Part shown: positions 1 through 64,000 of the stretch, piece after piece
Layout: every line of letters starts with the position of its first letter
How positions within the stretch are numbered: the stretch's first letter is position 1
The notes under the pieces: generated by a model
Databases searched by the model: none
Told to the model about the DNA's origin: nothing
The model's input: only the letters and a program-made list of their open reading frames with translations
Source of the DNA: Pseudomonadota bacterium
GTDB lineage: Bacteria; Desulfobacterota; Binatia; Binatales; Binataceae
NCBI GenBank assembly: GCA_021323945.1
Contig: JAJPKA010000020.1
Span: forward strand, 124,001 to 188,000
DNA: 64,000 bases
Reading direction: 5' to 3'
Program-made: the position numbers and the translations under genes

Positions 1-312
1 ACATTCGGCTGGGTGACGGCATAATGAGCGAAATTGCAGCTGCGAGCTCAGTGGCACAGTGAGCTGGGCCTTGGCGCATTTCCGGCGCAGCCGTTTGGCC
101 GTCATATCTTAATCTCGGTTGAACCATTTAGGCCGGGCTGATGCCAATTTGACAAGGACTGGCACTTGCGGCTCGTAAATCTATGCCCTGCTTTACTATG
201 ACGAAGACCTATCTAAAGCTAACCGCATAGAGCCGAAAATTTCAGCGACACTATTTGGAGAAGGCATTTCACTAGATGTTTTTCAGTCGGTATCGCCGTG
301 GAGAGCGAGCAA
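1..312. other. Left edge, mostly non-coding; possible tail of an upstream gene
   Basis: No gene can be supported in this stretch. A short open frame entering from the left edge on the plus strand (positions 3-62, ending in TGA) encodes RLGDGIMSEIAAASSVAQ. It could be the last residues of an upstream gene, but it is too short to identify. The rest, up to the acyl-CoA dehydrogenase start, is AT-richer than its surroundings and probably holds the promoter of that gene. No clear -35/-10 pair was found. Confidence 0.3.
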
Positions 313-1467
313 ATGGATTTCGTGTTCGACGCTGACCAGGAATTGCTCCGTCAAACTTTGGCCGATTTCGCCGCACGGGAACTCGCCCCCTTTTACCTGG
401 AGCGGGATACAGACGAGGACCTTCCACGGGAAGTTGTTCGCAAACTTGGTGAACTCGGCCTGTGCGCACCCATGGCCGAAGCCCGCTATGGCGGCCAAGG
501 TCTGGATTACGTATCCCTGGGTATCGCGCATGAGGAGATCGCTCGCGGTGATTTTAATGCGGCATATGTGCTGCTGCTAAGTGCGCTTGTCGGCGCAATT
601 ATTTCGGCCCACGGCAACGAACGTCAAAAACAAATGATGCTGCCGCCAATTTGCCGCGGTGAACACGTTGTTGCACTTGCAGTTACCGAACCGGGTGGTG
701 GATCGGACGCCGCGCACGTCAAGCTGAGCGGTCGGCGGGACGGCGACTCCTACGTACTTGACGGAGAAAAAACCTCGATTTCGTTTGCCTCGTGGGCCGA
801 TACCGCCTTGGTGATGGCTCGAACCGGCAGTTATGAAGCGGGCGCACGAGGTGTTAGCACTTTTTACGTCGATTTGCATGCCCCCGGTGTTACCCGAAGC
901 CGATTCAAGGACCTGGGATCGCGCGCCATCGGCCGTGGTCAACTCTTTTTCGATTCGGTCCGAGTGCCGTCAGACGCACTGATTGGGCAGGAAGGCGCCG
1001 GTTTTGTCGAGGTGATGCAGGGCTTCGATTTCAGCCGTGCCCTGATTGGTTTGATGTGTATCGGAGCAGCGCAGCAGAGCCTCGATGAGACCTGTAAATA
1101 CGTCAGGGAGCGCAACGCATTCGGAGGACCGCTGGCCCGCTTCGAGGGCGTCTCCTTTCCGTTGGCAGAGGCAGCCGTGAAGCTGCGGGCAGCGAGGTTG
1201 TTGTGCTACGAGGCGTTATGGCTCAAGGATCAGGGTCGACCGCATGGATGGGTCGCGGCCGGCGCAAAATGGTGGGCACCGGAATTAGCAGCCCAGGTGT
1301 TACATCAGTGCTTGCTGTTGCACGGCCATCTCGGCTTCAGTCTGGATCTGCCGCATCAGCAACGGCTGCGCGACGTGATTGGTTTGGAGATTGGCGATGG
1401 TACCGCACAAATCATGAAACTGCTGGTCGCGCGCGAGATTATCGGGCAAGTCGCGCGCGGCTATTAG
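313..1467 (+). CDS. Acyl-CoA dehydrogenase family protein
   Basis: A flavoprotein of 384 residues, the usual length for acyl-CoA dehydrogenases, which oxidise an acyl-CoA to the 2-enoyl-CoA and pass electrons to ETF. The N-terminal helical domain is followed by the middle beta domain with the family signature AVTEPGGGSDAAHVKLSG (about residues 122-139) and KTSISFASWAD. The C-terminal helical domain has RERNAFGGPLARFEGVSFPL and ends GDGTAQIMKLLVAREIIG. The ATG at 313 is preferred to the GTG at 298 because GGAG lies about nine bases before it. The stop overlaps the convergent methyltransferase stop. The substrate is not evident; cyclohexane-carboxyl-CoA or short-chain acyl-CoA types are possible. 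Confidence 0.9.
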   Translation: MDFVFDADQELLRQTLADFAARELAPFYLERDTDEDLPREVVRKLGELGLCAPMAEARYGGQGLDYVSLGIAHEEIARGDFNAAYVLLLSALVGAIISAHGNERQKQMMLPPICRGEHVVALAVTEPGGGSDAAHVKLSGRRDGDSYVLDGEKTSISFASWADTALVMARTGSYEAGARGVSTFYVDLHAPGVTRSRFKDLGSRAIGRGQLFFDSVRVPSDALIGQEGAGFVEVMQGFDFSRALIGLMCIGAAQQSLDETCKYVRERNAFGGPLARFEGVSFPLAEAAVKLRAARLLCYEALWLKDQGRPHGWVAAGAKWWAPELAAQVLHQCLLLHGHLGFSLDLPHQQRLRDVIGLEIGDGTAQIMKLLVAREIIGQVARGY

Positions 1468-2282
1468 ACGACACGAGCCGCAAATCGCAGTCGAATGTAG
1501 TCGCCGGTCCAACGTCCGCGCTCGTCGCATAATACCGCCCGCAACAGGTCGATGACCTCGTCTCGCGCCGGCGCTCGTTGCTCGGCGGTTAGATGCCCAA
1601 AAAACGACTCCGCAAACACCTCGAGCCAACCCGCCATGTCAGTCGGGAGCGGCGTCGGGCGAGGGATCAGTTCGATGTAATCCACAATGAATCCCTGGCG
1701 CTCTAGGCGCCCCCGATACGCGTCAACCGTGGGGAAGTACCATGGTATGAGCGGTCGAGCATCGATTCCGTAGCGCCGCATCACGGCAATGATGGCTACC
1801 GTGATTGCCGCTACACAGCCGTGTCCGCCCATCTCAGCGACAAAGCGGCCGCCGGGTTTAAGGGCACGCGCGACTCCGGCAATCACAGCATCCGGATCGG
1901 ATTTCATCCAATGAAGCGCAGCATTCGAAAAAACCGCATCGAATTCATGCTTAAAGCTTAGTGCGCTACCATCCATCAGATTGACATCCAGGCCGCGCTT
2001 CCTGGCGGCATCGACCATGTCAGGCGCCGCATCAACGCCTATTACCTGCGCCCCGCAGGCGGCAATTTTCTCAGTGAGTACCCCATCACCGCATCCGAGG
2101 TCGAGAATCCGCTCGCCGGGCTGGGGATTGAGCAGATCGAGGACTGGTTGTGCTAGTGCAGGGACAAAATGAGCGTGTTTGGCGTACCGATCAGCCTGCC
2201 ATATTTGCCCGCCGCTGGAGGAGGTCAGCGGCGCCTCAGGCCGAGATACTCGAGCGTTCACCTCCGCTACCCCGTCTCTCAT
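1464..2282 (-). CDS. Class I SAM-dependent methyltransferase
   Basis: A 272-residue soluble methyltransferase with the Rossmann SAM site. Motif I is ILDLGCGDGVLTEK near residues 59-72, the acidic loop end is IGVDAAPDMVDAARKRG, and a post-II motif reads FDAVFSNAALHWM. That last motif and the general length resemble trans-aconitate methyltransferase and related small-molecule methylases, but the acceptor cannot be read from the sequence. The start overlaps the end of the upstream bactofilin gene by 47 bases, suggesting either coupling or a slightly later start; no strong ribosome site precedes the ATG. The stop codon overlaps that of the convergent acyl-CoA dehydrogenase. Confidence 0.85.
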   Translation of the reverse strand: MRDGVAEVNARVSRPEAPLTSSSGGQIWQADRYAKHAHFVPALAQPVLDLLNPQPGERILDLGCGDGVLTEKIAACGAQVIGVDAAPDMVDAARKRGLDVNLMDGSALSFKHEFDAVFSNAALHWMKSDPDAVIAGVARALKPGGRFVAEMGGHGCVAAITVAIIAVMRRYGIDARPLIPWYFPTVDAYRGRLERQGFIVDYIELIPRPTPLPTDMAGWLEVFAESFFGHLTAEQRAPARDEVIDLLRAVLCDERGRWTGDYIRLRFAARVV

Positions 2283-2739
2283 TGCTCAATCCATGGGAGC
2301 GGCAGCCGATACGAAGCTCCCCTTCCAAAAAGGCTCCCTCACAGATGGTGAGGTTGTCGGCTTCAATTTTTCCCCTGAAGCGCGAACGTGGTCCCAGCAC
2401 CACTGAACGCGAGGCAGTGATATCACCTTCGAGTTGGCCCAGCACTATTAACCGGGGAGAACGGACGCGGCCCCCCACTGATCCATTTTCCGAGATCACC
2501 ACCAACTCGCTCGAGCTGACCTCACCGCGAAAATGACCGTCAATCCGAATGGGCTCCTGAAAGACCAGATGGCCCGCGACAGTCACGTTGCGATTAACGG
2601 CCACTCGCGCGCGTTCCTCGACCCATGAGGCGCGCCCATGGGCTGAATCCTTGGTCGAATCGATCGATTTCACGCTGCGCTGCAACTCCAAACTGACGGT
2701 CCTTCCCGCCGATTCCGAATCAGCATCACCAAAGCGCAT
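2236..2739 (-). CDS. Bactofilin-family polymer-forming protein
   Basis: A protein of about 168 residues with one bactofilin (DUF583) domain. The core repeats short hydrophobic strands separated by turns, for example VTVAGHLVFQEPIRIDGHF, LIVLGQLEGDI and LEGELRIG, as in the right-handed beta-helix that polymerises into cytoskeletal filaments. The basic/serine-rich first 50 residues would be the flexible tail that binds membrane or partners. The start at 2739 is chosen because a strong GGGGGAGGG Shine-Dalgarno stretch precedes it. It lies 16 bases after the ABC ATPase stop and overlaps the methyltransferase downstream, so the three are probably cotranscribed. Bactofilins usually shape the envelope or position other proteins; the role here is not evident. 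Confidence 0.85.
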   Translation of the reverse strand: MRFGDADSESAGRTVSLELQRSVKSIDSTKDSAHGRASWVEERARVAVNRNVTVAGHLVFQEPIRIDGHFRGEVSSSELVVISENGSVGGRVRSPRLIVLGQLEGDITASRSVVLGPRSRFRGKIEADNLTICEGAFLEGELRIGCRSHGLSNERRGSGGERSSISA

Positions 2740-2755
2740 GCTCGCCCTCCCCCTT

Positions 2756-3784
2756 CTAAGGCGCCGGAAATACGTGACACGCGACAGCATGACCGCTCAG
2801 CCCAGCGGTTAACTTCGGCTCGAGCTCTTTACAGGTATCTTTCGCATAAGGGCATCGCGGATGGAAGCTGCAACCGGGGGGTGGATTTACGGCGCTCGGA
2901 GTTTCACCAATCGGCTTGATGCGCTCGTCGCGCATACTGGGGTGAATTTGGGGTATCGCCGAAAGCAGCACCCGCGTGTACGGATGACGCGGATTGGAGT
3001 AGATCTCATCGGCTCTTGCCAGCTCCACGATCTTCCCCAGGTACATAATCGCAACGCGCTGACTGATATGCCTAACGACTCTTAAATCGTGCGCAATGAA
3101 GAGGTAGGTAAGTTTTAGCTGTTCCTGCAAGTCCTGGAGGAGGTTGATGATTTGCGCCTGGATTGAGACGTCGAGCGCAGAGACCGGCTCGTCAAGCACT
3201 AGGAAGCGGGGGTTGACCGCTAAGGCTCGTGCGATCCCAATGCGTTGACGCTGACCTCCGGAAAATTCGTGAGGATACCGGTCCAGCGCATCCGGACCCA
3301 ACCCAACCATGTCGAGGAGGTCGCGAATCCGTTGCTCCTTCTCACGTCCTCGCGCCAGTCGATGGATCTCGATTCCTTCGGCGACGATCGCGCGCACCTT
3401 CATCCGCGGGTTGAGTGACGAATAGGGATCCTGAAAGACCAATTGCATCTGTCGGCGCAATTGACGCAACCGCCTGCGAGAAAGAGTGGCCAAATCACGA
3501 CCCTCGAAAAACACCTGCCCCGAGGTCGGTTCGATCAGGCGCAGTAGCAAACGGCCAAGGGTAGATTTGCCGGAGCCCGATTCTCCCACCAACCCAAGCG
3601 TTTCCCCCCCATAGATGTCCAGTGTCACGCCGTCGACCGCCTTCAAGGTCAGACGTCGTCGTCCGAATAACCCACCGGTGCCAACCGGAAACTCTTTGCG
3701 GAGCTGTATCGTGCGGACCAGGACATCTGCCGCAACGGGCTGCGACATTGGCGCCGCGCTTTCACACGCGGATACAGGCGACAT
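2756..3784 (-). CDS. Oligopeptide/dipeptide ABC transporter ATP-binding protein (OppF/DppF type)
   Basis: A 342-residue nucleotide-binding subunit of a peptide-type ABC importer, acting at the inner face of the cytoplasmic membrane. Walker A is [17 protein letters not shown], the Q-loop lies in [14 protein letters not shown], the ABC signature is [15 protein letters not shown], and Walker B is [13 protein letters not shown]. The C-terminal oligopeptide-transporter extension has the [14 protein letters not shown] cysteine motif, typical of iron-sulfur-like C-termini of OppF/DppF. An internal ATG at 3748 would avoid the overlap with oppD. Permease and substrate-binding genes are not adjacent, so the substrate is unknown. 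Confidence 0.9.
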
Positions 3785-4721
3785 AATGGCCAGGAACTTT
3801 CTCCTCTAACGGTGGGTCGACCTGAGCACACTGTTCAATCGCAATTGGGCAGCGAGGATGAAAACGGCATCCGGTGGGTGGATTCATCGGTGTCGGCACC
3901 ACACCGCCAATTGCCTGCAAGCGACGGCGGCCGCTATCAATTCCCGGTAGGGCGGCGAATAAGGCTTTGGTATAGGGACAGAGCGGATTGCGAAAAAGCT
4001 CCGCTGCAGATGCCTGCTCCATCATTCGCGCCGCATAGAGAATGCTAACATCATCGGCGTACTGGGCGACGATGCCCAGGTCATGCGTGACCAGTATAAC
4101 GGCAAGTCCCAAGCGCGATTGAAGCTCGCGAATAAGTTCAAGAATCTGAGCCTGGATAGTTACGTCGAGCGCCGTGGTCGGCTCGTCGGCAATCAACAAT
4201 TGCGGATTGCAGGCCAGCGCCATGGCAATCATCACCCGCTGGCGCATTCCGCCCGAGAGCTGGTGGGGATAATCGTCGATTCGTCGCTCCGGATCGGCAA
4301 TACCGACCATGTGGAGGGCCTCGATGGTCCGCGCGCGCGTTTCGCGCCGCCCGGTGCGCTGATGAAGCCGAATTGCTTCACCGATCTGGCTGCCAATCGT
4401 AAAGACCGGGTTCAACGATGTCATAGGCTCCTGAAAAATCATCGCGATCCGCGCGCCCCGGATACGGCGCATTTCGGTCTCTGACAGGCGCAGGAGATCA
4501 ATGCCGTCGAACCTGATCGAGCCGCTGATAATGCGGGCGTTCTCCGGCAAGAGCCGCATGATCGACAGCATGCTGACAGTCTTGCCTGAACCCGATTCGC
4601 CCACTAATCCTGTAAGCCGCCCGGGCGCCACCGAGAAGCTCACGTTGTCGAGCGCTCTAACCTCCCCTTGCGAAGCGACAAAGGAAACGCGAAGGTTTTT
4701 TACTTCAAGCAGCGGCTGCAC
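3762..4721 (-). CDS. Oligopeptide/dipeptide ABC transporter ATP-binding protein (OppD/DppD type)
   Basis: A 319-residue ABC ATPase paired with the OppF-type subunit that overlaps its 3' end. It has Walker [19 protein letters not shown]-loop [12 protein letters not shown], signature [16 protein letters not shown], Walker [17 protein letters not shown] and switch histidine [17 protein letters not shown]. The C-terminal extension carries [14 protein letters not shown]. OppD and OppF normally form the heterodimeric motor of a peptide or nickel importer together with OppB/OppC. Those permeases are absent from this locus, and the next gene upstream is unrelated and divergent. Confidence 0.9.
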
Positions 4722-5079
4722 ACTCTCACGAGGTTAGCATTGCCGGGCAGGACATCGAAAGGAGCCTTATGGGACACCCCAACGCTGGAGCGCTTTATCC
4801 TCATCATGCGCCCACTCGTAGCCAGGTCACCAAGCTGCCCAGGCGCTGTCTACGAAGAGAGCGAGAAGCATCGCCGCCGCCTTGAGGATCCAGGTTCCTC
4901 ACCGTAGCGCGATCTCCACGCAGGCATAACCGGGGATTGCTTTTTTAATCGAATGTTATAGCGTATCAGCTCAGACTCTCTGTATTTACCTTTAGTTACC
5001 GAAACGTCGTAAAAATCGTTCTTGACTCATTCCTAAACCTCCGGATCGAAGGAGCCGTTCGGCAACTTAGGGGGTACGT
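4722..5079. promoter_or_regulatory. Divergent intergenic region between oppD and the AAA ATPase remnant
   Basis: About 360 bases with no credible gene. It separates two divergent transcripts and probably carries both promoters. An AT-rich run near 4938-4990 (TTGCTTTTTTAATC followed by GTTATAGCG) is the best promoter-like patch for the plus-strand gene, but the spacing is not canonical. No riboswitch-like structure was recognised. Confidence 0.3.
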
Positions 5080-7936
5080 ATGACACCGACAAATGATTCC
5101 CCGAGCTATTCCGGAGGCATTTCCTCGGTATCCCCGGTTAATCAAATTGCGACCTTTATGCAGGTCGGCAAAGAGTGGAAGATCGATTATGGGGCGATAA
5201 GCTTCGCGCTGCGTAACGCTTTGGGTCTTGGCTACATCCACCGACTGCTGCAGCAACCCGGCGAGCAGATTCACGCACTCGATTTGCTAGCCAGTGGCGG
5301 CGGCGAAATGCCGGAAGCGGAGCGTTTGAAGGGCCGGCGCATTCGGCCTGACGAAAACCTAGCCCCAATCGGATCTGGCGACCTCGGACCACTGCTGGAC
5401 GAGCGAGCCAAGCGCGAGTATCGAAACCGAATTTCAGCATTGAACCAGGAACTCGACCAACTGCGCGATCAGGGAACGCTCAATGTGTTCAGTGGGCGCG
5501 ATTATCGCCGACGCGCCGAGATAGAATTTGAAATCGAAGCCCTTGCGCGCCAGCTTGCTCAGGCCGTCGGCATTTTTGGCCGCGATCGGCCAAGCGGCTC
5601 GGCAGCAGAACGTGCTCGGCTCAACGTGACTCGCGCCGTCCGCGCCGCCGTACAAAAGATAGCGGAGCGTAATGCCGCGCTCGGTGAGCTGCTTGCGGCT
5701 TCGATTAAAACCGGAGCATTTTGCGCATACCTTCCAAATCCTCAAACTCGGGTCGAATGGCGTCTCGCCGCAAACGACATGTCTGAAGCGGCCAGCACAG
5801 GCGTGGTGACCGCGGCTTCACCACCTGAAACGGACGGCGAGCCATCGCGCTACCAAACAAGATTCGTCGGTCGGGAGCACGAGAGAGAGCTGTTAACGGA
5901 TTGCCTCTCACGAACCGTCGGCGGCAATGGTCGGGTGATGATCCTCACGGGTCCGCCCGGGATTGGGAAAACGCGCATCGCTCGCGAAGCGGGCCACGAT
6001 GCCCAAGGCCATGAATTCGTTGTGCTTTCGGGCAACTGCTACGATCGCGACGATTCGGTGCCTTTCACTCCATTCGTCGAAGCGATTGAGCGGTTGCTTG
6101 GCCCCAATCAAAATCCCGCTGCTCTTCGCCAAATGCTCGGCGGCCAGGGACCGGAGTTGAGCCGGCTGCTACCTCAACTCCGTCTCCTTTTTCCTGAGCG
6201 TCCTACCCTGCTTCAATCTTCACCCGAACAGTCCAGGAGGGTGCTGTTTAACGCAGTCCAGGAGTTCATTCGGCGGCAGTCCTCGGCCAAGCCATTACTG
6301 CTGGTCTTGGAAGATCTGCACTGGGCTGACGATGGAACGCTCTCACTGCTGATCCATCTGGCGCGGTCAATATCGAGCATGAAGCTGATGATTATCGCGA
6401 CCCATCGCAACGATAGCATCGATATGAAGCCGCCGCTGACCAAAGCGCTGGAAGAGCTGGCTCACCTGGGCGTGGTGGTTCAGATTCCGTTGCGCGGTCT
6501 GCCTCAACCAGCGGTCGCGCAAATGATCGCAGGGCTGAGCGGAACTGAACCACCTCCGGCGTCAGTCGAGCTGATCTCTTCCAGCACCGACGGGAATCCG
6601 TTGTTTGTCGAAGAACTAGTCAGGCATCTCGCACAGGATCAGCGCAATGAGAATGTTTTTCAGCGCCTCGACGCAGGTGAGATCGCGCTACCCCATAGTC
6701 TCCGCCTGCTCATCGGACAGCGGCTCGCGCTGGTGAGCGGCGCCACCGCGCTGTTTCTCAGAACAGCGGCAGTTATCGGACGATCTTTTAACTTCAGTCT
6801 CCTCGAAGCAGCGACTCGCGCTGAACCTGATGAGCTCGTCGACGCGCTCGAAGAGGCTGAGAAGGCGGGCCTGATATCCTCACGGCTGGAATACCCTGAG
6901 GCGCAGTTCAGGTTCCGTCATGAACTTATTCGCCGTGCGGTTTTAGATGAGATTTCGCTCGCCCGGCGCCAGCGGATCCATCTAAGCGTCGCAGAAGCGA
7001 TGGAGCAGCTTTATTCGGCTTTGAGCCATGAGCACTCCGATGACCTCGCTCATCATTTCTGGAGCGCAGGTGCTGCTGCTGATCCGGCAAAGACTCTTCG
7101 CTACCTGCAGATGGCGGGGGAGAAAGCCGTGCAAAGCTCTGCCAACGTCAAGGCTATCGGGCATTTCCGCGAGGCCTTGCAGTTGCTCGGTACCCTGGCA
7201 GGCACTGCGGAGCGGCAGCGCAAGAAATTGCTGCTCCAGAGCTTGCTCGGGACCGCCCTGATCGCTGTCGAGGTGTTTTCGTCACAAGAAGTGCAAAAGG
7301 TCTAGGCGCGCACAAGAGCTCAGCCAGCAATTGGGCGAATCGGCACAGTTTTTCCAGGTGCTTTTCGGCCTCGGGCTGTCATAGGAATCTCGCGGCGAAT
7401 ACCGCACCGCGGTTGCGATGGCTCGGCGGTGTTTCAGCCTGGCTCAAAGTGTCGGCGACAGGGATCTCTTGCTCGAGGCCCATCACGCAGTCGGGGTAGC
7501 CTTGTTGGGGATGGCTATTGCCGGCCCTTGACCATCTCGAACAAGCGGTTGCGCTCTATGACCCACCACGCCACAGTGAACATGGCCGATTATACGGTCA
7601 TGACCTTGCGGCCGGGTGCCTCATGCATGCGGGCTGGGCGCTCTGGTTGCTAGGGCGCCCAGCCCAGGCGGTGAAAAAATCCGGGGACGGTCTTGCGTTG
7701 GCCCGCACGTTGGCCCATCCCGCGACTGTCGCCAACGTCGAAGTCTTTGTCGCCTGCTTGCAACAGTGGTGCGAGGAGTTAGGTGCAGTTGAACAACTGG
7801 TAAGCTCCGCAGTTAGCATTTCGACTGCACACGATTTCGCTTATCCGAGGACGATGGCATCTATGCTGGCAGGCTGGGCCCTGGTGTAACGTAGAAAAGT
7901 CACGGACGATATCGAACAGTTGCGCCGGGGACTTCT
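5080..7936 (+). pseudogene. AAA/STAND-type ATPase with TPR C-terminus, frameshifted and decaying
   Basis: The first 741 codons are intact. They comprise a winged-helix-like N-terminus (HRLLQQPGEQIHALDLL), a charged helical segment, and an AAA_16 ATPase with Walker A MILTGPPGIGKTRIAREAG and Walker B LLLVLEDLHWADD. The frame closes at a TAG at 7303-7305 just as the TPR region begins. The same protein continues in other frames: AQ/QELSQQLGESAQFF after a shift near 7305-7313, a TAG at 7382-7384, GEYRTAVAMARRCFSLAQS, a second shift near 7515 into PALDHLEQAVALYDPP, then a TAA at 7887-7889 followed by recognisable IEQLRRGLL. At least two indels and two stops make this a pseudogene of a protein usually over 1000 residues long. 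The intact 5' part might still be expressed. Confidence 0.8.
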
Positions 7937-8605
7937 TCATGCTCCGAACTGACCATCGGAGATGAATACGCGCCCGCCAGGTCGCAAAAGTCCGGCAAGA
8001 CGCTGGAACCAGGGACTGCGCGGGAAAGAACTCGAACTGTCGACCGCTATCACGCCATCAAGCCGTACCGCTCCGGCTGGGGTCGTCGCGTCAGATAATA
8101 AGGCGGCCACTCGGTCCGCAACGCCCGCCTGGGCAGCGAGTCTGCGGACCAGTTCAACATGCGCAGGTGCGATAGTCACAGCCGTGACCGTCGCACCCAG
8201 TTCCTCCGCCCAGAAGATCGCGCCACGCCCCAAAACCCCCAGCCGACAGCCAAAATGTGGCGCAGCCCCGAGCACTCGGTTGCCACGCATCAGCCGCATA
8301 ACGCACCATTCGCTCCTGCGCCTGCACTAGCTGCCTGCGCAGTTCGTTGACTCCGACGCCGACCGCCGGCGCATCGGTGAACCCGTTATGAAAGTGGACA
8401 CGGGGACCCGGACCATAGCGGGGCAAGATGGCTTTGCTCTTGGCCTCGTAGTAAGCAACCAGCCTGGTGAGCGAATAACCACCCTGCCCGAGTGAAGAGG
8501 CATAAGCGCCCTTTTGGTGAGGTAAGTTGTTCGGGCAACTGGTAAAGTCCCAGCGGATTCCTGAGCCACTTCAGCTGATTCCGCGATCAACATCGGGTCG
8601 TTCAT
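7937..8605 (-). pseudogene. SAM-dependent methyltransferase remnant (cyclopropane-synthase-like superfamily)
   Basis: Three overlapping frames on the minus strand together spell one methyltransferase. The 8605 frame begins MNDPMLIAESAEVAQES. Another frame then gives LVAYYEAKSKAILPRYGPGP followed by GFTDAPAVGVGVNELRRQL. A third gives GAIFWAEELGATVTAVTIAP, SDATTPAGAVRLDGVIAVDS and GLLRPGGRVFISDGQFG. Frame changes occur near 8450-8470 and near 8290, the latter inside the SAM-binding glycine loop, so no functional enzyme can be made. It resembles the geranyl-diphosphate C-methyltransferase and cyclopropane-synthase-like groups. It abuts the decaying ATPase gene tail to tail. Confidence 0.75.
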
Positions 8606-8836
8606 TCGGATTGAACGAAATGTTCAATGTGCCTGCTCTCGGCTCCACCGGAACCTAGCTGGGTAACTGCTCGTCTGCTGCATTCCACCGCGCATTAAAT
8701 CGGCTGATCGCTCGATGTGACTCGATTGGCTCCCTGTTAAAAGGCCTGGGAACCAGAAAGCGAACAATTCGTTCAAGCTTCCTGAACGCCTGTTAAACGT
8801 GAGCCTCCGGAAGCGAGGCAAACAAGGAGAAAAGAA
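8606..8836. promoter_or_regulatory. Intergenic region with a perfect short palindrome
   Basis: Non-coding stretch between the methyltransferase remnant and the small secreted protein. It holds the palindrome listed at 8610-8628. Two copies of CCTGTTAAA occur at roughly 8736-8744 and 8788-8796; the second lies just ahead of the ribosome site of the downstream gene. Confidence 0.35.
8610..8628. promoter_or_regulatory. Inverted repeat, possible repressor operator
   Basis: ATTGAAC-GAAAT-GTTCAAT, seven-base perfect arms around five bases. It lies five bases upstream of the first codon of the methyltransferase remnant on the minus strand, a position and size typical of TetR-type operators. No regulator gene is adjacent, so the assignment is inference. 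Confidence 0.4.
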
Positions 8837-9151
8837 ATGGCGTACAGGAAGGCGATAGTGGTGCTGGTACCAACGTTGATCTTCGGTCTTGGGGCGCCCG
8901 CCTGGTCCGGGACGGACGCAAAGGAGGCTCCGATCGACGCGGAGGTGCTGCCCAGCAGTTCAAACGTTAATACCTTGCTGGGGCTGCTCAGTTCGGTTTT
9001 GACCAGTACCGATCCGAATCCGCGCCTAGCCACAGGCGAATGCAAACCGTCTCAACTCTATTCTCAGCATGACGTGGTGGGCGATCCCGAAGCCTGTTTT
9101 AGGGGTCGTTATAATTTCGGCACCGGACCCAATGCTACCGCGGTACCGTGA
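8837..9151 (+). CDS. Small secreted protein of unknown function
   Basis: A 104-residue protein not recognised as a known family. The first 24 residues (basic start, hydrophobic VLVPTLIFGLGAPAWSG) form a likely Sec signal peptide with cleavage near AWSG. The mature part is about 80 residues with two cysteines (GECKPS and EACFRG) that could form a disulfide, and ends RGRYNFGTGPNATAVP. The ATG follows AGGAG by about eight bases, which supports real translation. It is monocistronic and ends at a hairpin shared with the convergent SDR gene. Confidence 0.65.
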   Translation: MAYRKAIVVLVPTLIFGLGAPAWSGTDAKEAPIDAEVLPSSSNVNTLLGLLSSVLTSTDPNPRLATGECKPSQLYSQHDVVGDPEACFRGRYNFGTGPNATAVP

Positions 9152-9171
9152 GAAGGAGCGGGGCGGGGATG

Positions 9172-9198
9172 GCGGGGAAGATTGGCGAATCTCCCCGC
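9172..9198. terminator. Hairpin between convergent genes
   Basis: GCGGGGA-a-GATT / AATC-TCCCCGC, an eleven-pair stem with one bulged A and a four-base loop. It lies 20 bases after the secreted-protein stop and 9 bases after the SDR stop on the other strand. A short T-containing run follows on the plus strand. It can serve both convergent genes. Confidence 0.6.
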
Positions 9199-9207
9199 TT
9201 TCCGTCA

Positions 9208-9960
9208 TCAAACGGCGGTGTAACCGCCATCGACCACGAGTTCGGCTCCGGTGACGAATGAGGCTTCATCGCTGGCGAGAAACACAACGCACCAAGCAAC
9301 CTCTTCGGGTTGTGCGGCACGTTTCATCGGTGCCATCTCGATAATCGGCTGTAATTGAGAGCGGGGAACGACATCGACCATCGGCGTTAGAATCACGCCC
9401 GGATGGACCGAATTGACTCTGATCTTTTCCGGTGCGTATTGGACGGCTGCCGCCTTGGTCAACAGGCGGACGGCTCCTTTGGTGCCATGATAAGCAGCCG
9501 AGCCAGAAGAACCGATGATGCCAAAAATTGACGAAATGTTGATGATCGAGCCACCGCCGCGCCGCCGCATCGCCGGGATGGCCGACTTCATTCCCAGCCA
9601 GACACCCTTCTGGTTGATATTGACGATGGTATCCCACTCTTCTTCGCTGGTTTGCTCGATGCCTTTCATATTGGCGATACCAGCGTTATTGACCAGGATA
9701 TCGAGGCCCCCGAATTGCCGCTCACAAAGCTCAACTGCGGCGCGCCAGTCAGCCGCGCGTGTAACGTCGAGATGAACCGCGGCGACAGAGTTGGCACCGA
9801 AGTTCGAATTGATTTCCTCGGCGGTTTTTCTGCATTGCTCGTCCAACACGTCGCCGATGACGACCTTGGCACCCTCGCCCACAAACAGCCGCGCTTCCGC
9901 GGCACCCTGCCCACGCGCGCCGCCCGAGATCAGAGCGACTTTTCCCTTCAGACGGTCCAT
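9208..9960 (-). CDS. Short-chain dehydrogenase/reductase (SDR), classical type
   Basis: A 250-residue NAD(P)-dependent oxidoreductase of the classical SDR type. The cofactor glycine motif is SGGARGQGAAEARLF (residues 12-26), NNAG is at about residues 90-93, the catalytic serine lies in INISSIFGIIGSS, and the YxxxK pair is YHGTKGA. The C-terminal SFVTGAELVVDGGYTAV is the usual ending. GDVLDE after the second strand has an acidic residue, favouring NAD+ over NADP+. Family members oxidise hydroxysteroids, cyclohexanol or 3-hydroxyacyl-CoA; the substrate here is unknown. It is a single gene, upstream of and convergent with the small secreted protein. Confidence 0.9.
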   Translation of the reverse strand: MDRLKGKVALISGGARGQGAAEARLFVGEGAKVVIGDVLDEQCRKTAEEINSNFGANSVAAVHLDVTRAADWRAAVELCERQFGGLDILVNNAGIANMKGIEQTSEEEWDTIVNINQKGVWLGMKSAIPAMRRRGGGSIINISSIFGIIGSSGSAAYHGTKGAVRLLTKAAAVQYAPEKIRVNSVHPGVILTPMVDVVPRSQLQPIIEMAPMKRAAQPEEVAWCVVFLASDEASFVTGAELVVDGGYTAV

Positions 9961-10073
9961 GCTTGCACCTCCGACGCCCAGTCAAGCTGACGCGAGTTCG
10001 GCGTGAGAATCAGCTCGCGTCGTTCGCGGATATCGCAGCCGACGGAATTTGTCAACGAAGGTCGAGCGGTCGA

Positions 10074-12620
10074 TTATTCTGCGGAGTCGTTACCATTCGC
10101 AATCGCGCCGTTATTACCGGAGGGTGCCTCTTCCTCTTCCTCACGTTCGGCGAGCGGCGATACGGCGCGAACGGTTTCTCCCGGTTCAAGTTTCACCAGA
10201 TGCACGCCTTGCGCATTACGGCCAGTGATACGCACTTGCTTGGCCTTGAGTCGGATTATTTTGCCATGGTCCGTCACCAGGACTACTTGCGCATCACTGT
10301 CGACTTGCAGCACTCCAACCACCTTGCCGGTACGCTCGGTCACATCCATGGTGATAACACCCTTGCCACCGCGATGGGTAAGCCGGTATTCGGAGGCTGG
10401 GGTGCGTTTCCCGAAACCTTTCTCTGAAACCGTGAGCAGGGTCTCATCGTCGCGCGCGACCGCAATCGAGACGACCTCATCCTGGATCAGCTCGACGGTC
10501 CCGCCAGTCTTCTCAGTGGACGATTCCAGTTGCATCCCGGTGACGCCATATGTGCCGCGACCCATCGGGCGCACTTCATCCTCCTTGAAGCGAATCGCCT
10601 GCCCTTCACGGGTTGAAAGTACGATCTGCTGGTTACCGTCAGTAAGGCGGACGCCGACAAGGGAATCGCCTTCTTCGAGATTGATAGCGATGATACCGCT
10701 GGAGCGGATGTTCTTGAATTCGTCCAGCTCGGTCTTCTTGACCTGGCCGCGCCGGGTGGCGAAGAAGACGTACTTGCCTTTGGCATCCTTGGTTACGGGG
10801 AGAAAGGCGGAGAGGGTTTCGTCACTGGCCAGGCTGAGCAAATTAGCGATCGAGCGACCGCGTGCCGCACGCCCGCCCTCGGGTAGCTCGTAAGCTTTCT
10901 TCTCGTACACTTTGCCGGCACTGGTAAAAAACAGAAGCCGGTCATGAGTACCTACAGGAACCAAGTGCTCGACAAAGTCTTCCTCGCCGGTCGCAGCGCC
11001 GATCTTGCCCCGGCCACCGCGTCTTTGGGTTCGATACAAAGAAAGCGGGGTGCGTTTAATATAACCGCCGTGGGTAACCGTCACCAGGACATCTTCTTCG
11101 ACGATCAGATCCTCGATCGAGAGATCACCTTCGGCTTCAATGATCTGCGTTCGCCGTTCATCGGCGAATTCTTTTTTGACCGCTTTCAGCTCCTCCGCAA
11201 TCAGGTTCATCAATTCGCTTTCGTTCGCGAGAATATTGCGCAAGCGAGCGATATTCTCTGCTACTTCCTTGTGCTCGGCTTCGATCTTATCGCGCTCGAG
11301 CGAAGTCAGCCGGCGCAAAGTCAAATCCAGAATTGCCTGAGCTTGAGTCTGCGTAAGATTGAACCGCTGCATCAGCCCGGTGCGAGCGGATTCCGTATCT
11401 TGTGACCCGCGAATCAAACGAATCACCGCATCCAGATTGCGCAACGCAATCAGTAATCCTTCGAGGATATGCAAGCGCGCCTCGGCCTGCTTGAGCTCGT
11501 ATTGCGTGCGGCGCGTCAACACGTGACGGCGATGAGCAAGGAATTCGACCAGCATGTCGCGCAGACTCAACTCGCGCGGGCGACCCTCGTGAATCGCCAA
11601 CATGATAAGACCGTAGCCCTGCTGCATCTGGGTCAACTTGTAAAGCCGATTCAGCACGATGCGCGGGTCTGCGTCGCGTCTGAGCTCGACCACAATCCGC
11701 ATGCCGTCGCGATCAGATTCGTCTCGCAGGTCACTGATGCCGTCGATCCGCTTCTCATTGACCAGCTCGGCAATCCGTTCGATGAGCCGAGTCTTGTTCA
11801 CTTGGTAGGGAATTTCCCGGACAATGATCGACGACTTGCCGCTGCGTTTATCGGTCTCGATCGCCGCTGTGGCGCGGATGGTTATCGTCCCCCGCCCGCT
11901 TAGATAAGCCTGCCGAATCGAGTCGCGCCCGAGCAATTGGCCGCCGGTTGGAAAATCCGGACCAGGAATAATATCCAGGATCTGCTCGAGGGTCAGATCA
12001 GGGTTTTCAATCAACTTTAACAACGCATCGCATACCTCACCCAGATTGTGCGGTGGAATGTTGGTCGCCATCCCGACCGCTATTCCGTCAGAGCCGTTAA
12101 TCAGCAGGTTCGGAATCTGAGCGGGTAAGACTTCGGGCTCGCGGTCCGAGCCATCGAAATTATCGAGAAAATTGACGGTATCCTTGTCAATATCGGCTAA
12201 CAGCCGTTCCGCCAATTGTGTCAGGCGGCATTCGGTATAGCGATACGCAGCCGGTGGATCGCCGTCGATTGAACCGAAGTTCCCCTGACCGTCGACCAGC
12301 GGATACCGCATGCTGAAAGTCTGCGCCATGCGCACCAGCGCATCGTAAACCGCACCGTCGCCGTGGGGATGATATTTTTTGAGAACCTCTCCAACCACAC
12401 CAGCACACTTCGAATAGCGCCGGGTCGAGAGCAGTCCTTCACGGAACATCGCATAGAGAATTCGGCGGTGAACCGGTTTGAGACCATCGCGCAAGTCGGG
12501 GAGGGCTCGTCCAATATTTACCGACATGGCGTAGTCCAGGTAGGACTGGCGCATGTCATCTTCGATACTAAGGCGCGCGGGTTCATTGCGCAGAGGTTGG
12601 TTGCCGTTGGTTTCAGCCAT
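10074..12620 (-). CDS. gyrA: DNA gyrase subunit A
   Basis: An 848-residue type IIA topoisomerase subunit that cuts and reseals DNA and, with GyrB, introduces negative supercoils. The breakage domain has the catalytic tyrosine in [10 protein letters not shown] (about Tyr128). The C-terminal beta-pinwheel has the GyrA-box [10 protein letters not shown], which separates gyrase from ParC. The protein ends in an acidic glutamate-rich tail. At the position of E. coli Ser83 it has glycine ([10 protein letters not shown], Gly89), while the Asp87 equivalent is kept. It lies 115 bases downstream of gyrB in the same direction, so the two are probably cotranscribed. Confidence 0.98.
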
Positions 12621-12735
12621 TTAGTTCAAGCCTGGTATCTTTTGCATTTGAGTGAACGTCAAACGGGCGGAGCGGTGCCCGCGTGCTTGCCACGCAGACC
12701 GTTCAGAACGGACAGCACGGTAGTGCTCGACTGGC

Positions 12736-15452
<2,717 letters not shown>

Positions 15453-17219
15453 TTACTTGATCGCAGCTAGATAAGCCAGAAACTCTCGCGGACCAATGTA
15501 ACCAGTTTTGGTCACACGAATGCGCCCGGTCGAGTCAATGAAGACCGTGGTAGGAACACCGGCGACCGCGAACTGTTTCATCAGGGCGGCATCCTGAGGA
15601 TTGGCGCGGGTCAAATTCGCCTTGAGCCAAATAAATTCTCCCGCTCGCTGAATGACGGCGCGGTCCCTGAAGGTAATGCGCTCCATCTCGCTGCACGGCA
15701 CACACCAGTCAGCGGCGAAATCCAATACCACAGGCTTACGCTCAAGCTTGGCGGCTTGCAGCAATGCTGGGTCAAATGGGCGGAACTTCAAGGCTGGCGG
15801 CGATGATCTTGTCTCACTCACCAAATAGACAAGACTCGCCACCGCAGCTGTCGCCAAGATTGAGCGGAGCACCAGGAAAGGTTTCAAATTGCGTCCGGCT
15901 TTGGACAAAAAGCCCAGATAAACCGCCGCAGCGAGTCCGTAATACGGCAGAATCCGAGTGGCTAAGTGGTTGGGTGTCAGGGGATCGATAAAGTACAGCG
16001 CCAGCGCAATCAGCAAAAAACCAAATAAATGCTCGACCCAAACAAGCCATTCGCCAGAGCGGGGCAGGCTGCGGATGCTCCCCGCAACGACCGCCAGCGC
16101 AACGTAGGGCAAGCCCAATCCCACAGCCAGCGTGAAAAACAGAGCGAAGCCGAAAAACAGGCTGGAGCTCTGCTGTACAACTACGAGCAGTCCGACCACG
16201 ACCGGGCCGATGCAAGGCGCCGCCACAATCCCCATCCCCAGGCCCATCACAAGAGCGCCGACATAGCCTGTCCGTCCACTCCCAAACCATCTAGTCAGCC
16301 GAGCCGGCAGTTGGAAGGAGACGAGACCAAAACTCGCTGCTGCGCATACCAGTAACATCGCTGCGATTGCGCATAGGACCAATGGATTCTGCAGAGCAGC
16401 GCCAAACAGGCTACCACTCAGCGCGGCAGTGACGCCGAGCCCCGAAAATGTCACGGCGATGCCTAGCACATACACCAGAGCCAGGAGAATAACTTTGCGC
16501 GGCCCCCCAGCCTGGTAACCGAAATAGGCGACCGTCACGCCTATGAGGGGATAGACGCATGGGGTGAGGTTCAGTGCCAAACCACCGAGAAGAACAATAA
16601 CGAAACCTATTAATGACCCGCGTTTGCGGAATATGTGTGCCAGCGCGCCATTGCTGGCGGCAGTCCAATCCGGTTTCAGATAGCTGTTCGGCAGTGAATC
16701 AGCTACCGGAACCAGCCCGAGGAGAAAGGTCCTTGATATCGAAGTCGGACGCAGACATTCACGATCATTGCAGGCCTGGTAAAAGAGCTGTACATCGATT
16801 TCTTTGTTTGCTGTCGTGAAGTCCCTCGATGGAGTAATTGGAATAACGAAGCTGACGCGGCCCGAGAAGACCGCAAGAGTCTGCCGAGGCTCAAACGCTA
16901 ACGAAATATGCTGCGCCGCCGGGTAAATTACGTCGCCGATTTCGAGGCCACCGGGATTCCTGACGGTGACACGAGTAGGTATTAAGAAGGCGGTCGATGG
17001 CTGGTTTGAATTGATATGCCAGCCCGTGGCAATAGCGACTTCGACGTCAAGCAAGTTCGGCTGGTGAGCCGCTAACGGGTGCGCCAGCGAAGCGGCTTTG
17101 ATGCTGACAATGTTCGGCTCGACCACTGAACCGCGGGCCGCCTCGGCACCCATCAGGCAACAGACAATCAAACTCACCAGCGGAAATTGCCGAAGCCTGG
17201 CAGACCGCGCCGATGCCAA
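15453..17219 (-). CDS. dsbD: Thiol:disulfide interchange protein DsbD
   Basis: A 588-residue inner-membrane protein that moves reducing power from cytoplasmic thioredoxin to periplasmic disulfide isomerases and cytochrome-c maturation. A signal peptide leads into the periplasmic alpha domain with the cysteine pair CNDRECLRP. A core of about eight membrane spans follows, with LNLTPCVYPLIGVTV and GIVAAPCIGPVVVG carrying the transmembrane cysteines. The C-terminal thioredoxin domain has DWCVPCSEME. All three cysteine pairs are present, so the electron relay should work. It starts 27 bases after the RibBA homologue and is likely cotranscribed with it. Confidence 0.93.
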   Translation of the reverse strand: MASARSARLRQFPLVSLIVCCLMGAEAARGSVVEPNIVSIKAASLAHPLAAHQPNLLDVEVAIATGWHINSNQPSTAFLIPTRVTVRNPGGLEIGDVIYPAAQHISLAFEPRQTLAVFSGRVSFVIPITPSRDFTTANKEIDVQLFYQACNDRECLRPTSISRTFLLGLVPVADSLPNSYLKPDWTAASNGALAHIFRKRGSLIGFVIVLLGGLALNLTPCVYPLIGVTVAYFGYQAGGPRKVILLALVYVLGIAVTFSGLGVTAALSGSLFGAALQNPLVLCAIAAMLLVCAAASFGLVSFQLPARLTRWFGSGRTGYVGALVMGLGMGIVAAPCIGPVVVGLLVVVQQSSSLFFGFALFFTLAVGLGLPYVALAVVAGSIRSLPRSGEWLVWVEHLFGFLLIALALYFIDPLTPNHLATRILPYYGLAAAVYLGFLSKAGRNLKPFLVLRSILATAAVASLVYLVSETRSSPPALKFRPFDPALLQAAKLERKPVVLDFAADWCVPCSEMERITFRDRAVIQRAGEFIWLKANLTRANPQDAALMKQFAVAGVPTTVFIDSTGRIRVTKTGYIGPREFLAYLAAIK

Positions 17220-17246
17220 CTGGTCAACCTCTGTCGACCTGATCGC

Positions 17247-18425
17247 TCAGCTGTCGAGCGGCGCCTCTCCGTATGTCGACAATGGCGCGTGATCCACGAT
17301 CTCCAGCCCATAGCCTGGCAGATTCGCCAGCCTGGGTGGTTTATCGGTGAGTAGAATCATTTTTCGTACACCGACGTCGCGCAGAATTTGCGCTCCAATC
17401 CCATAATCGCGGAAATCCGCCTCCGGCGCGTTCAGGCGTGTAGTGGGGCGAATAATGGCGCGCCGTGTGCCAGCACTGAAATCACTGGCTATAGCTTCGG
17501 ACTCGCGCTTGAGGTAAAGGATAACGCCCTCACCCTTCTCGGCAATGTACTCCATCGCCGCTTGCAACAAGTTTCGCGTGTTACGCTTGCTATAGCCAAA
17601 GACATCGCCGGGCAGATACTCACGATGGGCGCGGACCAGCACCGGCCGGTCCGGACTGATATTTCCCATGACCAGCACAAGATGCTCGCTCTGGTCGACC
17701 AGATTACGATATACGCACGCCTTGAAATCGCCGTAAGCGGTCGGCAAGCGTGCCTCGGCGATGCGTTGAATCATCGTTTCATTACGCAGGCGATATTCGA
17801 TAATGTCCGCGACGGTGACAATCTTGAGGCCGTGGGCCCGGGAAAATTCAATCAGGTCGTCGCGGCGGGCCATCGTGCCGTCTTCCTTCAGGATCTCGCA
17901 GATGACGCCCGCCGGTTTCAGTCCTGCCAGGCGAGCAAGGTCTACCGCTCCTTCAGTCTGTCCCGTCCGCACCAGTACCCCGCCCTCGCGCGCGCGCAGC
18001 GGGTAAACATAACCCGGGGTAATGAATTCAGAGCCCGTTGCGTCTTCGCGCACCGCCTGCAGAATCGTGGTGGCGCGGTCTTGAGCGGAGATGCCCGAAC
18101 CAGCGGCGCGCCGGGCCGTAATCGGAACCGTAAATGCGGTGCCCAAAGGGGCTTGGTTATCGCCTACCATCATGCTCAGACCGAGCTGGTCGACGCGCTC
18201 CGGTGCCATCGGCAAACAGATCAAGCCGCGGCCATACTTGGCCATGAAGTTGATAGCCTCTGGCGTGGCTTTCTCTGCGGCCATGCAGAGGTCGCCTTCA
18301 TTTTCTCGGTTCTCATCATCCATCAGTATGATCATGCGGCCACGGCGGGTTTCCTCTAAGGCCTGTTCAACGGTGATGAATGGAGCTTGGGGCGAATGAG
18401 TCCGAGGCGTGATATCTCCGAACAT
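17247..18425 (-). CDS. RibBA-like protein with altered residues in both catalytic domains
   Basis: A 392-residue protein with the full RibBA layout: a 3,4-dihydroxy-2-butanone-4-phosphate synthase domain (residues about 17-215) and a GTP-cyclohydrolase-II domain (220-385). The first keeps DDENRENEGD, RGLICL and GTMAR, but the conserved PGHVFPL is PGYVYPL (Tyr139), and the metal-binding histidine of GGHTE is replaced in RTGQTEGAVDLA (Gln156). In the second, the zinc cysteines of SECLTGDV and RCDCG are replaced (Tyr270, Arg281, Thr283) and RQEGRGIG reads KRESEAIA. GTP cyclohydrolase activity is therefore very unlikely and DHBP synthase doubtful. Degenerate RibBX-type homologues are known, but usually with an intact RibB half. 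It lies in a short operon with dsbD. Confidence 0.85.
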   Translation of the reverse strand: MFGDITPRTHSPQAPFITVEQALEETRRGRMIILMDDENRENEGDLCMAAEKATPEAINFMAKYGRGLICLPMAPERVDQLGLSMMVGDNQAPLGTAFTVPITARRAAGSGISAQDRATTILQAVREDATGSEFITPGYVYPLRAREGGVLVRTGQTEGAVDLARLAGLKPAGVICEILKEDGTMARRDDLIEFSRAHGLKIVTVADIIEYRLRNETMIQRIAEARLPTAYGDFKACVYRNLVDQSEHLVLVMGNISPDRPVLVRAHREYLPGDVFGYSKRNTRNLLQAAMEYIAEKGEGVILYLKRESEAIASDFSAGTRRAIIRPTTRLNAPEADFRDYGIGAQILRDVGVRKMILLTDKPPRLANLPGYGLEIVDHAPLSTYGEAPLDS

Positions 18426-18603
18426 GAGATTGCTTATTCCATTAGTGCTCGGTTCAAAAGCACTGGCCGAAATGAAATTCCTCGATTCGCCAACTATTCT
18501 AGCCCAATTTATTATGCGCCGTGAAATGGCCGGACATCACTTTTGACTCCGCCTAGCCCGGGGTTCACAGCTAAGATGCGTTCGGAGCCAACTCAAACTT
18601 ATA

Positions 18604-20034
18604 ATGGCAGGGATGGCCTCAAATCAGTCCAAAACACCCGAGCCGTGTGGGGCCGACCCTCAGCGCCTCCGGCGTGCGCTACCCTCGATCGACCTGTGTC
18701 TGAGAACGGCATTAAACGACGCGCGTCTGCGCCATTTGGGACGAGCGTACTTGAAAGATCTGGCAAGACGCGTTCAGGCTCAGCTCAGGGCGAATCAAGC
18801 AGAGGAGGTCGAAGCCCCGACCAACCGCGAACAAAGACTTGGCCAAATCATCGAACAGATGGCGGCACTCGCTCTGTCCGACGAACCCAAGCTCTGCCGC
18901 GTGGTCAACGCAACTGGTGTCGTACTGCATACTAATCTTGGCCGCGCCTTGCTGGCTGAAGCCGCGATTGAAGCGGTAACGATGGCAGCAGCCTCGCCAA
19001 CTAACCTTGAATACGACCTCAGCAGTGGCTCGCGAGGCGACCGCGACACCATCATTGAGGATGAGCTCTGCGAGCTCACCCATGCCGAAGCCGCAACGGT
19101 GGTCAATAACAATGCAGCAGCCGTGCTGCTGGTCCTCAATACGCTGGCCGCAGGCCGCGAGGTAATCGTCTCGCGCGGGGAGCTGATCGAAATCGGCGGA
19201 TCGTTCCGATTACCGGATGTGATGCTTAGTGGCGGCGTGCGTCTTAGGGAGGTCGGCACCACGAATCGCACTCACCTCCATGACTACGAGAAGGCAATTG
19301 GCCCTGAGACGGCGCTGTTGTTGAAGGTTCATCCGTCGAATTACCGCATCGTTGGTTTTACCCACGAAGTGGGCATCGCGGAGTTGGCCGCGCTCGGCCG
19401 CCGTCACAACGTCGAGGTGGTCGAAGATCTCGGTTCCGGCGCTCTGATCGATCTGAGCCTTTATGGCATTGCCCGCGAGCCGATCGTAGGAGACAGTATT
19501 GCCGCCGGCGCGGGACTCGTCACCTTCTCCGGGGATAAATTGCTCGGCGGTCCCCAGGCAGGAGTCATTGTCGGGCGGCGTCAATTGGTCGAACGGCTAC
19601 GCCGCAGTCCGCTCAAGCGGGCACTTCGCTGTGACAAGATGACATTAGCGGCGCTGGAAGCTACTCTGCGTCTTTACAGGCGCCACGATGTGGAAAAAGC
19701 GCTGCCTACCCTTCGCTTTTTACGTCGTTCACTCGAAGAGATTCAGCTGGTTGCCGATCGCGGCCGCGTCACTCTACAGCGCCGTTTGCTCCCACAATTC
19801 AAGATCGATGTCACCGACGGAGAGTCGGAGATCGGCTCAGGCGCACTGCCGACGGTTCGGCTCAAGACCCGTGTGATCCGGGTCAGCCATCCCTCGATGT
19901 CGCCCGAGGCTATCGCAGCCATGTTTCGAAGGGCCCGGCCACCGGTGATTGGACGCATTAATGACGATGCTTTCCTCATCGACTGTCGAACGATCGAAGA
20001 TCCCGGGGTCCTGGAGGTGGAGTTCGCAAAATGA
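18604..20034 (+). CDS. selA: L-seryl-tRNA(Sec) selenium transferase
   Basis: A 476-residue PLP enzyme that converts seryl-tRNA(Sec) to selenocysteinyl-tRNA(Sec) using selenophosphate. The N-terminal region (residues 20-100) matches the SelA tRNA-binding helical domain. NATGVVLHTNLGRALL, the GTTNRT loop and TFSGDKLLGGPQAG (PLP lysine about 312) are diagnostic, and the length is normal for SelA. An alternative start at 18613 is possible. Its presence implies selenoprotein synthesis, although neither selB, tRNA-Sec nor a selenoprotein was recognised in this window. Confidence 0.93.
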   Translation: MAGMASNQSKTPEPCGADPQRLRRALPSIDLCLRTALNDARLRHLGRAYLKDLARRVQAQLRANQAEEVEAPTNREQRLGQIIEQMAALALSDEPKLCRVVNATGVVLHTNLGRALLAEAAIEAVTMAAASPTNLEYDLSSGSRGDRDTIIEDELCELTHAEAATVVNNNAAAVLLVLNTLAAGREVIVSRGELIEIGGSFRLPDVMLSGGVRLREVGTTNRTHLHDYEKAIGPETALLLKVHPSNYRIVGFTHEVGIAELAALGRRHNVEVVEDLGSGALIDLSLYGIAREPIVGDSIAAGAGLVTFSGDKLLGGPQAGVIVGRRQLVERLRRSPLKRALRCDKMTLAALEATLRLYRRHDVEKALPTLRFLRRSLEEIQLVADRGRVTLQRRLLPQFKIDVTDGESEIGSGALPTVRLKTRVIRVSHPSMSPEAIAAMFRRARPPVIGRINDDAFLIDCRTIEDPGVLEVEFAK

Positions 20035-20196
20035 AATAGCCGAGCCTTGTCCATGCCGGCTGCGGACTGGACAAACCGGCTGGATTTTGTTCCTTTAGCA
20101 GGCGGCCGTTGGCTTGTTGCTCCATGGCCGGCTTCCCCGATTTGGATCGGCGACAGCCCGGCGAAGTCATGGTTCCCGTTCCCACAGGAGCGAGTC

Positions 20197-20415
20197 ATGC
20201 CCGATAAAACGTACAAAATCATCGAAGTAGTGGGTGTTTCTGCAGAAAGCATCCACCAGGCCGTCCGTAACGCTATCGCAAAGGCTAGCCAGACCGTGCG
20301 CAACATTGACTGGTTCGAGGTGCAACAGATTCGGGGTGCCGTTCACAGCGGTCAACCTGAATTCCAGGTGGCCGTCAAAATCGGCTTTAGACTCGAGGGC
20401 CAGTCGGTGGTTTGA
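20197..20415 (+). CDS. Dodecin, flavin-binding storage protein
   Basis: A 72-residue protein of the dodecin family, which forms hollow dodecamers that bind flavins such as FMN, riboflavin or lumichrome, or CoA. It has the typical start KTYKIIEVVGVSAESI, the central helix VRNAIAKASQTVRNIDWFEV with the flavin-stacking Trp, and a last strand ending KIGFRLE. The ATG at 20197 is set by AGGAG six bases upstream; open frame extending further upstream is not part of the gene. It follows selA in the same direction after 162 bases. Confidence 0.93.
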   Translation: MPDKTYKIIEVVGVSAESIHQAVRNAIAKASQTVRNIDWFEVQQIRGAVHSGQPEFQVAVKIGFRLEGQSVV

Positions 20416-20510
20416 TGGATTAAGCTACAATTGCCGACGCCTCGCTACTGACTGGATTTTGAGCGGCTCGGGTGCTTACGCCTGAATCGGGCCGCTCAGC
20501 GCTCTGCGGG

Positions 20511-20548
20511 CTGCTGGTTCGCTAGCTGACTGCTGGTTCGCTGTCTGA
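20511..20548 (+). repeat. Two tandem 19-bp units
   Basis: CTGCTGGTTCGCTAGCTGA is followed directly by CTGCTGGTTCGCTGTCTGA, differing at two positions. The pair sits 50 bases upstream of the zinc-ribbon/BON gene, behind an imperfect hairpin (GAGCGGC at 20461, GCCGCTC at 20491). It may be a direct-repeat regulatory site or a chance duplication. Confidence 0.45.
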
Positions 20549-20598
20549 TCTACGTCTATGATTGATTCAGCGCAATCTGCAGGCGAAGCGCTGGCTTT

Positions 20599-22203
20599 AT
20601 GAAAACCTGTCCGCGATGTGGCAAACAATATCCTGATACTGAAGGTTTTTGCGCGAACGACGGGACGGAGCTGATTGACGGTCCTGCTGCTGGGCGCGGA
20701 CGCCTGACCTCCCGTATGACTGAGCAGACCCATCCCGAGCAGAGTCTCGAGTGTCCGGTCTGCGGTGGCAAGGCACTTCCGGGCGAAGTCAGGTGTAATT
20801 TTTGCGGTGCTCGGTTGCGAGCGAGCGATGGAGAGCCGCAAGGTCCTGGAATCCCGACTGCATCCCGGAGTTTGAATCGGCAGCAGAATTTAAGCTTTCA
20901 GGGTTCGGATGAGACCTCACCAGAGCTGCCGGATACTGGGACGAGCAAAAGCAACCGTTTGGTCAAGATATTAGGTTTCTCCAGCGCGGCCATAGTGGCT
21001 CTCGCCGCTGGTGCCTGGCTCGCGGTTTATCTCAGCAAAGGTCAATCATTTCCCAAACCTCTGTCGACTCCGAGTGCAGCTTCGGCGGCACCGGTGGTCG
21101 AACTCGCCAATGACACTCCGATTCGAACTCAGGGCGACGCAGCCGGTACGATGCCACGTGAGATGAGCGACCTGCGAAAGGTCTTCGACGACAACAAGGC
21201 CGGCTTGACCAATGTCTACACGACCGCCCTCGGCACCGATCCCTCGATGGTGAACGGGATGGTGGTACGCCTGCACGTTCTGCCCGACGGTGGCGTTGAC
21301 AATGGCGCGGTTCGGATCTCGACCGCCGGCAACCCCAGTTTCGACGCGGAAGTGATCGAAGCTATGACTTCCTGGAAATTCCCTCCAGCCCCTGGTGGCG
21401 CCAGCGTTGAGTACCGCGTGATTTTCGCTCCTTCGGCAAGCGCCGCCGACGCTGCCGAGTCAAAGCTAGAAACCAAACTGGCGAGTCTTTCACCGGGTGA
21501 ACCCTCAGAATACGCCTTTTCACCTTCAGGCGCCATTGGACCTACGGTCGCTGAAGCCGGTCCGTCGCCTACGCCCGGTGCGGCAGCTGCGAGTGTATCT
21601 CCGGTGAGCGGCGGGGCCTTAACCAGCAGTCCGACTCCGTCGCCAGAACCGACGAGTCTCGCGGCGTTACCCACGGTGGAAGCGGCACCGTCTCCCTCGG
21701 GGCCGACAAAAATGAAGTCGCCACCTCCACGGGTACACCGCCATCGCCATGCCGGTCCCACCATCGCTGCGCTACCGCCGCCAAAGCCACCCTTGATCGA
21801 ACGTGTGAACAGTGAGTTGCGAGCCGATCGCAGACTGCGACGCGTTCAAGCTTACACCAACGGGTCGGTTGTAACGATCTTCGGCAAGGTGTTTGACGAC
21901 AAAGACCGTTTGCTCGCGGAGAAGACGGTAAAAAACATCGACGGTGTAAGCGCCGTAATCGACAATCTTACCACTGATACTCAGCAGTGGGCGCACAACC
22001 AAGCGCTAATCGAGCAAGCCCTTCAAAATGCCGGATTCGACAATGTTCGGGTGAAAGTGATCGGCAATGACGCTTACCTAAGTGGGCAGGTCAAGACTGA
22101 ACTCGACCGTGAACGGGCGGTTACCGTGGCCCAATCGGCGGCCCCAGTTAAGGTGCGGGAAAATCTGATCACTGTCGCGATCGGCAACGTATTGGGTTTT
22201 TGA
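20599..22203 (+). CDS. Zinc-ribbon, single-span membrane protein with TonB-C-like and BON domains
   Basis: A 534-residue multidomain protein with no named homologue that I recognise. The cytoplasmic N-terminus has two zinc-ribbon motifs: CPRCGKQYPDTEGFC (residues 4-18) and CPVCGGKALPGEVRCNFCG (52-70). One membrane span lies at about 121-146 (VKILGFSSAAIVALAAGAW). The outer part starts with a TonB-C/AgmX-like fold (residues about 190-275, GMVVRLHVLPDGGVDNGAV and MTSWKFPPAPGG), then a Pro/Ser/Thr-rich linker. Two tandem BON domains follow (about 395-460 and 465-530; GSVVTIFGKVFDDKDRLLAE and DAYLSGQVKTELDRE). Gliding/motility and outer-membrane linking proteins share this TonB-C type; BON domains bind envelope lipids or peptidoglycan. 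An envelope-spanning role is inferred. Confidence 0.8.
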   Translation: MKTCPRCGKQYPDTEGFCANDGTELIDGPAAGRGRLTSRMTEQTHPEQSLECPVCGGKALPGEVRCNFCGARLRASDGEPQGPGIPTASRSLNRQQNLSFQGSDETSPELPDTGTSKSNRLVKILGFSSAAIVALAAGAWLAVYLSKGQSFPKPLSTPSAASAAPVVELANDTPIRTQGDAAGTMPREMSDLRKVFDDNKAGLTNVYTTALGTDPSMVNGMVVRLHVLPDGGVDNGAVRISTAGNPSFDAEVIEAMTSWKFPPAPGGASVEYRVIFAPSASAADAAESKLETKLASLSPGEPSEYAFSPSGAIGPTVAEAGPSPTPGAAAASVSPVSGGALTSSPTPSPEPTSLAALPTVEAAPSPSGPTKMKSPPPRVHRHRHAGPTIAALPPPKPPLIERVNSELRADRRLRRVQAYTNGSVVTIFGKVFDDKDRLLAEKTVKNIDGVSAVIDNLTTDTQQWAHNQALIEQALQNAGFDNVRVKVIGNDAYLSGQVKTELDRERAVTVAQSAAPVKVRENLITVAIGNVLGF

Positions 22204-22246
22204 TTTTCGAGCTCCACAATCCAACAAGTAGAACAATAGTGCCTGG

Positions 22247-22270
22247 GCCGTTTCAGCGGAGAGAAACGGC
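22247..22270. terminator. Hairpin after the zinc-ribbon/BON gene
   Basis: GCCGTTTC-AGCGGAGA-GAAACGGC, eight perfect pairs, 43 bases after the stop. It has no T run, so it may be a weak or Rho-independent-like terminator or an RNA-stabilising hairpin. Confidence 0.35.
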
Positions 22271-22413
22271 GCGGGCGATGGAAACTATCATCCTCGGCCA
22301 TTATGAAACTCTTGCTGCCCGCTTGCTGAGCAACCCTTGACATTTCTTAGGCACTCCGATTAGATGAAGGCGTTTCATCGCTCGCCCGCTGCCGCAGGAG
22401 GTCTCGCGAGCAA

Positions 22414-22746
22414 ATGTCTGACACACCAAGCTCGTGCAAACAAGTATTCGAACAAATGCCTGGGCGTTTTAAGAAAGAGGCGGCCCAGGGTCTGAATGTC
22501 GTCTATCAGTTCGATTTATCGGGCGAAGGTGGCGGGACGTGGCAGGTCATCATCAACAACGATAAGTGCGAAGTCAAGGAGGGTTCGGACCGGTCGCCAA
22601 ATACGACTATTTCGATGGCCGCTCAAGACTATCTTGACATGGTCAATGGGAAGTTGAATCCGCAGATGGCATTTATGAGCGGCAAACTCCGTATCTCAGG
22701 AGACATGGGTCTGGCGTTAAGGATACAGAGCTTGTTCGGCGAATAG
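22414..22746 (+). CDS. SCP2 sterol-binding domain protein
   Basis: A 110-residue single-domain protein of the SCP-2 family. It runs from FEQMPGRFKKEAAQGL through YQFDLSGEGGGTWQVII and TTISMAAQDYLDMVNGKLNP to MAFMSGKLRISGDMGLALRI, the standard SCP2 sequence order with the MSGKLRISGD core. The domain is a hydrophobic pocket binding lipids, acyl-CoAs or sterol-like molecules. An AGGAGG ribosome site lies 13 bases upstream of the ATG. It may act in lipid or acyl-CoA handling, in keeping with the CoA-transferase genes nearby, but there is no direct link. Confidence 0.93.
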   Translation: MSDTPSSCKQVFEQMPGRFKKEAAQGLNVVYQFDLSGEGGGTWQVIINNDKCEVKEGSDRSPNTTISMAAQDYLDMVNGKLNPQMAFMSGKLRISGDMGLALRIQSLFGE

Positions 22747-23032
22747 TGGCTGTCCTGCAGCGCAAAGGCTCTGTCGTATCAATCAAGAGTGGCGTCACTT
22801 TAGGGACGCGGTTGCCACAAATCCTTCAAAGGTTATTGGCGTAACATCATAAGCTGGCGTGATTGGTGTGTCCGCTGGCATTTAAAACCACCGCCCAGCA
22901 ATTGGAAGTCGACTACGACGCCGAAGCGGCCGACTACACAGTCGGTAACCAGGTGCACTGAGCAGACTTTTATTCAGCTTGCAATTTGGTGATTTGGGCT
23001 CAAGAAAACCATGCTGTAATGAAAGGATAGAC
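22747..23032. other. Intergenic stretch with a possible short coding remnant
   Basis: No complete gene. A plus-strand frame from about 22862 to 22963 reads LAFKTTAQQLEVDYDAEA and ends ADYTVGNQVH before a TGA. It looks like coding sequence but has no clear start, so it may be the remains of a gene. An imperfect hairpin (GCGTC and GACGC arms near 22792-22809) lies after the SCP2 gene. Confidence 0.3.
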
Positions 23033-23314
23033 ATGAGTTCGCAGGATCCTAGTAGGGGTACGTCCCGCCAAGCTGGACTTCCAGGTGCTGCTGAGCGCGA
23101 TGACGCTGTGGCAACAAAACTTTCAAAGGAATTAAACAATTGGCGCCGTAAGCGGAACTCCGGGAGGGCAAGACGCAATGACGGAGAGCGCGACGGTTAT
23201 CAGACAGCGTCAGCACGGACGATCAAGTTGAAGGGCCATGAAACGCTCGTGGTTCGCAAGCTTAAACACCTGAAGCCAGCCCCCAACCAACAGCAAAATC
23301 CGCAAAACGTTTAA
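23033..23314 (+). CDS. Small basic hypothetical protein
   Basis: A 93-residue, highly charged protein, rich in Arg/Lys/Asn/Gln and with no hydrophobic segment, so probably soluble and disordered or nucleic-acid binding. Notable stretches are ELNNWRRKRNSGRARRNDG and LVVRKLKHLKPAPNQQQNP. The ATG at 23033 is preceded by AAAGGA at suitable spacing. I do not recognise a family. It could be a small ribosome-, RNA- or DNA-associated protein, or a spurious frame. It is convergent with the lolC-like gene. Confidence 0.4.
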   Translation: MSSQDPSRGTSRQAGLPGAAERDDAVATKLSKELNNWRRKRNSGRARRNDGERDGYQTASARTIKLKGHETLVVRKLKHLKPAPNQQQNPQNV

Positions 23315-23371
23315 AACGTCCGCCGCTCGGTACCGATTCCATCCAGGGGCGAGCACTGCGCCTTAGCAACC

Positions 23372-24624
23372 TTACGAGCGGAGCACCTCGACGGGCATTT
23401 GGCGTGTGGCCTGCCGAGCGGGGTAAAGCGTTGCCAACCAACAGAGCACGATCGACGCTACAGCCACGATCACAAAGTTCAATGGATGAATTGCGATCGG
23501 TAAGGTCGAAATTCCGTAGATTCGCTTTTCGATGTGAATAAAGTGGTAATGGGCCAGTAGCCAGCAGCCGAGCGCGCCTGAGAGCAAGCCCGCGGCAGTA
23601 CCAACGCTGCCGACGATCAAGCCCTTGAAAACAAACACCCGCCGCACATCGGCAACGCTAGCGCCCATACTGCGCAGTATCGCGATGTCCTTGCGCTTCT
23701 CCATGACCACCATGATGAGGATGGCAACGAGGTTGAAGGCAGCAACGCCGATGAGCATCAACAAAACCAGTGCATAAACCCTTTTGAGCATCTCGAAACC
23801 GGCGGCCGCGGCTTCGTTGAACTCTTTCCAATTTGCCACGCGGTACGATTTGCCGAACATCGCTCTAAGCCGCGCAGTCACGCGATCAGTTTGCTCGAGA
23901 TCGAACAGCCGGACTTCGATGCCGTCGACGCGTCCTTCGCGGCCAAAGAACCTTTGTGCACTGCTTAGACTTAATAAAACCAGGCTGCGATCCACGAACG
24001 CTATTCCCGACTCAAATATTGCGCCGACAGTGAAGTGTGCGGTTCTCGTGGTGAGCTCGCCTTGACTGCCGGCAACAATCGGCACAATCAAGGTGATAGT
24101 ATCGCCCGCCTTGACCTTCAGCTTTTCGGCGAGAGTTGACCCCAGGGCAACATCTGCCGCAAATGACTCCGCTTGAGCCGGCGTGAGGCCGGCAGGATCG
24201 TTTTTCGCCAGCGCATCGATCGAGCCCTGCAGAATGTATGGGCGCAGTTTGGAAACTACGGTTGCGCCTCCAGGCTCAACACCCCGCAGGATTACGCTGC
24301 TGATCCCGTGAGCTGACGCCGCCATTCCTTGTCCAATGACGAACGGATCCGAGCCGGCTACGCCTGGTACGGTATTGGCTCGAGCCTCGATATCTGTGTA
24401 ATTCTCAATCGATCCGTTGTAGCTTTGAATTTCAACCTGGGGGGTTAGCTTAAGATTCTTTGGCGAAGACTGGCCTCGAAGCCTGCCATCACTGCCAGGA
24501 CAATCACAAGGGCCGCCACGCCTAGCATCACCCCGACCACAGTGAAAATAGTCGTGATCGAAATGAACGCGTCACGCCGACGCGCGCGCAGGTAGCGGAG
24601 AGCAATCTTGAGTTCGTACTGCAC
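23372..24624 (-). pseudogene. LolC/LolE-type lipoprotein-release permease, one-base frameshift
   Basis: Reading from GTG at 24624 gives a normal LolC start: YELKIALRYLRARRRDAFIS, then the first membrane span TTIFTVVGVMLGVAALVIVL. The frame breaks after RQRILS near 24450, where one base appears to be missing; a shifted frame continues as LTPQVEIQSYNGSIENYTD and then intact to the end. The intact part has the MacB-like periplasmic domain and the FtsX domain with ILIMVVMEKRKDIAILRSMG and the final spans. LolCDE moves lipoproteins off the inner membrane and is normally essential, so this is either a redundant copy, a true lesion or an assembly error. LolD is not adjacent. Confidence 0.75.
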
Positions 24625-24700
24625 CGAAGCCTAGGCAGAGGCCTGGTCGTCGCGCTCGGGCAAACCGATTATCAATTGACGCGGCGGTCCCAACAGCTCA

Positions 24701-25918
24701 TTAAAATACGACCTTCTCCTGCTTCAATTGCTCGATTTCTGCGCTGCTCATCTTAAGTAATCCACCCAGGATTTCATCATTGTGCTGTCCGAGGGCTGGA
24801 GCGGGGCTGCGCAGATGACCCGGCGTGCGACTTAACCGATGTTGCAGCCCTTCGTACGGCGACGGTCCCATGACCGAATGATCGAGCCAATGCCAGTACT
24901 CGAAAGCCTGAAGGTTTTCATCGTCATGCAGATCCAGGCAGTTCTGCACGGGGTAAGCGGATACGCCAACTGCTTGCAATGTTGCGGTTAGCCGGTCGGC
25001 TCGATGCTGACGAAGTACCTGGGCGAGAAACGAATCAAGCGCTTCGCGATTTTGCATTCGACCGAGCATTGTATCGAACCGACAGTCTGTCGGCGGGTTG
25101 CCCAACACCTTGAGCATCTCTTGCCACTCGTGATCGCTCGCCACCGCTAGTGCCAGCCATCTTTCATGCCCGTCCTCATCCGCACAACGATATGCACCGT
25201 GCGGTGCAAACCGAGCCGAGCGATTGCCTAACGGACCCAGCACCCGACCCGAACTGAAGTAGTCGATCAGAGCGGGCGCGAGATTATGCAGGGCGGCTTC
25301 GTACTGAGCCATGTCAATATACTGACCTTTGCCGGTTCGCCGTCGATAGTCCAACGCGGCAATCAACGCGCAAGCTGAAAACCGCGGGGCAATAAAATCT
25401 GTATATGCACCATAGGGTGGGCACAATTCGGACTCCGAATAACCAGCCAGATAGTAAAAGCCGGCAAGCGCCGCCATCAAATTGCCGAAGCCTGGGTAGT
25501 CACGATGTGGGCCGGTCTGTCCCTGCATGCAAGTCGACAGCATTATGAGGTCGGGTTTGATTGCCCGCAGATGCTCATAGTCGAGTTCCCATTGCCTCAA
25601 CGTTTTAGGCGTAAAACTCTCAGCGACGATGTCAGCCCAGGGCAGCAACTTGAGAAAAATCTCGCGCGCCTTAGGCTTACTCATATCGAGCGTGATGCCC
25701 TTTTTCGAAGTATTATAGCTAGCGAAGAACTGGCTATTGTTGATCCCCGGCTTCGCATCCTTCCAAGGAGGTGCCATCCGCAGTCCATCAAGTCGGGTGG
25801 AAGACTCAATCCGGATAACCTCTGCGCCATTATCAGCCAGGTATTTGGTAGTAACCGGACCCACGGCGTACCAAGTAAAATCCAACACATGGATTCCGTC
25901 GAACGCGTATTTTCTCAT
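24701..25918 (-). CDS. CaiB/BaiF family CoA-transferase (class III)
   Basis: A 405-residue family III CoA-transferase, which moves CoA between a free acid and an acyl-CoA through a mixed-anhydride on an aspartate. It has the usual start GIHVLDFTWYAVGPVTTKYL, ADNGAEVIRIE, the MSKPKAREIFLKLL segment, GFGNLMAALAGFYYLAG, and the C-terminal tail LGQHNDEILGGLL. Substrates in this family range from carnitine and bile acids to succinyl-benzylsuccinate; none is indicated here. It is cotranscribed with a second CaiB gene 60 bases upstream. Confidence 0.92.
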   Translation of the reverse strand: MRKYAFDGIHVLDFTWYAVGPVTTKYLADNGAEVIRIESSTRLDGLRMAPPWKDAKPGINNSQFFASYNTSKKGITLDMSKPKAREIFLKLLPWADIVAESFTPKTLRQWELDYEHLRAIKPDLIMLSTCMQGQTGPHRDYPGFGNLMAALAGFYYLAGYSESELCPPYGAYTDFIAPRFSACALIAALDYRRRTGKGQYIDMAQYEAALHNLAPALIDYFSSGRVLGPLGNRSARFAPHGAYRCADEDGHERWLALAVASDHEWQEMLKVLGNPPTDCRFDTMLGRMQNREALDSFLAQVLRQHRADRLTATLQAVGVSAYPVQNCLDLHDDENLQAFEYWHWLDHSVMGPSPYEGLQHRLSRTPGHLRSPAPALGQHNDEILGGLLKMSSAEIEQLKQEKVVF

Positions 25919-25978
25919 GAAGCTCTCCGCTGATCGTCCCGATGCTTGGATTCGCGCAGGCAGTTTTTTGCGGTTAGC

Positions 25979-27238
25979 TCAAATAGCACCAATCGCACGC
26001 AACTGCACAAGGAGCTCAGGCGCCAGCCCCAGCAGCTCGCAATAAACCTCATGATTATGCTGACCGAGCTGGGGCGACGGTCCTGCCGGACCGACTGGGG
26101 TGACACTCATCTTGGCGAATGCACCCGGAAATGTGAGCTCGCGATCGAGATGGGGATGGTCGATCTTGACGAAGTAACCACGGGCAGCCAGGTGCGGGTC
26201 CTGGGCGATATCGGCGACCGTCGCGACCGGCGCCGCCAGGATCCGACGACGCAGAATATTCTGCCAAATCTCGGCTTTGGTCTTGGTCATCAGAAAGCGC
26301 TCAAATGCCTCTTCCGCCATCTCGAGCTCACGGAAATCGGCTTCCGTCGCATTCATGAAGCCTGCGGGCGTGAGCGCTTTGAGTCCTCCGGGCTGCGCTA
26401 ACCACTCTGGAGCAGCCTGCTCTTCCTTCATCCAGTCAATAATAGCGTTAGTCGATGGCAGGTAGGCGCCGCCAGCGAGCAATCCCGAGATATAGCCATC
26501 CTTACAACGGAAAATGGTTTTGCGCCGGCCACCGATAGCACCGGTATAAATGCCGCTGCGGCGCAGATAATCCCCATGCAAAAGCGGCATTGCCTGCTCG
26601 TTCATCAAGGTCGACACTACACAGGCCTGCATATCGATCACTATATGTTGACCGACTCCGTCGAGCTCGCGCGGGTAATGCGCGATCAAAGAGGCAACCG
26701 CGGCCTCGGCTCCAGCGTGAAGACCGGCCTGCGGCAGACTGAGCTCCAGTGGTGGCTTCCCTTCCTCTCCCATCAGATACATCATGCCGCCGGCAGCCCA
26801 ACTGACTATGTCCGCTGCTCTGTAGCGGCTGGCAGGTCCTCGATCGCCGAAGGGTGTAATAGAAGTATAAATCAACCGGGGATTGGAGCGGCTGAGTTCT
26901 TCGTAGCCTAATCCCCGTTCATTCATGTAATCGAGGGGGAACGATTCAACGAGGAAATCGGCGGTGTCAGCAAGCTTGCGGAACAAAGCTCTGCCGTCAG
27001 CCGAATCGAGATTCAGGGTCACTGATCGTTTGCCGGCATGATAAGCAATCGCGTACAGACTGCGGTCGGGACCCGGCAAATCATCTAAAAAGGGGGGAAT
27101 TGTCCGGGTCGAACATCCGGCCGGCGGCTCGACCTTGATAACATCCGCTCCCATGTCTGCAAAGATCTTTCCGCAAAGCGCGCCTTTTTCGTCTGTCAGA
27201 TCAAGCATGCGGAACCCTTTGAGCAGTTCCGATCCCAT
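25979..27238 (-). CDS. CaiB/BaiF family CoA-transferase (class III)
   Basis: A protein of about 419 residues, homologous to the downstream CaiB/BaiF gene but clearly divergent from it. Typical stretches are LKGFRMLDLTDEKGALCGKI, FADMGADVIKVEPPAG, SITPFGDRGPASRYRAADIV and the ending LGQHNHEVYCELLGL. The start at 27238 is chosen because AGGAGG lies eight bases upstream. Two adjacent, different family III transferases are often the two subunits of one heteromeric enzyme, as in succinyl-CoA:benzylsuccinate transferase, so a pair is likely. The upstream pantothenate kinase would supply CoA biosynthesis. Confidence 0.92.
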   Translation of the reverse strand: MGSELLKGFRMLDLTDEKGALCGKIFADMGADVIKVEPPAGCSTRTIPPFLDDLPGPDRSLYAIAYHAGKRSVTLNLDSADGRALFRKLADTADFLVESFPLDYMNERGLGYEELSRSNPRLIYTSITPFGDRGPASRYRAADIVSWAAGGMMYLMGEEGKPPLELSLPQAGLHAGAEAAVASLIAHYPRELDGVGQHIVIDMQACVVSTLMNEQAMPLLHGDYLRRSGIYTGAIGGRRKTIFRCKDGYISGLLAGGAYLPSTNAIIDWMKEEQAAPEWLAQPGGLKALTPAGFMNATEADFRELEMAEEAFERFLMTKTKAEIWQNILRRRILAAPVATVADIAQDPHLAARGYFVKIDHPHLDRELTFPGAFAKMSVTPVGPAGPSPQLGQHNHEVYCELLGLAPELLVQLRAIGAI

Positions 27239-27400
27239 TAGCTCTTCCTCCTTGTGCAATCACGGAGAGAACCAAAAGACGCAGAAATAATAGTAGGGCC
27301 GCCGCTTAATGATCTACTTTGAGCGCGCCCTGAGCGAAGGCAATCTGCGGCGGGATCGCGCTCACACGAAAACGGATATTAAGGCCTTCGGTGAGCGCGG

Positions 27401-28219
27401 CTAAATGCGAGGCTGCTGGGCTGCTGCCCGCGCCGCCCCAATTGCCGTGGCATAATCGGCATGCTCTGGAATGATGAAGCGACCGTAACCGAAGTTAAGC
27501 CGCTTCATTTTTTGCATGAAACGAAAGATACGGGTCAGCTTGCCCGTCATCACGATATCTTCCTGCCCGCAGGCCCGCGCCGCCGCTATGCTTAGAACCG
27601 AGACTACTTCGACAATCAGATTCATGATCGCGAGTGCCTTGTCCTCGACGGTGGCGTCGGCGGTGATCTTGCCGAAATTGGCTGCGGTCGTGCCTGGTGG
27701 CAAATCGCCAATAGGTCCACCCGCAATATCACGTACCGTCAAATCCACGCGGCTTAGGTCTCCACGTTCTGCCATCGCTTCGAGTGTGCCCAGGGAAGAA
27801 ACACCGAGCATATGACGCGATAAGCCACGCAAGGTGCCGCCGCCCAACCCGGTCCCACTGACGTGCTCAATGCGTTCAGGATTTACCGACACGATTGCGG
27901 TTCCGGTGCCAAGCGACACCACCAGCGCCCGGCGTTTGCCAGCCAATGAAGTGCCGCCGATGCCGATCGCATCGAATTCGTTCACCTTCACTACCGGGAG
28001 CCCGAATAATGTTTCGTCCAACGCGCGCGAGCCGGCGCCCGTGGCTGCTACACAACTCACATTGCTGAGCGAGAGACCACAGGTCTGCACAAGCTTGCCC
28101 AAAGCTCCGGCTGCTGCGGCTATCGGGTCATTGGCTTCGATGGTAACGACGTGAACATTGCCATTGTCGAGGACTACCGCATCGGTAGTCGAACCGCCGA
28201 TGTCAATTCCAACGATCAT
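27401..28219 (-). CDS. coaW: Type II pantothenate kinase
   Basis: About 272 residues of the ASKHA-fold, eukaryote-like type II pantothenate kinase that starts CoA synthesis by phosphorylating pantothenate with ATP. The phosphate loop MIVGIDIGGSTTDAVVLD is at the N-terminus, followed by AATGAGSRALDE, the second phosphate motif VVSLGTGTAIVSV and SGTGLGGGTLRGLSRHML. A later start (ATG 28219) is chosen because the fold begins there; an upstream start at 28258 is possible. Bacterial type II enzymes are not strongly inhibited by CoA. Its position upstream of two CoA-transferases fits a CoA-related role. Confidence 0.85.
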   Translation of the reverse strand: MIVGIDIGGSTTDAVVLDNGNVHVVTIEANDPIAAAAGALGKLVQTCGLSLSNVSCVAATGAGSRALDETLFGLPVVKVNEFDAIGIGGTSLAGKRRALVVSLGTGTAIVSVNPERIEHVSGTGLGGGTLRGLSRHMLGVSSLGTLEAMAERGDLSRVDLTVRDIAGGPIGDLPPGTTAANFGKITADATVEDKALAIMNLIVEVVSVLSIAAARACGQEDIVMTGKLTRIFRFMQKMKRLNFGYGRFIIPEHADYATAIGAARAAAQQPRI

Positions 28220-28383
28220 CCTGGTGCCGACTCCTGTCCGGCCCTTTTCAAGACTCACCCCAAGACACCGACTTTGGCTGCAAAGCCTGAGCTCGGGTTG
28301 CTTAAAAGCTAGACTAGCAAGAGCCTAAAAGGCAAACGCGCCACCGGCTTAGCCGCCAGAGCCGGCTGTGCTACGGTTTTGGC

Positions 28384-29745
28384 ATGCGGCGGCGAGCTGA
28401 CGACCTAAACCAGGGATTATTTAAGGCGCAGCGCACGGCAATTCCGCCATTGGCTGAAAGAATGAGGCCCGTCTCGTTGGCCGATATGGTCGGACAGCAG
28501 CACGTACTTGGTCCGGGCCGACTACTTTTTCAGATGGCCAGCACGGGCAAACTTCACTCGATCATCTTGTGGGGCCCGCCAGGCACCGGCAAGACTACAC
28601 TCGCTCGCCTGCTGACTAAAAGCTCAGGGGCGCTCCTGCGGTCGATTAGCGCGGTGACCGCTGGGGTCGTGGAACTTCGCGAAGCAGTGCAATTTGCGCG
28701 GCGTTCAATTGAGATCGAGGGCAAGCGCACGGTCCTCTTTGTTGACGAGATTCATCGCTGGAATCGCGCTCAACAGGACGCGATCCTCCCTCACGTGGAG
28801 AGCGGCCTAATCACGCTTATTGGTGCTACCACTGAAAATCCGTCCTTCGAAATTATCAGTCCGCTACTTTCACGCACCCACGTCGTCGTACTGGAACCCC
28901 TGTCCGAAGAAGACCTCGCTACCCTTATAAACCGCGCCCTTTCAGACAGAGAACGCGGTTTGGGTGATTACGGTTTGACAATCGAACCCGACAGCCTCAG
29001 TCAGCTAACGCGTCTCGCGGCTGGTGACGCCCGCCGTGCCCTCGGCACGCTGGAGATGGCTGCCGAGTTAACGCTCAACATGGGACGCCGCGTGATCACA
29101 ACTGCGGAAGTGAATGAAGCCCTCCAGCACCGCGGATTACGCTATGATCGGGCCGGCGAAGAGCATTACAATTGCATCTCTGCTTTCATTAAGAGCATGC
29201 GCGGCAGTGACCCGGACGCAGCCTTGTACTGGATGATGCGCATGATCGAGGCCGGCGAGGACGCATTGTTTATCGCCCGGCGAATGGTCATTTTTGCGTC
29301 CGAAGACATTGGCAATGCTGATCCGGTTGCACTCCAGCTTGCTGTAGCAGCCAAGGAGGCAGTGGAGTTCGTCGGGATGCCTGAAGGCGTGATTCCACTG
29401 GCGCAAGCGGTTACCTACCTGGCATCAGCTCCCAAGTCAAATGCTTCTTATCAAGCGATGCTGGCAGCGCGGGCCGATGTGCGTGAGCTTGGCTCACTGC
29501 CCGTGCCGCTTCACCTTCGCAACGCACCGAGCCCGCTGATGCGCCAACTGGGATACGGAGAAGGTTACAAGTACCCGCACGAATATGAGGACGCTATCAC
29601 AAGCCAAACCTACTTCCCGACCGAACTGGAGGGCAAAGTTTACTATTCACCATCAGACCGTGGCTATGAGAAAGCAATTCAGTCTTTTCTGGAGCAGGTT
29701 CGACGAGCCAAAAAGCGCGCCACGGAACATTCAGGGGGTAGTTGA
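28384..29745 (+). CDS. rarA: Replication-associated recombination protein A (MgsA/RarA)
   Basis: A 453-residue AAA+ ATPase related to clamp loader subunits, acting at stalled replication forks. It has Walker A IILWGPPGTGKTTLARLL (about residues 59-76), Walker B VLFVDEIHRWNRAQQDAIL, sensor 1 in LIGATTENPSFE, and the C-terminal helical region with YKYPHEYEDAITSQTYFPTE. The first residues match the RarA start (PLAERMRPVSLADMVGQQH) directly. Length and order match E. coli RarA/MgsA. It is expressed divergently from the pantothenate kinase. Confidence 0.95.
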   Translation: MRRRADDLNQGLFKAQRTAIPPLAERMRPVSLADMVGQQHVLGPGRLLFQMASTGKLHSIILWGPPGTGKTTLARLLTKSSGALLRSISAVTAGVVELREAVQFARRSIEIEGKRTVLFVDEIHRWNRAQQDAILPHVESGLITLIGATTENPSFEIISPLLSRTHVVVLEPLSEEDLATLINRALSDRERGLGDYGLTIEPDSLSQLTRLAAGDARRALGTLEMAAELTLNMGRRVITTAEVNEALQHRGLRYDRAGEEHYNCISAFIKSMRGSDPDAALYWMMRMIEAGEDALFIARRMVIFASEDIGNADPVALQLAVAAKEAVEFVGMPEGVIPLAQAVTYLASAPKSNASYQAMLAARADVRELGSLPVPLHLRNAPSPLMRQLGYGEGYKYPHEYEDAITSQTYFPTELEGKVYYSPSDRGYEKAIQSFLEQVRRAKKRATEHSGGS

Positions 29746-29871
29746 AAAACGGTGAAAAACCTCAATAATCCCAGCAATCCGATATATTAAGTCACGCGGC
29801 GCGTCTTTCTGTACGACACCCGCCCACAGCTTCCAGCCTTTACCGAATTTAAATGGCGTTCTGACCACACG

Positions 29872-30657
29872 ATGTCTCACCGGCGCAAATTTAGGTCAAA
29901 CCCCCAAGCGAACAAGAAACCCAAGCCGGTTTTTGAGTCACCGTTCCGCAAACTTAAGAACCTTCTCCGGTCTCAAGAGGGTCCGGACGCCAGCGGTCGG
30001 TGGATCGGAAACCCGAAGCTGTCCACTCACTCAAACGGCTCGGACCAGCCGTGCGCTGAAGTCTCCTCCTCCGCAGCCGACGAGGAAGCATTGCTGCGCC
30101 AGGCATTCGAGGGTGTGCGTCCAATTTCCGGAAGCAAGCGGGAGCGGATTGTGGCTCAACCCACCTTGGTTCGCAATATCGTCAGTGAAGATGCCGAGGT
30201 CTTGGCAGAGCTTTCGGACCTGGTCTCGGGTCAAGGAACTTTCGAGCTTACGGAAACCGAAGACTACATAGAGGGAGCCCGCGTCGGGCTCGATCCGCGC
30301 TTAGTGACGAGACTGCGGCGGGGAGATTTCTCGATGCAGGCCCATATCGACCTCCACGGGCTGACTCGGGCGGACGCGAAAGCCGCTCTGACGAGATTTA
30401 TATTGGATTCGGTTCGCAAAGGGTACCGGGCGGTGTTGGTCGTCCATGGTCGTGGTCTCCGCTCGCCCGGGGGGCGTCCGGTGCTTAAGCACGCCACGGC
30501 CCACTGGCTTTCTCATGGCACCATTGGCGCTTATGTGCTGGCTTTCACCACCGCCCAGATTTACGACGGCGGAGCTGGAGCATTGTGGGTGCTATTGCGA
30601 CGAGAGCGTAAACGCGCACCCTTCGATGTCCTCAAAGGAGCGCGACGCCATGATTAG
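29872..30657 (+). CDS. Smr domain-containing protein
   Basis: A 261-residue protein with a C-terminal Smr domain (about residues 155-255): IDLHGLTRADAKAAL, VVHGRGLRSPGGRPVLK and YDGGAGALWVLLRRERKR. The small MutS-related domain alone has nicking endonuclease or RNA-cleaving activity in characterised members. The first 130 residues are Arg/Lys/Pro-rich and probably flexible. It follows rarA by 126 bases in the same direction and ends inside the strong terminator hairpin, consistent with an operon of two DNA-maintenance genes. Confidence 0.93.
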   Translation: MSHRRKFRSNPQANKKPKPVFESPFRKLKNLLRSQEGPDASGRWIGNPKLSTHSNGSDQPCAEVSSSAADEEALLRQAFEGVRPISGSKRERIVAQPTLVRNIVSEDAEVLAELSDLVSGQGTFELTETEDYIEGARVGLDPRLVTRLRRGDFSMQAHIDLHGLTRADAKAALTRFILDSVRKGYRAVLVVHGRGLRSPGGRPVLKHATAHWLSHGTIGAYVLAFTTAQIYDGGAGALWVLLRRERKRAPFDVLKGARRHD

Positions 30658-30690
30658 TGAGGGGCTCGCCGAAGCGAGCCCCTCACTAAT
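30653..30690. terminator. Perfect bidirectional terminator hairpin
   Basis: Arms ATTAGTGAGGGGCTCGC and GCGAGCCCCTCACTAAT, 17 perfect pairs around a CGAA tetraloop. The stem includes the stop codon of the Smr gene (TAG at 30655-30657) and lies between it and the convergent atpE. Its stability and position show a shared end for both transcripts, even though the T run is weak. Confidence 0.85.
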
Positions 30691-30714
30691 TTGAGAATGA
30701 ACCCTGAGCGTGGA

Positions 30715-31047
30715 TCAGATCTTGCCCTGCAAAATAAACGCGATAACCAGAGCATAAAGCGTCAGGGACTCAACGAAAGCCAGACCGATAATCATCGGCA
30801 CGAACAGCTGATTTGTACTGTTCGGATTGCGACCAATCGACTCCATGGCTGATGCGCCAATACGACCTTGGCCAATTCCGCAACCCAGGGCCGCAATTCC
30901 CAACCCCAAACCAGCGCCGATCGCTAACAATCCGCTCTTCAAGCCAGCACCCTGGTCTGAAGCCGCAGTCTGAGCCAGCGCTGCCAAGGGTGAGACCATA
31001 ACCGCAATCAGCGCGGCGCTCAAGGCCATCGAGATCTTACGAACCAT
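30715..31047 (-). CDS. atpE: ATP synthase F0 subunit c
   Basis: A 110-residue c subunit with an N-terminal signal-like extension of about 27 residues (ALSAALIAVMVSPLAALAQT) before the two-helix hairpin. The first helix is LLAIGAGLGLGIAALGCGIGQG; the second has the ion-binding glutamate in FVESLTLYALVIAFIL (Glu93). Gln60, Glu93, Ser94 and Tyr98 line up with the sodium-binding residues of Ilyobacter-type c subunits. The same residues also occur in some proton-type or unclear delta-lineage rings, so ion specificity is open. It is the last gene of the F0 group atpZ-atpI-atpB-atpE. Confidence 0.95.
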   Translation of the reverse strand: MVRKISMALSAALIAVMVSPLAALAQTAASDQGAGLKSGLLAIGAGLGLGIAALGCGIGQGRIGASAMESIGRNPNSTNQLFVPMIIGLAFVESLTLYALVIAFILQGKI

Positions 31048-31194
31048 CCTATCTTCCTCCTGCTGCTAAACCCGCTAGCCACCCGGCCCTGACGCTATTT
31101 ATCACCTCCTCTATCCTCTTCCACGCTTCGGCCGGCAACCGGGCTGTTAGTAGCGGGATTTGATGCTTTAGATGCAGGGCACTAAAGCGCTTGA

Positions 31195-31890
31195 CTAGTG
31201 CGCCGCCGCCGCCATGCGAACGTAGCTTATCGCAAGGATGACGAAGACCAGCGCTTGCACCACGCAAACGATACTACCTAAGGCATAGAACGCGATCGGT
31301 ATGAACAAGTAGGTCAGTCCGGTAAACAGGGTTAGTACGTGGTGGTCCGCGAACATGTTGGCGAACAGACGAATGCCCAGCGAAAAAGGCCGGAACAGGT
31401 TATCTGCGACCTCTATTACGACCATGAACCATCCCAGCCACCAGAGCGGGCCAAAAAAACTCAGCAGATATCTTGGCCCTTGATGAGCAAATCCCTGGTA
31501 CAGGTAGTAAATGAAGCAAATGGCCCCCAGGGCGAAGGTCAGATCGGTGTCGCTGGTGGGCGGTGTCAAGCCTGGCACCAGACCCATGAAATTAGCGGTG
31601 ACGATGAAGAGAAAAAGGCTCCCGAAAAACGGAACATAGCGCCGAGCACCATGCAATTCTGACACCTGCATCACTAATCCGTCGATCCACTCTACCGCGA
31701 CCTCGGCGAAATGGCGCAACGAAAACCCCTGGTCCGGAAGCGTCGGATCCGGAGCAGCTGACAATGCGCGACGCGCCGCATAACCGAATATTAGGAGCAA
31801 CGCCATTACTATCCACACGGCGATTAGTTCGGTCGGCACCCGGCCGAGAGCGTGGGCTATGAGCGCAAAGAAATTAACCGGTTCGGACAC
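31195..31890 (-). CDS. atpB: ATP synthase F0 subunit a
   Basis: A protein of about 231 residues with five to six membrane spans that forms the ion half-channels next to the c ring. The signature region LRHFAEVAVEWIDGLVMQV leads to FFGSLFLFIVTANFMGLVPG, and the essential arginine lies in FRPFSLGIRLFANMFADHHV. The GTG at 31890 is preferred because GGGAGG precedes it by ten bases; a TTG at 31917 is open upstream. The F1 genes are not in this window, so the F0 set is separate, as in many deltaproteobacterial and alphaproteobacterial genomes. Confidence 0.95.
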   Translation of the reverse strand: MSEPVNFFALIAHALGRVPTELIAVWIVMALLLIFGYAARRALSAAPDPTLPDQGFSLRHFAEVAVEWIDGLVMQVSELHGARRYVPFFGSLFLFIVTANFMGLVPGLTPPTSDTDLTFALGAICFIYYLYQGFAHQGPRYLLSFFGPLWWLGWFMVVIEVADNLFRPFSLGIRLFANMFADHHVLTLFTGLTYLFIPIAFYALGSIVCVVQALVFVILAISYVRMAAAAH

Positions 31891-31932
31891 TTGACCTTTG
31901 CCTCCCTGCCAATCCAATGATGACCAGCCTTC

Positions 31933-32295
31933 CTACCGGTCGGGTTGCAGCGGAAGGGGCTGACCCCAGCAGGCGCGCCCAACTTCAATAAAGATTGCAG
32001 CGATTTGAGTCAAGGTGCCGACCGTGAACCCGAAAAGGCTCACGCGTTCCGAGCTGATAACTGCGTAAACAACCGCAATCAGAAACAGCATCTTCAGCGG
32101 CGCGGCCAACAGACCCAGGGTATTGACGCCACCAGCTCTCTTCGCGCTGGCTAAGACTCCGCGGACTGTCAAGCTTAAGAGGCTTAGGTTGATCATCATC
32201 AGTGCCGCGCCCAAAAGGCATCCGACTGCTGCTCGCGGCGAAGCCTTCGCGAAAAGAAGAGCCGCGGTAATGGCTGCGAGTATAATCGTAGCCAT
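31933..32295 (-). CDS. atpI: ATP synthase subunit I (AtpI-like)
   Basis: A protein of about 120 residues with four predicted membrane helices (for example IILAAITAALLFAKA, AVGCLLGAALMMINLSL, LLAAPLKMLFLIAVVYAVI and VGTLTQIAAIFIEVG). It sits between atpZ and atpB, the standard place for AtpI, which helps assemble the c ring and may act as a magnesium/calcium channel with AtpZ. Sequence identity to AtpI is weak; the call rests on context and topology. The ATG at 32295 is chosen over one at 32346 because it starts directly before the first helix. Confidence 0.75.
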   Translation of the reverse strand: MATIILAAITAALLFAKASPRAAVGCLLGAALMMINLSLLSLTVRGVLASAKRAGGVNTLGLLAAPLKMLFLIAVVYAVISSERVSLFGFTVGTLTQIAAIFIEVGRACWGQPLPLQPDR

Positions 32296-32359
32296 CTGAA
32301 TTCCCGCGATGCTCGGCGACCTCTGTATGCAGAGCTGGCGACACATGCCACACGCGGCT

Positions 32360-32593
32360 TCAATCGCTCTTCGATTGGTTGGTTTTCATGAAATCCCGAA
32401 GCTCCAAGATGAGCCGGTAAAAGCCCAGCAGTACCCCGCTTAGCAAACCGATCAGTCCGAACCACGGTCGGTGAAAGTATTCACCCAGATAATAGCCGCC
32501 CACCAGACCCGCTAAAATCGGCGAGGAAAATTCCAGTCCGATAACTGTAACTCGCAGATAGCGCGAGGTACCGGTTGACGCATTAGCACTCAT
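32360..32593 (-). CDS. atpZ: AtpZ/AtpI-family ATP synthase accessory protein
   Basis: A 77-residue protein with two membrane spans and the AtpZ pattern: FSSPILAGLVGGYYLGEYF, then a glycine-rich turn and WFGLIGLLSGVLLGFYRLIL. It is first in the minus-strand F0 group (atpZ, atpI, atpB, atpE). AtpZ and AtpI form a small membrane complex associated with F-type ATP synthase, involved in ion uptake or rotor assembly. Starts at an ATG directly after hemL. Confidence 0.8.
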   Translation of the reverse strand: MSANASTGTSRYLRVTVIGLEFSSPILAGLVGGYYLGEYFHRPWFGLIGLLSGVLLGFYRLILELRDFMKTNQSKSD

Positions 32594-32626
32594 GGCCTGG
32601 GAAGCGCGCTTCGACCAACCCGCGCC

Positions 32627-33922
32627 TCAAGTCGACCCAATGCTTTGCAGGCTCTCGTGGGCTGCGGCGATAGTCGCATCGATGTCCTCATCGGAATGGG
32701 CAACAGAGACGAACATGGCCTCAAACTGCGAAGGGGGCAGATAAATGCCCCGCTCCAACATCGCGCGGAAAAACTTCGCGAACATCGTCGTGTCTGCCCG
32801 GCGTGCTTCTTCTCCGTTGCCGACTCGATCAAGCCCGAAGAACAAGGTTAACAGCGATCCGGCCCGATTAACGCAACCGCGCCTGCCACTGGTTTGAAGT
32901 GCCGATTTAAGCCCGTTTTCGAGCCGGGCAGCCAACGCTTCGAGCCGTGCATACGGAGCGGTGGCCTCAAGTACATTAAGGGTGGCGATTCCGGCAGTAA
33001 CTGACAAAGGATTCCCCGACAAGGTACCCGCCTGGTAGACGGGGCCTTGCGGTGCTAGAAGGTCCAACAATTCCGCCTTGCCAGCCACCGCACCGATCGG
33101 CAAACCTCCTCCGATGATTTTTCCCAGCGTCAACAAATCAGGCCGAATACCAGCCTGCTCTGACACGGTTCCGTATCGTAGCCGAAAGCCACTGATCACT
33201 TCATCACAGATGAGCAGGGCTCCGTGAGCGTGAGTGAGGACGTAAAGTGCGTGCAAGAAGTCTGGCGGTGGCGGCACCACCCCCATATTGGCGGCGATAG
33301 GCTCGACTATGACCGCTGCAATCTCGGCCGGTTTCGAGCTCAAGTAGCCTTCGACTGCTTCGAGCGAGCCATACTGAGCGACCCGTGTTTGGGCGGCGAG
33401 TGCCTCGGAAACTCCGGCGCTGTCTGGGACGCCGAAGGTCATGGAACCAGAACCTGCGCGGACCAGCAAGGCGTCAGCGTGGCCGTGGTAGCAACCATCG
33501 AATTTGATTATTCCTGGTCGTCCTGTAGCCGCCCGGGCAATGCGTATCGCGGTCATCGTTGCTTCAGTGCCAGAATTGACCAAGCGAACCTTTTCGGCGG
33601 CCGGAATTGCCGCGGTGATTTTCTCGGCTAGCTCGACTTCGAGTCGGGTTGGTGCGCCATACGAGAACCCATGCTCGAGCTGGCGCGTTAGCGCGGTCAC
33701 AACGGGCAAGGGCGAATGTCCAAGAATTGCCGGGCCGTAGGAACCGACGTAATCAACGAAACTGTTGCCGTCGGCGTCGTAAATATGGGCTCCTTGGGCT
33801 CGTTCGATAAAAATTGGGGAGCCACCCACTGCTTTCCAGGCTCGCACCGGTGAATTAACGGCTCCCGGAATCAGGGCATTGGCACGTATAAACAGATTGT
33901 TTGATTTATTCACAGACAACAT
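32627..33922 (-). CDS. hemL: Glutamate-1-semialdehyde 2,1-aminomutase
   Basis: A protein of about 431 residues that converts glutamate-1-semialdehyde to 5-aminolevulinate in the C5 route to heme, using PMP/PLP. The start NNLFIRANALIPGAVNSPVR and substrate loops (VRLVNSGTEATMTAIRIARA) are diagnostic. The PLP lysine is in LLTLGKIIGGGLPIGAVAG, and the C-terminus has GIYLPPSQFEAMFVSVAHS. The ATG at 33922 is favoured by homology; a TTG at 33949 is also open. It runs into the F0 genes, leaving 33 bases to atpZ, and its 5' end faces the origin region. Confidence 0.95.
   Translation of the reverse strand: MLSVNKSNNLFIRANALIPGAVNSPVRAWKAVGGSPIFIERAQGAHIYDADGNSFVDYVGSYGPAILGHSPLPVVTALTRQLEHGFSYGAPTRLEVELAEKITAAIPAAEKVRLVNSGTEATMTAIRIARAATGRPGIIKFDGCYHGHADALLVRAGSGSMTFGVPDSAGVSEALAAQTRVAQYGSLEAVEGYLSSKPAEIAAVIVEPIAANMGVVPPPPDFLHALYVLTHAHGALLICDEVISGFRLRYGTVSEQAGIRPDLLTLGKIIGGGLPIGAVAGKAELLDLLAPQGPVYQAGTLSGNPLSVTAGIATLNVLEATAPYARLEALAARLENGLKSALQTSGRRGCVNRAGSLLTLFFGLDRVGNGEEARRADTTMFAKFFRAMLERGIYLPPSQFEAMFVSVAHSDEDIDATIAAAHESLQSIGST
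33906..33914. promoter_or_regulatory. DnaA box in the 5' end of hemL
   Basis: TTATTCACA fits the DnaA-box consensus TTATNCACA. It lies at codons 3-6 of hemL, at the left edge of the proposed origin region. Confidence 0.55.
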
Positions 33923-34502
33923 GGCTGATCTGTTCTCTTCGCGCTCCAAAACCTTTTATGAAACCAAGTGTTGGTCAGAGAACCCCTAAGACACCGCATC
34001 GCATCGATCCGAGAGCCCGCAGCATTTCGGCTTCCAGAGCCTAGATCGCGCAGATCGCAATTTCACGCCTCAGTCAAGAAGCGTTAAACCGAATAATCGG
34101 TCGCAAAAATTTTCCTTGAAAATCGCGATCTTGCGCCGCGCCGCTTCATACCAACTTGAACCGTGTCTGCGAAAATTCTAAATCCTTCCATTCATCACCG
34201 CCACACCTGAAAAAAAGGGGGAAAACTCAGGAGGTGGGGATAACCTAAGTCGTGACTACGGTCACGAATGTCTCCGACAGAGTCGAGCGGTAATTGGCTG
34301 GCCCAGCTCAGTGGGCCGAGTGGATAGTTTTTTTAACGTAATCTTTAAAAGCCGGATAGTCAGAAGAAAAAAAGAGGTTATCAACAGATGTTGATAACCC
34401 TGTGAGTAATTTACTGACTACTGGCAAATTGGCCTTGGTGATTCATTCCCGCAGAGGTCAAACAACGGGGACGAGCCGTCAAAACGAGGGAGGATTTAAC
34501 GG
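33923..34502. other. oriC: Candidate chromosomal replication origin (oriC), dnaA upstream region
   Basis: A 580-base non-coding region between divergent hemL and dnaA. It contains the inverted pair of DnaA-box-like sites at 34376-34399, a further GGGATAACC site near 34237, and AT-rich tracts (GTTTTTTTAACGTAATCTTT at about 34326-34345) suited to be the unwinding element. A DnaA box also lies in the hemL 5' end. The dnaA promoter must also be here. The dnaA-dnaN gap (35910-36269) holds more box-like sites, so the origin may be bipartite. Confidence 0.65.
34376..34399. promoter_or_regulatory. Perfect palindrome made of two DnaA-box-like 9-mers
   Basis: GGTTATCAACA-GA-TGTTGATAACC, eleven-base perfect arms around two bases. 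Each arm has TTATCAACA, one mismatch from the DnaA consensus TTATCCACA, in head-to-head orientation. It lies about 100 bases upstream of the dnaA start, so it may act in initiation and in dnaA autoregulation. Confidence 0.65.
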
Positions 34503-35909
34503 ATGAACGGCGTGTGGCAGAGAGCTGCCGATCGGATTCGCGAGTCTCTGGGCCAGGTTGGCTATGAAACCTGGATCGGACCGTTGAACTTCATCGGCAT
34601 CGAAGGCCGGATCGCAACAATCGAAGCGCCTAATCGTTTCTTTCGGGACTGGGTAAACGATCGATATCTGGATCTCCTCCGCGACGTGTTATCCGCAGAA
34701 ACCGGCGAGGACATTGAAGTTAGGTTAGTGGTTGGAAAGGATTCGCCACGTAGTAGGATTGCCACGCTCGGAAATAGTGGCAATGGCCATACGCGCCAGA
34801 CTTCTTCAAGCGGCGACAAGAGTAACTCGGCAATGGGCAGCCAGGAGCTTCAGGCAGCTGTCCACCCCCAGTTGAATCCACGCTACACTTTTGCCGAATT
34901 CGTAGTTGGGTCCAGCAATCAGTTCGCTCACGCAGCGGCCTTGGCTGTCGCTAATCGGCCGGGTGAAAAATACAATCCGCTGTTCATTTACGGCGGCGTC
35001 GGCCTCGGCAAGACTCATCTCGCTACGGCGATCGGCCATCATCTCTGGGCTAGTTCGCGTCAGCGCAAGGTCCTGTTTATGCCGGCTGAGGTCTTCATGA
35101 ATGAGCTCATCAGTTCGATCAGACGCGAAAAGATGGGTGACTTCAAGGAAAAATTTCGCCGGGTTGACGCGCTGATTCTCGACGACGTCCAATTCTTGGC
35201 TGGACGCGAACGAACTCAGGAAGAGTTCTTCCACACTTTCAACTCACTGCACTCCGAGCGCCATCAGATCGTTCTGACTTGCGACAAAGTGCCCCGCGAT
35301 ATTCCAGGTCTTGAGGAGCGTCTGAGAAATCGCTTTGAATCCGGCCTTATCGCTGACATTACGGCACCTGATCTTGAGACTCGGGTTGCCATTCTGCAGA
35401 AGAAAGCGGCTCTCGAATCACTCAATATGCCGAGCGAGGTCGCGATGTACATCGCCCAGAACGTCTCTTCCAACGTGCGTGAGCTTGAAGGCTGCTTAAC
35501 CCGACTCGCAGCTCTAGCCTCTCTGAACACTTCACCAATGACGATTGAGTTTGCTCGACAGGCTCTGCGTGATCTTATTCGCACTCATGAGAGCAAACCT
35601 GACATCGAAGCGATTCAGCGCGCGGTGGCAGATTTCTTCCATATCCGGCTCGCTGACCTTAAGTCCAAAAGGCGTACGCAGCACATAGCCTTCTGCCGGC
35701 AGGTGGCGATGTATTTGTGCCGCAAGATCACTGAAAGCTCGTTTCCCGCCATTGGCGAGAGCTTTGGACGAGACCATTCGACCGTCATTCATGCCTTCAA
35801 CCTTATCTTGCGCCGAGTGACTAACGATTCGGCGTTTCGCTTTTCGATTGAAAAGATCGAACGAGAGTTGAAAAACATGCACTCCAGTTCGCCAGCTCCA
35901 ACCCCCTAA
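34503..35909 (+). CDS. dnaA: Chromosomal replication initiator protein DnaA
   Basis: A 468-residue initiator. Domain I (residues 1-85) begins VWQRAADRIRESLGQVGYET; domain II is a short, Ser/Gly-rich linker; domain III AAA+ has NPLFIYGGVGLGKTHLATAIG and VDALILDDVQFLAGRERTQ. Domain IV, the box-binding helix-turn-helix, ends with SFGRDHSTVIHAFNLILRRV. A GAGGGAGGA-like ribosome site lies close to the ATG (about seven bases). It is followed by dnaN after 360 bases, the usual dnaA-dnaN order, here next to hemL/F0 genes on the other side. Confidence 0.98.
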   Translation: MNGVWQRAADRIRESLGQVGYETWIGPLNFIGIEGRIATIEAPNRFFRDWVNDRYLDLLRDVLSAETGEDIEVRLVVGKDSPRSRIATLGNSGNGHTRQTSSSGDKSNSAMGSQELQAAVHPQLNPRYTFAEFVVGSSNQFAHAAALAVANRPGEKYNPLFIYGGVGLGKTHLATAIGHHLWASSRQRKVLFMPAEVFMNELISSIRREKMGDFKEKFRRVDALILDDVQFLAGRERTQEEFFHTFNSLHSERHQIVLTCDKVPRDIPGLEERLRNRFESGLIADITAPDLETRVAILQKKAALESLNMPSEVAMYIAQNVSSNVRELEGCLTRLAALASLNTSPMTIEFARQALRDLIRTHESKPDIEAIQRAVADFFHIRLADLKSKRRTQHIAFCRQVAMYLCRKITESSFPAIGESFGRDHSTVIHAFNLILRRVTNDSAFRFSIEKIERELKNMHSSSPAPTP

Positions 35910-36269
35910 TCATTCGTCGCCAGGCTTAGGATCACGCCATCTAAGCAATGCTCCGGAGGTCGACCAAACGGACCTGAAGTCAAGTCTGGGTGACTGACAC
36001 ATGAGTCAGCAATCGGAAATGAAATTGCAGTGGAAGGATCTGTGGGTAACGCGGGGATAAACCTTGGTTATCGTCAGCAATGGTTCGATGCTAACCGTTT
36101 AAGCTTTTGTTCGGTCATGTTAAGCACAACCTTATCAATTATAAAAAGGCCAATCGCGACAAATACTTAGGGCAAAAATGCACAAGTCGACAAGCCTTTC
36201 TGTCTCTACTAAATTTTTCCCTGGAAGATTGTTTCCAGGATCAGCAGGCAAACTGCAGGATACGACTTC
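35910..36269. other. dnaA-dnaN intergenic region with box-like sites
   Basis: No gene. It has TGTGGGTAA (about 36039-36047), the complement of a one-mismatch DnaA box, and a GGGATAAACC ... GGTTATC pair near 36054-36071. An AT-rich stretch near 36120-36175 (CCTTATCAATTATAAAAAGG) could unwind. This may be part of oriC or hold the dnaN promoter. Confidence 0.45.
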
Positions 36270-37400
36270 ATGGAAATCGCGATAAATCGCGTTGCACTAT
36301 TGGACGCGCTCAGCATGATTCAGGGAATAGTTGAGCGTCGCAACACGGTGCCGATCCTTGGCCACGTGCTCATCGAACCCGCTGAGGGCAGAGTGCGACT
36401 TTCAGCAACCGATCTGGAGGTTGGCATTCGCACTGAACTGACTGCGGAAGCGTCCGACCCAGCTTCGTTTACGCTCGCTGCCCGTAAATTGTTCGAGATC
36501 GTACGGGAAACGGAGGCGGAACAGGTAACAATCAAAGCGCTCGAGCGGGACTGGATGGAGCTTCGTTGCGGTCGTGCGCGATTCAAAATGATGGGCCTCG
36601 ACCCGCGCAGCTTTCCATCGCTGCCTGCGACAAACGGCCAGCTTGACCGGGAACGTGGCATTCAAGCAGAACTGAAGCTGTCGCCTGATGTGCTGGCGAA
36701 CATGATCGATAAAACCATCTTTGCAGTCAGCCCTGACGAGGCACGTTATAACCTCAGCGGGGTTTACTTGGCCGCACCGGAAAGTGGGACGGTAAGAATG
36801 GTCGCCACCGATGGCCACCGATTATCGTTGGTTGACCGCGAAGCTGGCGGCTTTGCGATGGAAGGAGGGGTGATCATTCCACGCAAGGGTCTGGCAGAGT
36901 TGCGAAAACTGCTCGACGAACCCGGTGAAGATGTTGCTCATCTGGTGATTGAGCGACAATTGGCCTGGTTGCGCCGCGGCGCCACTGAGCTTTCGATGAG
37001 GCTGGTCGAAGGAGAGTTTCCCGACTACCAGGGGGTCATTCCCACAGAGTCGCGTTACCAGATACATGTCGGCCGCGACATTCTACTGAATGCGATGCGG
37101 CGCGCCGCGATTTTTTCCAATGAGCGTTATCACGGGGTCAAACTCGCATTCGCTGAGGGCACCCTGACGGTGTCTTCGACCAGTCCGGAAGTGGGTGAAG
37201 CCAGCGAAACGATCGATGTCGCATTCAACGGAGCTGAATTTTCTATCGGGTTCAATGCGCTCTACATTCAACAGGTCCTCAACGTCATCCCGAGCGAGGG
37301 TGAAGCGGTTCTGGGCTTGAGCGACGAAGTTACAGCGGGAGTTATCACGACGCCCTCGGACTCCAAATTTCGCTACGTAGTGATGCCTATGCGACTCTAA
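36270..37400 (+). CDS. dnaN: DNA polymerase III sliding clamp (beta subunit)
   Basis: A 376-residue clamp that holds polymerase on DNA. It has the three-domain beta-clamp layout: the first domain starts MEIAINRVALLDALSMIQGI with RRNTVPILGHVLIEP, the second includes AVSPDEARYNLSGVYLAAP and MVATDGHRLSLVDREAGG, and the third has ERYHGVKLAFAEGTLTVSST and FRYVVMPMRL at the end. Length is normal. It is the only other replication gene beside dnaA here; recF and gyrB do not follow, so the classic dnaA-dnaN-recF-gyrB cluster is broken. Confidence 0.98.
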   Translation: MEIAINRVALLDALSMIQGIVERRNTVPILGHVLIEPAEGRVRLSATDLEVGIRTELTAEASDPASFTLAARKLFEIVRETEAEQVTIKALERDWMELRCGRARFKMMGLDPRSFPSLPATNGQLDRERGIQAELKLSPDVLANMIDKTIFAVSPDEARYNLSGVYLAAPESGTVRMVATDGHRLSLVDREAGGFAMEGGVIIPRKGLAELRKLLDEPGEDVAHLVIERQLAWLRRGATELSMRLVEGEFPDYQGVIPTESRYQIHVGRDILLNAMRRAAIFSNERYHGVKLAFAEGTLTVSSTSPEVGEASETIDVAFNGAEFSIGFNALYIQQVLNVIPSEGEAVLGLSDEVTAGVITTPSDSKFRYVVMPMRL

Positions 37401-37484
37401 AGGCTCTATACCCGAATCGCTTGTCTTTTCTGCAACGCGTGATAACACGCCGACAACCTCGCCTCGAGCTAGCTTAATCTCTCC

Positions 37485-39293
37485 CTAACCTCCAAGTCGC
37501 ATCAAAACAAGGCTATTCCCACGGTGCTGAGCGGAATCCCACGGATAAACCGGTTCGGACAGTGCTGCATATCCTGCGACATTGATGCTACCTACATCAC
37601 GACGGCGCACGATCAGCCAGCGGAGATGACCATCTCGAACCGCTGATCCCAGCTCTGAAGTGGAGTCATACTGCGGTATGGGATGGGCCAGGCCGAGATA
37701 GAACACTGGCGGCTGAGTCCTGAAGGCGGCCAATTCATCCTCATGTGCCCCGATTAACTGACGCGTAGCTTTTGCGAATTGCTTTTCCCCTCTCCATCTG
37801 TCACCTGCTGGCATAGCTACAAAGAAAAGGTAAGACAAAAATAAATAGCTGCTTACACCAAAAGAAAGCAGTACTCGCCGGCGACTGTAGTTGGTCGATG
37901 CAAACACGATAGTGGCCATCGAAATAATCCAGCTTACCAGGAAGATTTTCTGAGCGGGCAATGCTGGTAACACGGAGTACGGGTATGGGAGCAAGCGTTG
38001 CACCGGGGTTAAGACAATTCCCGAACCGGTCACGAGCACGGCAAACGAACAGAAGCCTACCTTCAACAATAAACCAGTCAACTTCCCAATCATTCGACTG
38101 TCGCTCGCGAACAATCGTGCAACCATGATCGCTGCCGCAGGCAATACTGGCAGAATGTAATAACTGCGGCGCGACCCGGAAAGTGTGAAAAAGATGAATA
38201 ATGACCAGAAAAAAGCGAGCACGAAGCGGTTAGCCTTCGCGAGCCTGCTTTCTTCCGACGCAGCGTCGGACCCTGAACTGTGAGCATGGACCATTGCCGC
38301 GGGCAGGAGGGCGGACCAGGGCGCCATCAACAAAAAGATCACATAAACATAGAGATAGATAGGTCCGCGATGATCGAACGGAGCGAAGTACCTCTGGATA
38401 TTTTCGCGGTAGACCATATACAGCCCCTTCGCCGAGCCGGTATTACAAAGCGAAACGGCGAACGGCACCAGATAGATGATGGCGGCCAATGGCACAGCTG
38501 GAACCGTGTATCGGTTGAAGAGCCAGCGATTCTGCTCGGTTAGCCAACTAATGCGTTCACCAAGTGTTCCATGCCTCAAGTGAAGGGCTAATTCCTGCCA
38601 ACCGTTGGCAATGCACGAGTAAACACAGATGACGAGGATCGGCAGGACAAAGCCTAATAATCCCTTCATCAAGGAAGTTAGTGCCATTATTGACCAAATT
38701 GTTATGACCCACCATCCGGCGCGTTGGCCTCGGGAGGCAAAGATCAGCAGCACGGCAAGCATACCTGCCACCGTCTCGACATCGGCTGACGCGTTGCGGG
38801 ACCAGAAAGCGAAGCTAAAACTCGTGGCCAGAACGAGGCCTGCGATTACTCCAGTTCTGAGGTCGTAAAGATGTCGCGTCAACAGGACGAGCATTACAAC
38901 TGCCAACATTCCGGCGAGGGCCGATGGCAGTCTGGTTGCCGCCTCGTTCACACCACCCGTAATCCAAGCCGAAGCCACCACCAGCCAGTAGGAACCCAGT
39001 GGTTTGTCGAAGTAGACTTTACCGTTGATCGTCGGCCAGAAGTAGTTTCCGCTAAGCAGCATCTCGCGAGCTACTTCGCCCCAGCGAAACTCCGAGGCCC
39101 ACAGGGCACGCGTGCCCAGCCTGACGAGGTATAAAATCATGGTCAGGGCGACGAGTGCCACAAATGCCCAATGCGAATAGGTAACCGGCAGAGATTCACC
39201 GTTTGAAGCGACTTCGCCGGCGGATCGCTCTGGCTCGACCCGGCCCTTTCGAGTCGGCGCAAGTTCCTGACTTCCCGCAATAACTTGATGCAT
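37485..39293 (-). CDS. ArnT-like GT-C glycosyltransferase (PMT/GT83 family)
   Basis: A polytopic protein of about 602 residues that moves a sugar from a polyprenyl-phosphate donor onto an acceptor at the periplasmic face. The first external loop holds the catalytic signature LWASEFRWGEVAREMLLSG followed by YFDKPLGSYWLVVASAWITG, as in ArnT/PMT enzymes. About a dozen membrane spans follow, for example AILIYLVPFAVSL-like segments and SLFIFFTLSGSRRSYYILPV. Target (lipid A, pilin or other) is not evident. It faces the pilus genes across 340 bases, is divergent from the TadG-like gene and is one of several GT-C-type proteins in the region. Confidence 0.85.
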   Translation of the reverse strand: MHQVIAGSQELAPTRKGRVEPERSAGEVASNGESLPVTYSHWAFVALVALTMILYLVRLGTRALWASEFRWGEVAREMLLSGNYFWPTINGKVYFDKPLGSYWLVVASAWITGGVNEAATRLPSALAGMLAVVMLVLLTRHLYDLRTGVIAGLVLATSFSFAFWSRNASADVETVAGMLAVLLIFASRGQRAGWWVITIWSIMALTSLMKGLLGFVLPILVICVYSCIANGWQELALHLRHGTLGERISWLTEQNRWLFNRYTVPAVPLAAIIYLVPFAVSLCNTGSAKGLYMVYRENIQRYFAPFDHRGPIYLYVYVIFLLMAPWSALLPAAMVHAHSSGSDAASEESRLAKANRFVLAFFWSLFIFFTLSGSRRSYYILPVLPAAAIMVARLFASDSRMIGKLTGLLLKVGFCSFAVLVTGSGIVLTPVQRLLPYPYSVLPALPAQKIFLVSWIISMATIVFASTNYSRRRVLLSFGVSSYLFLSYLFFVAMPAGDRWRGEKQFAKATRQLIGAHEDELAAFRTQPPVFYLGLAHPIPQYDSTSELGSAVRDGHLRWLIVRRRDVGSINVAGYAALSEPVYPWDSAQHRGNSLVLMRLGG

Positions 39294-39633
39294 AACCAAA
39301 GGGTCGCAATACCAGCCCTTCGGGGCAAGAAGATGCTTCGCCGGTCTAGCGAATCTCGGTGAGGTCGAACCGATTTTGGCTTAACTGCCGGCGCTGAATA
39401 GCTGAATCATCGTCAGGCGGCTGACAAAAGATTGCCTGTCTCACAACAACACTTGCCGCGACTTGGCACACGCTAAACACACAAATTTCGATTCCGAAGC
39501 CAGGATATCCAAATGCACGATTGAGCAGACTTATCGAGAGGTCGTCCGCTTCTCTTCCCAAAGTTTCAGTGGCTGAGAGCAGTGGCACAATTATTGTTTC
39601 GCCCTTCTCGACGCGTAGGAGCACGCATTCATT
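39294..39633. promoter_or_regulatory. Divergent gap between ArnT-like gene and TadG-like gene
   Basis: A 340-base gap. A minus-strand open frame covers most of it (98 codons, 39346-39642) but has no ribosome site, no recognisable domain and overlaps the TadG-like start, so I regard it as spurious. The region probably carries the promoters of both divergent genes. Confidence 0.3.
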
Positions 39634-40857
39634 TTGAAACAAATTATTGGCAAATGTCCTGGTCTCGAACGCAAAAGATTTTTAAAGACACATGCCAATA
39701 ACCAATCATTCATTCACGCAAACTCTTTCGCCTCAGGTCAAATTCTCGTATTGGTTGCAATAGCGATCCTGGTGTTGTTCGGTTTTGTTGCGTTGGCGCT
39801 CGACATCAGTCTGACCTGGGGCACACGACGCAGAATGCAGACGGCGGCTGATGCCGCGGCGTTGGCTGGTGCAGTAGCGAGCCGTCTTAATCAGGATGTG
39901 ACGGCGGCGGCGGATAGTGCGGCTGCCTTAAATGGTTTCGCCAACGGAACAGCCGGTGTCACAGTTACGATTGTCAATCCATACAGTGATGCTTCATGTA
40001 CGCAAGATTGTGTAAAAGTCGCAATATCACAGCCTCAATCAACTTATTTTCTAAGGACGCTTGGATTTAACCAGATAAACGTTGCCGCGAGTGCGGTTGC
40101 CGGTTCAATCGATTCCAGTACCTGCTTCTACGCTTTGGGCTCGTCTCCGGGTCTGACCGTCTCTGGCAATGCCAACATCAATTTGTCCTGCGGTGCAGCA
40201 ATTAACTCTTCGGCCACCTGCAGTGGTAACGGCTTTTTCAAAGCAACTTCTATCGGAATCGCCGACAGTGTATCGACACAAGACAACTGCTCGTTTATTC
40301 CATCCCCAAATACCGGTATCAGCGCAGTAGCTGACCCGTTCTCGTATCTGGGTAGCCAACCCGCTTGTTCTGGTGGTGGGATCTTCATTCCCGGCGTCAG
40401 CGGACCCGGCTCTTACTGTGGCGGGATTAGGCTCACTGGCAATACGACACTTACGTTGCAGCCGGGCATTTACAACCTTGGTTCCGGAGGTTTGACGATT
40501 ACCGGTAATGTCAATATCAACGGAACAGGAGTGACTTTCATTACGAGCGGTCCGATCAATATTAGCAGTAACGTGACTGCTACTCTGAGTGCGCCAACAT
40601 CGGGCAGTTACGAAGGAATATTGTTCTGGAGCACATCGACTGGCGGCAGTAGCATTACCGGCAACAGCAACTCAACTTTTGATGGCACGTTCTATTTCCC
40701 CAATAGCTCGCTCAGTTATACCGGCAACAGTAGCAACTCTGGTTACACGATCATTGCCGCTGCCCACGTGCTGTTTCAGGGAAATGCTACCATCAAAAAT
40801 AACTACTCATCGCTTGCCCACGGCTCCCCGGCGAAGTCCAGCACACTGTACGAATGA
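39634..40857 (+). CDS. TadG-like protein with beta-helix-like passenger
   Basis: A 407-residue protein. An N-terminal TadE/G-type helix (SGQILVLVAIAILVLFGFVA, about residues 32-55) is followed by ALDISLTWGTRRRMQTAADA, the common start of Tad minor pilin-like proteins. The remaining 270 residues repeat short turns with Asn/Gly/Thr/Ser (GNANINLSC, TGNTTLTLQPG, TGNVNINGTG, SGPINISSNVTATL, ITGNSNSTFDG), which looks like a right-handed beta-helix with an asparagine ladder. At least ten N-X-S/T sites are present. Starts at TTG; the start is uncertain. It is the first gene of a plus-strand trio with two TadE-like genes, facing the main tad operon. Confidence 0.7.
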   Translation: MKQIIGKCPGLERKRFLKTHANNQSFIHANSFASGQILVLVAIAILVLFGFVALALDISLTWGTRRRMQTAADAAALAGAVASRLNQDVTAAADSAAALNGFANGTAGVTVTIVNPYSDASCTQDCVKVAISQPQSTYFLRTLGFNQINVAASAVAGSIDSSTCFYALGSSPGLTVSGNANINLSCGAAINSSATCSGNGFFKATSIGIADSVSTQDNCSFIPSPNTGISAVADPFSYLGSQPACSGGGIFIPGVSGPGSYCGGIRLTGNTTLTLQPGIYNLGSGGLTITGNVNINGTGVTFITSGPINISSNVTATLSAPTSGSYEGILFWSTSTGGSSITGNSNSTFDGTFYFPNSSLSYTGNSSNSGYTIIAAAHVLFQGNATIKNNYSSLAHGSPAKSSTLYE

Positions 40858-40873
40858 TTATTCGCAAAGGGCT

Positions 40874-41314
40874 GTGCTTCAACGGGGCTGGAAGGGCCAA
40901 AGCATGGTTGAACTTGCCTTTGCTCTTCCCGTCCTTGTGCTCTTGCTTTTGGCAGCAGCTGACTTTGGCCGTCTATTCTACGTATGGATCGCGGTAAACA
41001 ACGCCGCGCGAGCGGGCGCACAGTATGGCTCCCAAAGCGTCATAACCGCAGCTAATTCCGCTGGCATGATATTGGCGGCTCTGACCGATGGGGCAAACGT
41101 TGCCGGTCTGACCGCGACTGCCAGCCAATGTACCTGTGCGACAGGCACCAACGTGACAGCTTGCTCCGGCAGTTCGTATAACTGCACAAATGCTCCTTAC
41201 GCCACTTACGTCGAGGTTGACACGCAAGCGCCGTTCTCGACGATCGTCCCGTATCCAGGGATACCATCTTCGCTTACCGTGAAGGGCAAAGCGATTATGC
41301 AGGTTTCGGGATGA
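40874..41314 (+). CDS. TadE-like minor pseudopilin
   Basis: A protein of about 146 residues with the TadE motif at the N-terminus: GQSMVELAFALPVLVLLLL, a prepilin-like region with Glu near position 5 after the glycine, then LLAAADFGRLFYVWIAVNNA and a periplasmic domain with cysteines (QCTCATGTNVTAC, SYNC). A GTG at 40874 is chosen because TadE proteins have a short basic leader; ATG at 40904 is the alternative. The stop overlaps the next ATG by four bases, so the two are coupled. TadE pseudopilins help assemble the Flp pilus. Confidence 0.75.
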   Translation: MLQRGWKGQSMVELAFALPVLVLLLLAAADFGRLFYVWIAVNNAARAGAQYGSQSVITAANSAGMILAALTDGANVAGLTATASQCTCATGTNVTACSGSSYNCTNAPYATYVEVDTQAPFSTIVPYPGIPSSLTVKGKAIMQVSG

Positions 41315-41718
41315 GCTACAGAACCCAGAGACCCAGTGATCGAGGTTGGCTTCCCGGTCAGACAATGACTGAATTCGCGATTGTCGCCTTGGTCTCATTC
41401 GTCCTGTTGTTTGCCATCATCCAGATGGGAGTTCTTATCTACGATTACAACATGATCTGTTCGGCCGCACGAGAGGCGGTCCGTTATGCTATTGTTCATC
41501 CCAGTAACACTTCGGGGATAGTGAATGCGGCCATCAATTCAGCACCATTCCTGAGCCCGAGCAACGTAACGGTAAATACTGCAATCACTGATCCCAACGA
41601 TTCAACTCAACAAGATGCCAAAGTTACGATTTCATACGCTTACACCCTGCGAATACCATTTTTGCCTTCCATCGGTTTGACTTTAGCCAGCAGCTCGCAG
41701 ATGGTTTTGGCCCAGTAG
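41311..41718 (+). CDS. TadE-like minor pseudopilin
   Basis: A 135-residue protein with a TadE-type leader: GWLPGQTMTEFAIVALVSFV (about residues 12-31), with Glu after a short stretch from glycine, then a membrane helix and MICSAAREAVRYAIVHPSN, the TadE periplasmic start. Overlaps the previous TadE gene by four bases. TadE and TadG-like proteins are processed by the Tad prepilin peptidase in known systems, but this enzyme is not present in the window. Confidence 0.8.
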   Translation: MSYRTQRPSDRGWLPGQTMTEFAIVALVSFVLLFAIIQMGVLIYDYNMICSAAREAVRYAIVHPSNTSGIVNAAINSAPFLSPSNVTVNTAITDPNDSTQQDAKVTISYAYTLRIPFLPSIGLTLASSSQMVLAQ

Positions 41719-41816
41719 CAGGCAGACACTTCGAATCAACTTCCATCGGGAATCAGAAGGCCGGACTCGGAGTCGTTGATCGCGGCTCGAAACAAGTAGA
41801 CGGCATCTAGAGGGCG

Positions 41817-43409
41817 ATGATGCCCAAATGTAGAGGCGAGTCCGCCCGCGCTGTAGAATCCGCAGTCCTCCTTGCACAAGGAGCACGCCCAAACAGGTTA
41901 TCGTTGCTCCAATACTGCCCGATTCTAGTGCTGACCCTGATTGTTTTGGGTAATGTCTGGCAACGTACCGATCCGGACTTGTGGGGTCATATACGTTTTG
42001 GGCAGGAAATGTTGTCGCTGGGTCGCATAGTGGCTCGTGATCGATATTCATATACGGCTTATGGCTATCCTTGGAACGATTATGAATACCTGACCGAAAT
42101 CATTATGGCGGCCATTTACAACGCTGCGGGTGTCCGCGGCTTGAAGTTGTGGAAGCTCGCTTGCGTGTCGCTTACGGTTCTCTTTTTAGTTGAAGGATTG
42201 GCCGAAACAGGTGCACCCAGTCTGATCCAACTCAGTATGCTCGGATTCGCGGTTCTGGCCTCTGGTCAATTCAGCCAGTTCCGCCCTCAACTGCATAGCT
42301 ACGTCCTTTTTGCGCTCACGCTGGCATTGCTCGCCCGGGGCAATTTCAGGAGATCCGGGCTAATTTGGCTTATGATCCCGGTGATGTTCCTGTGGAGCAA
42401 CCTACATGGCGGATTCGTGATCGGTCTGATCACACTAGCCCTGTACGCGACGACCGCTGCTATTATGGCATTGTCGAGCCAAGGATCAGCCGGGCACCAC
42501 GGGGAAGTTCTGACAATCGTCGGCTTCGCTGGCACCGCAACGCTGCTCCCACCGCATGGTCTGATAGCATGGCGGGCGGTGCTAACGACGCTATCGAATC
42601 CGCTGACCTATAAGATTTTCACTGAGTGGCAACCACTCGACACCGCCATTGCCAGGCAATGGAGCTTCAACCACTGCGGAATAGTTATGTACCTTTTCCT
42701 GATTGGTTTGTGGCTTGCCTTGACAGGCTCAGTTGTAAAGTGCCGCCGCGGTGGTGATCTACCGCTGATAATAATTGCTATCGCAACGGGAATCGCGGCC
42801 TTGAAATCTGTACGCAATATGCCTTTTGCGGCGATGGCCTGTGCGCTGCCCGCGGCTCGTCACCTCGGCTTGATGCTGGATCCCCGAACACGGACGAGCC
42901 GTTCTTTCGGAAGAGTACCTCATTGGGCCCAGTACGCCTTGGCTCTTGCAGCACTGCTTTTGACCAATCGGGAGATTCTATCGTCGCAGCTCCAGACTGA
43001 CATGGCTTATCCATCTTCTGCGGTTCGCTTCATGAGGGAACGGGGATTACGGGGAAACGTGCTCGTGTATTTTTGTTGGGCTGAGTATGTAATCTGGCAT
43101 CTGCACGACGCTAAAGTATTCTTCGATAGTCGTTACGATATGGTTTATCCAGCGCAGGTGACGAATGACTATCTAGCTTTCTACTGGGATTTGCCGGGTG
43201 CCGAAAAAATTCTAACGCGCTATGACCATGATTTCGTGTTGTTTCCAAGTGCGGAAAAGGTATGTGAGGAGATGATAAAGATGCCTGGCTGGAAATTGAT
43301 ATTCCATGACGCCACTGCGTCGCTTTTCACACGAGCCGATTCCGCTGCGGGACAGGCTATCGACCGGCCGGTGGTCGGTCCTTCTTCGCAGGTGCAATTC
43401 TTTCCCTGA
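41817..43409 (+). CDS. Polytopic membrane protein with TDPDLWGH motif (possible GT-C type)
   Basis: A 530-residue protein with about ten membrane spans. After the first span it has NVWQRTDPDLWGHIRFGQEM, a motif shared by a large uncharacterised family, often located with glycosyltransferase or pilus genes. The pair of acidic residues after the first span resembles the GT-C catalytic loop. Then come spans, FLWSNLHGGFVIGLITLALY, and a soluble C-terminus (from about 410) with FFDSRYDMVYPAQVTNDYLA. No function is known; a sugar transferase is inference. It lies 98 bases after the TadE genes and is convergent with the 730-residue membrane protein. Confidence 0.65.
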   Translation: MMPKCRGESARAVESAVLLAQGARPNRLSLLQYCPILVLTLIVLGNVWQRTDPDLWGHIRFGQEMLSLGRIVARDRYSYTAYGYPWNDYEYLTEIIMAAIYNAAGVRGLKLWKLACVSLTVLFLVEGLAETGAPSLIQLSMLGFAVLASGQFSQFRPQLHSYVLFALTLALLARGNFRRSGLIWLMIPVMFLWSNLHGGFVIGLITLALYATTAAIMALSSQGSAGHHGEVLTIVGFAGTATLLPPHGLIAWRAVLTTLSNPLTYKIFTEWQPLDTAIARQWSFNHCGIVMYLFLIGLWLALTGSVVKCRRGGDLPLIIIAIATGIAALKSVRNMPFAAMACALPAARHLGLMLDPRTRTSRSFGRVPHWAQYALALAALLLTNREILSSQLQTDMAYPSSAVRFMRERGLRGNVLVYFCWAEYVIWHLHDAKVFFDSRYDMVYPAQVTNDYLAFYWDLPGAEKILTRYDHDFVLFPSAEKVCEEMIKMPGWKLIFHDATASLFTRADSAAGQAIDRPVVGPSSQVQFFP

Positions 43410-43429
43410 GATCAGAATCGAGTAAGTGG

Positions 43430-45622
43430 TTAGTTCGAATCGGTCCGCTGCTTGTGCAGCCAGGCACTGCGGGATATAGAGGCCTTATAGCAGTTCTGAA
43501 CGAAATAAGGCTCGATCGTAATGAGCAAAAAATGCACCGGCCGGCCCGGGGGCGGCTCTCCGTTGAAGCGTGACGGATACGGATAATAAATGTCTCTCGC
43601 CTGCTGAGCGTAACGAGCGATTAAAGTTCCGGCAGCTGGAGGTGACGCAAAAGCTCCGATAGCGACCGTATGATTGGGTCCCGGACCGATCCAGACTGGG
43701 GCAATGGCCCCGTGGGTTGCCCCGCCGAGGACCAAATCCAGCCGCCGTCCCCACCGAGCGTCGGGCAGATATCCCAATTCGTGTAACCGGGCGGGTGAAA
43801 GTATGCCGAGATCATGCCCCGCACATAGGAATCGCTCGGTGCCAGTTACGAGATCACCAATCCAGGCTTGAAGTGCGGTGGTTTCGAGCTGATCGGTGAC
43901 GTGATCGTTAAGATCTCTTGTCCCGGGCGTGGGCAATTGATAGAAAGACACCCCGCCCAGCTTGAGAGGCTTAATCCCTAGTGCAGCTGGCAGTTTGTCC
44001 GCTCCCTCTGCTGCTATTATCGCTTCTACGTGATGAGCTATCAGGAAACTCCGCAACTGACGACCGGCGTCTCTGAGCGGAAGTCCCGTAAGTGCCGCAC
44101 TAACAGCGGGCCAGCGCTGAAATTCCTCCGGTGTAGGACCCATCCAGGCGCCGGACATCGTAAAGTACATTCCTGTTTCCGCCTGCCACAGCATGCTCGG
44201 GCCAGTGACTCCATAGGGGAAAATCACCACGTTTTCGTTCGGATGAAGTACTTTTTGATAAAGCCGAGTGGCAAAAAAAGGAGGATTCTCATAGCGCTCA
44301 GGCCACATGAACAACGCGAAATTAGGCAAGTACCCAATCAATACGTAAGCGACCAGTACTCTGGTCAGACCTGACCGGGGCTGGGCTGAAGATAACGCAA
44401 TCAGCAAAGCAGCGATCAGGAAACCATAGTTTGCGAGCCGAACTGGCAATGCCTGGTTTAGCAGTGGCAAGTTGAAAAGCCTTGACCAGGGTAGCCTGCA
44501 AAGCGCCTCGTCGCCAACGTGCAAGACCGGCCCCATTGATGCCACCATCACAAAGCCCAGCATTACCGCAAGCACACGTGACACTGATTGAGACCATCTG
44601 GTCAAACAGAATTCAAGCAACAATGCGAGCAGCGGCAAGCCAAGGTAAAACTCATTTTCTTGCAGATTGCCAAAATTGCGCGAAGCCAGCAGTTGGTAAG
44701 AGTGTCGTGCCAGCAGCAATAACGGTGTTGGGTAAACGAACTCAACTAGGTCTGCCGAAAACAAGCTGGGTGGGAAAAGCGGTTCACGAGGCGCCGCACC
44801 ATTTGCCAGTGCAAAATACAAAAACGGTGACAAAATAAGAGTTGCCAGAAAATAGGCTGCCACCACCGGTAAGAGTGTCGACCGCAAACCGCTTCGACTC
44901 GCTGGACTCAGAACATAGCCGATCAGCCAGGCGATCGTACCAAGAACTGTCATCGTTGCGAAAACTTCGCTCGAGATGAGGCATTCCAGGACGAGCAGTA
45001 AGGCAAATGTCGAAGTGAACCGCGGACGGCTTAATTCTCCCTCAAGCAGCTGCACAAAAATCAGCAGAGCGAGCGGCGGCACGAAGTTGGCAGTAAAACA
45101 CAGATGACCGCCCAAAATATGCCCGAATTCATAGGGCGAAAAGCCATAAACCGCTCCTCCGACGAGTCCGGCCAGAAAGCGCCCGGCGATCCGTCGGCAG
45201 AGTAGAAACGACGCCCACGCCGAAATCGCGGGACCCAGCAATGCAACGATATTGTACGAAATGACCGGACCAAGCGCCCAAGTAACAGGTGCCATCGTTA
45301 AGGCAATTGCAGGGATCGATGTCGTCCACGTTAAATTCGCGCCGGTGGGTGCCCAGATCACTCTTGAAATGAAGGGATTCAGCCCATGAGCAAGTGCATG
45401 AGGCCACCAAACCAAAAACCACATCATCTGCGATGGATCAGCCGTGAGCCCGATATGAAAGGTCGCCGGATGGCGGATTACTGGCAAAGCCACGAACGCT
45501 AACGCGATCGTAACGTAGACCGCGAACGCTAAAAGCTGATCAGGGTCTGAGCATTTCGCGCCGCGCCGACGGGGCAGTTGGACCGCCTGTGGGACGAGCC
45601 GGCGTTGTGCTGCCGCCCTCAT
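43430..45622 (-). CDS. GT-C-like large membrane protein coupled to tadC
   Basis: A 730-residue protein with about 11-12 membrane spans in the first 460 residues and a soluble periplasmic C-terminus. Between spans 1 and 2 it has LTADPSQMMWFLVWWPHALA, with an acidic residue at the place of the GT-C catalytic site; VVYGFSPYEF-like and PFLYFALANG stretches resemble polyprenyl-linked glycosyltransferases (YfhO/PMT-like). The start codon overlaps the tadC stop (ATGA), so it is translated with the pilus operon. It is not a known Tad component, so it may modify the pilus or another surface molecule. Function is inferred. Confidence 0.65.
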   Translation of the reverse strand: MRAAAQRRLVPQAVQLPRRRGAKCSDPDQLLAFAVYVTIALAFVALPVIRHPATFHIGLTADPSQMMWFLVWWPHALAHGLNPFISRVIWAPTGANLTWTTSIPAIALTMAPVTWALGPVISYNIVALLGPAISAWASFLLCRRIAGRFLAGLVGGAVYGFSPYEFGHILGGHLCFTANFVPPLALLIFVQLLEGELSRPRFTSTFALLLVLECLISSEVFATMTVLGTIAWLIGYVLSPASRSGLRSTLLPVVAAYFLATLILSPFLYFALANGAAPREPLFPPSLFSADLVEFVYPTPLLLLARHSYQLLASRNFGNLQENEFYLGLPLLALLLEFCLTRWSQSVSRVLAVMLGFVMVASMGPVLHVGDEALCRLPWSRLFNLPLLNQALPVRLANYGFLIAALLIALSSAQPRSGLTRVLVAYVLIGYLPNFALFMWPERYENPPFFATRLYQKVLHPNENVVIFPYGVTGPSMLWQAETGMYFTMSGAWMGPTPEEFQRWPAVSAALTGLPLRDAGRQLRSFLIAHHVEAIIAAEGADKLPAALGIKPLKLGGVSFYQLPTPGTRDLNDHVTDQLETTALQAWIGDLVTGTERFLCAGHDLGILSPARLHELGYLPDARWGRRLDLVLGGATHGAIAPVWIGPGPNHTVAIGAFASPPAAGTLIARYAQQARDIYYPYPSRFNGEPPPGRPVHFLLITIEPYFVQNCYKASISRSAWLHKQRTDSN

Positions 45623-46518
45623 TTCAATTGAGTAAACATTCGCACGATTTGGAGCGCAGCAGGACCCAGTACGATTAGCAACATCGCCGGCAGAATCAGG
45701 AAGACAAGCGGGATTAACATTTTAACCGCGGCCTTATGGGCAGCCTCCTCGGCGGCCAGTCGTCGCTGCGAATTGAGCAGCTCCGCGCTTGCGCGCAAAG
45801 CGGGAGCGATTTGTGCCCCGGCCTTCTGGCTTTGAATGGCCAGCGCCGCCAAGGCCTTGACTTCTTCCACCCCGTTGCGATCCGCCAGATCCTTGAGGCT
45901 GGCCTCCATGCTGCGTCCGGCCGACATATGGGCTGCGGTGGTTGAAAGTTCCCTTCCCAGGAGACGACCCTGACGTTCGGCCTCGCGTCCCACCAGCCTT
46001 ACGGCTTCGGCGAATCCTACACCTGCTTCCAAACTAACCACCAGTAGTGCCAGGATGTCAGGAAGTTCGGTTTTGATCCGCTGCTGGCGTTTGGTGGCAC
46101 GCCGCTTCACGATGTAGGTGGGTATCGCGTAGCCGACCAAAAGCCCTGTGGCGCACATCCCGATGATGGATTTGCGAAGCGCTGCGGCAAGAACAATGCC
46201 CAACAGCGCAAGACCAATCATCAATGCTGTTCGGCCGAGTTGAAACAGTGCAATCGCTCGAGCGCCGCGAAAGCCGGCATACATTAGAGTAGTCGGAAGC
46301 TTACGCTCGAAGGAGCTCGCAGGGGGCGTTGCCGGCCAGCGGTCGAGTGCCTGTTCCACCAAGGCCGAAACCCCACTTGCTAAACCTCGCCGAGCCGGCG
46401 CGCGTCCGGAAAGGCGGGTGACGATCGGCGGACCCGCATCAGAGACTGCTCGGTATAATGTGAAGCAGGCGACGATGGTGAGGATGAACAAGGCGGGATA
46501 TAGCATCGAAAATGGCAT
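45619..46518 (-). CDS. tadC: Flp pilus assembly protein TadC (type II secretion F family)
   Basis: A 299-residue inner-membrane platform protein with the T2SF domain (about residues 150-285). It has KTELPDILALLVVSLEAGVG, AVRLVGREAERQGRLLGREL and the ending KAAVKMLIPLVFLILPAMLL, standard in TadC. The N-terminal part (to 70) is less conserved. It follows tadB by eight bases and its stop overlaps the start of the GT-C-like gene. Together with TadB it forms the inner-membrane platform turned by TadA. Confidence 0.92.
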   Translation of the reverse strand: MPFSMLYPALFILTIVACFTLYRAVSDAGPPIVTRLSGRAPARRGLASGVSALVEQALDRWPATPPASSFERKLPTTLMYAGFRGARAIALFQLGRTALMIGLALLGIVLAAALRKSIIGMCATGLLVGYAIPTYIVKRRATKRQQRIKTELPDILALLVVSLEAGVGFAEAVRLVGREAERQGRLLGRELSTTAAHMSAGRSMEASLKDLADRNGVEEVKALAALAIQSQKAGAQIAPALRASAELLNSQRRLAAEEAAHKAAVKMLIPLVFLILPAMLLIVLGPAALQIVRMFTQLK

Positions 46519-46527
46519 CGTCTGGTT

Positions 46528-47460
46528 CTATATCTTCAGCATTCGGTTGATGGTGATCAGGGCCGTAACATCCATGCCGATTGCCGCTTCGAGCAATTTT
46601 CGTCCGGTGGGGTCGTAGAAAAGCTCGGAAGTAAATTCGGGGCGCAGGATACTAAAGACCACCAGCAGGAAAAATGGCATGGCTCCGACCATCAGTCCGC
46701 TCATTCTTGCCTGCGCCGTCAAGGTTCTGATCTGCTGCTGCAGACGTTGGCGCGAACGAATCGCTTCGGCTACTCGATCGAGAATGTCAGCCAGGCTGCT
46801 GCCGACCTGTGCCTGTACTCTTATTGCCGCGACGAAGAAGCCGAGGCTCTCTTCCGGCACGCGTTTGAACATGCTTTCCAGCGCATCGGGCAACGCGGCG
46901 CCGTAACGCATTTGCTCAAGTGCCAGCCTGAGTTCTGTCGCCGTTGGTTCGGCGGCATTTTCCGCCGCCATCTGCAAGCCACGGGCGATGGGATGGCCGG
47001 CGCGCAGGGCGGAACGCAAAAAATCGGCGACATGCGGGAGCTGCTGACTGAAAATCACGAGTCTCCGCTTGCGCTGGATCCAAACATAGATCACTGGCAA
47101 TAAGGCGAAAGCGACGCCACTGTAAAGACCGACGGCCGCGGAGTTCAGCAACAGCCAGGTTAGCAACAGACCGGCGATCCCGGCCATCAAGCTGAGAGCA
47201 AGGAATTGCTGCAGTGGGATTTCTAACCCTGCCTGCGCCAGAAGGCGTTCCAGATGACGCAGAGATTCATGGGTGGCGATCGCAAAATGCGGAGAAGGCT
47301 TTTCCGAGGTTGGCGACTCCTGAGCAGCAGGCGCACTGTTGCCTGAGATCCTGCGCGAGAGCTCTTCTTGACGCTTTAATTCCGCTCTCCTGCTGCGCTC
47401 GTAAAACATGAGCCCCAATAACAGGAACAGGGCGAGTAACACCATCGAAAAAACTTCCAT
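46528..47460 (-). CDS. tadB: Flp pilus assembly protein TadB (type II secretion F family)
   Basis: A 310-residue platform protein of the Tad secretion system. It has an N-terminal membrane helix, the T2SF region (LPHVADFLRSALRAGHPIAR, then AVRMQAQVGSSLADILDRVA-like AIRVQAQVGSSLADILDRVA), and a last span GLMVGAMPFFLLVVFSI. Its short spacing to tadC and to cpaF (33 bases) shows an operon. Length and order (TadA-TadB-TadC) agree with Caulobacter and Actinobacillus tad loci. Confidence 0.93.
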   Translation of the reverse strand: MEVFSMVLLALFLLLGLMFYERSRRAELKRQEELSRRISGNSAPAAQESPTSEKPSPHFAIATHESLRHLERLLAQAGLEIPLQQFLALSLMAGIAGLLLTWLLLNSAAVGLYSGVAFALLPVIYVWIQRKRRLVIFSQQLPHVADFLRSALRAGHPIARGLQMAAENAAEPTATELRLALEQMRYGAALPDALESMFKRVPEESLGFFVAAIRVQAQVGSSLADILDRVAEAIRSRQRLQQQIRTLTAQARMSGLMVGAMPFFLLVVFSILRPEFTSELFYDPTGRKLLEAAIGMDVTALITINRMLKI

Positions 47461-47493
47461 GTTCAGAGGCGGTCCCTTCTTGAAGATCGGTCG

Positions 47494-48837
47494 CTAAAGC
47501 TGATAGCCAGCCGCTGCCATCTTGTCTGCGTACTTGGATCGGAGACCGGTTGAGCGGAACTCGCCGACTATCTTGCCGCCTGAAGTGATGCCGGTGTGAA
47601 CGAACTCGAACAAGTCCTGCATCAGGATTATGTCGGATTCCATTCCGGTGATTTCCGAGATCTTTACTACTTTGCGAGTGCCGTCAGAGAAGCGATTTAC
47701 ATGCACGAAGAGATTAATAGCCGACACTATATACTGGCGCATAGCGTGTTCAGGTATCGAGATGCCGCTGAGCAGCATCATCATCTCGAGTCTGCTCAAA
47801 GCGTCGCGTGGCGTGTTGGCGTGAATGGTAGCCATTGACCCATCGTGACCTGTGGACATGGCCTGCAACATGTCCAGAACTTCGGCCCCACGGACCTCGC
47901 CCACAATGATTCGGTCGGGACGCATGCGCAGCGTGTTTTTGAATAGATCTCGCTGAGTCACCTCACCCTTGCCTTCTATATTCGGTGGGCGAGACTCGAG
48001 CCGTAGTACGTGAGGTTGCTGGAGCCGTAGTTCGGCCGCGTCTTCGATTGTGATGATCCGCTCACCATCCGGTATAAACGACGATAGACAATTAAGGATT
48101 GTTGTCTTACCGCTACCAGTGCCGCCACCGATTAGAATGTTCAAGCGGCTGCCTACGGCAGCGCGCAGAAAGGCGACCATTTCAGACGTGAGAGTGCCAA
48201 GCTGGACCAGCTGCGAGATGTCGCTGCCGAAGGCCCCGAACCGTCGAATACAGAGGGCGGGACCATCAATGGCGAGCGGGCCGATAATCGCGTTTACTCG
48301 CGAGCCGTCGGGTAGACGTGCGTCGACCATAGGTGATGATTCGTCGATTCGCCTTCCCACCCGTCCGACGATCCGATTGATTACTCGTAGTAAGTGCTGG
48401 TCATCATGGAATCTGACGTTGGTCTTGAACAGCTTGCCATGTCGTTCGACGTAAGTCTCGGCGTAACCATTGACCAGAATGTCAGATATCTCATTGTCCT
48501 GGAGCAGGGGTTCTAGCGGGCCAAGACCAACCATGTCATCGATGGTTAATTGCACGAGCCGCTCACGGTCGATGTTGGTTAAAAGCAATTTTTCTTCAGT
48601 GATAACATCGTTGATAGCCTCGGTGATTTGGCTAAGGAGGTGAGTTGGCCCGGCTTCCTCGAGTTTCGCCGGATCGGTTTGCTGAAAGACCCGGTCCTGA
48701 ACTTGTTCCTTAAGGTAATCGAACAACTCGCGTTCAGCTGAAACTTGTGCACCGTTGAGGCTCGTGTGGCGAAGGAAAGAGGGTTCGTTCCGGCTGCCCT
48801 CAGATTTGACTTCTCTCAATCTATCGATCAGTCCCAT
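47494..48837 (-). CDS. cpaF: Flp pilus assembly ATPase CpaF/TadA
   Basis: A 447-residue secretion ATPase that powers pilus extension, and in some systems retraction, at the cytoplasmic face. It has the CpaF N-terminal domain, then Walker [21 protein letters not shown], the aspartate-box [20 protein letters not shown], Walker [21 protein letters not shown] and the histidine box [27 protein letters not shown] ribosome site is six bases before the ATG. It follows cpaE by 16 bases. Confidence 0.95.
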
Positions 48838-48853
48838 ATCAAACTCTCCGGAT

Positions 48854-50077
48854 TCAGCGCGCTATGCCGAACAAGCGGCTCAAGAGATTTGGTTTCGTCG
48901 CCGGGGCCTTCTCGGCCTCCGGAGCAAAAAGCTTTCGGGCCAGCGTTTCGCAACTGCGACGAACGTTGGTTGCGTAAGAAAGATGCCAAAAGTCACGGCC
49001 GACGGTCTGCATCTGCTTAAAGGTGGTCTCGTCGTAAGGGACCGTCGCATAAATCGGAAGCTGCAAGGCTTCCTCGATGCTTCGCAAGGTCACTACATCT
49101 TTCGAGCGATAGCGATTAACAATGAGTTGCGGGCGGTGTTGCAGTCCCAGGTTATCGTACAGGCACAGGAAGCGTTGGGCAGCTCGAACTGCGGTTATTG
49201 ATTGGTCGAGTACGTAGAGTACATGGTCGGAATGCTCGAATGCCACTACCGAACTCTCATTGAGATACCTGCCGCAGTCGATCAACACGGCGTCAAACAG
49301 GTCATGCAACACTTTAAGTGATGCCTCGACCGCTGTCGCCGAGACGAGTTCCGCTTCTTCGATGCGCTTGGGTGCCGCCAGCAACGCCGGACTTTCATCA
49401 TGCTTGCTCAGTACTGATTCAAGGCGGATCGAATCGATCGGGCTCGTTGGATCCGCAAGTTCGGCGATTGTATGTTCTGGGTCGAGGTCCAATAAGACGG
49501 ACAACGATGCCGCTTGTAAATCGAGGTCGACCAGCACGGTTCGTTTGCCGAGGATTCGTTGCAGCGCAAAGCCCAGCCAAACGGTGAGCGAGCTAATCCC
49601 CTGTCCCCCGCAGACGCTTACAAGCGAGCAAATCTGATTGTCACTGAGGCTTTGCGCTTTGCGCCGCGCTTCACTTACGCGAAGTAGCGTGCGGAGGATA
49701 TCTTCAGAGGTTGGCGGAAAGGTCAGGACGTCGTCGAAGCCGGCACGCAGTGCCGCCTGCATGAAGTGGGGAGAGCGCTTGGGCAGAAGGGCTATGGTTG
49801 GGCAGATTGAGCGAGTGGAGGTCATAGACCTCAGGCCGGCCGTCCACATGTTGTGGTCTGTGGGATCCAATAACCAGATCAACAGCGCGAGATCAGGATC
49901 GTTCTCGTAACCTGCCGGGTGTTCGCCCAAATCTGTAATCTCACTATCAACCTCGCGGACCTGAGCAATCAGTTCCTTTACCGCGTCGCGCTGATTCTGG
50001 GCGCCTCCAGCCAAAGCAATGCGGAGCTCGCTAGCTGGTCGGCTGCGGTGAAATCCATCGTGCGTCAAGCTGGTCAT
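48854..50077 (-). CDS. cpaE: CpaE/TadZ-like pilus localisation protein with degenerate P-loop
   Basis: A 407-residue protein with an atypical receiver-like N-terminus (about residues 18-140) and a ParA/MinD-like C-terminal domain. The deviant Walker A, normally GKGGVGKTT, reads SVCGGQGISSLT (about residues 154-165), so both signature lysines are missing. Walker A' is VLVDLDLQAASLS and the later motif ALLID-like VLIDCGRYLNESS is kept. TadZ from other species also tolerates weak nucleotide binding and localises the pilus machine to a pole. It overlaps the cpaC stop by four bases and precedes cpaF. Confidence 0.85.
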   Translation of the reverse strand: MTSLTHDGFHRSRPASELRIALAGGAQNQRDAVKELIAQVREVDSEITDLGEHPAGYENDPDLALLIWLLDPTDHNMWTAGLRSMTSTRSICPTIALLPKRSPHFMQAALRAGFDDVLTFPPTSEDILRTLLRVSEARRKAQSLSDNQICSLVSVCGGQGISSLTVWLGFALQRILGKRTVLVDLDLQAASLSVLLDLDPEHTIAELADPTSPIDSIRLESVLSKHDESPALLAAPKRIEEAELVSATAVEASLKVLHDLFDAVLIDCGRYLNESSVVAFEHSDHVLYVLDQSITAVRAAQRFLCLYDNLGLQHRPQLIVNRYRSKDVVTLRSIEEALQLPIYATVPYDETTFKQMQTVGRDFWHLSYATNVRRSCETLARKLFAPEAEKAPATKPNLLSRLFGIAR

Positions 50078-51906
50078 GGGAACCTTGGGCGGGTAACATC
50101 CGGAGCGCTCAATGGTTTGGTCCGGACTTCCTCAGCTGTCATCTGGCCGCGCTCGATTGGCAGTCCGACGGGTGCACCCGCGGGAATCGGTTGCACGATC
50201 TGCGGTGTTACCGTCATCACCAGCTCGGATTTCACGTGACTCCAGTAGGTGTGTCTGAAGAAGGCGCCAAGGTAGGGAACATCGCCTAAATAGGGAACTT
50301 TGTGGAGTTCCGAGCGGTTAGTGTCGAGGATCAGACCGGCAATGATGAGCGTCTCGTTTTGCCGCAAACGAACCTCTGTTTGCGCCCGTCGGGTCACGAA
50401 GGCTGGCACCGTGAAGCCAAACAGTTGGACACCCTGAGTGTAGTCCGGCTCCGACAATTCCGGGCTGACTCGCAGATCAATTTCGCCTTGGGCGCCGTCG
50501 ATCACTGTGGGGATAAATTTCACTGAAGCTCCGTATTGCTTGAACACAATCGAAGTGTTGAGTGCTTGACTGATGACGATGGGGATCTCACCGCCGGATA
50601 GAAACTGAGCGGGTTGGCCGGACTCTGCGATCAGACGTGGCTCTGCCAAAATCTTGGCCAAGCTGTGCTGTTCCAGCAACTGCATGAAGCTGTTGGTGGT
50701 TACCTGGCCGGTCTGAATTGCAACACCATAACTGATGCTCGGCGAGAGAAGCAGCGGAATCAGCGACCCTGAATTCGGCAAGACCCCAGACGGCGGCAGC
50801 GCGACGATCGTCCCCGGCCCGCCGCTGGCACTGAGATTGACGTTGGGATTGTATGGTGTTGCGACGCCTCCCGGGAGCCCCACAACCGACACGCCGGCAT
50901 TGGCGAAAGCCAACGAGATATCGATACCCTGTTGTTCCAGCTTGCTACGGTCCAGCTCGGCGACAACCACGTTCAACTGCACTTCCTGCGGCCCACCTCG
51001 GTCGACACGAATAGTCTGTTCGCGATAGTTGTCGAACTGGTCCCAGGTGACCAAAGTCGTGAAGCCTGCTTTATGGCCGATCAACATGATCTGATTCGGT
51101 GCCACGACCTGGACGTCTGCCACGGCGGTATCGGCTATGGACACCCTGCGCAACGGCACCGAAAAGTCGAGGAGCCGCGAAGAACCCTCCATCAAGGCGA
51201 GAGGCGAAGAAGGTATCGGTGTCTGGACGAGCGGGGAAACACGCGGAACTTCGAGCTCTTTCACGACTGGGTTTTGAGTATATCTCAGCGGTGGCGTTTG
51301 CCCTTGAATGGTTGGGGGATCCACAGCATGTGCCGGTCCTGAATGTTCAGTCGAAACCTTGACACTTTCCTCTGGATGTGCGGAGCCTCCCTCAGACCGA
51401 CTCATCGTTCCAGCGGTGGAAGGCAAATGGGCAGGTTCCAACGGTTTGCCCGGTTGCGTTATTGCAGAGACTTTCACGTCGTAGATAATGGTCACCCTTT
51501 GTTTGGAAAGAGTCCGCACAGTGCCCTCGCCTGACTCGGTGCCCAGGATCACGCAGCGATCCGTGGCGGGGCATTGCAGAATAAAGGGATGATGGCTCGT
51601 AAATCTGACTTCAGGAGTTGAATCGGGAGCGAGATTGAGCAGCGTGTAAGTCTGGCCGGCTTGGATATTGAGGTTGATGTGCTGCTCGGTCGCTTCACCC
51701 GGGCAAGACGTAAACAGCAAGCCGATGAGGGCTACAAAAATTGCAGCCGTCGGGGTTTTTGGAACGCTCCGCCACGTTTTGGGTCGTTGCTCTGCCATCG
51801 TCAAACTCAGTTCGAACAAGCTAGCTCCAGACCGGTTGTCCTGGAGCCGGGACGACAAGCTGACAAACGCTCGACGCTGTGTCGGCAGCCGTTCATACGC
51901 TTTCAC
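50074..51906 (-). CDS. cpaC: Tad pilus outer-membrane secretin CpaC/RcpA
   Basis: A 610-residue secretin that forms the outer-membrane pore. A basic region and hydrophobic AAIFVALIGLLFTSCPG make up the signal peptide. A pilus-secretin N-domain follows (LLDFSVPLRRVSIADTAVAD, DVQVVAPNQIMLIGHK), a Pro-rich linker, and the secretin domain with VRLRQNETLIIAGLILDTNR, VPYLGDVPYLGAFFRHTYWS and VMTVTPQIVQPIPAG. The GTG start overlaps the cpaB stop (GTGA); a later ATG at 51798 is an alternative that would put the signal peptide near the start. Confidence 0.92.
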   Translation of the reverse strand: MKAYERLPTQRRAFVSLSSRLQDNRSGASLFELSLTMAEQRPKTWRSVPKTPTAAIFVALIGLLFTSCPGEATEQHINLNIQAGQTYTLLNLAPDSTPEVRFTSHHPFILQCPATDRCVILGTESGEGTVRTLSKQRVTIIYDVKVSAITQPGKPLEPAHLPSTAGTMSRSEGGSAHPEESVKVSTEHSGPAHAVDPPTIQGQTPPLRYTQNPVVKELEVPRVSPLVQTPIPSSPLALMEGSSRLLDFSVPLRRVSIADTAVADVQVVAPNQIMLIGHKAGFTTLVTWDQFDNYREQTIRVDRGGPQEVQLNVVVAELDRSKLEQQGIDISLAFANAGVSVVGLPGGVATPYNPNVNLSASGGPGTIVALPPSGVLPNSGSLIPLLLSPSISYGVAIQTGQVTTNSFMQLLEQHSLAKILAEPRLIAESGQPAQFLSGGEIPIVISQALNTSIVFKQYGASVKFIPTVIDGAQGEIDLRVSPELSEPDYTQGVQLFGFTVPAFVTRRAQTEVRLRQNETLIIAGLILDTNRSELHKVPYLGDVPYLGAFFRHTYWSHVKSELVMTVTPQIVQPIPAGAPVGLPIERGQMTAEEVRTKPLSAPDVTRPRFP

Positions 51907-52841
51907 TCGGAGTCGTCCGACTGCATTGGATCGGTTTCAATAGGCTTAGTCGCGCCCCCAAGCTGGGGATGGAACATCAGTGAGGCAGCCTGGTCAAAAT
52001 TGACGGTCTGGCGTTCTTTACCATTGCGCATCAGCTCAACCGATATCTCTGGTCTGATCTTCGCCTGAGTCAGCCGTTCGGTTGTCACACGTTTTACCGT
52101 TGGACTGCTCGCGGATTGCTGCGTTGCGAACGGGATTGACGGGAGACCTACCAGCTCGCGAGAGTTCACCCCTGTTGTTGATACGGTTTGACGGTCGTCA
52201 TAGCCGCGCATGGCGATCTGCAACGCCCCCAGACGAATAGCTGCCGCCAGTCTTTCCGCGTCTTGCGGTGTTACCAATAAGGTTACGACCTCGGCGCGTT
52301 GCGGTTGATTACCGGAGGCGTCGAGCAGATTCTGGACTGCTAGAACCTCAACATCCTGCAAAACGATCCTGGTGCGCTCATCGTTGCCCTCGTTGCTGCT
52401 CACCAGAACGTCGACTCGTGCATGCGGCAAAATCATGCCAGCCATATCACTGACAGGTGTCACGGGGATTGACATGGCTCGCATTCCTTTTGGTATTAGA
52501 AACGGCAAAATGCCGCCGCCATTGCCTGGTCCTAACAACATGCCTGCGACAATCGGCTGGTTTTCGATGACAGTTTGTTTAACTACCTGACCCTGAACCG
52601 AGCTAGCGTTGGTCAAGGCTCCTGGAGGCAGGTTGGCGCGGGGCCAAGCCGCCAGCTTAACGCTCGCTGCGTCAAGTACACTCCCGGGCATGAGGTCGTG
52701 CGCTGCAACGAGAATCTCTACGCGATCATGCTCTAAGGCTTCGATTGTTGCTTGTTTTGTCTTCAAAGCACTGCTGATTAGCATTACGATCAGCAGGCCG
52801 ATAAAAACGGTGATTGCGAAGAATATCAGTCTGCGTTTCAT
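51903..52841 (-). CDS. cpaB: Flp pilus assembly protein CpaB/RcpC
   Basis: A protein of about 312 residues with one N-terminal membrane anchor (LIFFAITVFIGLLIVMLI) and a SAF domain (about residues 40-105, VEILVAAHDLMPGSVLDAAS and PRANLPPGALTNAS), as in CpaB/RcpC, which is needed for pilus assembly near the secretin. IPKGMRAMSIPVTPVSDMAG and VTLLVTPQDAERLAAAIRLG are typical. It begins the operon cpaB-cpaC-cpaE-cpaF-tadB-tadC on the minus strand; the pilin gene is 456 bases upstream. Confidence 0.92.
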   Translation of the reverse strand: MKRRLIFFAITVFIGLLIVMLISSALKTKQATIEALEHDRVEILVAAHDLMPGSVLDAASVKLAAWPRANLPPGALTNASSVQGQVVKQTVIENQPIVAGMLLGPGNGGGILPFLIPKGMRAMSIPVTPVSDMAGMILPHARVDVLVSSNEGNDERTRIVLQDVEVLAVQNLLDASGNQPQRAEVVTLLVTPQDAERLAAAIRLGALQIAMRGYDDRQTVSTTGVNSRELVGLPSIPFATQQSASSPTVKRVTTERLTQAKIRPEISVELMRNGKERQTVNFDQAASLMFHPQLGGATKPIETDPMQSDDSE

Positions 52842-53297
52842 CACTCGATCATGAGTGCAGTTTCCGCGCCGATCACGTGTTTCTCTGGAAAAGACGCAGT
52901 GACGGGGGCAACTGCACTACGGAATCGAGTATTTTGCCGATGCTTGACCCTATCGCCTGTTTGCGCTGCGGGATGGTCCGCAAAAGGCATTGCCTTGAGA
53001 GCGGACCTCAACGTATAAGAACAAACTCGCTGGACAGTCTTGGCATGATTGCGGGCTAGACTCGCACCATATTCACACTAAAACAGACCTAGCTTGGCAG
53101 CTCAGTGCCTGCAACGTCGCGTACGCGAATTCCATAGCTCGTGCTGGCGGGTTCCGGCGCAGTCGGCGATCTTTGCCGGCAAAACCGGGTGTTGATCTTG
53201 TCTAAACAGGAGCCAAACGAGCCAAAGACTTTATTGTCTCTCTTCCGATCTTCTACAAATACAGCTGTACCGTTTTTAAACACGGGACCCCACAGAA
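52842..53297. promoter_or_regulatory. Gap between the Flp pilin and cpaB
   Basis: No gene. Pilin 3' untranslated region and the cpaB upstream region occupy this gap on the minus strand. No strong terminator was seen after the pilin: the only nearby inverted pair is short, CCGT / ACGG. Small open frames on both strands have no ribosome sites. The gap allows separate high expression of the pilin, usual for tad loci. Confidence 0.35.
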
Positions 53298-53468
53298 TCA
53301 GATACAATTGGCGATTGAGCTTATGACGTTTTTGATGTTCCCTCCAAGTGTCGACCAAACAGCAAGGCCTGCTGCAGCGACAAGCGTGATAATTAAAGCG
53401 TATTCAGCCATACTTTGCCCAGGTCGAGGGCGACCGTAACGTGTCCAGAGTTGATACACACGATCCAT
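53298..53468 (-). CDS. flp: Flp-type major pilin
   Basis: A 56-residue Flp prepilin. The short basic leader ends in a glycine; processing would occur before QSMAEYALIITLVAAAGLAV, with the conserved Glu and Tyr at mature positions 5 and 6, and the hydrophobic helix continues to VWSTLGGNIKNVISSI. The start at 53468 is fixed by AGGAGG seven bases upstream; an open frame reading further upstream is not part of the gene. Usual length and motif for the tight-adherence pilus. The prepilin peptidase that should process it is outside the window. Confidence 0.92.
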   Translation of the reverse strand: MDRVYQLWTRYGRPRPGQSMAEYALIITLVAAAGLAVWSTLGGNIKNVISSIANCI

Positions 53469-54116
53469 AAGCACTCCTCCTTGATGACCGTCAGTCTGCT
53501 GAGCGGCAGCAACGAGTATGCCTAGTGCAGAACGAAATGACGTCTCGATGAAGATCTTGAAAAAAAAGAATTGGTGGTAGTGACTAGTAATGGTGCCGTA
53601 TGGCGGCGGGGCAGCCGGATTATTTGAATGAGGCAAAAGTAGACTAGAATCGCGTGTCTACATTTTTCGCGGATAGCATCGTGCCCATTTAGTTGGTTGA
53701 TCCGGCTTCCAGGCAAGCAAAAGGGCTGGTTGTTGAATCGAGAAATGAGTATTCAAGTGCGCCGAAGTGAGCAATCGTCTAACACGCCTGGAAGGCGAGA
53801 CACCCCGTGCGGGGCGAGATAGGAGGTCGAGATAGGAGGCGGGAAGAGGTTGGAAAGCAAGCTAAGTTGCGAACCAGAGCTAGTGTGGCGTGAAGCTACA
53901 GGCTGATGTGATGGCATTAATCAAAGGCCTTGCAGAATACGTAGTCATATCCACGAGAGGCGGGATAGTGCAAAGAAAGCGCTGCAGCGATAAACTCACG
54001 GTCAAGGCCTGCAAGATGACTAAAGCTGCGGAACCGCATCGAGATCGTGGGCGACGGTGAGCCAGTTGGGGTGGCACGGTCCGTGTTAGGCACCGCGGCA
54101 GGAGGTGATCGCTTTA
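53469..54116. promoter_or_regulatory. Intergenic region upstream of pilin and response regulator
   Basis: A 648-base gap between divergent genes. It should contain the strong pilin promoter and the regulator promoter. It carries the two 13-base repeats listed at 53815-53840 and a small hairpin CCCCGTGCGGGG (53802-53813). A 48-codon plus-strand frame (53911-54057) has no ribosome site and no recognisable domain. I looked for a cyclic-di-GMP riboswitch here and found no full match. Confidence 0.35.
53815..53840 (+). repeat. Two tandem 13-bp units
   Basis: CGAGATAGGAGGT followed directly by CGAGATAGGAGGC, differing only at the last base. It lies between the divergent pilin and receiver genes, near the hairpin CCCCGTGCGGGG. 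It may be a duplicated protein-binding or ribosome-site-like element. Confidence 0.45.
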
Positions 54117-54509
54117 GTGGTCGAGGCTTTGCTGATCGATGATTCCCCTGTAGCCCGGCGAGTCATCCGACATCACTTGGAGCAGATTGGTTGCCGGATT
54201 ACGGGCGAAGCGGAGAATGCAGCACTGGGTCTTAAGCTTTTTCGAGAGCTTAGACCGCAATTGGTGACCCTCGACTTGATCATGCCCGCTGTTGACGGCG
54301 TCGACGCCGCTCAAGCGTTCCGCAGTATGAGAAGGGAGAGTCCGCGGACCCAAATCATCGTGGTCAGTGCAGTGCCATTCGAAAAGACGCGTCGTAGCAT
54401 GGTGGACGAGGGCGCACTGGCATATATCGTCAAGCCGTTCACGAGGTTCTCGTTCGACCAAGCCCGCGTTCGCCTTCAGCGAGCCTTTCCTGAATTGGCC
54501 AGACGCTAA
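54117..54509 (+). CDS. CheY-like response regulator receiver protein
   Basis: A protein of about 130 residues made of a single receiver domain with no output domain. The acidic pocket is ALLIDDSPVARRVIRHHL, the phosphorylated aspartate is in LVTLDLIMPAVDGVDAAQAF, the Thr/Ser switch is IIVVSAVPFEK and the lysine is in AYIVKPFTRF. The GTG at 54117 is preferred because AGGAGGTGATC, an unusually full Shine-Dalgarno match, precedes it. It lies next to the Tad pilus cluster and may signal to it, possibly together with the Hpt protein 2 kb away; this is inference. Confidence 0.9.
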   Translation: MVEALLIDDSPVARRVIRHHLEQIGCRITGEAENAALGLKLFRELRPQLVTLDLIMPAVDGVDAAQAFRSMRRESPRTQIIVVSAVPFEKTRRSMVDEGALAYIVKPFTRFSFDQARVRLQRAFPELARR

Positions 54510-54517
54510 GCGAGAGG

Positions 54518-56068
54518 ATGTTTCAGACGACGGGTTGGGGTCGAGCGCAACTCATGGGGCGCGCGCACCAGACCATCTGGTCTGGTGCGCGGCTTTCGGC
54601 CTTGAACTTCGGCGACGACTTGTGGCTTCAAGCGCAGAAAAACTGGGCAATAATCGCTTTGATCGTCGTCGCCACGTTCGTTTATGGTTATCATCTGGGC
54701 CGTCAGGCTCTCGGTCCGAGCGAAGCATACAGCGCGTTAGCAGCTGGCCAAAAAAGCATCTTGGGCGTTGCGCGAACAGCGCTCGAGTTTGATCCTGGCA
54801 AGCCGGTTTTGTATCACCTGCTGCTGCACTGGTTTTGTCGGCTGTTCGGAACCAGCGAGCTAGCCTTGAGGGCGTTCTCGCTAATCTTTGGACTTATCAG
54901 CCTGTTTCTGGTGTTCGCTTACGGCAGAGAGCTATTCGGTTATCAGGTTGGCTTCGCTGCTGCTGCGACCTGGGCGTTTAACCCGCTTGCACTGCTTCTC
55001 GCTCGATGGGCCCGGATGTACAGCATGTTTGTCGCCGTAACGTTAGGCCATGTGTGGGCGATGGCAAGGTTGCGAAAGCGGCCGAACGGGGGCTGCATTC
55101 TGATAGCAGCGGTGCTGGGAGCGGTCATGCTTTATACACATCTTGCGGGCTGGCTTGTGATCGGCGTGGATGTGCTCGTGGTCGCGCGCGAATTTCGTCA
55201 TGAGGGGTACAGCCGCAGCGGGCTTGCTTTAGCACTCAGTTTGCTCTTGTTTCTGCCGTTCACGCGTGTCGCAGCAACTCAAGGAAAGGAGTTGCTATGG
55301 GGCCATTGGCTAGACTGGATCGGCATCGATCACTACTCGTCAGCCAGTCGAGCGATCGTCGCGGGGATAGCAGGTGCCGGCATTCTGTGGCTTGTAATAG
55401 GTCTTCGGGGGTTAAGCGAGAGTTGTGAATCGGTTGTGTGTTGTTGGATGTACTGCATCATTCCGATATTGGCTCTGGCTGTTTCGTCGGTTGTGATTAG
55501 ACCGTTGTTTGAAGTTCGATATGTCGCGCCTTCGTTTGCCGTCGCAGCGGTAGTAGTGGCTTGGACGCTCAATCGAATGGGCCGGCGCGCTCGGAATGAT
55601 GTGGTCTGCGGTCTAGTGGTTTTGTTTCTGATTTCCGTACCGTTTACATATGCCGCACAGGATCAACCTTGGCGAACAATTGCGCGGCGCATTGGGCAGG
55701 GTAGTGTGGATGACGTGATTTTTTTCGAATCCGGATTTTTCTCGCCCGCGAAAGTCATCGACCCGAGAGACAACGCGGGTTTCCCACAAGGATTTTTCGC
55801 GGTGCCATTTCGCTACTACTATAAGGGTACGAACCCACAACGCGCCTTGCCTGGAGACGCGCCGGCACAGGATCGGAAACTTGTAGCGGACGCAGTGAGA
55901 GAGAAGGGTGGCGCCTGGCTCATAAGCGGTAAAACAAAGGCGCAGGCCATCGCAGAGCTCCCTTCCGGAGCCGAATTTCAACTCGATTTTGAGCACGATT
56001 TCTCACGAGTGCTGTTACTACATGTTGTCCATAGACCGCTTAGCTCTGGCTTATCCGGTCGTGACTGA
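54518..56068 (+). CDS. GT-C type membrane glycosyltransferase (PMT/ArnT-like)
   Basis: A 516-residue protein with about ten membrane spans. The first loop has LGRQALGPSEAYSALAAGQK and then DPGKPVLYHLLLHWFCRLFG, as in dolichyl-phosphate-mannose transferases. FLVFAYGRELFGYQVGFAAA and ARMYSMFVAVTLGHVWAMAR follow. The C-terminus is soluble from about 390. A later start at TTG 54602 would place a strong palindrome (54563-54590) outside the gene; the first start has a poorly spaced ribosome site. The target could be pilin or envelope glycan; it is one of three or four GT-C enzymes near the Tad genes. Confidence 0.8.
   Translation: MFQTTGWGRAQLMGRAHQTIWSGARLSALNFGDDLWLQAQKNWAIIALIVVATFVYGYHLGRQALGPSEAYSALAAGQKSILGVARTALEFDPGKPVLYHLLLHWFCRLFGTSELALRAFSLIFGLISLFLVFAYGRELFGYQVGFAAAATWAFNPLALLLARWARMYSMFVAVTLGHVWAMARLRKRPNGGCILIAAVLGAVMLYTHLAGWLVIGVDVLVVAREFRHEGYSRSGLALALSLLLFLPFTRVAATQGKELLWGHWLDWIGIDHYSSASRAIVAGIAGAGILWLVIGLRGLSESCESVVCCWMYCIIPILALAVSSVVIRPLFEVRYVAPSFAVAAVVVAWTLNRMGRRARNDVVCGLVVLFLISVPFTYAAQDQPWRTIARRIGQGSVDDVIFFESGFFSPAKVIDPRDNAGFPQGFFAVPFRYYYKGTNPQRALPGDAPAQDRKLVADAVREKGGAWLISGKTKAQAIAELPSGAEFQLDFEHDFSRVLLLHVVHRPLSSGLSGRD
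54563..54590. terminator. Perfect 13-pair palindrome after the receiver gene
   Basis: GCGCACCAGACCA-TC-TGGTCTGGTGCGC, thirteen perfect pairs with a two-base centre, 53 bases after the receiver stop. As RNA it gives a very stable hairpin; as DNA it could be an operator. A short T run (CTTTC) follows. It overlaps the first annotated start of the GT-C gene, so one of the two readings must be wrong or both overlap. Confidence 0.5.
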
Positions 56069-56488
56069 AAGCCAATATGCAGTGCGCGCAGCCTTTGCCG
56101 CAATGATGTTACATTCTGAGGCGGGCTTGAGGCGCAAGGCGTGTAGGATCAGTATGGTTTTAATTGGAATGCTGTGAATTGAAAGCGACAATCACACAGG
56201 TATGACGCCAGCAGGAACAGTCGCTCACTCAGAGCGTCGTGTGATGCGATAATTGTCGATCAGGGATTGGGAGTTATTTTTGGAGTTCGCGTCCGAACGT
56301 CAAGGTGTAGAATTGGGCAAAGCTTAGGAAGAAAAGCAGAACTGCAAGCTTTGCAGCCAAGTTGCTACATTTGTTGAAAAGCTGAGCCTTACGCACCGGG
56401 CATGTCCAATTGGTTCATTGCGGTGACTCGCTTATTCGCTGGGGCCGAGATACCGGCCTCAGTGGTTGTCATCAGCGGCTTCGTCCTT
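56069..56488. other. Gap between GT-C gene and Hpt gene
   Basis: About 420 bases without a supported gene. A 36-codon frame at 56402-56512 (plus) reads MSNWFIAVTRLFAGAEIPAS then VVVISGFVLLILGLDF, which would be a one-span membrane peptide, but it lacks a good ribosome site and overlaps the end of the Hpt gene. No transfer RNA or strong hairpin was seen. Confidence 0.35.
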
Positions 56489-57037
56489 CTAATCCTGGGT
56501 CTGGACTTTTAACTGCAGATGCTGCAAAACCAGCTGACATTCGAGGAGGAACTCGTCGAAGAGGGCGGCGGCCTCCCGGTTCCGTTTAGCGCGAGCTAGC
56601 AGATCAATTCGTTCAGCGAGCGCATGCATGCGCTTGGCTCCAAAGGTTCCCGCCGTGCCCTTCAGGGTATGCGCGACCCTTGCAACTCCCGCGCAATCCC
56701 CTGTATCAAACGCGCGTTCCAGCTCGGCCAGCCCTCTGGGCAATTCCGCCTGAAACATGTCCACTAGATCCTCCAGGAGATTGCCACCCTCCGCGATCAG
56801 TTCTGCGAGGGTATCAGGTTCGCACCGAGCAGGCTCGTCAACTGACGCAGCTACATTCACAAATCTCGGATTGACACTGGTTGGGCACTGAATCGCTTGG
56901 GTTTCTCTGCCCACGTTTGGAACTTCGCCATGCGAGTCAATCCGCTCGAATCCACGCGCGTCAGAGTGGGCTGCAAACCAGGAACCGGAGATGAGAACGT
57001 CATCGGTCGCAACAGTCGGATTCTTGGATACAGGCAT
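56489..57037 (-). CDS. Histidine phosphotransfer (Hpt) domain protein
   Basis: A 182-residue protein. The first 80 residues are low in hydrophobic content and may be a linker. The C-terminal 100 hold an Hpt domain with the phospho-accepting histidine in VARVAHTLKGTAGTFGAKRM (about residues 130-149), flanked by the usual helices (LLEDLVDMFQAELPRGLAEL). Hpt proteins relay phosphate between histidine kinases and receivers. No kinase is in the window; the CheY-like receiver two genes away is a plausible partner, not proven. Start codon uncertain because no ribosome site is clear. Confidence 0.85.
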   Translation of the reverse strand: MPVSKNPTVATDDVLISGSWFAAHSDARGFERIDSHGEVPNVGRETQAIQCPTSVNPRFVNVAASVDEPARCEPDTLAELIAEGGNLLEDLVDMFQAELPRGLAELERAFDTGDCAGVARVAHTLKGTAGTFGAKRMHALAERIDLLARAKRNREAAALFDEFLLECQLVLQHLQLKVQTQD

Positions 57038-57354
57038 TGCACTGGTTTTGCGAGCAATCGACGTGCCAGTAAAAGGTCTCTAACGCAGAAAAGGTTGCGT
57101 TTGGCCATTTGTCAATGTTTTGTCGTGGCAATTGCGTGTGCCTCAAAAGCTCAAAACCCGAAATGACAAGTGGAAGGGCGCTGTGCAGCGATTTTGCTCA
57201 AACCTGGCTCGTAGCGCGCTTTAAAGGCCGGATTTTTGTAAAAGATTGAGTTGCGTGCTGATCTGCTTTTCGACACTTCGTGGGTCCGGCTGTCTCGTAT
57301 TCAGACCAAAAGTTGCGAGCGTCGTATTTAACACGGGAAGGACTGTTTGAAGAT
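57038..57354. promoter_or_regulatory. Gap between the Hpt gene and the mechanosensitive channel
   Basis: 317 bases without a gene. Both flanking genes are on the minus strand; the Hpt promoter should lie here. No strong repeats or hairpins were found. Confidence 0.3.
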
Positions 57355-58872
57355 TCAGCGCTGTGGGGAGAGATTGAAGACGGCGTAGATCTTCTCGAGT
57401 AGCCAGGCTGCGTGGCTTCGCGATGCTCCGCGGAGACTGGCTGCTGCCAGCGACTCGCGCCGCTCGGTCAAGCGCAAAGCGATGATTTCACTCATAGCGC
57501 TCGCAGATGCGGGGTGGGATTTGAAAAGATCAGTGAAGCCCTCGCGGCCGAGCTCCAATAGCTCGGCGTCAGTTAGTGCCCGGACGGTGGCATTGCGCGG
57601 CTCGCCCGTCATCAAAGCCATCTCACCGAAGAAAGCAGGCGGTTTTAAAGTGCTGATATGTACTTCCTGGGCACCGTTCGCCCTTGCCATCACCTCGACC
57701 TCGCCGGAGCGAATAATATAGAGAGAATCGCCTCCATCACCCTCGCGAACTATGGTTTCACCTGCGCCAAATTTCAGCAGCGTAACACCTCGCAACAGCA
57801 CTCGCAGTTCCTCGTCGCGGAGATCGCGCAAAAAGTCAACTTGGCGGAGCTCGGCTATTAGCTGATGGTCAAGCTCTTCGGCGCTCTTGTTTGTTGTCGG
57901 TTCCTTCGCCCTGTATAGGACTCTGGCCGGATACGGCATCACGAGCGCCTTGCGCCGGAGGCCGTACCAGAGCGCGGTGCTAACTGTGTCGTGAACACGC
58001 TCCGCCTCAGCGTAGCTCTTGATCCAGTACCTGATCCGGTACGTGACGGCGTAGTCGGAATAGTCCCAGGTATAGATGTCAGGCTCGGGAGCCTGTAAGA
58101 CTCCGGGTACGCCGCGCAGGATTTCCCTGATGACCTCCCGGACATAGTTGGGCGGTGCATCATAACTCAGGCCGATTGCAAGTTCGTCGGCGACGATGCC
58201 ATTGGAGTAATTCACCACGACGTCTTTTGCGATCAACGAATTCGGGATTTCAAGCCGTTCATTTGCCCGCGTAATGACCGCAGTGGAGCGCCAGCTGATT
58301 CCCTGTACGCGCCCGACAAAGTTGTGTGCCCGCACCCAATCGCCGGGCACGAAAGGCTTGCCGATTTGAAGGGTCAGGCCACTGAAGATATTTCCGAGCG
58401 TTTCTTGAAGTGCGAAGCCGAGTATGACCCCAATGACTGCGGAGCTCGCGAGCAAGGGTGTAGGATCGACGTTAAGGTTTTCCACCATCACCATCATTGC
58501 CACTACCGTAAACAGAAGCAGTGTCAGCAGGTCTTTACCAATCGTGGAGAAGTGAGCTCGACGCCGATGGGCAGCGGCGTCGATCACATCCAGCAAGATC
58601 TTGATAAGGCCCCAGCAAAAGAGCAGAAGTCCAAGTGCTGATACCCAGCGCACCCACTGATTCCAGAATGCAAACTGGGGTTGTGCCACCGCATCAAACA
58701 AAAGACCCGACGCGCACAAGGCGACGGGTAAGGCTCGCGCGGTCTGTTTCTGTCTGCGCAGAGCCAGTGCCACGATTGCGAGGCTTAATACGCCCAGCAG
58801 CTCACAGATCACTCGTTGCTGGGGTGAGATGCGATGCAACCCTAGGAGGAGTTGCAGGGGGGTCAGTCCCAT
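57355..58872 (-). CDS. MscS-type channel with cyclic nucleotide-binding domain
   Basis: A 505-residue membrane protein. About four N-terminal membrane spans lead to the MscS core: the pore-lining helix LASSAVIGVILGFALQETLG, then the beta domain (GLTLQIGKPFVPGDWVRAHN, SWRSTAVITRANERLEIPNS). At the C-terminus (about 345-475) is a cyclic nucleotide-binding domain with KFGAGETIVREGDGGDSLYI, FFGEMALMTGEPRNATVRAL (the phosphate-binding cassette with a preserved Arg). This layout is that of bacterial cyclic nucleotide-gated MscS relatives, opened by membrane tension, cAMP or cGMP. It stands alone. Confidence 0.9.
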   Translation of the reverse strand: MGLTPLQLLLGLHRISPQQRVICELLGVLSLAIVALALRRQKQTARALPVALCASGLLFDAVAQPQFAFWNQWVRWVSALGLLLFCWGLIKILLDVIDAAAHRRRAHFSTIGKDLLTLLLFTVVAMMVMVENLNVDPTPLLASSAVIGVILGFALQETLGNIFSGLTLQIGKPFVPGDWVRAHNFVGRVQGISWRSTAVITRANERLEIPNSLIAKDVVVNYSNGIVADELAIGLSYDAPPNYVREVIREILRGVPGVLQAPEPDIYTWDYSDYAVTYRIRYWIKSYAEAERVHDTVSTALWYGLRRKALVMPYPARVLYRAKEPTTNKSAEELDHQLIAELRQVDFLRDLRDEELRVLLRGVTLLKFGAGETIVREGDGGDSLYIIRSGEVEVMARANGAQEVHISTLKPPAFFGEMALMTGEPRNATVRALTDAELLELGREGFTDLFKSHPASASAMSEIIALRLTERRESLAAASLRGASRSHAAWLLEKIYAVFNLSPQR

Positions 58873-59183
58873 GCTTCGCGCGCGGGCAAGGCACTCTCAT
58901 GAATCTGTGCCGCGAGATTCAATTTAGATTTCACCTTCCCTTTAGTTAATACGGAGCCGCGACAAGCGCTCGCGCCAGATCGTGCCTCTAATCTGATTGC
59001 GCGTTTCGGTTCAAGAGCGTGCCCTCACCTCGAATCGTTGTAAAAGGCGTACATGCTGCAGTTTACCTGGCACACCTCAATTGGCTCGCGGCCGGTTGGG
59101 TAGCTGGTATTAAAGGCGCACCGATGGGCGCGTCCGACGCTCGATAATTTCATATAACAATAAAAGCGAAAAGAACAAATTTC
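58873..59183. other. Gap between the channel gene and rdgB
   Basis: 311 bases without a gene, both flanking genes on the minus strand. No clear promoter or terminator was found; the T/A-rich run near 59150-59180 is just after the rdgB stop in the transcribed direction and may be part of its 3' end. Confidence 0.3.
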
Positions 59184-59801
59184 TTAGCCCAAACGAGCCA
59201 GCTCACGCAGACTGTCGGCCAGCCGAGCAATGATAACGCGACGTTGGCTCATCAAAGAGGCTTCTTTTTCGGGTACTTCGGCCAGATAGCAACCGCGTTC
59301 GGGCAGATAGAGAATGGAGCGGTACGGAAAGCCGTGTCGTATTGTCGGAAGGCATCGTTTCGCAATAATCCCTTCGACGGCCGCTTCGGCGACCCGTTCC
59401 AAGACGTTTCCTTCTTTGCGGTAAACGAGTGCCGCCGCTGCGCGTAACCGCGCGGTGCGCTTCGATTCCTCGACGCCGGCTAGGCGGCGAACCACTTCTT
59501 CAGCCAGCATGCGATCATCAGCGTCCGCGCCCAACCAGCGATGAGACCTGACGCCCGGCGCACCGCCGAGCGCGTCCACTTCGAGACCGCCGTCATCGGC
59601 AAGAGTGGCGAGCCCGGATCGCGCAAAGTAAAAGCGTGCCTTGATGCGAGCGTTGTCCGCAAAGCTGTTAGCACTCTCCGGCGCCTCGTCTTTGATTGCG
59701 AGGTCGCGTAATGACACTAGGTCCAGAGCAAAATCCCGCATGAGAACTTGGTATTCAGCAAGTTTCGCAGGATTGGTAGTTGCGATCAGTAATTTGCTCA
59801 T
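59184..59801 (-). CDS. rdgB: Non-canonical purine NTP pyrophosphatase (RdgB/HAM1)
   Basis: A protein of about 205 residues that hydrolyses dITP, ITP and XTP to monophosphates, clearing damaged purines. The start KLLIATTNPAKLAEYQVLM, FADNARIKARFYF, the signature LADDGGLEVDALGGAPGVRS and SHRW are diagnostic; the C-terminus GCYLAEVPEKEASLMSQR matches less strictly than the usual FGYDPVF region. The start at 59801 matches the homologues. It is the last gene in a minus-strand run with ddl and the flippase-like gene. Confidence 0.9.
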   Translation of the reverse strand: MSKLLIATTNPAKLAEYQVLMRDFALDLVSLRDLAIKDEAPESANSFADNARIKARFYFARSGLATLADDGGLEVDALGGAPGVRSHRWLGADADDRMLAEEVVRRLAGVEESKRTARLRAAAALVYRKEGNVLERVAEAAVEGIIAKRCLPTIRHGFPYRSILYLPERGCYLAEVPEKEASLMSQRRVIIARLADSLRELARLG

Positions 59802-59852
59802 TAGCCGACGATCGAGGTTCCTCCCGCTCAAACCCTTGGGGGTTCGGGCATC

Positions 59853-61013
59853 TCATCGAAGCTTAGGTTCATATGTATATTTTCGTACTGTCCGCTGGCG
59901 ATGCTCCTCCAACGCCAACTCGATCAACCGGTCAACGAGTTCGGGCAGGGGTATGCCGCTCGCTTCCCATAGCTTGGGATACATGCTGACAGCTGTGAAT
60001 CCCGGAATCGTATTCACTTCATTAATAAAGCATTCGCCCAGATCGGCGCGGGCGAGAAAGTCCACCCGGGCCATACCCCGCAACCCCAACGATTTGAAAG
60101 CCGCGGCCGATAGCTCACGGATCCGGGTGCTGACCGCTTGTGGCAATTCGGCGGGAATTTTAGTCTCCGCACCCCTGGGATCGACGTATTTGGATTCGTA
60201 ACTGTAAAAGCGATAGCGCCGATTAACAACGATCTCGCCAACAACCGAAGTTTGCGGCTCCTCGTTGCCGAGCACAGCGCACTCGAATTCCCGTCCTTTG
60301 CACTCCGCTTCAAGTAAGACTTTGCGGTCGTACTGAAAAGCGTTGTTGAGCGCGTTCAACAATGAGGCGCTCGATGCAACACGGCTTATCCCAATGGACG
60401 AGCCTAGCGCGTTGGGTTTAACGAAGATCGGATATCCCAGCTCTTTGGCGATCTGAGAGGCCCGATGGCGGTTGTTGATGTGCTCAGCCTGGGTTAGGGC
60501 AAAGTATCGCACTACTGGCAGTCCGCTGTCTCTCAGTAAGCGCTTTTGGACGTCTTTGTCCATTCCGATAGCCGAGCCAAGGACGCCGGAGCCAACGTAT
60601 GGTATTCCTGCCAATTCGAGAAACCCCTGTATCGTGCCGTCCTCTCCGAAAGTGCCGTGCAAGACCGGAAAAATGAGATCGAGATGAAGCGGCAGTTGAT
60701 GGCGGTTTGCACCTTTGGCCGATGCCGTCCCGATCGGTAACAATTCTATTGAACGGCTGTGACGATAAGGCAGTAGAGTAACCGGAATACCCTGCTTGCC
60801 GAGGGAGCGAAGCTTCGAGGCGGAGTTTTTCAGCGACGAAAGACGCGTGTCGCAGAGTTGCCAGCGACCGTCGCGCGCTATCCCAATTGGCACGACCTCA
60901 TATCGACCGGGGTTCAACGAAGACATTACGGTTAAAGCCGAGCGCAGGGAAATTTCATGCTCACCGGAACGTCCGCCGAAGAGCACTCCCACTCGGAGTT
61001 TTTTCCGCGCCAT
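59853..61013 (-). CDS. ddl: D-alanine--D-alanine ligase
   Basis: A protein of about 386 residues that joins two D-alanines with ATP for peptidoglycan. The N-terminus has RVGVLFGGRSGEHEISLRSA, the middle PVLHGTFGEDGTIQGFLELA and SGVLGSAIGMDKDVQKRLLR, and the ATP-grasp part KPNALGSSIGISRV and FINEVNTIPGFTAVSMYPKL. All are standard Ddl signatures. The ATG at 61013 is chosen because homologues start there; GGAGG lies 12 bases upstream, and an open frame to 61283 is overlapped by the neighbouring gene. Cotranscribed with the flippase-like gene and rdgB. Confidence 0.95.
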   Translation of the reverse strand: MARKKLRVGVLFGGRSGEHEISLRSALTVMSSLNPGRYEVVPIGIARDGRWQLCDTRLSSLKNSASKLRSLGKQGIPVTLLPYRHSRSIELLPIGTASAKGANRHQLPLHLDLIFPVLHGTFGEDGTIQGFLELAGIPYVGSGVLGSAIGMDKDVQKRLLRDSGLPVVRYFALTQAEHINNRHRASQIAKELGYPIFVKPNALGSSIGISRVASSASLLNALNNAFQYDRKVLLEAECKGREFECAVLGNEEPQTSVVGEIVVNRRYRFYSYESKYVDPRGAETKIPAELPQAVSTRIRELSAAAFKSLGLRGMARVDFLARADLGECFINEVNTIPGFTAVSMYPKLWEASGIPLPELVDRLIELALEEHRQRTVRKYTYEPKLR

Positions 61014-61065
61014 GCGCTGTGTGCACCTCCCGAGACGCCACCCCAAGATTTTGGCAGTCCCAAGG

Positions 61066-62118
61066 TCATGATTCGACTGAGTTCGGCGCGCGAGACGAAG
61101 GCATTTTGGTACAAGACTGATTGTCGTTCCGCTTCGTAGTTTGTCTTTCACGCCTGGCTCTGAGCACTCCGCGGGCGAAGGTCCCGGCAGCACCGACCCC
61201 CATTGGCACCCGGCACAGCAACTGGACGATGCTGACGCCGAGACCTGTAGCCAACAGCTTGTCGCGGGAAGCGAATCGGGCAAACCCGCTTACCATCACG
61301 GCTTGCAAAGGGCCCAATCCTGAGGGGAACACCGGTGCGCTCTGCGCGAAGACCAGGGCGGGCGATAGGGCTAGTACCGCGGTGAATGGTACGTGAAGCC
61401 CGAACGATTCGAAATATAAATAAAACGCGATCACGTTGGGCACATAGATAGCCAGCCGGATTGAGCCGAGAACGGCATAGTGGTATGGCTTTGCCAGGCG
61501 AAACGCGCGCATACCGGGCCGTGTGCGCAGCCACTGGCCGATGCGGGTTTTTGCCTTTCCGCTCATCCACCACAACGAAACGGCGGTGAGGAAGGCAAGC
61601 GCGGCACTGGCGTATGGCAAAGCGATTCGAATCGGCGACCAGGGGACAGCGACCGCGAGCATGACCGTCAACGCTGCCATCAGAATAGTATCGAGAAATC
61701 CTTGAAAAGCCATGGTCCAACTGGCCGTAATCCAATGGACTCGCTTGCGCTGATGCAGAAACACCAACATAGCTACGTCTGCCACGATAATATTGATAGC
61801 TTGTAGGAAATATTGTGCGGTCGAGGCAGGCAGGACTTCACAGTAAGTGGTCGGGCCGTGGAAAAAGCTGAACAGCCTGGCGTACAGATAGGTGTCGGCG
61901 AGCCATCGAATTACAAACGAACCGACGTTCGCCGCGACGAACAATGCCAGGTTACATCGTTTAAAAAGTTGCAAGAGCTGCGCGACGGTTAGTCCGCGGG
62001 CGCAATAGACCACCAGGCCGATGGCCACGGTCCAGGCCACCGCGTTGTGCAGCAGCGTCCGTTCAGTCCAGCTGCGCAGCCAACGCCATTTTGCCGGGCG
62101 CTGCGATCCGGACATCAA
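61066..62118 (-). CDS. Lysylphosphatidylglycerol-synthase/UPF0104-type flippase-like membrane protein
   Basis: A 350-residue protein with seven to nine membrane spans. It fits the LPG-synthase transmembrane/UPF0104 type: LVVYCARGLTVAQLLQLFKR, NVGSFVIRWLADTYLYARLF and, near the C-terminus, VFAQSAPVFPSGLGPLQAVM followed by LLATGLGVSIVQLLCRVPMG. Members flip or transfer lipid-linked groups; the catalytic domain that adds lysine is absent, so it is probably a transporter. The Lys/Arg-rich C-terminus is cytoplasmic. It is the first gene of the run with ddl and rdgB and is divergent from the sulfotransferase. Confidence 0.8.
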   Translation of the reverse strand: MMSGSQRPAKWRWLRSWTERTLLHNAVAWTVAIGLVVYCARGLTVAQLLQLFKRCNLALFVAANVGSFVIRWLADTYLYARLFSFFHGPTTYCEVLPASTAQYFLQAINIIVADVAMLVFLHQRKRVHWITASWTMAFQGFLDTILMAALTVMLAVAVPWSPIRIALPYASAALAFLTAVSLWWMSGKAKTRIGQWLRTRPGMRAFRLAKPYHYAVLGSIRLAIYVPNVIAFYLYFESFGLHVPFTAVLALSPALVFAQSAPVFPSGLGPLQAVMVSGFARFASRDKLLATGLGVSIVQLLCRVPMGVGAAGTFARGVLRARRERQTTKRNDNQSCTKMPSSRAPNSVES

Positions 62119-62272
62119 GCAGTCTTAGGCGAGAGCCAAATTGCGATGGGCGACTGGTCTTGAGCTTCAGCGAGCCCGCGAGATGTAGGAAAATAGAGAA
62201 CTGTATGGCTGCGCCGTTGCCAACTCATGGTTCGGCTACCTCGATGCTTTGCTCCTTGCACGGCTTTAGTTT

Positions 62273-63172
62273 ATGCATGAAATCTGGCCCAACTTCTTCC
62301 TGGTCGGGGCGGCCAAGGCCGGTACCACCTCGATTTATGCCTACCTTTCCGAACACCCGCAGGTCTTCTTTCCTGCGATCAAGGAGCCGCATTTCTTTAC
62401 CCAAGTCCGCCCGTCCCGTGAACTGCAATTTCTGATCGAAGCCATCAGCAAGCGCAGCGCATACCTCCGGCTCTACGCGTCAGCCGCCGGTCACCAAATA
62501 ATTGGCGACGCCAGTCCATCGTATCTGTGGCATCCGGAAGTGCCAGAGCGGATTCGTGCTGAAGTCCCACAAGCTAAAATCGCCATTATTTTGCGTGACC
62601 CTGTTGAAAGGGCTTATTCCCATTATCTCATGGACTACCGGGAGGGTGCGCAAAGCAGACCCTTCTATGAGGCGTTAGTGCACGACATGACGCGTCCCGA
62701 CAAGGGGTGGGGGATTTCATACCTCTATTATGAGCTCGGTTTATATGCAGAACAGGTGGAACGTTATCTCGATACCTTCAAACCCGAGCGTGTCAAGGTT
62801 ATGATGTTCGAAGACTTTCGCCGCGATCCCAGGGCGGTCTTATACGACCTCGCAAAGTTTCTCGAGCTTGATCCGCGGCCTTTGGCAAAAATTGACACAT
62901 CCCGAAAGTACAATTCATATGCTGCGCCTCGCAACCAGGTGCTGCGGCGGTTGGCGGGCGCGAAGTTGTCTCGACTTCTGGGGCAGACTCTAGTGCCGCG
63001 CCGGCTGGGAGCCCTGGTCTTTGAACGCTTTTTTTTGAAGCAGGCCCCCAAACCCCCAATGGATCCTCGGGCTCGAGAGCTGCTCTGCTCGCTTTATAGT
63101 CCGGAGCTCGATCGACTGGAACGCTTGCTCGGGCGCGCGCTGCCGGAGTTGCGCCAGTCGTGGCAAACCTGA
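62273..63172 (+). CDS. Sulfotransferase family protein
   Basis: A 299-residue PAPS-dependent sulfotransferase of the heparan-sulfate/NDST-like group. The 5'-phosphosulfate loop is FFLVGAAKAGTTSIYAYLSE (about residues 8-27), with KEPHFF shortly after, and the 3'-phosphate-binding motif IAIILRDPVERAYSHYLMDY is at about 102-121. The substrate could be a polysaccharide, lipid or small molecule. No signal peptide is seen, so it acts in the cytoplasm. It stands alone, divergent from the flippase-like gene. Confidence 0.9.
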   Translation: MHEIWPNFFLVGAAKAGTTSIYAYLSEHPQVFFPAIKEPHFFTQVRPSRELQFLIEAISKRSAYLRLYASAAGHQIIGDASPSYLWHPEVPERIRAEVPQAKIAIILRDPVERAYSHYLMDYREGAQSRPFYEALVHDMTRPDKGWGISYLYYELGLYAEQVERYLDTFKPERVKVMMFEDFRRDPRAVLYDLAKFLELDPRPLAKIDTSRKYNSYAAPRNQVLRRLAGAKLSRLLGQTLVPRRLGALVFERFFLKQAPKPPMDPRARELLCSLYSPELDRLERLLGRALPELRQSWQT

Positions 63173-63271
63173 GTATTGGGTCCCAAGTCAGAGTGATTTG
63201 ACGGTGATATACTTTCTGCTAAGTTTAACGATTGTTTGAATCTCATAGCAACCACTGGAGGAGTCGCTGCG

Positions 63272-63556
63272 GTGAGGAGAATCGTACCCAGTTTAGCAGG
63301 CGTAGCGCTCGCGGCCGCCCTGACAGGCGGGCTCAAGCCCGGCATCGTGTTAGCCGCAAAGGTTGATTGCGCCAAAGTTATGGCGGAGCTAGATAGCGGC
63401 AAGAAGGTTAAAGAGGTAGCCGCTGATTTGAAGATTTCGGCTTCCAGCGTTTATCGTTGTCGACGTAATGCGCGCAAAGCAGCCACTGCCGCAGCGTCTG
63501 CTTCGAGTCCGACCGCTGCCAGCTCTACAAAGTCATCGCCTAGTCCACATCATTAG
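63272..63556 (+). CDS. Small exported protein with helix-turn-helix-like motif
   Basis: A 94-residue protein. The first 30 residues (RRIVPSLAGVALAAALTGG, then GIVLAA) form a likely signal peptide. The mature part starts VDCAKVMAELDSGKKVKEVA and continues ADLKISASSVYRCRRNARKA, which matches the spacing of a helix-turn-helix of the resolvase/transposase HTH type. An Ala/Ser/Thr-rich tail ends in SPSPHH. A GTG at 63272 is used because GGAGGAG precedes it. A DNA-binding-like domain behind a signal peptide is odd; two cysteines (CAKV, YRC) could form a disulfide. Confidence 0.6.
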   Translation: MRRIVPSLAGVALAAALTGGLKPGIVLAAKVDCAKVMAELDSGKKVKEVAADLKISASSVYRCRRNARKAATAAASASSPTAASSTKSSPSPHH

Positions 63557-63560
63557 GTCG

Positions 63561-63586
63561 GACACCCAAGCGATGGGCTTGGTGTC
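63561..63586. terminator. Hairpin after the exported HTH-like gene
   Basis: GACACC-c-AAGC / GCTTGGTGTC, ten pairs with one bulged C and loop GATGG, starting four bases after the stop codon. It forms a double hairpin with the next stem. Confidence 0.5.
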
Positions 63587-63593
63587 TGGCTCC

Positions 63594-63621
63594 GCCCTTC
63601 CCGGCATCAAGCGGGAAGGGC
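63594..63621. terminator. Strong hairpin between convergent genes
   Basis: GCCCTTCCCG-GCATCAAG-CGGGAAGGGC, ten perfect GC-rich pairs. It lies between the exported HTH-like gene and the convergent lytic transglycosylase, seven bases from the latter's stop. A likely shared transcription end. Confidence 0.7.
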
Positions 63622-63627
63622 GTGCTC

Positions 63628-63999
63628 CTAACAATCGGTTCTCGCTCCCGCTGTAAGGAGTGCAACTATTCGCCGATGACGACGAGGCCGGTGGCGGCGA
63701 TGGTAAGCAGCGCGATGCAGAAGCCGACGATGAACGATGCGCCGCGGCGCAAAATCGGTTCGGACCGGCGGCGGAGGGGGCGCTTCATCGTAGCGGAGGT
63801 CGGGGAAATACGCGTCCTGATATTGATCGACTTGTAACGCTGCGAGAAATTCGGCGTAGTAATTCTTCGAGGCGAAACCGAAGTGGGGGCCGTCGTAGTT
63901 GCGGATGATCTTGGCGAAATCATTAGCATATAGCTCGGCTGCCACTGCCATGCCCGCCGAGCCGTAATCATAAGCGGTGATCGCGAGGGGCCAGTTACC
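63628..63999 (-). CDS. Lytic transglycosylase-like protein, C-terminal part
   Basis: The gene runs off the right edge; 123 residues are visible. They start GNWPLAITAYDYGSAGMAVA, followed by ANDFAKIIRNYDGPHFGFAS and KNYYAEFLAALQV, which is the end of an SLT/lysozyme-like transglycosylase domain (the AYDYG region and GFASKNYYAEFLAAL). The last 50 residues after APPPPPVRTDF are Arg/His-rich and may be out of frame: another frame from 63788 to 63666 encodes a 40-residue one-span membrane peptide. A frameshift near 63790 or a nested gene would explain this. Enzymes of this type cut peptidoglycan. Confidence 0.7.
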   Translation of the reverse strand, partial: GNWPLAITAYDYGSAGMAVAAELYANDFAKIIRNYDGPHFGFASKNYYAEFLAALQVDQYQDAYFPDLRYDEAPPPPPVRTDFAPRRIVHRRLLHRAAYHRRHRPRRHRRIVALLTAGARTDC

Positions 64000-64000
64000 G

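Follow-up and report, generated by a model that had tools for sequence, protein, structure and literature searches.

The window analysed here, a 64,000 nt stretch of DNA from a member of the Binataceae, encodes a protein of 534 residues in which two putative zinc ribbons, a membrane span, a TonB-C/AgmX-PglI domain, a Pro/Ala-rich linker and two BON domains follow one another from the N to the C terminus. It is a real, conserved protein that in its full form is seen only in the Binataceae, and its domain architecture is far beyond chance. On balance we think it probable that it is a bitopic inner-membrane scaffold of the ZitP/AgmX (GltJ) kind, bearing a dual-BON tip on an arm that would extend far across the periplasm. 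In its own genome (G000; an assembly of 3.74 Mb in 22 contigs) the gene lies at 144599-146200 of a 937-kb contig (C8), and its parts, by window position, are as follows.

20599..22203, + strand: whole open reading frame, 534 aa, ATG start, aligned with 29 further orthologues of more than 490 aa
20599..20676, + strand: putative zinc ribbon 1, residues 1-26, CxxC-x10-CxxD; Zn_Ribbon_1 just under cut-off, ligands in 30/30
20746..20820, + strand: putative zinc ribbon 2, residues 50-74, CxxC-x10-CxxC; DZR in 23/26 members, ligands in 29/30
20959..21036, + strand: single membrane span, residues 121-146, by hydropathy, with a small-residue ladder A130-A134-G138-A142 that is invariant in 26/26
21160..21435, + strand: TonB-C/AgmX-PglI domain, residues 188-279, and after it a helix that runs to about residue 296; by NF033768, model and fold
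21517..21789, + strand: Pro/Ala-rich linker, residues 307-397, 24% Pro, by composition; pLDDT <50 over most of it
21799..21975, + strand: BON domain 1, 34.1 bits against a cut-off of 27, and by fold
22003..22179, + strand: BON domain 2, 32.9 bits; W464, which starts helix 1, is invariant in 30/30

This order of domains is the one given in the original prediction, and profiles, hydropathy and alignment agree that it was right; in the domain searches that it had proposed, BON, the AgmX/PglI C-terminal domain and TonB (TIGR01352) all scored over their cut-offs. Its further statement that no named family has this order also held, since none with ribbons, span, TonB-C domain, linker and BON pair was found in the NCBIfam, Pfam or PDB sequence searches or in the literature, where the search gave no paper joining a zinc ribbon with a BON domain. 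A BON domain, a zinc finger and TonB were met together only in one annotation survey of Haemophilus, as far as its available text goes; the words 'TonB', 'zinc' and 'fused' are absent from the main text of a review of BON proteins (PMC11747388); and the available portion of Table 1 in the DolP paper (PMC7806268) lists secretin, CBS, OmpA, mechanosensitive channel, forkhead and other partners of BON, with neither zinc ribbon nor TonB among them. The single domains are all known already, and it is their combination that is without a name in the libraries searched. The full-length AF2 model, built from three sequences, is at its best in the BON pair, fair in the TonB-C domain, and poor overall (mean pLDDT 54.7, pTM 0.30), so that we make no structural claim for the zinc ribbons or the linker.

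Both ribbon profiles fall under their cut-offs in the Pfam scan of the window protein (Zn_Ribbon_1 24.3 bits against 25, DZR 18 against 27.3), and at E <= 0.001 DZR is matched in 23 and Zn_Ribbon_1 in 12 of the 26 orthologues scanned. The ligands of ribbon 1, C4-C7-C18-D21, are invariant in all 30 aligned sequences, the fourth being Asp, which refines the original prediction; those of ribbon 2, C52-C55-C66-C69, are kept in 29 of the 30, the exception (L072) having no ribbon 2. Going by this conservation of ligands both ribbons are putative zinc binders, and they are predicted to lie on the cytoplasmic side. Within its own genome ribbon 1 is the sole match at E < 0.01.

Prediction of topology, also called for previously, gave one hydrophobic span in the window protein at about residues 121-146, matched by a helix at residues 118-147 of the AF2 model; hydropathy was computed for four of the 30 sequences. 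The span is notable for its small residues, with A130, A131, A134, G138 and A142 invariant in all 26 sequences compared. With two Lys/Arg within the 20 residues on either side of it, the topology of the window protein is not fixed by charge; in three relatives the corresponding counts are 2/0, 2/1 and 6/2, and it is in these three only that an N-inside arrangement is favoured. The orientation of the protein is thus assumed from the types of domain that it carries.

The domain that follows the span is recognized by several profiles. NF033768 (AgmX/PglI C-terminal) scores 44 bits against a cut-off of 40 and also matches 26/26 orthologues at E <= 0.001, and TIGR01352 (TonB) scores 34.3 bits against 27.1; Pfam TonB_C reaches 23.4 against 24.6 in the protein scan and 26.5 bits, over the cut-off, for the same stretch in the genome search, and is matched in 14 of the 26 orthologues (E <= 0.001). 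Folded alone, the domain gave a model of mean pLDDT 86.7, for which the first 23 rows of the VIA comparison are all TonB, TolA, FusB or HasB, the best with Z 8.0 over 100 aligned residues at an rmsd of 2.6 Å; 19 of these rows have Z >= 5.2, and unrelated rows begin at Z 4.2, tying with the last few. Foldseek gave no match to this model at E <= 0.001, with TonB and TolA at the top of its results (best E 5.8e-3).

Such a fold, together with the Pro-rich linker and the invariant small-residue face of the span, would suit an energised transducer of the TonB/TolA type, driven by a motor of the ExbBD or TolQR type and pulling on an outer-membrane partner, and the genomes would furnish the other components, since ExbD is matched in 54/54 and the plug domain of TonB-dependent receptors in 33/33. 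The genome that carries the window, however, encodes TonB_C in three further proteins, of which two are close to ExbD (C15 334406/335625 and C11 76411/77289) and the third lies about 3 kb away from a plug domain (C8 785593/788798), and none of its four ExbD matches is on the 937-kb contig C8 of the ribbon-BON gene; for these reasons the transducer is the less likely reading. In addition, the TonB-C domain of the ORF is internal rather than terminal, and the His motif that TonB has in its membrane core is missing, there being no His in columns 121-143 of any of 26 spans and a His at 144, near the periplasmic end, in 17 of the 26. We regard this kind of energy transduction as rather unlikely here.

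The BON pair, at residues 401-527, gives two Pfam BON matches (E 5.2e-15, 55.9 bits, cut-off 27) that recur in 26/26 orthologues at E <= 0.001. With the full-length model Foldseek found seven chains at E <= 0.001, which are dual-BON proteins (OsmY, DolP and BonA) and the BON-like parts of CdsD/YscD. In the VIA comparison the same model matched OsmY (Z 10.9, 131 aligned, rmsd 20.0, 23% identity), CdsD (Z 9.8, 126 aligned, 20.1 Å), Neisseria DolP (Z 9.2, 120 aligned, 7.4 Å), BonA (Z 8.5, 124 aligned, 9.0 Å) and Escherichia coli DolP (Z 8.5, 129 aligned, 5.9 Å); the large rmsd values are taken to mean that the placement of the two domains in the model probably differs from that in the known structures. 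The VIA rows obtained with BON1 alone (MamM and others, Z about 7) were treated as a common arrangement. The second BON domain of DolP binds anionic phospholipid, according to the available text of PMC7806268. The corresponding contact in DolP is W127, in helix 1 of its BON2. W464 in helix 1 of BON2 of the window protein, invariant in the 30 sequences, falls two residues away from the register of W127 when the two are compared by eye, and the idea that it is a proven lipid contact of the DolP type was dropped on that account; a PDB search, which did not return DolP, gave no help.

The distribution of the gene is narrow and, within its range, nearly complete. An orthologue was matched in 34 of 35 genomes from the same genome, genus and family, the exception being G012. 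In a search of the class (148 genomes, 36 of which, having no match, are absent from the listing) a match was obtained for 40 of the 41 listed genomes that belong to the family, 31 of them as a single stretch running from position 1 to at least position 511 of the 513-position model. Among the remaining nine, G008 is without ribbon 2, three (G014, G016 and G027) have longer proteins that were reported as two stretches, and in five (G010, G029, G033, G071 and G073) the end of a contig splits or truncates the gene. No genome listed outside the Binataceae matched over the whole model, the best being G037 (E 1.6e-15, positions 306-501). All seven genomes that matched at E <= 1e-20 in a sample of 395 from the phylum are Binataceae, and a scan of 84,980 species' genomes with short peptide patterns, a method limited to close relatives, yielded two loci (L007 and L008), the former of which ('Candidatus Binataceae bacterium') is the nearest named relative at 63% identity.

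Alignment of 30 sequences, comprising the window protein and 29 loci from the 35 family genomes, shows that the folded parts are conserved and the N-terminal and Pro linkers variable. The genomes dropped from the 35 were G012 (no match), G010, G029 and G033 (fragments at contig edges) and G024 (no long stretch taken), and the alignment of 26 sequences used for the counts of 26 leaves out L043, L045, L065 and L077. Compared with L007 the gene has dN 0.278 and dS 2.603, a ratio of 0.107, which indicates purifying selection only roughly, since dS is near saturation and is undefined for four of seven separate segments. Three longer orthologues (L039, L045 and L078) appear by eye in the alignment to have a third BON domain. 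Some Binataceae also have shorter proteins (L049-L055) with a BON pair that matches the family and, by eye, a hydrophobic stretch near the start.

Proteins of related but different make-up are found in other families of the class; their architectures were assigned with our own profiles and with Pfam for six of them, the spans being judged by eye. L111 has one ribbon, a TonB-C domain and an SH3-like end, and L118 has the same parts but with two ribbons; in L121 two ribbons are followed by a coiled stretch and SH3. L112 combines a TonB-C domain (by our profile only) with SH3, and in L109 a single BON domain comes after two ribbons and an SH3-like stretch; by eye, L113-L116 resemble L112 and L122-L124 resemble L121. 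SH3_3 is over the Pfam cut-off of 27 in L112 (36.7) and L121 (31.3) and under it in L109 (18), L111 (26.2) and L118 (26.9); BON in L109 scores 25.3 against 27, and TonB_C in L111 and L118 scores 23.6 and 21.6 against 24.6. Domains of the SH3_3 type usually bind the cell wall, and since L111, L118 and L121 end in SH3-like stretches and L109 in an SH3-like stretch with BON, the BON pair takes the place of what is likely to be a wall-binding module. From these sequences there seems to be a common design, of a cytoplasmic reader, a span, a periplasmic arm and an envelope-binding end, in which the ends may be swapped. A BON pair was also seen at the C terminus of an AAA ATPase, ExeA-like by reading, at L127 1899-3623 (- strand).

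One of these relatives raises the question of signalling. At L133 (3053-10287), in another family of the class, a protein with ribbon, span, TonB-C domain and SH3-like end belongs to a run of genes that also encodes two protein kinases, an FHA protein, a phosphatase of the SpoIIE type and a CsgG-like lipoprotein, and a ribbon like ribbon 1 starts L125, by eye a Ser/Thr kinase. The window protein might by analogy be a transmembrane member of a Ser/Thr-kinase pathway, its ribbons binding kinases or being phosphorylated by them while the periplasmic part senses the envelope. Against this, a second locus of the same family (L134) encodes a CsgG-like lipoprotein, 33% identical, and a scan of three of its proteins showed no kinase, nor was a kinase found among six neighbours in the window, the permease orthologue and three proteins of L061. 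A role in such a pathway therefore seems to us unlikely.

The gene order in the window is SelA, dodecin, the ribbon-BON gene, an SCP2-type protein and a small basic protein; beyond these, the opposite strand encodes a MacB/FtsX permease and a CoA transferase. A search for conserved neighbours, suggested at the outset, found SelA, SCP2, the small protein and the permease each in 25/29 loci and dodecin in 18/29, as set out below.

18604..20034, + strand: SelA (PF03841), upstream in 25/29 loci
20197..20415, + strand: dodecin (PF07311), start taken from homologues, upstream in 18/29 loci
22414..22746, + strand: SCP2-type lipid-binding protein (PF02036), next gene downstream in 25/29 loci
23033..23314, + strand: small basic protein without a Pfam match, present in 25/29 loci
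23372-24624, - strand: MacB/FtsX permease, scanned as its L007 orthologue, present in 25/29 loci

Four loci lack matches to the SCP2, small-protein and permease genes; two of them (L047 and L045) end less than 200 bases downstream, and the other two (L067 and L039) have DNA there with no match. The recurrence of these three genes, and the binding of anionic phospholipid by the dual-BON protein DolP (PMC7806268, in its available part), could point to a lipid-handling system composed of the window protein, the SCP2-type protein and the MacB/FtsX-type permease. We consider this improbable, since the synteny is unspecific, SelA and the CoA transferases being conserved too, the gaps to the next genes downstream are about 210 and 290 bases, and the permease is on the opposite strand. 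More generally, the whole block is syntenic and its genes say little about function, and functional linkage argued from synteny alone was dropped for that reason. Within the block, the small basic protein (23033-23314) has the motifs KLSxxL, WRRxR and ARTIKxxGHETLVxRK in 17 aligned sequences, and the permease, a single frame in L007, occupies two frames in the window that overlap at about 24340-24454, a frameshift or an assembly error. SelA is syntenic in 25/29 loci, yet there is no tRNA gene in the window, and no RNA family scored over its gathering score between 15000 and 30000.

In the bitopic scaffold that we favour, the tandem ribbons would dock a protein partner in the cytoplasm, as the ribbon of ZitP does with PopZ, the span would pack on another helix through its invariant A130-A134-G138-A142 face, and the TonB-like domain would bind a periplasmic or envelope partner. 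The flexible linker would let the BON pair reach and attach to the outer membrane or the peptidoglycan, much as DolP and BonA are found at the outer membrane, so that the protein as a whole would be an organiser placed on the cytoplasmic side, tethering or positioning components of the envelope. The original prediction had offered two roles, the carrying of a cytoplasmic signal to the envelope and the anchoring of an outer-membrane complex; the anatomy allows both, and anchoring or scaffolding fits it better. A minor possibility is control from the inside out, in which zinc or a cytoplasmic partner at the ribbons would set the grip of the TonB-like and BON domains on the outer membrane or wall. 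If that were true, this would be a lineage-specific envelope tether under cytoplasmic control, whose heads, BON or SH3, would have been swapped from one family of the class to another. In our judgement a physical link from the cytoplasm to the outer envelope is known for only a few proteins, and this one is near-universal in the genomes sampled from a family of which hardly any member, if any, is in culture. Zinc-ribbon, TonB-like, BON and SH3-like modules appear to be exchanged among envelope proteins, and the protein may give a handle on envelope organisation in the Binatota.

Several known systems share parts of this anatomy. The tandem BON fold is common to DolP, OsmY and BonA; of these, going by the available descriptions, OsmY is a periplasmic protein and the other two are lipoproteins of the outer membrane, whereas the BON pair of the window protein is tied to a span and to ribbons of a cytoplasmic type. 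BonA is a decamer, and in the available text of PMC8406262 its authors propose that it is large enough to bridge membranes. The inner-ring proteins of type III secretion, SctD/YscD/CdsD, are also alike, in that CdsD and YscD were found by the fold searches with the window protein. These proteins have a recognition domain, one span and periplasmic BON-like domains, the recognition domain being of the FHA type rather than zinc ribbons, and they have no TonB-C domain; no secretion gene was found among the window neighbours scanned.

ZitP of Caulobacter crescentus is bitopic, and its cytoplasmic N-terminal zinc ribbon binds PopZ while its periplasmic domain recruits CpaM (PMC5182063, in the part available). 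By sequence and model the window protein likewise has zinc ribbon, one span and a periplasmic part; the two differ in the ribbon, which is CXXC-x19-CXXC in ZitP and CxxC-x10-CxxD/C here, and in the periplasmic region, which is DUF3426 in ZitP and TonB-C with BON here. DUF3426 is not among the Pfam matches of the window protein up to E 1, and PopZ (PF10691) was found in none of 20 genomes, 12 of them Binataceae, with a positive Caulobacter control, so that identity with ZitP is ruled out.

The gliding proteins of Myxococcus xanthus are the remaining comparison. GltG/PglI has an FHA domain at its N terminus and shares the span and TonB-C/AgmX-PglI domain with the window protein, for which GltG identity was rejected (NF033760, 34.6 bits against a cut-off of 650, at the C-terminal end only). 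GltG is over its cut-off in none of 33 genomes and partially matched in 29 of them, mostly in the N-terminal (FHA) half, the only C-terminal match in the window's own genome being the window protein itself. A component of a Glt/Agl-type gliding motility machine is suggested by the AgmX/PglI C terminus, the best curated domain match, by the N-terminal zinc finger that AgmX also has (PMC5182063, as above) and by tandem ExbD genes at G000:C11:48538-49360 (L143 8470-9481), which follow a gene of about 220 aa reading as ExbB/TolQ in what reads as an AglRQS-like order. Beyond the lack of a GltG over its cut-off, four genomes (G002, G003, G017 and G027) carry the ribbon-BON protein yet have two ExbD matches each, on different contigs, and with no tandem ExbD there an obligatory AglRQS-like motor is ruled out; moreover, the two Arf-type GTPase matches in the window's own genome are in frames of 342 and 1070 aa, which are too long for MglA, a shorter protein. 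A part in gliding is thus very improbable. GltJ has a GYF domain and binds MglA.

AgmX/GltJ resembles the window protein in combining a zinc finger at the N terminus with a membrane span and a TonB-C/AgmX-PglI domain. Available parts of the literature describe its zinc finger as related to that of ZitP (PMC5182063) and deal with the N-terminal domain and span of AgmX/GltJ and GltG (PMC3169522; for GltJ/AgmX also PMC8262864). The window protein differs from AgmX/GltJ in its two ribbons, its internal TonB-C domain and its added BON pair, and the known counterparts of the N-terminal two thirds of the ORF are AgmX/GltJ and ZitP.
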